Notes under the pieces: generated by a model
Seen by the model: the letters and a program-made list of their open reading frames with translations, nothing else
Told to the model about the DNA's origin: nothing
The model's database searches: none
Origin: a virus
Virus record (IMG/VR): IMGVR_UViG_3300031885_000104
Coordinates: 1 to 25,580 of that record
DNA: 25,580 bases
Direction: 5' to 3' (one strand)
Shown: piece after piece, positions 1 through 25,580 of the stretch
How positions within the stretch are numbered: position 1 is the stretch's first letter
Layout of the letters: the number at the start of each line of letters is the position of its first letter
Program-made: the position numbers and the translations under genes

Positions 1-1198
1 CGGTGACCGTGCCGTGTGTCGGGAGGTAGACGAGGGGCGGGTCCCAGTCAAGGACGATCCGGTCGGTGGCGCTCTCGAATATCTTGACGAGCAAGGGAGG
101 CGGAGGCGGGTCGTCGTCGAAGGGTAGTTGGGCTTCCGTCCAACTAGACCAGTCGCCCCGCCTGTTGAATCGGTCGATGGAGCGGACGCGCGCCTTGTAG
201 TAGTAGCGCTTGAAGATGTGTCCTGGGAAGACGGCCGTCCTCGTGGTGTCGGCCGGGGCGTCCTTCGCCTCGAGTTTGCGGGTCCTGTACGGTGCGCCAT
301 CCCAACTCACGCCGTCGTCTGACCAGTCGAGTTCGACGACGTACTCCTTCATGTCCGATTCGCGGTCGCCCCCCGGCACGTCCCAGTCGACGACCTCATC
401 GAACGTGACGAGCGCGCGGATGCGGCCATGCTTCCCCTTGCCGTGGTGGTCGAAGGAGAGACTGCGGTTGGTGGGGACGGGAGGCTCGGGGTCGGCACCG
501 GTCCATGGGAGCAACTGGTCCGTCCAGGTGGACCAGTTGCTCACGCACTCGTCGGCGTCGGTACAGCGGACCCGCGCCTGCCAATACCACGTTTTCGGCC
601 GGGGAAGTTCGCGCGTGACGACCTGGAGTTTGTGCTGGTTCTCCTCGACCTTGCCGAAGTCGGTCGCGTCGGCGGGTGATGAGCCGATAGTGGCCGTGAA
701 CGTGGTAGTGGTCGGGGCTGTCGCAACGACCCACTCGCCGTTGTAGGCGACCGGCTTGACCTCTGAGACCTTGACCTTGTCACCCGCGATGAAGCCGTGA
801 GCGCGCCGCGTGGTGTAGGTTGCCACGCCGCCTGAAGCCGTAGCCGCGTCGATGGAGACCTGCTGCACGGGTTGGGTCCGATGCACCCGTACCCGCGTGT
901 CGGAGTCCTCGGTCTCGACCGGTACGCCGTCGTCATCGGTGGCACGGAGTTGGACCTCGTAGTCCCTGACCCTGGTCCCGTGGCCCTGCGTGTCCTCCGT
1001 GACTTCGGTCCACTTGACCTTGCCCGTGAATCGCAGGTGTGCCCGCGCCTCGGTCGCCTGGAAGGTGAGCATCACGCCGGTCGGTACGGCGGGCGGGTTA
1101 CCGCACGGGCGTTTCGCGTGGCGGACCTTCTTTGGGTGCTGCTCGGCCTTCGCGGCGTTGTGCGCGAGGTCGGAACGCGGGCGGATGTAGTCGGTCAT
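1..1198 (-). CDS. Minor tail protein with fibronectin type III-like domains (3' end outside window)
   Basis: An open frame of 399 codons starts at the ATG ending at 1198 and runs off the left edge without a stop. The start overlaps the stop of the upstream tail gene as ATGA. The protein begins MTDYIRPRSDLAHN and shows beta-rich repeats that look like fibronectin type III domains: about residues 35-110, about 255-365 (with YYYKARVRSID followed by WSSWT) and the start of a third near 385 (IVLDWDPP). Between them, about residues 120-170, is a segment of the type GDKVKV..YNGEWVV found in phage tail proteins. Such proteins decorate the tail tip or fibre and may bind host glycans. Position after the Gp37-like gene fits a tip component. 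The FN3 call is by pattern, not by alignment. Confidence 0.8.
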   Translation of the reverse strand, partial: MTDYIRPRSDLAHNAAKAEQHPKKVRHAKRPCGNPPAVPTGVMLTFQATEARAHLRFTGKVKWTEVTEDTQGHGTRVRDYEVQLRATDDDGVPVETEDSDTRVRVHRTQPVQQVSIDAATASGGVATYTTRRAHGFIAGDKVKVSEVKPVAYNGEWVVATAPTTTTFTATIGSSPADATDFGKVEENQHKLQVVTRELPRPKTWYWQARVRCTDADECVSNWSTWTDQLLPWTGADPEPPVPTNRSLSFDHHGKGKHGRIRALVTFDEVVDWDVPGGDRESDMKEYVVELDWSDDGVSWDGAPYRTRKLEAKDAPADTTRTAVFPGHIFKRYYYKARVRSIDRFNRRGDWSSWTEAQLPFDDDPPPPPLLVKIFESATDRIVLDWDPPLVYLPTHGTVT

Positions 1199-2211
1199 AG
1201 AGCGGCGTCCAACGTGACTTCGACGTAGGCCTGGGTAGGACTCTCGAGTTGTAGGGCGATCTCTACGATCCGCAGGGTCTTCGTGAAGGTGGCGAAGTAG
1301 TCGGCCGGATTCAGCGCGAGGGTGTCGCCGAGGCCGTAGGTGCCCCAGGCGGGACCGTAGTCGTCGTCCCAGGCAATCGTCGCACGGAACAGGCCGAGCT
1401 TCCGCTGACGGAGCGTCTCGTCGGCGATGGCCGTGACCTCTTTCACCTTCGTCGAATCGGCGTCAACGACCTCGTGCAGGCGGCCGAACGTTGCGATGGC
1501 GGTGTCGTCGTGGACGTCGATCGTGGGCTGGGAACAGTTCCCGGCACCGATGGCCGTAACGTAGGACGCAGCCTCACTCGCGTCCTCGGTCCATTCGAGC
1601 GTCAACTCGTCCGACCCCGTGAGTGTGATACCGGTCGCTGTACCACGAGACGGGGACCACGTGTTGAACGCTTTGGTGGCCGGGTCTATCTCGAAGTCGA
1701 AGCCGTCGAGGAAGGTGCCGGACAGGTTGGTTATCTCGTCGGCGATGTTGGGCCTCTCCCGCGCGCAGTAGTCGCGACTGCGAGTGACGGCGGTTCCGAT
1801 CGCGGTCCCCTGCGTGAACCCGAGGTCTCCGTCCGCCTGGCCCTGGGTGTGGTTGATGAGGTTCCAGGCGATCTGCTCTTGCGCGATGTCCTCGTAGGAC
1901 AGGTCCGAGGTCACGACCCGATGCCGCAAGCGGGAGAAGTACCCCTCACCCCACGCGCGGACGGTCCGGCCCTGCGCATTGCCACCCACGCCCCAGAGAT
2001 AGTTCGCCCGAACTACCGTGCCGTTCCGCGTAAGCTTGACGACGCGCTCACCCTTGGCCCAGTCGGACCGGCTGGCGAGTTTCCAGTCAAGTTCGGCCTC
2101 GAAGGCACCCGGCCCGCCGAGCGCCGTAGGGAACCGAGCACCCTTGACCGGCGCGTCCAAGAGGACGGCAGACCCGCCGAGGTTATAGAGGTTGATCGCC
2201 CAGGTGGTCAC
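1195..2211 (-). CDS. Gp37-like minor tail (distal tail / baseplate) protein
   Basis: This 338-aa protein starts with GTG that overlaps the tape-measure stop as GTGA. Its N-terminus (MTTWAINLYNLGG) and its overall content (WKLASRSDWAKGERVVKL, IAWNLINHTQG, a C-terminal YGLGDTLAL segment) resemble the Siphovirus ReqiPepy6 Gp37-like family, which sits directly downstream of the tape measure in many actinobacterial phages. Members are taken to form the distal tail or hub ring that closes the tube and anchors tip proteins. No catalytic motif is seen. Position and size both fit. The family assignment rests on memory of the family pattern. Confidence 0.75.
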   Translation of the reverse strand: MTTWAINLYNLGGSAVLLDAPVKGARFPTALGGPGAFEAELDWKLASRSDWAKGERVVKLTRNGTVVRANYLWGVGGNAQGRTVRAWGEGYFSRLRHRVVTSDLSYEDIAQEQIAWNLINHTQGQADGDLGFTQGTAIGTAVTRSRDYCARERPNIADEITNLSGTFLDGFDFEIDPATKAFNTWSPSRGTATGITLTGSDELTLEWTEDASEAASYVTAIGAGNCSQPTIDVHDDTAIATFGRLHEVVDADSTKVKEVTAIADETLRQRKLGLFRATIAWDDDYGPAWGTYGLGDTLALNPADYFATFTKTLRIVEIALQLESPTQAYVEVTLDAAL

Positions 2212-4409
2212 CAGCCCCGCCCCGCGTACTCTGCGTCGAGACCGCGTGCGAACTGTCGGCGCTCAAGGCGGACGTTTACGTTCAGCGGACTCGCCCGGCC
2301 GACACGCTCGGTGACAAGCGGCACGGTCACCGGGATAAGGCTCTCGAGGACGCGCGGCGTCAGCGGCCGACCTTGCTTCCCGCCACCCGGCGGTGCCCAC
2401 GTCGTGGTCGGCGGGTGCCAGTTGCTAACTGCGGTGTTCAGCTTCACCTGATTTAGCCACGCCTGGTAGGCGGCGGTCGCCCAGTCCTTGAGTTGAGTGA
2501 CGACGCTCTGAGCGGCACCCGCGAACGCATCTGTAGGACTGCGGCCCCTGCGCGCCGTGGTGTTCAACTTGCCCTGCATCCCAGCGGCAAAGTCTGACTT
2601 GTGGCCCCATGTATCGGCTTCGTCGGCAGCGCGCTTCTCGGCGTCGGCGTGCTTAGCGATAGGATCGACGGAATCCTTCACGATGCGATTGAGCAAATCG
2701 AGCGCGCCCCGGAGGTTGCCCGTGGCGAGGTACTGCTTCAGTGTGAACTTCTGCGCGTCGTTCAGTTCGATGCCGTACTGGTCGATGAGATGCAGGTCCC
2801 CGGCGATTCCACTGCCGAGTTTCGTCGTCGAGCCCGCCAGTAGGTTCATGACCCCGCGGAGTCCGTCGGCCTGGAGCGCCGCCTTGACCGCCATCTTGCC
2901 GAGGAGCGTCTCGTCACCGGACACTTCCTGCAGCCCGCCGACTACCTTGTCGCTGACGCTGGGGAGGAGGCCTAGAGCACCCGCCAGGATGATGCCGGCG
3001 GCGGCTAGAGCCAATAGCCACGGCGTTACCGCCAGAGCCGCAGCGCCGAGACCAGCGATGCCACCAGCACCAGCAGCGGTGCCAGCCGCGGTGCCGATTC
3101 CGGCGAGGCCGGTGGCAATCTTCGTTCCGGCCATGGCTCCACCGAACGTCAGGAGCGCACCGCCCACCTTGAACAGCGCCCCGGCGACACGAAGTAGCGG
3201 GCCGGCGACCGCAGCGAAGAACAGGAGTTTCAGGGCGAGTTCCTTCGTCGCTGGCGAGAGGTCGGTGAACCACTTGATGGCGGACTTGATGGCAGGGATG
3301 ACATCGTTGACGAGAATCGGAATGATCATCTGGCCGAGGTCTATGGCGGCAACCTTCAACTGCGTCAAGGCCTGCTGGAAGGCGAACGCCGGACCAGCCT
3401 TCGTCTCCGCGAACGCCTTGCTCATGTCACCGGTAGAGTCCGCGACCCTATCGAAGATGCCGCTGACCTTCTCGGCCTCCTGCCCGGTCAGGCCGAACAC
3501 GCCGGTAAGGGCGCGGACGTTCGGTACGATGACGCGCATCTGGTCGATGTTGCCCTTCGTCGCGTCCTCAAGCAGCCGGAGGGCTCCCAGCAATCCCTGC
3601 TCGCTGATCGCGGCCCGCATCTCATCTGCTGAGATACCGACCTTCTTCAGCATGTCGGCCGCAGCCGAGCCCGGTGCCTCGAGTGCCATGAGCACGCCAC
3701 GCATTGCCGTAACGCCCTCGTCGACGTCGAGCCCGATGTTGGAGAGAGCGGCGAGCGAAGCCGCAACCTCGTCGAAGCCGACGCCGGCCTTGGATGCGAT
3801 CGGGAGTATCTTGCCCATCGCCCCGGCAAACTCACTCGTGTCGGCGGTTCCTTCCTTCACCGCTGCGGCAAGAGTGTCGGTGACCTCTGCGGCCTTGATT
3901 CCCGATCCGGCGTAGGCGTTCAGTACGTTCGCCGTGAGTTTCGCTATCTCTGCCGTGGTGCCGTATCCGGCAGCCGCGCCGCGGGCCGACGCCTCGAGCA
4001 CCTCCATGACCTGGCTCGTCTTCAGGCCCGCGGAGGCGAGGTAGTAGAGCGCGTCCGCGAGTTCGGCCGGGTCGCGTCCGGTGGCGACGGCGAGGCCCTT
4101 GACCTGTTCCTTCCACTTCGCGATGTCAGCAGCCGAGGCGTTCGATGAGGCCGCGATCTTCGTGAACGCGGCCTCGAAGTCGAGCGCCATATGCGTAGCG
4201 ACCGCACCGACCGCGACGATCGGAAGCGTGACGTAGCGCGTCATGCTCCTGCCGACCGACGACAGTTTCGTGCCAATCGAGGTTAGTGTTGAGCCGACCG
4301 ACGACAGGCGCGCCGACATAGTGCCAGCCGCAGCCGACGTTTGTGCGAAAGCCTTGGTCGCCGAGGAGGCGTTGCCTACGATTACGACCGTTACGGTTCG
4401 ACTAGCGAT
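2208..4409 (-). CDS. Tape measure protein (start proposed at an ATC codon)
   Basis: This is the longest tail gene, about 733 aa, matching a tail of roughly 110 nm if 1.5 angstrom per residue holds. The first ATG is at 4319 (MSARLSSVGS), but that ATG has no Shine-Dalgarno. The frame is open upstream, and the 30 preceding codons read like a tape-measure N-terminus (IASRTVTVVIVGNASSATKA). The expected first codon, at 4409-4407, is ATC instead of ATG, seven bases after AAGGGA. Counted from there, residues about 90-310 resemble the phage minor tail protein domain, with TADTSEFAGAMGKILPIA. About 390-485 are Ala/Gly-rich and hydrophobic and could cross a membrane during DNA ejection. The C-terminus overlaps the next gene by GTGA. 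Confidence 0.9.
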   Translation of the reverse strand: MASRTVTVVIVGNASSATKAFAQTSAAAGTMSARLSSVGSTLTSIGTKLSSVGRSMTRYVTLPIVAVGAVATHMALDFEAAFTKIAASSNASAADIAKWKEQVKGLAVATGRDPAELADALYYLASAGLKTSQVMEVLEASARGAAAGYGTTAEIAKLTANVLNAYAGSGIKAAEVTDTLAAAVKEGTADTSEFAGAMGKILPIASKAGVGFDEVAASLAALSNIGLDVDEGVTAMRGVLMALEAPGSAAADMLKKVGISADEMRAAISEQGLLGALRLLEDATKGNIDQMRVIVPNVRALTGVFGLTGQEAEKVSGIFDRVADSTGDMSKAFAETKAGPAFAFQQALTQLKVAAIDLGQMIIPILVNDVIPAIKSAIKWFTDLSPATKELALKLLFFAAVAGPLLRVAGALFKVGGALLTFGGAMAGTKIATGLAGIGTAAGTAAGAGGIAGLGAAALAVTPWLLALAAAGIILAGALGLLPSVSDKVVGGLQEVSGDETLLGKMAVKAALQADGLRGVMNLLAGSTTKLGSGIAGDLHLIDQYGIELNDAQKFTLKQYLATGNLRGALDLLNRIVKDSVDPIAKHADAEKRAADEADTWGHKSDFAAGMQGKLNTTARRGRSPTDAFAGAAQSVVTQLKDWATAAYQAWLNQVKLNTAVSNWHPPTTTWAPPGGGKQGRPLTPRVLESLIPVTVPLVTERVGRASPLNVNVRLERRQFARGLDAEYAGRGW

Positions 4410-4410
4410 G

Positions 4411-4584
4411 TCAGCGTCCCTTCATGCTGCGCTTCACTTCGTGCGCGTAGTCGTTCTGGTACTTCACGAGCGCGTTGAACTCAGCCGTTGTCAGTTGGTC
4501 TACTTCGCGCGGGGTGAAGCCGAAGAAGTGACAGAACGCCGCTAGCTCTGAGAGCCAGCGGCGTTCGTAGGGTCCTCCGGCGAG
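4411..4584 (-). CDS. Tail assembly chaperone T domain, made by -1 frameshift from the upstream gene
   Basis: A 57-codon open frame without a start codon lies in the -1 frame relative to the chaperone G gene, whose stop is at 4542-4544. It encodes WLSELAAFCHFFGFTPREVD and ends MKGR, the usual shape of the second tail chaperone domain. The two frames overlap between 4584 and 4545, so a G-T fusion of about 135 residues would result. A near-perfect hairpin (4535-4565) covers the end of the overlap, and a GGAGGA tract precedes it. No classical X XXY YYZ heptamer is seen; slippage of the Pro codon on C CCT (4572-4569) is the best candidate. The T domain recruits tail tube subunits to the tape measure in lambda-like phages. 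Confidence 0.78.
   Translation of the reverse strand, partial: LAGGPYERRWLSELAAFCHFFGFTPREVDQLTTAEFNALVKYQNDYAHEVKRSMKGR
4535..4565 (-). promoter_or_regulatory. Frameshift-stimulating hairpin in the tail chaperone overlap
   Basis: The two arms are 4535-4549 and 4551-4565. They are 15 bases long with one mismatch (4544 against 4556), and the turn is at 4550. As RNA on the minus strand it starts about four bases after CCCUAC and contains the stop codon of chaperone G. Upstream, GGAGGA (4578-4573) could act as an internal Shine-Dalgarno-like stimulator. A stimulator, a slip site and a downstream stem are the parts expected of a programmed -1 frameshift. Confidence 0.65.
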
Positions 4585-4817
4585 CTAGTGAGGACCGAGA
4601 GGTTCAGCGCGTCGATGTCCTCGAGCGTGACCGTGGGGTCCGTCTTGCGCTTGGCGATGTAGGTCATCGCCGCGACCGCATCGGGGTCGCCTTCAGCAAG
4701 CGCTGCCTGCGCGTCCCGCCAACCCATGCCGCACCGCTCGTGAAGGATGCGTTTCAACTCGCGCATGTCCCCGATTGTCAGTTCGTCGAGGTTGATCTTG
4801 ATGGTTTCCTCTGCCAT
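4542..4817 (-). CDS. Tail assembly chaperone G
   Basis: A 91-aa acidic protein starts at the ATG ending at 4817, preceded by AAAAGGAGGGGAC, a strong Shine-Dalgarno. It begins MAEETIKINLDELTIGDM and contains MGWRDAQAALAEGDPDAVAAM, a composition typical of the first tail chaperone in actinobacterial siphoviruses. It lies between the HK97 gp10-like gene and the tape measure, where the lambda gpG equivalent belongs. A fraction of ribosomes should shift to -1 near its end and make the G-T fusion. A longer frame upstream exists in phase (to 5024), but it runs inside the neighbouring gene and is not used. Confidence 0.82.
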   Translation of the reverse strand: MAEETIKINLDELTIGDMRELKRILHERCGMGWRDAQAALAEGDPDAVAAMTYIAKRKTDPTVTLEDIDALNLSVLTSSPEDPTNAAGSQS

Positions 4818-4831
4818 GTCCCCTCCTTTTG

Positions 4832-5260
4832 CTAGACCCACCCGGCCTTGACGGCGAGCCGGTCGAGCATCGCCTCGACCATCGGCGCCATCTCCACCGC
4901 CGACTCGTCCGCAGTGGGATACAGGTACCTGCCAGTCTTGATGTACGGCCGGAAGAGGTAGTGGTTCATCACATGGGAATGCGAAGGACCCATGTGACGG
5001 ATACGGCCGCCGAAGTCCAGCCATCCGTAGTACGGAACGGCCGCCGAACCGGCGCGCACGGCCGCTCCCCCGCCCGCGATGACGGCGCGCACGCTTGCAC
5101 GCGCCGCCCCGGTGATGACGGGAACCTTCGGCTGCGTCCTCTTGACGATGACCCCGGCGAGTGCCTTCAGTTCGTCCCGAAGGTAGAGCGGCATATCGTC
5201 GCCCATGACGGAGCAGGCCCGCCGCAGTTCACGGAGGCCGACGACCTTGACGGCTGGCAT
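4832..5260 (-). CDS. HK97 gp10-like neck/tail completion protein
   Basis: The 142-aa product begins MPAVKVVGLRELRRACSVMG and carries the features of the HK97 gp10-like family: an N-terminal helical part, then VPVITGAARASVRA (about residues 47-60) and the region AVPYYGWLDFGGRIRH (about 73-88). The family forms part of the head-tail junction. In most related phages the gene precedes the tail terminator. Here it follows the tail tube gene, whose TAG stop directly abuts its ATG. The start at 5260 gives the usual family length. Confidence 0.8.
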   Translation of the reverse strand: MPAVKVVGLRELRRACSVMGDDMPLYLRDELKALAGVIVKRTQPKVPVITGAARASVRAVIAGGGAAVRAGSAAVPYYGWLDFGGRIRHMGPSHSHVMNHYLFRPYIKTGRYLYPTADESAVEMAPMVEAMLDRLAVKAGWV

Positions 5261-6244
5261 CTACGGATTAGTGTCCACTGACTGATACGCGATGCTGATG
5301 GGTTCGCCGCTTGCAGGTGCCGTGACGGTGTACGCGATAGGCTGGCGGGTCTGTTCGACCCCGCTCACCTTCGGCGTCTCCCCGTCGTAGCGGACGTTGG
5401 CCGTGATGAGCACCTGCGGGTACAGGCCGGTTTCGATCGCGGTCGAGGTCTTGAACAGCGCCGTGAGCGTCGCCTCGTTCGCGTTCTTGAAGCGGTTGAA
5501 CTCCATCAGGCTCGCGAAGTCGGCGTCCATCGTGCCGGTGATCTCCCGCAGCGCCGGTTCCGTCGGCTCACGCATGAGCGCCGAGCCGAGGATGTAGTCG
5601 TCCGTCGGGAGTTGGTTGTTGATGGACATGGAGAAGTCGCGCACGGGAATCGGATTTGCGGTACCGCCTGTACCGGCTACCGCGAGCGTGCCTTCAACGA
5701 AGCTGAACAGTTCCGGGCTGTCGGCATACCCTGCGGTCCCGAGCGACTGATTCGTGACCATGTCCTGGCCGATCAGGCCGACCGAGATGGTGAGCAGTTC
5801 ACCGACCGCGCATTTGAAGTCCAGCGTATTCACCTTGCATCCAAGGAACGAGAGTGGGTTGACGGTCCCGCCTGTGTCCTCGATCCCGACCTGCACCGTC
5901 ATCGACAGGCCCAGGAGGTCGCCGAGGGTACAGGTATGCAGCTTGGTGGGAGTGATCGTGCCGGTCGTAGTCGTGGTGCAGGCCCCGAGCGCGTGCTTGA
6001 ACCAGATGCCGAAGTTCTTGCTCGCCACCTCGAGGTCCACGTTCCCGGCAACCGCAACCTGCCCAGGCTTCCACCGCGACGAGGAGATGACGCGCTGGCC
6101 CGCCTGCCAGGCGGCGGAGTTGATGCGCTCGGGGTTGTAGTCGAGCCCTTCCCCCGTGAACTCGTAGGCTCGGGTCGGCGGCGCGTACGTCCCGTAGGTC
6201 GCGGTCCCTTCGATGCCGATCATCAACGTGCTCTCTGCAACCAT
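5261..6244 (-). CDS. Major tail (tube) protein
   Basis: A 327-aa beta-rich protein starts at the ATG ending at 6244 after GGAAGGAGCAAGCGAC. It begins MVAESTLMIGIEGTATYGTY and contains WKPGQVAVAGNVDLEVASK and KVNTLDFKCAVGELLTISVG. These segments match the phage tail tube pattern in which paired beta sheets build the hexameric ring. It is long enough to hold the tube fold plus an extra domain, perhaps a surface Ig-like one in the C-terminal half (after about residue 200). Position between tail terminator and chaperones supports the call. Confidence 0.82.
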   Translation of the reverse strand: MVAESTLMIGIEGTATYGTYAPPTRAYEFTGEGLDYNPERINSAAWQAGQRVISSSRWKPGQVAVAGNVDLEVASKNFGIWFKHALGACTTTTTGTITPTKLHTCTLGDLLGLSMTVQVGIEDTGGTVNPLSFLGCKVNTLDFKCAVGELLTISVGLIGQDMVTNQSLGTAGYADSPELFSFVEGTLAVAGTGGTANPIPVRDFSMSINNQLPTDDYILGSALMREPTEPALREITGTMDADFASLMEFNRFKNANEATLTALFKTSTAIETGLYPQVLITANVRYDGETPKVSGVEQTRQPIAYTVTAPASGEPISIAYQSVDTNP

Positions 6245-6259
6245 GTCGCTTGCTCCTTC

Positions 6260-6706
6260 CTACGTCAGTCGTGCCTTGACCTCGACGCGCAGCACAACTT
6301 CCGCGACGCTGCCGGTGTCTGTGTGTCCTGAGCCGCGTTCCTCGATGTCTCCGGTCGTGGCCCAGAGGATTGTTGAACCGATACCGAGTTGTGGGTCGTC
6401 GGCGAGTGCCTCTTCCACCTCGGCGATGAGTGCGTGCGCGCGGTCCTCGGCGGCCTTCACCGTGCCCGTCGATGAGATGACCGTCGCGATGACCTCGACC
6501 GTGTACGTTTCGTCTCTGGTCTGCCGTCCGGCCTTGATGGTGGCAATCTCATGCCGCCCCCGCGCCATGCCGACGATGATGGCTTCGCTCTCGAGTTCGT
6601 TGCCGGGATGGCCGCGCGTCACCTGTACGCCCGCGAGGTTCGCCCTGTTCCCCAGGACGGTGACGAGCGTGTCTTTCACGGTCGGAATCGTCGAAGAGGT
6701 GCTCAT
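6260..6706 (-). CDS. Tail terminator / tail completion protein
   Basis: A 148-aa protein starts at the ATG ending at 6706 behind AAGGGGAG. Its layout is an N-terminal helix (VKDTLVTVLGNRANL), a central beta hairpin with RDETYTVEVIATVISSTG (about residues 65-82) and a helix with AEDRAHALIAEVEEALADDP. It ends in the strand AEVVLRVEVKARLT. This fits the tail terminator fold, a hexameric ring that caps the tube and joins the head. It is the gene next to the plus-strand island and is divergent from it. The call depends on position and pattern. Confidence 0.68.
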   Translation of the reverse strand: MSTSSTIPTVKDTLVTVLGNRANLAGVQVTRGHPGNELESEAIIVGMARGRHEIATIKAGRQTRDETYTVEVIATVISSTGTVKAAEDRAHALIAEVEEALADDPQLGIGSTILWATTGDIEERGSGHTDTGSVAEVVLRVEVKARLT

Positions 6707-6728
6707 GGGCGCTCCCCTTGAGGTCGAA

Positions 6729-6748
6729 ACAGAGTGACAAATCTCTGT
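6729..6748. promoter_or_regulatory. Palindrome, possible operator between divergent genes
   Basis: ACAGAG, eight bases, CTCTGT: perfect 6-bp arms. The site lies between the divergent tail terminator gene (start 6706) and the plus-strand promoter whose -35 begins at 6757. The second gene of that operon encodes a small helix-turn-helix protein, so self-regulation here is possible. Binding is inferred only. Confidence 0.4.
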
Positions 6749-6756
6749 GCATGGGC

Positions 6757-6784
6757 TTGACGGGGCGTGCAGGTGGTGTACGAT
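6757..6784 (+). promoter_or_regulatory. Sigma-70-like promoter for the four-gene plus-strand operon
   Basis: TTGACG (6757-6762), a 16-base spacer and TACGAT (6779-6784) resemble the -35 and -10 consensus. Transcription would begin near 6790, about 40 bases ahead of the first start codon, and would oppose the surrounding late genes. Confidence 0.65.
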
Positions 6785-6828
6785 TCGGGTCTAGGGGGAG
6801 ATGATCTCCATCCATGAAGGGGGAAGAG

Positions 6829-7083
6829 ATGAAGCGCGTGCTAGTGACAAACGACGAGTCCTGGGAATACAAGTTGGAAATACCGACCGACGAATACATC
6901 GCGGGTCGATATGACCCCGAAGGCTTCCTGGCACTCACGAGTTGGATCAAGGACGAGGAATGGGAACGGTACGAGCGGGTCATGGCCGAGTACGCCGACC
7001 TTCAGGAATGGCTACAGAAACTGTCTGATGCCGGGTTTAAGGCCCGACACCCGAACGGCCCGAACCGCACGGTGTCCCTGTGA
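6829..7083 (+). CDS. Hypothetical small protein, first gene of plus-strand operon
   Basis: The ATG at 6829 (MKRVLVTNDESWEYKLE) gives 84 aa and has GGGGGAAGAG directly ahead of it. An ATG at 6814 is also in frame but lacks a comparable ribosome site. The protein is acidic and Trp/Tyr-rich, with a likely helix in the middle (WIKDEEWERYERVMAEYADL). No family is recognised. Its stop overlaps the next start as GTGA. The whole operon looks like an accessory cassette (moron) set between late genes on the opposite strand. Confidence 0.75.
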   Translation: MKRVLVTNDESWEYKLEIPTDEYIAGRYDPEGFLALTSWIKDEEWERYERVMAEYADLQEWLQKLSDAGFKARHPNGPNRTVSL

Positions 7084-7271
7084 GTCTGTCCGAACTCGAA
7101 GCGCAGGCGCGCCGTTACCATCGGCGCGTCTCTGCTGCCGACGCCGAGCGTGAGAAGTTGTACGTGCTGATCCGCAGGGCACGGCGGGACGGCTACTCGC
7201 TACGCACCATTGCGGCGGCGGCGGGTCTCTCGTTCGGCCGTATCGAGCAGATCACGAAGGGGAAGAGATGA
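7080..7271 (+). CDS. Small helix-turn-helix DNA-binding protein
   Basis: A 63-aa basic protein starts with GTG overlapping the previous stop. An N-terminal helix (LEAQARRYHRRVSAADAERE) is followed by a helix-turn-helix, YSLRTIAAAAGLSFGRIEQI (about residues 39-58), of the kind seen in sigma region 4 and small phage regulators. It could repress or activate its own promoter through the palindrome at 6729-6748. That link is inferred from position only. Its stop overlaps the next ATG as ATGA. Confidence 0.72.
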   Translation: MSLSELEAQARRYHRRVSAADAEREKLYVLIRRARRDGYSLRTIAAAAGLSFGRIEQITKGKR

Positions 7272-7504
7272 GCGAACCGCTGGCCATTGTCGATTGCGCA
7301 ACTGGACATGTATTCGGGACCGTCTTTGTGGAGGGCAAACTAGCAAGGGTGTACCTCCCGCCCGAAGTCCTTATCGATATCGACCCGCAGGCAGCCATCG
7401 GCGCTGATGTGGAACTGCTAGGCAAGTCCTACCGCGTCGCCGGATGGGACGCAGAGGATGAAGCGTTCCTTCTTGCTGAGCAGATTACGAAGGAGGAGAG
7501 ATGA
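7268..7504 (+). CDS. Hypothetical protein, third gene of plus-strand operon
   Basis: A 78-aa acidic protein (MSEPLAIVDCATGHVFG start) is predicted mostly beta, with GHVFGTVFVEGKLARVYLP and a later VELLGKSYRVAGWD. No known family is recognised. ATGA overlaps on both sides show tight coupling with its neighbours. GAAGGGGAAGAG ahead of the ATG is a good ribosome binding site. Confidence 0.72.
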   Translation: MSEPLAIVDCATGHVFGTVFVEGKLARVYLPPEVLIDIDPQAAIGADVELLGKSYRVAGWDAEDEAFLLAEQITKEER

Positions 7505-7797
7505 GTCCAGGGGGACTAACAGAGTACGGCGAGAGGTTCTGGGGAGCACGGACCGACACCTATGCTGCCGAGCATCTAATCACGGATCGGGAGGCGGAGG
7601 AGATGGCGAACCAGGCGAAGTCTGACTGCCTTGTCATGCCGAGAAGCACGGTTCTCCGCCTCCTGGGCACGCGGGAAGCACTGATGGAAGCGCTGGGCGC
7701 GGTGCTTGGGGACAACGGGGCACTTGACCTGTTCGACAAGACCTACGACCGTGTTTGTGCCCTCCTGGCCGAACTCCATGGAACGGAGAAGCCATGA
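7501..7797 (+). CDS. Hypothetical protein, last gene of plus-strand operon
   Basis: A 98-aa mainly helical protein starts at 7501, overlapping the previous stop as ATGA and preceded by AAGGAGGAG. It includes LITDREAEEMANQAKSD and a helical C-terminal half (TREALMEALGAVLGDNGAL). No family is recognised. It ends eleven bases from the end of the convergent connector gene, so the cassette fits exactly between two late genes. Confidence 0.72.
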   Translation: MSPGGLTEYGERFWGARTDTYAAEHLITDREAEEMANQAKSDCLVMPRSTVLRLLGTREALMEALGAVLGDNGALDLFDKTYDRVCALLAELHGTEKP

Positions 7798-7807
7798 GCG
7801 GGCGTGC

Positions 7808-8665
7808 TCATCGGACCAGCGGCCCCGTCTCTGAGTGCCGCATGAGCGCAGAGTCGACTTCGGGGATGCCGGTCGGACGGTTCGCACCGGCTATCGAGAG
7901 CGTGTACCCGCCGACGTCGGTGGTCATGCTCATGGCGCGTTCGGGGATGCCGCTCTTGTCTCCTAGGAGTTTGTAGCGGATGGCGACCAATGCGGCTTCA
8001 CGCAGGTCCGCAGGCGGCGAGTCGTAGCCGTACTCGTAGGCGATCACCACGTTGCAGACGTCGGCGGTGAACACGCCCCCGTCGTCGCGTATCACCTTCC
8101 CCGAGTCGTACAGGTGCCAGTCGGTGAGGTCGGTCACGGCCGTATCGTCGACTGTGACGGAAAGCAGTTTGCGCGGGTGCATGTTGCAGAGCATCAGCGA
8201 GGTCGTACCGTCACCGTCGTTTGTGCACCGCTCGAAGCGCGGTACGAAGGCGACGCCGCAGAAGGACTCGGACAGCTCCTCCCACCATCGGCGCACTTCC
8301 TGTATCCGCGCGGTCGTGAATTTCGTCTCGTCCGTAAGTCCCGAGAGAGCGCGAACATCGGCGAGCGCGACGTGGAACCCGCCGACGATCTCTACCTGCG
8401 TCTCGACCGACTGGGTGACACCGCCGAAGGCACCGGTCCAGGTCAGGGTGAACTCGTCGAGGTCGGCCTGCGGGGAAAGGGAGTAGTCGTAGACGCCGGG
8501 TGAGGCGGTCCCTGCGGCCGTAGCCGTGCCGCTGGTCGCGACGGCCGAGCCTGCGGCGTTCACGACGGTTACGAGCACGTCGTCGTCGGCGCTCGTAGCC
8601 GAGCCGCCCGAGTAGAACGTCACCTGCAGGTCGCCTTGGGTGTTACGCAGGACCTGGTCGCTCAT
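7808..8665 (-). CDS. Head-tail connector protein with N-terminal Ig-like domain
   Basis: This 285-aa protein starts at the ATG ending at 8665 and overlaps the preceding small gene as ATGA. Residues about 1-93 form a beta-rich domain (GDLQVTFYSGG, YDYSLSPQADLDEFTLTWTG). The helical part starts with ADVRALSGLTDETKFTTARI (about 98-117) and continues EVRRWWEELSESFCGVAF, typical of head-tail adaptors of the HK97 gp6 type. The beta domain is an unusual addition at the N-terminus and may be a surface or sugar-binding decoration. It stands between head and tail genes, as expected for the connector ring. Confidence 0.68.
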   Translation of the reverse strand: MSDQVLRNTQGDLQVTFYSGGSATSADDDVLVTVVNAAGSAVATSGTATAAGTASPGVYDYSLSPQADLDEFTLTWTGAFGGVTQSVETQVEIVGGFHVALADVRALSGLTDETKFTTARIQEVRRWWEELSESFCGVAFVPRFERCTNDGDGTTSLMLCNMHPRKLLSVTVDDTAVTDLTDWHLYDSGKVIRDDGGVFTADVCNVVIAYEYGYDSPPADLREAALVAIRYKLLGDKSGIPERAMSMTTDVGGYTLSIAGANRPTGIPEVDSALMRHSETGPLVR

Positions 8666-8820
8666 GTCTCCCCCTGCCCGTCTTCTACAGGAGTGTCGGC
8701 ACCTGTTACTGCGCGGATGGATGCCTCGATAATCGACGCGGCCTCGCTGGTGCTACGTCCCGCCGACCAGAGGAAGTACCGGGCAAGTTCGAGTTCGGCC
8801 GGGTCTATGTCGTCGCTCAT
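8662..8820 (-). CDS. 52-aa hypothetical protein
   Basis: A short frame starts at the ATG ending at 8820 and overlaps the upstream stop and the downstream start as ATGA on both sides. It encodes MSDDIDPAELELARYFLWSA and a second helix rich in Ala and Ile. It shares the MSD beginning with its three neighbours. No function is recognised. The unbroken overlap chain is the main sign that it is real. Confidence 0.65.
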   Translation of the reverse strand: MSDDIDPAELELARYFLWSAGRSTSEAASIIEASIRAVTGADTPVEDGQGET

Positions 8821-9101
8821 TGCGCACCCTCCAGTCGGTCAAGGGCAGCGAGAGCATCCCGCAGCCTGTAATGAGCACGACACATCTCAGACGGCGAGGC
8901 GGAAAGTGAGGACGTGTATCGGTCTCCCGCTTTCGCCCACAATCTTGCCGCCCTCACTACACAGGCGCGAGCCTTAGCTAGATCGGCTTCGCAAGGGACG
9001 TATCCCGCTGTGGCGAGAAAGAACATGGCATCCGTGAGTTCCTTCGTCTGCGCCTCGATGTCCTGCGCCTCAATGTCGTCGCTCGTCGTACAGTCGCTCA
9101 T
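8817..9101 (-). CDS. Hypothetical helical protein
   Basis: A 94-aa protein begins MSDCTTSDDIEAQDIEAQTK. It has several amphipathic helices, including LTDAMFFLATAGYVPCEADL and an Arg-rich end (AHYRLRDALAALDRLEGAQ). Its ATG overlaps the upstream stop as ATGA, and a GGGGGAAAG tract precedes it. Three MSD- starting small proteins in a row suggest co-translated accessory proteins, perhaps partners of the glycosyltransferases just upstream. No family is recognised. Confidence 0.65.
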   Translation of the reverse strand: MSDCTTSDDIEAQDIEAQTKELTDAMFFLATAGYVPCEADLAKARACVVRAARLWAKAGDRYTSSLSASPSEMCRAHYRLRDALAALDRLEGAQ

Positions 9102-9367
9102 CTTTCCCCCTGCCCTGAGAGAGCGGCGTCTGTTACCGCCATGAGCGACTGAGGTGTTGCGAGGCGAAGGCGTTCTACTAGGCGTGCGTATGCCGCTTTG
9201 AGCCGTTCAATCTCAGCATCCATGTTGCGCTCACAAACTGCGTGTCCTGCCCTTTCGGCCTCTATGCGGCCCAGCGCAGCAAGGGCTTCCGTTGTAGGTT
9301 CGTCCTCATCCCCAAGAGCGTAAAGTTGCCGAGCAAGTTGCTCGCGCACCACCTCTATATCGCTCAT
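9098..9367 (-). CDS. Hypothetical coiled-coil protein
   Basis: An 89-aa protein (MSDIEVVREQLARQLYALG start) is almost wholly helical, with heptad-like spacing in AEIERLKAAYARLVERLRLA (about residues 51-70), so it may form a coiled coil. Its ATG directly abuts the stop of the GT2 gene. No family is recognised. Confidence 0.65.
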   Translation of the reverse strand: MSDIEVVREQLARQLYALGDEDEPTTEALAALGRIEAERAGHAVCERNMDAEIERLKAAYARLVERLRLATPQSLMAVTDAALSGQGER

Positions 9368-10033
9368 CTAAATGCCCCACTTCTCTCGGTCAAGCGGTTC
9401 GGCGTAGGTGTACGAAGCGTTGCCCCACGTAGAGACCTCTTCGCCTACGTGGTCGGCGAGGTCTATCTGGCACACCCGGTAGCCGCGCGCCGTCAGTCGC
9501 CTACAGGTCGGCACGTCGTCGTACCCCTGAGACTCGGGGACGGGGCCTATCACCTTCCAGTCCCGCGCGCGCAGCGTCCACGTCCCTCCCGGCGCGGTGT
9601 CGCGGATCAGCGCCCGCACTCCCCCGGCCTCGACCATCTCCCGCGGTGTGTTCCACGGGTAGTCGGGTTCGAGCGAGCCACTTGCGATGAGGATGTCGCG
9701 CGGCGCGGCACCCCAGAAGCGCACCAGGGCCTCGATAGCGCCGTCGTGCCAGTAGATGTCGTCGTTCGAGAAGACAACGAGGCCAGCACCGGAGGCCGCG
9801 CAGGCACCTATCGTCGCGTTCATGCCGTGCCCGCAGGTCGTCACCGGGTCGTGCAGGACGAGTCCGCCGAGCGAGGCTACGTAGTCGCTCGTCTCATCCG
9901 TCGAGCCGTTGTCCACGATGTAAAGGTCGAACGGATACCCGCCCTGGCGAAGCGAGGCGACGGTGGCCTTGAACAGTTCGTGCCGTCCGGTCTCGAACTG
10001 ATTGTGAGTGAGCACGCCGACGGCAACCTTCAC
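9368..10033 (-). CDS. Glycosyltransferase family 2
   Basis: The 221-aa protein has the GT-A fold signs: VAVGVLTHNQ at the N-terminus, YIVDNGSTDET (about residues 38-48) and the metal-binding acidic motif FSNDDIYW (about 88-95). The region VPESQGYDDVPTCRRL near the C-terminus matches the acceptor side of GT2 enzymes. It would transfer an activated sugar to a protein, DNA base or glycan. Its ATG overlaps the stop of the GT4 gene as ATGA. Glycosyltransferases beside the capsid gene suggest virion glycosylation, which is an inference. Confidence 0.88.
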   Translation of the reverse strand: MKVAVGVLTHNQFETGRHELFKATVASLRQGGYPFDLYIVDNGSTDETSDYVASLGGLVLHDPVTTCGHGMNATIGACAASGAGLVVFSNDDIYWHDGAIEALVRFWGAAPRDILIASGSLEPDYPWNTPREMVEAGGVRALIRDTAPGGTWTLRARDWKVIGPVPESQGYDDVPTCRRLTARGYRVCQIDLADHVGEEVSTWGNASYTYAEPLDREKWGI

Positions 10034-11229
10034 GCGAGTGCCTCGATCTTCTCGGGATCTACCGGCGCAACCTTCGGCACCTTCAGCAGTCCTTCGAGTT
10101 CGGCGAGTACCGGCTTCCAGTAGGTCTCGGTCACCACGTCGGCGTCATAGTTGAGCGCGAACGCCCGCGCCTCACGGCGGATGCGGTCGGAGACGTGGTA
10201 GGAGCGCTCCATCGCGGCGGCGAGTTCGGAGACGATGACCCGGCCGTAGTAACTCTTCTGCCGCTCGTCCCAGAAAGGTTCGGTAGGAACCAGCCAGCCG
10301 GGGCCGGCGAGTTCGGGCATCGACGTGTTGTCGGCCACGATCACCGGGACACCGCACGCCTGAGCCTCAACTATGGGGAGGCCGAACCCCTCGCCGTAGG
10401 ACGGATTCACGAGCACGTCCATCGCCGAGTAGATGGCCGCCATCTCCTTCGGCGGTACTTCTCCCAGGGCGTAGGCCATCTGGTCGATGTAGACGATGTC
10501 CTTCTCCGCTATCCCGCAGGAGCGCGCTATGAAGTCGAGGTCGCAGCCCTGTCGGGTGCGGTTGCGGATCGTGTGCAGGTACATCACCGCCGACGGTCGC
10601 TTCTCCTTGAACTTGGCGAAGGCCTGGAACACCTCGGGGAAGGCTTTGCGGGGCGGCGCGTCCCCGATGTTGGCCGCGACCATCCCCACCACGAAGGCAT
10701 CTTCGGGCAGGCCGAGCGCTTTGCGGATACGCGCCTTGTCCTCGTGCGGCTTGAACACCTCGGTCTCGACGCCGTGCGGGACGTAGAACGGTTTCAGTCC
10801 CTGGTCCTCGAGCATCCGCTGGCCGAACCGCGACATGGCGATCGGCACGGCGCCGGTCCGCTTGAAGTAGGCGAGGACGGCCGGCGGTACGGGGTCGTGG
10901 TCTACCGGACACCACGAGGCGACGTGCATCTCCCGCAGCGTCGGGGAGGTGAGCGTCCACACGTCCTGCAGGGTGATGATCCACCCGGCGTTGCGATCCC
11001 CGCAGAAGTGGTGCAACGCGAACGCCGAGAGGACGTCGTTCCCCCACACATCCATCCCCGACGGATAGATGGGGATGCCTTCCCATTCCAGCGGCCCGCC
11101 CTGCAGTCCGTAGAAGGCCAGGATGGCGAACGGATTGCCGAGGGCGGCTAGGCGGTGACAGAAGGTGCGGGTCTGCTGTCCGTAACCAGAGTTCGACCAG
11201 GGGGAGTTGCTCGACCAAAAGATTCTCAT
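10030..11229 (-). CDS. Glycosyltransferase family 4 (GT-B fold)
   Basis: The ATG ending at 11229 (MRIFWSSNSPWSNSGYG) gives 399 aa and overlaps the HNH stop as ATGA, with GGAGG ten bases upstream. The frame continues upstream inside the HNH gene but has no use there. GT-B signs are the N-terminal WSNSGYGQQTRTF, the interdomain PHGVETEVFKP (about residues 151-161) and the retaining E-x7-E motif with E280 and E288 in YGEGFGLPIVEAQ. The enzyme would add a nucleotide-sugar residue to an unknown acceptor. It pairs with the downstream GT2 gene, so the two probably act on one pathway. Confidence 0.9.
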   Translation of the reverse strand: MRIFWSSNSPWSNSGYGQQTRTFCHRLAALGNPFAILAFYGLQGGPLEWEGIPIYPSGMDVWGNDVLSAFALHHFCGDRNAGWIITLQDVWTLTSPTLREMHVASWCPVDHDPVPPAVLAYFKRTGAVPIAMSRFGQRMLEDQGLKPFYVPHGVETEVFKPHEDKARIRKALGLPEDAFVVGMVAANIGDAPPRKAFPEVFQAFAKFKEKRPSAVMYLHTIRNRTRQGCDLDFIARSCGIAEKDIVYIDQMAYALGEVPPKEMAAIYSAMDVLVNPSYGEGFGLPIVEAQACGVPVIVADNTSMPELAGPGWLVPTEPFWDERQKSYYGRVIVSELAAAMERSYHVSDRIRREARAFALNYDADVVTETYWKPVLAELEGLLKVPKVAPVDPEKIEALA

Positions 11230-11831
11230 GCCGGCGTCACCTCCTGTCGCCCGTGAGCGCGGGCGTGACAGAGCCAGCAGAGCACGGCCAGATTCGCCCT
11301 CTCGTTGTTCAACTTGTTGCCGTCTGCGTGGTGAACATGGAGGCGTGTCCCCCACCTAGATAAGCGGAGTCCACACCATTCGCAGGTCCACTTCGCCGAC
11401 TCGCGCATCTCGCGAGCCACGACTTTCCAGTCTGGTGAATAAGGCCAAGCGGCAACGCCGCCTTTCCACGCGGGATTACGTGAGCCCATCTGAAGACCTC
11501 GGTGAGATTCGCTAGCATCTCGCGCCGAGATGCCGAACTTCCGCAGGAACTTGAAGATGACGCTCTCGGTCACGCCAAACAGCCGGGCGATCTCAGCGGC
11601 CGACTGGCGCTGGGACATGTAGGGACGCCGAAGCCACTCCGGGTCTTTGTAGGCTGCGGGGCGACGATAGTGGCCGGACAGATAGACCCGCCAGCGACAT
11701 TTGCTCGTATTCCAACCTACAAGAGCGCCGCATCCACACTTACACGTCGGTTGAGGCTTACGCCTCTCGGCAAGGCGCTCTTCCAGCGGCCGGGCGTTCT
11801 GCCGTCCAGCGTAAGGTCCGCGTTGAGCCAC
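11226..11831 (-). CDS. HNH homing-type endonuclease
   Basis: A 201-aa protein with three parts. Residues about 30-36 hold a Cys cluster (CKCGCG). Residues about 77-101 form a helix-turn-helix (AEIARLFGVTESVIFKFLRK). The HNH nuclease lies at 145-195, with zinc ligands C150, C153, C185 and C188 and the catalytic HVHH at 165-168. Free-standing HNH genes of this shape are common between phage structural genes and act as mobile nucleases. It sits between a capsid-associated gene and the glycosyltransferases. Confidence 0.85.
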   Translation of the reverse strand: MAQRGPYAGRQNARPLEERLAERRKPQPTCKCGCGALVGWNTSKCRWRVYLSGHYRRPAAYKDPEWLRRPYMSQRQSAAEIARLFGVTESVIFKFLRKFGISARDASESHRGLQMGSRNPAWKGGVAAWPYSPDWKVVAREMRESAKWTCEWCGLRLSRWGTRLHVHHADGNKLNNERANLAVLCWLCHARAHGRQEVTPA

Positions 11832-11857
11832 AGTCTTCGCCCCCCTCTAGCGCAGGC

Positions 11858-12103
11858 TTACGTCGATGGCGGCGGGGTGACTTCTAGTTCGGCTGGGCCG
11901 ACCTGCCTCACGCGCGCCTTGCGCTTCTCTTCCGGCGCGGCGGTCGCCTGCTCCACCTCGAAGGTAGCCTTGAGCGGCTCCCAATACTCGGGCGGCGTCG
12001 CGGCGACGAGCGGGTGTGACTCGTCCACCCGCGTCTGTCCCTTCTGGACGTTGTAGACGGTGCCAGCGATCTCAACCTGGCATGACTCCTTGGCTACGAG
12101 CAT
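11858..12103 (-). CDS. Small capsid-associated hypothetical protein
   Basis: The ATG ending at 12103 has GGGGAGAGGAG ahead and gives 81 aa (MLVAKESCQVEIAGTVYNVQ). It has a short beta hairpin, then KGQTRVDESHPLVAATPPEYW, and a charged Lys/Arg tail with Pro at the end. Small proteins of this type (K-G-x-T-R-V..HPLV) follow the capsid gene in many actinobacterial phages. Their role in head completion is unproven. The longer frame to 12319 runs through the promoter region of the plus-strand island and is rejected. Confidence 0.68.
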   Translation of the reverse strand: MLVAKESCQVEIAGTVYNVQKGQTRVDESHPLVAATPPEYWEPLKATFEVEQATAAPEEKRKARVRQVGPAELEVTPPPST

Positions 12104-12148
12104 GGCAAACTCCTCTCCCCTCGGGGGATTGCGGTGGGTGTTACGGGC

Positions 12149-12177
12149 TTGCGTTACCTGGAAAGGGGTGCTAAAGT
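12149..12177 (+). promoter_or_regulatory. Sigma-70-like promoter of the plus-strand island
   Basis: TTGCGT (12149-12154), a 17-base spacer and TAAAGT (12172-12177). The start of transcription would be near 12184, so the GGCCAAGAGGAG repeat would lie at the very 5' end of the RNA. Confidence 0.55.
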
Positions 12178-12185
12178 CCGGGCTA

Positions 12186-12204
12186 GGCCAAGAGGAGGGA
12201 CGGA
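12186..12204 (+). repeat. Left copy of 19-bp inverted repeat flanking the island
   Basis: GGCCAAGAGGAGGGACGGA. The reverse complement of 13310-13328 matches it at 18 of 19 bases. About 37 bases further on, AGGGGAGCAT (12241-12250) also recurs inverted at 13284-13293. CCGGGCTAGG occurs at both ends in direct orientation (12178-12187 and 13341-13350). Shared blocks in this pattern suggest duplicated control sequences or the ends of a mobile cassette. Confidence 0.6.
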
Positions 12205-12278
12205 GAGCCTTCCGCAGCACCCGCCTCCTGCTCGCTCCAGAGGGGAGCATGGCCTGGAGTGGAAAGGGGGTAGCCCCC

Positions 12279-12953
12279 ATGGCTACCAAGCTCAAGACCC
12301 CTGCCGGGGTCGGTGTCACCGTTCCAAACGAGGAGTCGTTCTGGGATGACTCCCCGATCGCGCAGCCCTACTCGGTGGAGTTCACCATCGAGGGCATCAG
12401 GGACTACCTGTTCAACAGGTACGACGTCCCCATCGACCCGGACGAGCTGAAGGGCCAGAACAAGGCCAAGACACCCGGGACGATGCTCCACCTCGACTCG
12501 GACGGGCACTTGGCAGCCCGCACCGTTGCCCTGTGGAACGCCGTGGTCTCTGCCGGCAAGTACCGCCAGAACCCCCGCAGCAAGCGCGGTAGCTTCGCCA
12601 CGGTCCTGAAGGAGGCCATCGAGATCGAGGGCCTGGACGACAGGCACCCGGACCTCCTGACCTTCATCAGCCCGACCGGGAAGCCCTACGGCAACTTCGA
12701 GTACGAGTTCACGGCTCGGACGAAGAAGTCGGGGGCCTTCGCTGGCTACGTGACCAAGGTCCGTCCGGCGATCCACGCGGGATGGATGCTGAGCGGCCGG
12801 GTCGTCGTCCTGCTGCCCGAGTACGTCAATATCCCGCAACTCCACGAGGCGTTCGCCATGGCTGGCCGCTTCGGCGGCATCGGCGACGGACGAACGGGCG
12901 GACTCGGGTTCGGCCGGTTCCTCGTCCGGCGATTCGAGGCGGCCGAAGTCTGA
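12279..12953 (+). CDS. Hypothetical protein with RAMP-like glycine-rich C-terminus
   Basis: From the ATG at 12279 (MATKLKTPAGVGVTVPNEES) the product has 224 aa. A second in-frame ATG at 12249 has a better-placed GAGGGGAG, but its ten extra codons are unlike the rest in base use. The 12279 site is preceded by GGGGGTAGCCCCC, a hairpin that could hide its ribosome site. The protein has an N-terminal strand (YSVEFTIEGIRDYLFNRYD), a helix with RTVALWNAVVSAGKYRQNP, and a C-terminus of GRFGGIGDGRTGGLGFGRF. That last segment recalls the glycine-rich loop of the RAMP superfamily, and a family of unannotated phage proteins ends with GIGD.R..FGRF. The RAMP link is inference. It is the only gene of the island. 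Confidence 0.78.
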   Translation: MATKLKTPAGVGVTVPNEESFWDDSPIAQPYSVEFTIEGIRDYLFNRYDVPIDPDELKGQNKAKTPGTMLHLDSDGHLAARTVALWNAVVSAGKYRQNPRSKRGSFATVLKEAIEIEGLDDRHPDLLTFISPTGKPYGNFEYEFTARTKKSGAFAGYVTKVRPAIHAGWMLSGRVVVLLPEYVNIPQLHEAFAMAGRFGGIGDGRTGGLGFGRFLVRRFEAAEV

Positions 12954-13000
12954 GCCGCTAGATGGTCTGGCCCTGGGCCAACAGGACCAGGCCACGTAGC

Positions 13001-13120
13001 GGAATGGACTAGAGGGGAACGCATCGGAAAGGAGGGGTGCGGAATGGCAAGGACCGGACTGGACGGGACCGGACTGGAGCGGAAGGGAGTGGAGAGGAAC
13101 GGAATGCAACGCAACGGAAC
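13001..13120 (+). repeat. Degenerate GGANN pentamer array 1 (24 units)
   Basis: Read in blocks of five from 13001, 24 units stay in exact register. Most begin GG and most of those GGA: ggaat, ggact, ggaac, ggaaa, ggagg, ggacc, ggacg, ggagc, ggaag, ggagt, ggaga. Runs such as ggacc ggact ggacg ggacc ggact have no interruption. The period is not a multiple of three, so it is not shaped by a protein repeat. GG tracts every five bases could form two-layer G-quadruplexes in the plus strand or in the RNA that follows the RAMP-like gene. Confidence 0.8.
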
Positions 13121-13132
13121 CTGATTCTGGTT

Positions 13133-13173
13133 CTGCGGCCGAGCCTCGCCTTTCACTCGAGACTCGGCCGCAG
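13133..13173 (+). repeat. Perfect 11-bp hairpin between the two pentamer arrays
   Basis: CTGCGGCCGAG (13133-13143) and its exact complement CTCGGCCGCAG (13163-13173), with 19 bases between. The hairpin lies centrally, and the phase of the GGA units differs by two bases across it. Position suggests one structured RNA or DNA element with the two arrays. Confidence 0.75.
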
Positions 13174-13270
13174 GATCGGAGCGGAGTGGAGTGGACTGGA
13201 AAGGCAGGGAGAGCGGCGGATTGGACGGGAGTGGACTTGAGTGGAACGGAGGGGATAGGGATGGACCGGA
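13171..13270 (+). repeat. Degenerate NNGGA pentamer array 2 (20 units)
   Basis: In blocks of five from 13171, 20 units in register mostly end in GGA: cagga, tcgga, gcgga, gtgga, gtgga, ctgga, aggga, gcgga, ttgga, cggga, gtgga, acgga, gggga, atgga, ccgga. The last two bases before GGA vary freely. It continues array 1 beyond the hairpin on the same strand. Confidence 0.8.
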
Positions 13271-13292
13271 CCTCGGAGCGTTATGCTCCCCT

Positions 13293-13366
13293 AGCACCCC
13301 TAGTCATGGTCCGTCTCTCCTCTTGGCCGAGTAGAGATAGCCGGGCTAGGGGTGCTTCTTTCTTTG
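13293..13366 (+). terminator. Long-stem terminator-like RNA at the end of the island
   Basis: AGCACCCCTAG (13293-13303) pairs perfectly with CTAGGGGTGCT (13346-13356). The enclosed 42 bases contain an inner TCTCT/AGAGA pairing. On the plus strand the stem is followed by TCTTTCTTT, a T-rich tail, so it may end transcription of the RAMP-like gene and arrays. The right copy of the 19-bp inverted repeat lies in the loop, so this could also be a regulatory RNA. Confidence 0.55.
13310..13328 (-). repeat. Right copy of 19-bp inverted repeat flanking the island
   Basis: On the minus strand this reads GGCCAAGAGGAGAGACGGA, one base different from 12186-12204. The two copies face each other across about 1.1 kb that holds the RAMP-like gene and the pentamer arrays. 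Confidence 0.6.
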
Positions 13367-13375
13367 GCTTGGGGC

Positions 13376-13407
13376 AGGATGGGGGGCGCGAAATCGCCCC
13401 CCATCCT
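13376..13407. terminator. Strong 13-bp hairpin after the capsid gene
   Basis: AGGATGGGGGGCG (13376-13388) pairs perfectly with CGCCCCCCATCCT (13395-13407) around the loop CGAAAT. It begins 12 bases after the capsid stop codon at 13420. No T run follows on either strand, so it may be a bidirectional or factor-dependent stop, or an RNA end-protecting stem. Confidence 0.7.
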
Positions 13408-13419
13408 TAGGTATTACGA

Positions 13420-14847
13420 TCAGCCTGTGACCAGAACCCTGAAACTGTCTGCGTTCAGGATCTGGGAGGAGTTGCGCCACATGGCGTAAACACCCCTCTG
13501 ACCTGTCGGGAAGTTCCCCGTCCCGCCGAACAGATGCGGAATCAGGTCAATCGCCATCCCCACGCGGTCCACGATCAGGAACTGCTGGAAGTCCCCCATG
13601 CACATGATCTTCTGACCGGTCGTGAGCGCCGACGCCATCGCCGAGCACTCGTAAGCCGGGTATCCGATCAACTCAGGCGGCTGTCCATCAGTCAGGCGCA
13701 CCCACAGCGAGGCGCCGCCGTACGTGTCGAGCTGGCGGACCTTGTTGAAGATGAACTTGTTCCCGATGATCTTGGCACGCGGGCGGCTCCGAGGCGGAAC
13801 GCCTTCCTCGAGCTTGTAGAGGTCCGCCACCGCGAACGCGGCAGAACCCCCAGCCGTCACGACGCTCGTGCCGCATCCGGTGATGATCCCCTGCGGCTTC
13901 GCAGGGATGCCGGTGCCGGTCACGAACTGCGTGGCTTCGAGTTCGTCCTTCGCCTCCTGAAGCAGGCGCGAGAGGTCGGCCCGAAGGCCGCTGTAGTCCT
14001 GGTCGAGTTCAATCGAGAACGGAACGAACGCCTGCGCCCGCAGGGCCGTGACTTCCGGCTGAACGAGCGTCGGCGCGTTGTCCGTCGCCTCAGCAGCCTC
14101 CGTCGCGTATGCGGCCGTGACGCCAGCCGACGTAACGCCCTTCCAGGTGTTCGTGACGATTGACTCCACCCGGCTGATTGCCCTAAGCGGGTTCACCGCA
14201 CCGTTGCTAGTGCCGATGATGGTCGGGTCGATCGTGTAAGGAACGAGCACGTCGCCTTCCGTGCCGGTCGTGAGCGCACGCTCGAGGGCCTGCTGCTCCG
14301 GTGCCGTCAGGACCCGGTTGGGGTTCTGAACCCTCTTCCAGAACGCCCGCTCATACACCGGGTTACCGGTGAGAACGATGCGCCGTGCGAGGTCGGCGTC
14401 CGGCGTGTCGATCGTGTCGACGAGCCTCGCGGCCCTGGTCTGGAAGTCCTCTTTGGACCCCACTGCCGGGTACTTCGAGGTCTCGATGACCCGCATCGCA
14501 CGGTCCCGAACCTCACGGGCCATGCCTTCGCGGTCGGAAACCGATCCACGGATGGTCGAGAGGTCGTAGGGGCTGCCCTTGTCCTTCTGGACACTGACGT
14601 TGAACTCCTCGAACCCCGCCTCCTTGGCGGTTCCGTCAACCTGGGCCTTCTCCAAGTCGGCGTGCCGCTGCTTGGACGCCACGATCTTCGCGTCGTTGCC
14701 AGCGAACTCAGCCTTGAGTCCGTCCCATTCCTTCTGCTCGTCCCCGCCAAGCAGGTCCGTACCGGCCTCGGCGTCGATCGCCGCAAGCCGCACCCGGATC
14801 TCATCCTGGCGTGCGAGCAGTTCGTCTAGTGACAATGTTCCTGCCAC
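13420..14847 (-). CDS. Nested start: delta domain plus major capsid protein alone
   Basis: Inside the fusion, Val378 is encoded by GTG at 14847-14845. It is preceded at six bases by AAAGGAG (14854-14860), the best Shine-Dalgarno in the gene. Translation from it gives 475 aa beginning MAGTLSLDELLARQDEIRVR, exactly at the start of the coiled-coil scaffold domain. This would give the excess of capsid over protease that assembly needs. It is a prediction from the sequence; the full fusion is equally open. Confidence 0.65.
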   Translation of the reverse strand: MAGTLSLDELLARQDEIRVRLAAIDAEAGTDLLGGDEQKEWDGLKAEFAGNDAKIVASKQRHADLEKAQVDGTAKEAGFEEFNVSVQKDKGSPYDLSTIRGSVSDREGMAREVRDRAMRVIETSKYPAVGSKEDFQTRAARLVDTIDTPDADLARRIVLTGNPVYERAFWKRVQNPNRVLTAPEQQALERALTTGTEGDVLVPYTIDPTIIGTSNGAVNPLRAISRVESIVTNTWKGVTSAGVTAAYATEAAEATDNAPTLVQPEVTALRAQAFVPFSIELDQDYSGLRADLSRLLQEAKDELEATQFVTGTGIPAKPQGIITGCGTSVVTAGGSAAFAVADLYKLEEGVPPRSRPRAKIIGNKFIFNKVRQLDTYGGASLWVRLTDGQPPELIGYPAYECSAMASALTTGQKIMCMGDFQQFLIVDRVGMAIDLIPHLFGGTGNFPTGQRGVYAMWRNSSQILNADSFRVLVTG

Positions 14848-15978
14848 TGTCTTCTCCTTTCGTTCAGGTTCGGTGACGCTTGCGACCACGGCGGACGTAG
14901 CCGCCGTGGTGTCAGTCACCGTGTCGTGCTCCGGCGAGGTGCCTTCTGCATCCGGGTGGGACTCGGTCCCGGCGCGGATGGATGAGTCGTCGTCGAGGTG
15001 GGACTCGGTCCCGGCGTCGACGGACTCAGAGGCGGCGTCGCCTCGGCTTTGTAGCGCTTCGGCCATCTCGAGCAGCCGTTCCGGCTTCTCAAGGAACCGG
15101 CCGAAGACGAACTCATCGGTCAGTGACCTGACTCCCGCCGTCGCATCCGCGTAGGCGGGGAAGGTCACCGGCCCAAACTCAAAGACCTGAACTTCCCTGA
15201 TGGTCCTCTCGGGAAGGCCCTTCGGGTTCTCATCGGAAGCCTTCGGCTCCTCGAGGATCTCCTCCCGCATCACGCGGAAGCGGAACGAGGAGCCGTACAG
15301 GCCCTCCTCCAGTCCCGGCAGGATGTCCCGGTTGTAGGACGTGTCGAGGAGCGGCACCTCGTAGTAGGCACCGACCTCGTCCTCTTTCAGCTCGTCGATT
15401 GAGCCGAGCACCTTGTCACCGGCTACCGGGTCCCGGCCGTGCTGGAACGTCGTCCTGATCGACTGGCGGTTCTCCTTGAACGTCTTCTCGAAGGACCCCG
15501 GAGCGATCCGCTCCATGAAGTTGCCTTCCCAGAGGCTCGATATCTCGGTCCACTGGTTGAAGACGGCGAAGTGACCGAACATCGTCGGCATCCCGCCGTC
15601 GTTGACCCATCTCAACTCGCCGCCCGGATACATCGCGCGCACGAGGTCGTCGCGCGGCGGGCGCGATGATTGCTGTGGACTGATGACCTTCATGTGCGCG
15701 TCAAGGTGCTTCTGCGCTGCTGCCTTGTTGATGAGACCTTGTGTCTGAGGCAACCGGGACAGCGAGTTCCGCACCCCGTCTGCGTTCGGCGCTGCGCCGG
15801 GTTTCTTGTGATGCGGCAGCGCCCACGTCTTGCGGAGCGACGTATCCCCTGCGCGCTGCCCCGCGCAGATAGCCTTATAGTCTGCGGCGGTCTTGCACGT
15901 CTTCATTGCGGCAGCGCCGTCCCAGTTGCTGTTGTCAACGGCTGCGCGGGTAAGCAGTTCCTCCTCTTCAGTTGGCAT
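13420..15978 (-). CDS. Prohead protease-major capsid protein fusion
   Basis: One frame of 852 aa joins two head genes. Residues 1-97 form an N-terminal domain (VDNSNWDG, ICAGQRAG, ALPHHK) seen in front of some actinophage head proteases. About 110-290 is an HK97-type prohead protease, with likely catalytic His in TFQHGRDP (H180) and Ser in YGSSFRFRV (S230/S231). About 310-376 is an acidic Ser/Thr/Ala linker with a repeated AGTESH. About 380-460 is a charged coiled-coil delta domain that would act as scaffold. About 465-852 is an HK97 gp5-like capsid protein (GTEGDVLVPYTIDPTIIG; FVTGTGIPAKPQGII; C-terminus FRVLVTG). The protease should cut itself and the delta domain during maturation. A strong in-frame internal start at 14847 probably makes capsid protein alone. 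Confidence 0.9.
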   Translation of the reverse strand: MPTEEEELLTRAAVDNSNWDGAAAMKTCKTAADYKAICAGQRAGDTSLRKTWALPHHKKPGAAPNADGVRNSLSRLPQTQGLINKAAAQKHLDAHMKVISPQQSSRPPRDDLVRAMYPGGELRWVNDGGMPTMFGHFAVFNQWTEISSLWEGNFMERIAPGSFEKTFKENRQSIRTTFQHGRDPVAGDKVLGSIDELKEDEVGAYYEVPLLDTSYNRDILPGLEEGLYGSSFRFRVMREEILEEPKASDENPKGLPERTIREVQVFEFGPVTFPAYADATAGVRSLTDEFVFGRFLEKPERLLEMAEALQSRGDAASESVDAGTESHLDDDSSIRAGTESHPDAEGTSPEHDTVTDTTAATSAVVASVTEPERKEKTVAGTLSLDELLARQDEIRVRLAAIDAEAGTDLLGGDEQKEWDGLKAEFAGNDAKIVASKQRHADLEKAQVDGTAKEAGFEEFNVSVQKDKGSPYDLSTIRGSVSDREGMAREVRDRAMRVIETSKYPAVGSKEDFQTRAARLVDTIDTPDADLARRIVLTGNPVYERAFWKRVQNPNRVLTAPEQQALERALTTGTEGDVLVPYTIDPTIIGTSNGAVNPLRAISRVESIVTNTWKGVTSAGVTAAYATEAAEATDNAPTLVQPEVTALRAQAFVPFSIELDQDYSGLRADLSRLLQEAKDELEATQFVTGTGIPAKPQGIITGCGTSVVTAGGSAAFAVADLYKLEEGVPPRSRPRAKIIGNKFIFNKVRQLDTYGGASLWVRLTDGQPPELIGYPAYECSAMASALTTGQKIMCMGDFQQFLIVDRVGMAIDLIPHLFGGTGNFPTGQRGVYAMWRNSSQILNADSFRVLVTG
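14854..14860 (-). promoter_or_regulatory. Internal ribosome binding site inside the head fusion gene
   Basis: AAAGGAG on the minus strand, six bases before a GTG that is in frame with the long fusion. It is stronger than the AAAGGTGA ahead of the fusion's own ATG. Confidence 0.65.
14956..15016 (-). repeat. Two 19-bp direct repeats in the protease-capsid linker
   Basis: GTGGGACTCGGTCCCGGCG occurs at 14956-14974 and 14998-15016, 42 bases apart. Each contains the short palindrome GGGAC-TCG-GTCCC. The 42-base period is in frame, and the repeat encodes the duplicated AGTESH in the flexible linker. A recent duplication is the simple reading. Confidence 0.75.
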
Positions 15979-16093
15979 GGGACATCACCTTTCGTTTCTT
16001 CTGTTTGCGTTTGCGGGGTTTGCGAACCTTGCGTGGCTTGCTTCCCGGCGTCCCCAACAGGGGTGCCGCAGACTTGAGCGTTAGTGGCGTCAG
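15968..16093 (-). CDS. Possible 41-aa highly basic peptide (CTG start)
   Basis: Between portal and protease a short frame encodes a strongly basic peptide with KPRKVRKPRKRKQKKRK near its C-terminus. It has no ATG or GTG. A CTG at 16093 overlaps the portal stop as CTGA, mimicking the ATGA and GTGA junctions found elsewhere in the window. A TTG further in is the other choice. Its stop overlaps the protease ATG by eleven bases. A basic peptide could bind nucleic acid, but there is no recognised family, and the weak start makes this doubtful. Confidence 0.35.
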   Translation of the reverse strand: MTPLTLKSAAPLLGTPGSKPRKVRKPRKRKQKKRKVMSHAN

Positions 16094-18495
16094 TCCTCGG
16101 TCCCGGCGAGTTGCTTGGCCACGAGTGCCGCGAGTGCGCGCCCAGCCTGATACGCAGGCGACGGCACGCTCGGGTTCGGCGGCTGCAACTGCACCGAGTA
16201 GAGGCCCGTGTGCATGTGCAAGAGCCTAAGAAAGTCATCCGACGTAATGGCATCGATGACGGCATCCGGCTGGAACCCTGCATCGACGAGTTGGCGGATG
16301 CATGCCGCCTGCACCTGCTGGATGGCTGCGGCGTCCTTCTGGTCCTCCTGCAAGAACGGGATGTCGCGGTCGTCGTACCAGAGTCTGGCATCGGACGGCA
16401 CGGTGACGATCTTGGCGTAGCTACCACAGGCGTTGCGCCACAGTGGCCTCATGGTGATGTCACCGAGGCGGCGACACGCCTGTCCGTAGTTCGAGTATGT
16501 CGCGGACTGAAGACCCTCAGAGAGACCAACGACGATGGGTGGCACCCCGGCCGCTGCGGCGATGCGCGTGTTGTGAGTCGGGACGAAGCCCTCGCCGGCG
16601 AGGAACAGGTGATCGGCGGTATCTACCGCGATGCACCGCACGGGCACGGAAGGCACGGGCTCAATGCTCACGACGGAGCGGTTCCGCACGTGAACGGCGG
16701 TAGTGCAACGATCGGCCTTCCGACGCAGCAGGAACGGAACCATCTCCGGATCAGCGCGGAACGTGACCCTCCATGTCTCGCCCGTGCGCGAACGCAGTTC
16801 CTCCTTGCGACTAAGTGTTGCCCGATATCCGAGGCTGCGCGCCAACTCCGCGACCTGGCGAGCCAGCCTCTCCCACTTCGAGGAGAACTCGCACGTCTCG
16901 CGGCCGCGATGCCCAACGGTTCCATCCGTATCCATCAGGCCGCGCAACAGGTCCAGCCGCTGGTCAGTCGATGCCCGCAGGTAGTCCGTGGGAATGTGCT
17001 TGTCGCCGAGAACCCCAAGCGCCTTTAGTCCCGCTAGGAGACCACCGGGAAGACCGATCACATCGACCTTGCCTGGAACCGTTGCCCACTGCGTCACGGT
17101 GTAACCGCGGGCCTGTACCTCACGCGCAATCTCTGCTAGGTCGTCCGGTGCCCCACAGATAGCGGCACCTGCGGTCTGTCCATCACCAAGCCACGCGCCA
17201 AGAACATAGGGATCAACGAGCAGGTCGCGGTACTTTAGGTCGAGCACGGATGGCGCAGGCACCGCGACTCGGTTTCCGCCCACTCCGTTGTTGAACGGCC
17301 GCAGGGTGAGTTCACGCAGGGCTTCGGTCGTATAGGTCTCTTCGGCCCGGTTGGCTGAACCCTGGTCAATCGCAAGCCACAGGTGCCCCGAATCGGCGAC
17401 AATAGCCGTGCGATCCTTGAACGTGACCCGATAGCAGTCGCGTCCGAGGTGAATAGGCGATGTTCCGGTCACCCGTGCAGGCCGACCGTCCCGGCCGAGC
17501 ACCTCGTCGCCAATCGAGACCTCGCCCATGGTCGTCCAGCCGGTGGGTGTCGGGATTGGCGTGTCCAGAGCGAGCGGTTCGCCTGCGCCCTGTACCACCT
17601 TGAAGTCCATCTGCTTGAAGTCAGCACCAACGACCGTCGTGTCCGCGCCGCCGGCGAGGTAGAGCGTCTTGTAGGCGTTCTCTACGCCCTTGTGGCCCTT
17701 CTCGAAGACCTCGATCCATTCCTTGAACTTGTCGGGGGACTTGATGTCCAGCTTCACGACTAGGTTCGGGGTGGCCCCGTTGTCGAAGAACTTGAGCTTG
17801 TGGCTCGTCGCCGCGTTGTCCGACATGATCTCCCGCAGAACCGGCGTGAGCCACGACATGCCACGATAGGAGTAGAGCGGGTCGGGTATCGGTGCGAAGT
17901 GAACGACCTCATCGACGCCGAGGATGACTGGTTCCTTGCCGCTGGCGATGCCGCCGGGAATGTAGGCGTAGCCGACCGCTCGAGCGTCTAGATCCCCTAC
18001 CGGAGCAACCTGGATACCACCGGGACCGCTGGAAGAGCCGAGGATGATGGTCGTCCAGTCCGGCCTCATGCGCTGCAGGCCGTCCCGGCGGCGTGTCACA
18101 AAGAAGTTGCCCGCGAGGTCGGCGTCCTGGATCGTGCGGGTGAGCAGATCCCCAGTCGTGCCATTCGGCCACGGCTTCTCAAGGATGGCTAGGTCTGAGT
18201 TCCCAAACAGGTTGCCGGGCCGTCCACCGTGCATCTGTTGGAACTGGAACCGGGCCTCCGAGAAGAGCATTAGGCGGACCAACATGCACGCAGCGATGAC
18301 ACCGTTCCGTTTCAGGATGCCTTCGACGTAGCCGCTGAAGTTCTGCTCTATCTCCTCCTTGTCCCCTTGGAGCGTCTGGTTGAGCATGAACGGGTACGTG
18401 TTGCCGCCGTATTTGAAGTAGGAGACCCACTCGTCGAGCGAGAGTGACGAACGCTCCTCGGCGGGTTTCAGTAGGGATCGGATGAGGTTCGTCAC
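16090..18495 (-). CDS. Portal protein interrupted by a class 3 intein
   Basis: A frame of 801 aa with GTG start (MTNLIRSLLKPAEERSS), overlapping the previous stop as GTGA and with GGAGG seven bases ahead. Residues 1-306 and 643-801 together make a 465-aa portal of normal size, which joins as QGAGE|TRIAAAAG. The portal parts include GYVEGILKRNGVIAACMLVR and SWLTPVLREIMSDNAATSHK, typical of the HK97-type portal that forms the dodecameric DNA gate. Residues 307-642 are an intein. The host precursor needs splicing for a working portal. Confidence 0.93.
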   Translation of the reverse strand: MTNLIRSLLKPAEERSSLSLDEWVSYFKYGGNTYPFMLNQTLQGDKEEIEQNFSGYVEGILKRNGVIAACMLVRLMLFSEARFQFQQMHGGRPGNLFGNSDLAILEKPWPNGTTGDLLTRTIQDADLAGNFFVTRRRDGLQRMRPDWTTIILGSSSGPGGIQVAPVGDLDARAVGYAYIPGGIASGKEPVILGVDEVVHFAPIPDPLYSYRGMSWLTPVLREIMSDNAATSHKLKFFDNGATPNLVVKLDIKSPDKFKEWIEVFEKGHKGVENAYKTLYLAGGADTTVVGADFKQMDFKVVQGAGEPLALDTPIPTPTGWTTMGEVSIGDEVLGRDGRPARVTGTSPIHLGRDCYRVTFKDRTAIVADSGHLWLAIDQGSANRAEETYTTEALRELTLRPFNNGVGGNRVAVPAPSVLDLKYRDLLVDPYVLGAWLGDGQTAGAAICGAPDDLAEIAREVQARGYTVTQWATVPGKVDVIGLPGGLLAGLKALGVLGDKHIPTDYLRASTDQRLDLLRGLMDTDGTVGHRGRETCEFSSKWERLARQVAELARSLGYRATLSRKEELRSRTGETWRVTFRADPEMVPFLLRRKADRCTTAVHVRNRSVVSIEPVPSVPVRCIAVDTADHLFLAGEGFVPTHNTRIAAAAGVPPIVVGLSEGLQSATYSNYGQACRRLGDITMRPLWRNACGSYAKIVTVPSDARLWYDDRDIPFLQEDQKDAAAIQQVQAACIRQLVDAGFQPDAVIDAITSDDFLRLLHMHTGLYSVQLQPPNPSVPSPAYQAGRALAALVAKQLAGTED
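16570..17577 (-). other. Class 3 intein with LAGLIDADG homing endonuclease
   Basis: The intein spans residues 307-642 of the portal frame (336 aa). It starts with Pro (PLALDTPIPTPTGW) where class 1 inteins have Cys or Ser, and ends THN followed by Thr. It has the WCT triplet of class 3 inteins: Trp373 in block B (GHLWLAI), Cys621 in block F (VRCIAVDT) and Thr640 in block G (PTHN). Block F Cys is the nucleophile in that mechanism. Two LAGLIDADG motifs are intact, VLGAWLGDG (431-439) and LLRGLMDTDG (516-525), so the homing nuclease is probably active. The +1 residue is Thr643. Confidence 0.9.
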
Positions 18496-18653
18496 TTAGC
18501 GGCCTCCACGTTTATGAGCAGCAGGCCGACGGCACCGAGAGCGAGGCCGGCCACGATGAGGCCCGCCGGCGCGTAGATGAGGGAGACGCCCGCGACGATG
18601 GCCGCGAGGCCGAGGATGGCGAGTGCTGTGGCGACCTTCCCTCTTACGCCCAT
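18492..18653 (-). CDS. 53-aa protein with two membrane segments
   Basis: The ATG ending at 18653 overlaps the TerL end by ten bases, and the stop overlaps the portal GTG as GTGA. The peptide begins MGVRGKVATALAILGLAAIV. It has two hydrophobic stretches (about residues 7-26 and 29-47) with a short turn, and the Arg/Lys at the N-terminus sets its orientation. It could be a small membrane protein, possibly holin-like, but the place between terminase and portal is not typical for holins. No family is recognised. Confidence 0.65.
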   Translation of the reverse strand: MGVRGKVATALAILGLAAIVAGVSLIYAPAGLIVAGLALGAVGLLLINVEAAK

Positions 18654-20131
18654 GCGATCAAAGGCCCTTCCTCTGTCTCTCCGGCGTGGTACATCGCTCG
18701 TTCATAGGCCATCACTGCGGCCACCGCGAGGTCGATCTTGCGGGGCGACCCGCGTGCTTCCTTGGTGACGTGGGTTCCGTAGCGCGTCTCTTTCGTCACG
18801 GCGTTCTGCAGGTGCCTCGCCAGTCGTGCGTCGCCGTCGTGGGAGAGTTGACCGGCCATGACTGCGGCGTGGAACCTCTGACAAGCTGGTCCCATGCGCG
18901 ACGGCGTGTTCGGGAACTCGACTACCCGCTCCTCGCCGAACTCATCCGACCATGCCTGGAACTCCCCCGGCCACCAGGAACGGTCACATGCCATCTCGGC
19001 CACGTCCCACCGCTCGAAGGCCTGAGCGACTACCGCGTCGACCTCGGCGCGCGGGACCATCCATTCCCGGTCGGCGTCGGCTGGCTTCTCCCACGCGCCG
19101 ACCACGAAGACGTATCCCTCGAGGGTGCAACCGATCAGCGCCGTCGTGTCCCTGGCGAGCGAACCGTCGAACCCGAGGACGATCCGCTCACCTTCGGGTA
19201 CATCGTGCATGTTCGCGAGCTGGTTCCAGGGGTCGAGCGGGAGCCACTGACGGCCCCGCGTCACCCACTGGTTGAGGTGATAGCGGCGGGCTTCATGCTC
19301 GGGAAGTACGTGGAACGACTGAGCCAGATTCTCTTCGGCGAGGAAGTCCCCGAGTGCCGGGTTACACGCTCGCCAGGCCTTGCGGTCGTCCACCTCTGAA
19401 TCGGCCGGCGCCTCGTGCCACTCGAAGAGGAACCCGTCGGCTGGAATCTCGCCCGACTCGATCTTCTTACCCTGCTCATAGAGCCGGTAGCAGACCGAAT
19501 CGTGGTCCCATCCGGCCGTCGTGATGCCGAGGGCGAGCGTGTCCTGCCGCTTAGCGAGCGACTTCGTGAGGACCGCCCAGACCCGCTCCCTCTGACCCAA
19601 CCATTCGTGGAGTTCGTCGCCGATGACTACCGTTGGTCGCTGGCCCTCGTTCGTCCCGGCCACCGCCGCCACCCGGTAGGCACGACCCGGCATCCCGCGC
19701 AGCAGGATCTCGGTGTCGAAGACCTCCGTGACCTGCGAGAGCGTCTTGGAGACGCGGCACATCGTCTTGAGCGCGCCGAAGACGTGATCTGCTTGCTCCC
19801 AGGATGCCGCTGCAACAGCGACGATCGGCGAGACCCGGCTGTCGCTCGCGAGTTCGTAGGCCGCTATCGCAGCCGCGAGTTCCGACTTGCCGTTCCCCGA
19901 TGGGAGACCCAGAAGCGCCTGGTGGACCAGTCGATGGCCCTGCTCGTCCACGGCATACAGACGCAGCAGGAAGCGTTTCTGCCAGTCCCGGAGCCGAAAG
20001 GGCTGCCCGTAATAGTCACCCTCGGCCAGGATGCAGTGCTTCTGTATCCAGTCAACGGCGTCGAAGCCGCGGGTCCTAGTCCGGCTGGAACTCTTCGAGG
20101 AGCTTCGTGTCTTCGTCGTCGTCGCGGGCAT
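18644..20131 (-). CDS. terL: Terminase large subunit
   Basis: The 495-aa motor protein has AAGGAG five bases ahead of its ATG, inside the end of TerS (56-base overlap in another frame). The ATPase has Walker A LGLPSGNGKS (K82) and Walker B TVVIGDELHEW (D172, E173). The C-terminal RNase H-like nuclease shows D322 in LGFDGSLARD, D383 in MACDRSWW and D467 in RKIDLAVAA. It packages DNA through the portal and cuts concatemers. It looks like the HK97-type TerL partner of the P27 TerS family. Confidence 0.95.
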   Translation of the reverse strand: MPATTTKTRSSSKSSSRTRTRGFDAVDWIQKHCILAEGDYYGQPFRLRDWQKRFLLRLYAVDEQGHRLVHQALLGLPSGNGKSELAAAIAAYELASDSRVSPIVAVAAASWEQADHVFGALKTMCRVSKTLSQVTEVFDTEILLRGMPGRAYRVAAVAGTNEGQRPTVVIGDELHEWLGQRERVWAVLTKSLAKRQDTLALGITTAGWDHDSVCYRLYEQGKKIESGEIPADGFLFEWHEAPADSEVDDRKAWRACNPALGDFLAEENLAQSFHVLPEHEARRYHLNQWVTRGRQWLPLDPWNQLANMHDVPEGERIVLGFDGSLARDTTALIGCTLEGYVFVVGAWEKPADADREWMVPRAEVDAVVAQAFERWDVAEMACDRSWWPGEFQAWSDEFGEERVVEFPNTPSRMGPACQRFHAAVMAGQLSHDGDARLARHLQNAVTKETRYGTHVTKEARGSPRKIDLAVAAVMAYERAMYHAGETEEGPLIAWA

Positions 20132-20591
20132 CCGACTCCTTAGCGATGCGGTTCAACTCGGCCGCCGTCATCACGGCCTCCCCCACCGCGATACCAAGGC
20201 GTGCTCTAGCCATCGGCGTGACACCCAGTTCGTTCTCCAGACGCAGGACGAGGCCCTCGAGTTTCACTACGACGTCGAGCGCCGGGTTCACCCGCACCGT
20301 AGTGACCGATCCCTTCACGAACATGGCGGCCTCAAGTGCCTCCATCGCCCGCTCATGCTGGTGATAAAGCCTGAAGAGTCGGCGCACCACCTGCATATCG
20401 ACGTCGGTGACAACCTGCGCGACGGGACTTTCCCAGAATGTCCGCCAAACTCGGCGCAGCCTTGGAGACAGGCCCTGCGGCGGACGCGGCACCTTCGTGA
20501 TCGCGCCGCCACCAGGTAGAACGACGAGGCTGTGTTCACGGTGGCCCTGCGCTTTCGTCGACGCTTTTGGTAGCGGTCCGCGCTGTCCCAT
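20076..20591 (-). CDS. terS: Terminase small subunit, P27 family
   Basis: A 171-aa protein begins MGQRGPLPKAST, the mark of the P27 family, and has a helical middle with SPRLRRVWRTFWES and VDMQVVRRLFRLYHQHERAM. The end is LNRIAKESDARDDDEDTK. It recognises the packaging site and feeds DNA to TerL. Its ATG shares one base with the TGA of the methyltransferase gene (TGATG), so the two are coupled. It has the normal length. Confidence 0.92.
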   Translation of the reverse strand: MGQRGPLPKASTKAQGHREHSLVVLPGGGAITKVPRPPQGLSPRLRRVWRTFWESPVAQVVTDVDMQVVRRLFRLYHQHERAMEALEAAMFVKGSVTTVRVNPALDVVVKLEGLVLRLENELGVTPMARARLGIAVGEAVMTAAELNRIAKESDARDDDEDTKLLEEFQPD

Positions 20592-21829
20592 CAGGTCGCC
20601 AGTTCTGCCGTCTTACCCGTGAAGTTCTCCCAGCGCCTCACGGCGACGTCGCAGTAGTGCGGGTCGATGTCCATGCCGTAGCAGCGTCGGCCCGTCTGCT
20701 CGGCGGCAATCATGGTTGAACCGGAACCGAGGAACGGGTCAACCACTACCTCGCCACCCTGGGAAGAGTTCTCAATCGCGCGTGCGACCAGCGGCACGGG
20801 CTTCATCGCTGGATGCTCGGGCGACTTGGCAGGACGGTCAATCTCCCAGACCGTGGTCTGCTTCCGGCCCCCGTAGTAGCGATGTCCGCCGTTAGGCATC
20901 CACCCGTAGAAGATGGGTTCTGCCTGCCAGTGATAGTCCACTCCCATCGGCGAGAAGGTGGCATTGTTCTTCACCCACTGGATCGTCTGATGCCAGATTC
21001 CGAGTTCGTTGAGCGCCTGACCAGTCAGCAGGTGTAGCGGCCCCGGCGGGGCCGCTACATACCAGGCCCCACCAGCCGCGCAGTACGTCGCTGCCTCGCC
21101 GAACGACCCGCGGAGCATGGCGAGCATCGCCGCCTCATCCTGCGTATCACCCTCTAGGTCTTCCTCAACTCGATTGCTCCGAGCAATCGAGTTGAGGAAC
21201 CGATTCTTCTCCCCGATGCCGACTCCATAGGGCGGGTCGGTCCACACCATCTCCGCCTGAGTTCCGTCCATGAGTCGCTCCCACGCACCAGCGTCCGTGG
21301 CATCTCCACACAGCAATCGGTGTCCCCCGAGCACCCACAGGTCGCCTACCTTCGTCGTTGGCTCGGCAGGAGCCTCGGGAACCTCGTCCGGGTCGGTGAG
21401 TCCTTCCTTCCGCCCGTTCCCGGTTTGCCCCGCTAGGTACTCGGCAAGGTCCTCCGAGTCAATCGCTACCGATGAGAGCAGTGCCTCAAGTGCCTCACCG
21501 TCGGCCTCAGCCATCGCCGCGAGCGGGTCTAGCGTCGCCAGGATCAGGTCGGCCTCTTCCTGGTCGACATCTAGGACGAGGACGGGGACCTCCTGCTCCG
21601 GCGTTATCTCGGCGCGCAGGTGCCCGTCGATCAGTTCCAGGCCCTCGGGGGTCTCCCGAGCAAGTAGTGCGTCGGCGTACCCGACCTGCTGGAGTACCGA
21701 GGTAAGCGCCCGGACCTGCCCCCGTGGGTGCCGACGCCAGTTCTTCGGGTTGGCCCGGAGTTCGGCGGCGGGTACCCTGCGTAGTTCGACGACGCGGTCG
21801 CGAACAGACTCGCTGGTGCCTGGGGCCAT
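20591..21829 (-). CDS. ParB-like domain fused to DNA methyltransferase
   Basis: The ATG ending at 21829 (MAPGTSESVRDRVVELRRVP) follows GGAGGAAGG and gives 412 aa; an in-frame ATG ten codons earlier lacks this. Residues about 12-100 form a ParB N-terminal-like domain (LRANPKNWRRH, LELIDGHLRAEI). About 160-412 is a SAM-dependent DNA methyltransferase with DPPY (198-201) and DPFLGSGST (364-372). It would modify adenine N6 or cytosine N4 at unknown sites, perhaps to escape host restriction. The ParB plus MTase layout upstream of TerS is known in phages. The gene contains a perfect palindrome (21161-21199). Confidence 0.92.
   Translation of the reverse strand: MAPGTSESVRDRVVELRRVPAAELRANPKNWRRHPRGQVRALTSVLQQVGYADALLARETPEGLELIDGHLRAEITPEQEVPVLVLDVDQEEADLILATLDPLAAMAEADGEALEALLSSVAIDSEDLAEYLAGQTGNGRKEGLTDPDEVPEAPAEPTTKVGDLWVLGGHRLLCGDATDAGAWERLMDGTQAEMVWTDPPYGVGIGEKNRFLNSIARSNRVEEDLEGDTQDEAAMLAMLRGSFGEAATYCAAGGAWYVAAPPGPLHLLTGQALNELGIWHQTIQWVKNNATFSPMGVDYHWQAEPIFYGWMPNGGHRYYGGRKQTTVWEIDRPAKSPEHPAMKPVPLVARAIENSSQGGEVVVDPFLGSGSTMIAAEQTGRRCYGMDIDPHYCDVAVRRWENFTGKTAELAT
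21161..21199. repeat. Perfect palindrome with 18-bp arms inside the methyltransferase gene
   Basis: TTCCTCAACTCGATTGCT (21161-21178), three bases CCG, and the exact complement AGCAATCGAGTTGAGGAA (21182-21199). It lies in codons 210-222, a conserved part of the enzyme family (FLNSIARSNRVEE), so the protein is unbroken. Such a stem could form in the mRNA or as a cruciform in DNA. Confidence 0.9.
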
Positions 21830-21971
21830 CCTTCCTCCATTCGGGGCACACGAGGCCACACAGCGGCTTGGGGGCCTAAGGGAGCAACCCCGACCGACAA
21901 CTGGAAACTAACTTGGGCTCGATAGAGGTTGAGGGACCGGGTTGGGCAAGGCTGGCCCTCTCTGGCGCGAA

Positions 21972-21985
21972 GGGGGGTCCCCCCC
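21972..21985 (-). other. Compact G6/C7 block after the endonuclease gene
   Basis: GGGGGGTCCCCCCC on the plus strand, nine bases beyond the stop of the endonuclease VII gene. As RNA it could form a very short-looped G-C stem. No T run follows, so termination is uncertain. The rest of the 164-base gap to the methyltransferase start shows no gene. Confidence 0.35.
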
Positions 21986-21993
21986 ATACCGCA

Positions 21994-22836
21994 TTACGCC
22001 AGATGCAGTTGCTTTGTCTGGCTACTCTTCCATCTAGCCAGGTAGGCCTTGGCTGCGTCAAGCAACGCCGGGTCGTCTTGCAGGAACCCGAGCGCTGCAT
22101 TGCAGGGATTACACAGCCAGCCGCGCAGTTGCCCTGTGTCGTGGTCGTGGTCCAGGCCGAACGGCAGGTCGGACGATTCCACCCGCCCACAGATCGCGCA
22201 ACCTCCACCTTGCCCCAGCTTCCGTTCCGCCACGATGCTCAAATAGCGGCGATGGCCGATGCCGAGCCTGTCCCTTCGCTTCTTCTCTAGGGCGACACGC
22301 GCTTCCCGGCGCCTCCTGCACCCTTTACCACACACCTTCTGATTCGGCGCGAGACGCGGTACTTCTTGCCCACATTCAGCGCACACCATGATCTCTCGCT
22401 CTAGCGGGGGGCGGCACGCCCACGCGGCCTTGTTGCGAACCATGGAGTAGGTCTTCTTAGCACGAGCACGACACTCCACGGAACAATCACGTCGGTTCCC
22501 GGCACTCACCGCGAACGATTCGCCGCATTCGTTGCACGTCCGCAATCTAGCCATGCCAGGACGGCGATAGTCGGAGAACCTGTGTTCTGGAGTGCAATAC
22601 ATCTGAGCGCTGGCCCTAGGCTTGAAGGTCTCATGGCAGGTCGGACATACCAGAATGCGTGCTGGCCTTCGAAGACCGCGCTGCTTGCGCTTGTTGTTCT
22701 CGCGGTGCCTCTCATGTAGCCTCGCGCATTCCTTCAAACCACACGTTACCCGAGGCTGAGTACCTGCGTAGTAAACAGCCGCGTATGTCGCGCCACACTC
22801 CACACACTGACGCTCGGCCGTGAGTCGTTCAGCCAT
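21994..22836 (-). CDS. Endonuclease VII-type nuclease with four zinc-knuckle repeats
   Basis: A 280-aa protein starts behind GAGGGGAG. Four CxxC...CxxxC units come first: C11/C14/C32/C37, C64/C67/C81/H85, C101/C104/C118/C122 and C152/C155/C169/C173. The last domain, about 195-275, has the endonuclease VII (recombination endonuclease) pattern: CAICG (C213, C216), LDHDHDTGQLRGWLC (H230, D231, H232) and CNPCN (C242, C245). The family resolves branched DNA, and in phages it clears junctions before packaging or acts as a mobile nuclease. The zinc repeats probably bind DNA. Four repeats in one chain is more than usual. Confidence 0.88.
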   Translation of the reverse strand: MAERLTAERQCVECGATYAAVYYAGTQPRVTCGLKECARLHERHRENNKRKQRGLRRPARILVCPTCHETFKPRASAQMYCTPEHRFSDYRRPGMARLRTCNECGESFAVSAGNRRDCSVECRARAKKTYSMVRNKAAWACRPPLEREIMVCAECGQEVPRLAPNQKVCGKGCRRRREARVALEKKRRDRLGIGHRRYLSIVAERKLGQGGGCAICGRVESSDLPFGLDHDHDTGQLRGWLCNPCNAALGFLQDDPALLDAAKAYLARWKSSQTKQLHLA

Positions 22837-22866
22837 CGGTCTCCCCTCTTGTAAGCCGCGCAGACC

Positions 22867-23151
22867 CTAACGGTTTCCCTTGCCAGCGTTGCATGATCTA
22901 CAGAGAATGACCAGCCACTGGTCCCTGCTACCACCGCGAGAGAGCGGGATCGGATGGTCGCCGGTCAGGTCCTCCGTAGCGCCGCACCGCGAGCACCAGG
23001 GATGGAGAGCGATGGCTTCCTTCACCCTGCGGTGCCAGGCGGCGTCGTAGCCCCTCTGTTTGGATGTCCCCCTTGACCCGTCCGGGTATCCGCCGTGCGC
23101 CGGACATCTCGAACCCTTCGATACCCTCCCGCAGACTAGGCAAGGTCTCAT
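22867..23151 (-). CDS. HNH endonuclease (packaging-type)
   Basis: The ATG ending at 23151 gives 94 aa; a TTG two codons earlier is the other choice. It begins MRPCLVCGRVSKGSRCPAHG, a zinc-binding head, then has RGYDAAWHRRVKEAIALHPW. The nuclease core has CSRCG, TGDHPIPLSRGGS and CRSCNAGKGNR. Small HNH proteins of this kind sit beside terminase genes and are needed for terminase cutting in HK97-like phages. It is separated from the terminase by the endonuclease VII and methyltransferase genes. Confidence 0.85.
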   Translation of the reverse strand: MRPCLVCGRVSKGSRCPAHGGYPDGSRGTSKQRGYDAAWHRRVKEAIALHPWCSRCGATEDLTGDHPIPLSRGGSRDQWLVILCRSCNAGKGNR

Positions 23152-23164
23152 GCCCAACAGAACT

Positions 23165-23470
23165 TCATTTGTAGGGCCGGCCCCTCCACCACTCGACCTT
23201 TACTTGGGGTAGGTGAGTTCGGTCCGTGCGCGTGACATTGACACCCAGAGAAACCGTCGCCCCAGCGAGCCCGTTGTCCCACAGGAACGGCACCAGCCTT
23301 TCAACGAACTCCAGTACGTTGCCGTCGGGGATGAACATGACCCAAGCAAGACCGCGGCCATTGTCTTCGTGACCTTCACACGATGAGAAGGTCTCAAACC
23401 CTGCCTCGTTGAGGACTCGAACGAAGGGACGGATCTTCTCGTCGATGGCATCCCACGGGATATCCCTCAT
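23165..23470 (-). CDS. Small hypothetical protein with SCEGH motif
   Basis: A 101-aa protein (MRDIPWDAIDEKIRPFVRVL) carries VLNEAGFETFSSCEGHEDN at about residues 19-37. The S-C-x-G-H motif is common in short phage proteins of unknown role and recalls the S-x-S-C-x-G signature of TYW3-like proteins, but the match is short. Its ATG starts four bases after the stop of the methyltransferase gene, so the two are probably co-transcribed. Confidence 0.7.
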   Translation of the reverse strand: MRDIPWDAIDEKIRPFVRVLNEAGFETFSSCEGHEDNGRGLAWVMFIPDGNVLEFVERLVPFLWDNGLAGATVSLGVNVTRTDRTHLPQVKVEWWRGRPYK

Positions 23471-23474
23471 GGCC

Positions 23475-24116
23475 TCATCGCTTGTACGTGAGCAGTAGTT
23501 GACGCCCAGGCCACGCTGGCCCAGGTTCTATCACGTCTCGCTGAATGCACTTGGCACCGTCTACCTCATCGGGGAAGTCCGCCAGCCCGAAGCGTTGGAC
23601 GTGGCCGTACCCTGCTGCCCGTCGCTGCTCTACGGTCATGTCGTTGCCTTCATTCAGGTCTTCTTCGTATGGGGTCAGGATGATGTAGTAGGCGTTGGTG
23701 TGGGAAAGGTGTTCGCGTAGCACGCCGATGGGGTCGGGTAGGTGCTCGAGCACGTTGGAGTTCACGATCACGTCCCAGTCCCAGCGGATGCGGCCTTCCT
23801 GCTCGTAGATGAAGTGTCCGCCGTAGCGCTGCCTGGCTTGAGTGATCGCTCGTTCCGCGAAGTCCAGGCCAACGACCCGCGCCCGAGGGAAGCGCTCCCT
23901 GAGCAGCACCGTCGCCTGCCCGCGAGCGCAGCCCCAGTCAAGTACCCAGCGCCGCGCCGTCTCCAGGTACTCCGTCACCTCGGGGATCAGGTGCTCGAGG
24001 ATGCAGCGTCCGAACGCCGCCGTCAGCGCGTCCCCGCCGATCTCGTCCCAGTGACCGCCGGGTGCGAAGGCTCCCTCCCACGCCTCAGCGCTGTTGCCCC
24101 TGTTGGCCCAACTCAC
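23475..24116 (-). CDS. SAM-dependent methyltransferase (class I)
   Basis: A GTG start ending at 24116 (MSWANRGNSAEAWEGAF) with GGAGGT four bases ahead gives 213 aa. The frame is open further upstream, but that part is the antisense reading of tRNA-Met and tRNA-His, so a longer protein is wrong. SAM motif I is VLDWGCARGQ (about 58-67), followed by RVVGLDFAERAI and the motif NVLEHLPDP. It resembles methyltransferases of glycan or small-molecule pathways, for example in O-antigen or capsule clusters. Substrate unknown. It may act with the epimerase and the other methyltransferase. Confidence 0.85.
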   Translation of the reverse strand: MSWANRGNSAEAWEGAFAPGGHWDEIGGDALTAAFGRCILEHLIPEVTEYLETARRWVLDWGCARGQATVLLRERFPRARVVGLDFAERAITQARQRYGGHFIYEQEGRIRWDWDVIVNSNVLEHLPDPIGVLREHLSHTNAYYIILTPYEEDLNEGNDMTVEQRRAAGYGHVQRFGLADFPDEVDGAKCIQRDVIEPGPAWPGRQLLLTYKR

Positions 24117-24146
24117 TTGCACCTCCGAACGCCTGACTGTCAATCG

Positions 24147-24217
24147 TCGCGGGTGCCGGATTCGGACCGGCGTCTCCAGGTTATGAGCCTGACAAGCTGC
24201 CCCTGCTCCAACCCGCA
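24147..24217 (-). tRNA. tRNA-Met (CAT)
   Basis: A 71-base tRNA without encoded CCA. The acceptor is TGCGGGT with ACCCGCG (U1-G72 wobble), D-stem GAGC/GCTT, and anticodon stem-loop TCAGG-CTCATAA-CCTGG. The T-arm GCCGG-TCCGAAT-CCGGC has C instead of U at position 55. The anticodon stem lacks three G-C pairs at 29-31, which argues against an initiator. An Ile-accepting CAU (lysidine) tRNA is not excluded. Confidence 0.85.
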
Positions 24218-24235
24218 GAACCAGCCGGAACTCCG

Positions 24236-24308
24236 AGTGATGGACGGGATTTGCACCCGCTTCCTCGTGGGCCACAACCACGCGCTCCGCTAGACGAGCA
24301 TCCATCAC
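24236..24308 (-). tRNA. tRNA-His (GTG)
   Basis: The acceptor GTGATGG pairs fully with CCATCAC. Read in the His register, the first G is G-1 opposite C73. D-stem GCTC/GAGC and anticodon loop TTGTGGC with stem CGTGG/CCACG are clear. The T-loop is TGCAAAT, with G at position 55 in place of U. No CCA is encoded. Confidence 0.87.
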
Positions 24309-24309
24309 G

Positions 24310-24361
24310 CCCAACCCCAGCCACTTCCTACGGGCGTGACCCCATCAACGGAAGGGTTGGG
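24310..24361 (-). repeat. Hairpin between tRNA-Ser and tRNA-His
   Basis: CCCAACCC (24310-24317) pairs with GGGTTGGG (24354-24361), and inside it TTCC/GGAA adds a second stem. It begins two bases after tRNA-His on the plus strand. It could be a processing signal or a decayed tRNA. The remainder of the gap to 24469 shows only another short stem, TCTCCC/GGGAGA near 24445-24466, and no gene. Confidence 0.4.
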
Positions 24362-24469
24362 AGGATTGCCTACAGTGCCGGTGTACCATCCGCACCGCCT
24401 AGAACGGGCCAGGTACCAGTAGCCGAAGCCGCTGGGTCGGTAATCTCCCCCAACCGGCAAGGGAGAGCG

Positions 24470-24552
24470 CGGTAGGCCGGGGAGTCGAACCCCGAGACCC
24501 TTTCGGGTCGGCCGGTTAGCAACCGGGTTGCTGTGCCGATGGCGAACCTACC
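24470..24552 (-). tRNA. tRNA-Ser (GCT) with long variable arm
   Basis: An 83-base class II tRNA. Acceptor GGTAGGT pairs with GCCTACC, and the discriminator is G. The anticodon loop is TTGCTAA (anticodon GCT, for AGC/AGT) on a CCGG stem. The variable arm GACCC-GAAA-GGGTC and the T-arm CGGGG-TTCGACT-CCCCG are canonical. The D-arm is poor: about 18 bases with no good stem. CCA is not encoded. Confidence 0.85.
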
Positions 24553-24564
24553 TAGTGGCGCGTG

Positions 24565-25128
24565 TTACCCCAGGACGTGGAACAGCCCGTAGGCCAACCC
24601 GTCCTCGGTCTTGACAATGTTGTGCGCTGCGATGGTGTGCTCCAGGTCGGACACGTCCCAGGCTTCCCAGCGTGCTACGTGCGCCTCGTATGGGTTCCCG
24701 TCGAAGCCGGGTCTTGACCAGCCAGCGCCGAGTGGGATGCCGAGCAGCACGTTGTCGCACCACGCGAGCAGCTTCTCAAGCGTCTTCAGTCCGTCTTCCT
24801 TCGGCATGTGCTCCAGTACGTCGCAGCAGATCGCCACGTCGTAACGCTGACTCGGCACCCACGTTCTTACGTCTACCTCAAGCGTCGAGTCGTAGATGTA
24901 GGCATGGACCGGCGTCCAAGTTGACGGGTTCACGTCGAGCGCGTCGATGCGTACCTTCCAGTCCTCTTTACGGTACTGGTGTTTCCAGAGTCCGAGAAAC
25001 TCGCGCGCGAGAAACCCCCAACGACCCCAGCCGCAGCCGATGTCGACGATGGAGCACGGTGCTATCTCACGCAGCCGCTCGACGATCCATTCTGTCGAGT
25101 AAACCGTGCTTGTGCCAATGTCACCCAC
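24565..25128 (-). CDS. SAM-dependent methyltransferase (class I)
   Basis: A 187-aa protein with GTG start (MGDIGTSTVYSTEWIVERLR). SAM motif I is IVDIGCGWGRWG (about 27-38), the acidic motif II is IDALDVNPST (about 61-70), and motif IV CCDVLEHMPKEDG is about 101-113. It resembles methyltransferases near polysaccharide genes, but its substrate is unknown. Its start overlaps the end of a small Cys-rich frame by eight bases. It is upstream of tRNA-Ser and downstream of a sugar epimerase. Confidence 0.85.
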   Translation of the reverse strand: MGDIGTSTVYSTEWIVERLREIAPCSIVDIGCGWGRWGFLAREFLGLWKHQYRKEDWKVRIDALDVNPSTWTPVHAYIYDSTLEVDVRTWVPSQRYDVAICCDVLEHMPKEDGLKTLEKLLAWCDNVLLGIPLGAGWSRPGFDGNPYEAHVARWEAWDVSDLEHTIAAHNIVKTEDGLAYGLFHVLG

Positions 25129-25291
25129 GTCTATCCCATGGTTCCCGGCATGGTATCTGCCCCCAACCGAAGCCGCACACAGGACAGATTGCGCAACAAG
25201 CTAACGAACAACCGCAGAAGCAGCCGCGAATCATCACGGCAGGCGGTGCCGTGATATCAGGGCGTTCCGCGTGAGCGCACATCTTCATCAT
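25121..25291 (-). CDS. Possible 56-aa Cys-rich small protein
   Basis: An ATG ending at 25291 lies ten bases after GGGAGG and gives MMKMCAHAERPDITAPPAVM followed by a Cys-rich part (CFCGCSLACCAICPVCGFGWG), which could bind zinc. It ends inside the start of the next methyltransferase (GTGGGTGA). A perfect hairpin (25233-25255) lies within it, so the region may instead be non-coding. No family is recognised. Confidence 0.4.
   Translation of the reverse strand: MMKMCAHAERPDITAPPAVMIRGCFCGCSLACCAICPVCGFGWGQIPCREPWDRRG
25233..25255. repeat. Perfect 9-bp inverted repeat
   Basis: ATCACGGCA (25233-25241), five bases, TGCCGTGAT (25247-25255). It lies between the epimerase stop and the methyltransferase start, within the possible Cys-rich frame. 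No T run follows on either strand, so it may be an operator or RNA stem rather than a terminator. Confidence 0.55.
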
Positions 25292-25311
25292 CCCGACTGC
25301 CCCTCCCGATA

Positions 25312-25580
25312 TCACCCATCCGAGACCCACTCAGCAAGAACCACGCGAGGAATCCAGCGCAGCACGTCCTCGGCGCGTCGCGGGTCGGCAGAGGAAGCAC
25401 GGACACCGGGATCGTCAGCACTCCGGGTCACATGGACTCCCATCATCCCGGCCAAGTCCGAGACTGAGGTTGCGATACCCGTCCCTACGTTCAGGACACC
25501 GCAGGCGTCCGACTCGACGGCCAGGCGGAAGGCCCTAGCCACGTCCTGAACGTGGACGAAGTCTCGTGTCTGCGCCCCGT
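25312..25580 (-). CDS. NAD-dependent sugar epimerase/dehydratase, C-terminal part (5' end outside window)
   Basis: The frame enters from the right edge and ends with TGA at 25312, giving the last 88 residues. It shows TRDFVHVQDVARAFRLAVE, the conserved segment of extended short-chain dehydrogenase epimerases (GalE/RmlB type), then GVLNVGTGIATSVSDLA and a C-terminal helix with ADPRRAEDVLRWIPRV. A GTG at 25542 lies inside the conserved segment and is not the real start. Such enzymes make activated sugars, here perhaps for the two glycosyltransferases, which is an inference. Confidence 0.85.
   Translation of the reverse strand, partial: GAQTRDFVHVQDVARAFRLAVESDACGVLNVGTGIATSVSDLAGMMGVHVTRSADDPGVRASSADPRRAEDVLRWIPRVVLAEWVSDG

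Follow-up and report, generated by a model that had tools for sequence, protein, structure and literature searches.

A plus-strand island in a siphophage late operon

The DNA that we analysed, referred to here as the window, is a single viral record of 25,580 bases representing the late region of a siphophage, with genes for portal, capsid-protease fusion, terminase and tail proteins, mostly on the minus strand. The portal gene (16093–18495) includes a LAGLIDADG homing-endonuclease domain that is probably an intein, and three minus-strand tRNA genes (Met, His and Ser; 24146–24552) are present, two of which are detected by Rfam. Within this operon lies a plus-strand island (12149–13407) bordered by the capsid gene, which ends at 13420, and by the next minus-strand gene, an 81-aa gene starting at 12103 with an HNH endonuclease gene (11226–11831) just downstream of it. 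Since both of its neighbours are minus-strand genes, the island does run opposite to them, as had been noted in a first-pass annotation made from the letters alone. The promoter proposed there was not confirmed, as a sigma-70 scan of the island gave none, and by ORF listing the island holds no further plausible gene that might serve as an accessory vap gene.

The island looks like an inserted cassette, because the related Rhodococcus phages REQ1 and Jflix2 and phage Madraxi have no opposite-strand island after their capsid-protease genes; the gap to the next same-strand gene is about 75 bp in REQ1 and Jflix2 and about 20 bp in Madraxi. Near the island's ends, a 22-bp inverted repeat (arms 12183–12204 and 13310–13331) matches at 20/22 positions without gaps, compared to 16/22 for the best of 60 shuffles; when the two ends were aligned locally with gaps allowed, the score did not exceed shuffles significantly. 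This repeat may be left over from mobility of the cassette, or it may pair the leader with the second of the RNA tails described below.

The island's single gene (12279–12953, plus strand) starts with an ATG at 12279 that is preceded by a purine-rich stretch, ends with a stop codon at 12951–12953 and encodes a protein of 224 aa. Two plus-strand arrays of GGANN pentamers follow it: array 1 (13001–13120) has 24 pentamers, 18 with an exact GGA, and array 2 (13173–13272) has 20, of which 16 are exact. These in-phase counts bear out the arrays of 24 and 20 degenerate pentamers seen at first pass. The third base is A in 22/24 and 17/20 pentamers, respectively. No other stretch of the window, whichever strand is read, has more than 4 GGA among 24 in-phase pentamers, and doublet shuffles of the array region (n=500) gave at most 7 of 24. 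Tandem Repeats Finder registers the arrays merely as weak, low-score repeats because the NN positions are variable.

RNA from 12954 to 13420 is predicted to fold 3.9 sd below its own shuffles, and structured regions, dissimilar to each other, lie downstream of both arrays. A plus-strand hairpin after array 1 (13126–13180; arms 13126–13148 and 13158–13180), whose final bases run into the beginning of array 2, is a candidate 3' tail of a first guide RNA, a role assigned by analogy to a published system (PMC13142463), and the structured region after array 2 (13273–13352, plus strand) is a candidate tail of a second. The hairpin had been described as perfect; this is true of an 11-bp core (CTGCGGCCGAG/CTCGGCCGCAG) but not of the whole arms, which are 83% complementary. 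A 13-bp plus-strand stem-loop at 13376–13407 (arms 13376–13388 and 13395–13407) is 100% complementary, as expected from the terminator-like stems noted earlier, but no U-tailed terminator was found there. It might terminate transcription of either the island or the capsid operon.

The island gene encodes a predicted Cas7-like RAMP protein

Given an alignment of 31 family sequences, AF2 predicted a confident fold for the island protein (pLDDT 83); the family alignment was needed, since the single sequence gave a pLDDT of 32. Among the PDB structural matches listed, 50/50 were Cas7-type RAMP chains, the best of those listed being Csm3 of type III-A (Z 12.3; best Foldseek E value 8e-7). Sequence comparisons pointed the same way: a family HMM from which the window had been left out matched the window gene with an E value of 3e-14, and one relative (L072) matched a Csm3 HMM by sequence (E 4e-5). 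The structure check thus upheld the initial description of the protein as RAMP-like and gave it a predicted Cas7/Csm3-like fold. It lent no support to the accompanying idea of Cas6-like hairpin binding or cutting, as the structural matches listed were Cas7 backbone subunits; Cas6 was absent among the 50 listed, although a family missing from that list is not thereby excluded.

The only database family found for the window protein was phrog_4652 (PHROGs, no function attached), matched weakly (E 0.004) by the window protein and with an E value of 3e-15 by its DSL-LC04 homologue. A protein query of IMG/VR gave no homologue, because the window gene is divergent, and PADLOC gave no match for the protein. 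No CRISPR array with identical repeats was among the repeats found in the window, and no other cas genes were seen there.

Pentamer arrays recur beside this gene family

We searched IMG/VR for GGANN arrays by DNA pattern only, without reference to the gene. A RAMP homologue lay beside the array at 38/43 loci with diverse NN pairs vs 3/131 low-diversity loci (Fisher 3e-29), where the 43 and 131 loci include several near-copies and hence are not all independent. At the loci mapped, the arrays were on the gene's strand and often started a few bases past its stop codon. Across 2516 pentamers, positions 1–3 were 96–98% invariant and positions 4–5 nearly uniform. Homologues in isolated phages (SUSP1, wV8, Trine, LittleE, Saal and others) showed the same layout, with GGY replacing GGA: a GGYNN array accompanied every isolated-phage homologue examined except that of phiHSIC, for which no recognisable array was found.

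The first-pass annotation had hypothesized that the protein acts on the transcript of its own 3' region. The notion of a functional pairing stands, and it is supported, by sequence and by analogy, because the adjacency recurs at 38 of 43 loci and because the corresponding protein and RNA co-purify in published systems (PMC13142463). The notion of that RNA as a substrate most likely does not, for reasons given below.

The low-diversity single arrays of GGAAR pentamers were set aside as a separate class, 128/131 low-entropy loci being without a family gene. These loci (L010, L013, L019, L022, L031 and about 100 others) have single arrays of 7–10 GGAAR pentamers that come after short repeats such as TCACTGA or TCGACGA, carry no gene of this family and apparently represent a different element. 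At several other loci (L067, L135, L141, L147, L158 and L175) many arrays follow one another consecutively, 5–10 nt apart. A 521-aa spurious ORF lies opposite the arrays of L067 (minus strand, about 10500–11780); because the complement of GGANN cannot hold a stop codon, such long ORFs may be misannotated. At L120, L104 and L100, judged by reading alone, the family gene sits amid recombination-like genes (Cas4-like nuclease, Sak4/Erf-like and DUF669-like SSB).

The variable dinucleotides decode to capsid sequence

To decode the arrays, each NN pair was taken as codon positions 1 and 2, with one base skipped between pairs. Array 1 then reads [IM]LGTS[KN]GA[IM][KN]PLRPLA[RS]V[DE]T[IM]TTT, which is ILGTSNGAINPLRPLARVETITTT-like; the phage's own major capsid protein has IIGTSNGAVNPLRAISRVESIVTN at the corresponding internal stretch. 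Array 2 reads SAVVL[KN][RS][DE]A[FL]RVLVTG[stop/Y], resembling the capsid C-terminus together with its stop codon, where the own capsid ends in SSQILNADSFRVLVTG-stop. In six-frame comparisons against the whole window, guide 1 had a protein score of 88 (shuffles 33.7 ± 3.6) and guide 2 a score of 51 (shuffles 30.6 ± 3.5), each above all 2000 shuffles. For the correspondence to the own major capsid protein, z was about 14 for array 1 and about 6 for array 2, with flat controls.

At the DNA level, the best match to guide 1 in the whole window was in the own capsid gene (14150–14220, minus strand), with 34/48 guide bases matching (shuffles 25.9 ± 1.0). Only the one-base skip found the capsid gene; other skips gave nothing for guide 1. 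With the same skip, the best match to guide 2, 24/40, was at the capsid 3' end (13412–13470, minus strand), a score that alone is not above its own shuffles. No comparable decoding signal came from other codon phases, orders or array offsets, and the reverse complement of guide 1 gave a z of 3.3, a weak signal, at that same location.

The guides differ from the carrier's own capsid. Guide 1 shows eight residue differences, and 6/8 of these residues occur at that position in other capsid homologues; the DAFRVL of guide 2 is closer to REQ1 than to the own DSFRVL. Since just 34/48 guide bases match, the own site at 14150–14220 is probably spared.

A VIPR-type guide system as the best explanation

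VIPR (Viral Interference Programmable Repeat), as described in a 2026 preprint (PMC13142463; bioRxiv 2026.04.26.720920), consists of a RAMP protein, Vipr, and vrRNAs built from GGY/NN pentamers, the NN pairs of which recognise double-stranded DNA by a 1-nt skip code. The model phage is SUSP1, alongside a Pseudomonas fulva prophage; for the published systems, co-purification of Vipr and vrRNA, DNA binding and transcriptional repression are reported (PMC13142463). CRISPR RAMP effectors have been proposed to descend from VIPR, which is also put forward as a programmable DNA-recognition system of very small size. We consider it highly probable that the island is a VIPR-type RNA-guided system of a tailed phage, built on a GGA/NN scaffold instead of GGY/NN. 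Its protein belongs to the sequence family of SUSP1 Vipr, its pentamers combine a constant triplet with a hypervariable NN beside the gene, the 1-nt skip code fits the NN pairs in silico, and the system is phage-encoded with putative targets in related mobile elements.

It also departs from the published description in several ways. Its triplet is GGA, on which the preprint's main text is silent, although 'a related consensus' in a supplementary figure may cover it. Its arrays have 24 and 20 repeats, whereas published vrRNAs have 9–16; the window's arrays may hold overlapping guides. Published vrRNAs end in a structured, invariable 3' tail, while the window's two tails are unlike each other, and no vap gene was found in the island, an accessory gene that the preprint presents as typical without calling it universal (PMC13142463). 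Because of the GGA triplet, the repeat numbers, the missing accessory gene and the unlike tails, we class the island as a variant working like VIPR rather than a textbook member. The decoded target differs as well, being a capsid gene instead of the satellite or lysogeny regulators described in the preprint. As to class 1 CRISPR backbone subunits, the window protein resembles Cas7/Csm3 in its predicted fold and, presumably, in binding repeatedly along RNA, but it has only about 10% identity to them and a period of 5 nt rather than 6 nt. Unlike in class 1 CRISPR systems, its guide information would not be contiguous, and neither CRISPR repeats nor other cas genes were seen in the window.

Because the NN pairs decode to capsid-gene sequence, the RNA is most likely a guide read against DNA rather than a substrate. 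The gene, the arrays, the predicted fold, the recurrent association and the decoding are results of computation, whereas RNP formation, DNA binding and repression are carried over from the published VIPR work. In our reading, the RAMP protein would most likely oligomerise along the RNA with one subunit per pentamer, holding the GGA triplets while the NN pairs face outward. These pairs would then pair with target DNA, the skipped base being the codon wobble position. Between them, the guides would address the major capsid gene of a related competitor at an internal site and again at its 3' end, and binding at these sites would lead to repression of the gene or incapacitate the rival in some other way. 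The target is probably the capsid gene of a related or sibling phage, since the guides differ from the own capsid as a homologue would, with 6/8 homologue-like residues, and since the one viral contig matched by a pattern search (see below) carries a capsid homologue at the same site.

Alternatively, the guides could autoregulate the phage's own capsid gene during late expression, with mismatches tolerated. The own gene is after all the best whole-window match to guide 1, and guide 2 falls at its 3' end. We nevertheless regard this as improbable: the guides would have to tolerate 14/48 and 16/40 mismatches, most of the residues by which guide 1 departs from the own capsid are shared with other capsid homologues, unlike in random decay, and guide 2 is nearer to REQ1 than to its carrier. 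Less probable still is a Cas6-like protein that processes or binds the hairpin RNA and has no guide function. A RAMP fold is predicted and a hairpin does sit between the arrays, but the structural matches listed are Cas7-type (the absence of Cas6 from them being no exclusion), the NN positions hold decodable capsid sequence, and many array loci leave no room for a structured tail or hairpin because their linkers are just 5–10 nt. That the arrays are mere multivalent protein-binding sites, such as a sponge or TRAP-like ring, agrees with the invariant GGA and the near-random base composition of NN but is hardly credible, as freely drifting NN would yield neither homologues of the carrier's capsid with a stop codon in register nor the structural proteins decoded at another locus, L157 (see below). 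Specific candidates of this kind (ribosome or CsrA sponge, TRAP-like ring) were dropped once the NN pairs had been decoded.

Targets, guide turnover and scaffold switching

No exact guide target was found in IMG/VR or GTDB. A 9-NN pattern gave one viral match, where 33/48 guide bases fit the corresponding site of a capsid homologue. Three GTDB matches to the 9-NN pattern were rejected as targets, as none extends into a capsid gene, and searching the decoded peptides by tblastn and against Pfam and PHROGs was of no use because the peptides are too short. For most other GGA guides, no target was found within the small set of loci searched, and a skip test of 181 guides against about 3.5 Mb (forward and reverse strands) lacked power for all but the window. 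At the GGA locus L157, antisense-strand decoding of two guides gives homologues of that locus's own structural proteins, one head-closure-like (weak PHROG match, E 0.007) and one a tail protein (E 9e-51). Capsid, head-closure and tail genes as decoded targets suggest a role in conflict among close relatives, with self spared by divergence.

We lean, by a modest degree, towards a broader reading: GGA/NN would be a widespread branch of the VIPR code outside the preprint's main text, in which A and pyrimidine at the third position have switched at least three times and quickly replaced guides hit essential structural genes (capsid, head-closure and tail) in sibling phages. In a tree of 48 Viprs, GGA and GGY members are interleaved, and well supported branches force at least three switches; the window's own Vipr is on a long branch and its placement is unsure. 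The frequencies of GGA and GGY are not comparable, because the GGA loci came from a GGA pattern and the GGY loci from isolates. The occurrence of GGA across the tree suggests that the triplet read by the protein can change with the NN code staying the same, so that a comparison of GGA with GGY Viprs offers a test of triplet recognition. As to the guides themselves, two loci (L123 and L150) encode Viprs that are about 97% identical and yet have wholly different guides, which suggests that guides are replaced quickly, and another pair (L137 and L166) has some guides in common, with single-base changes.
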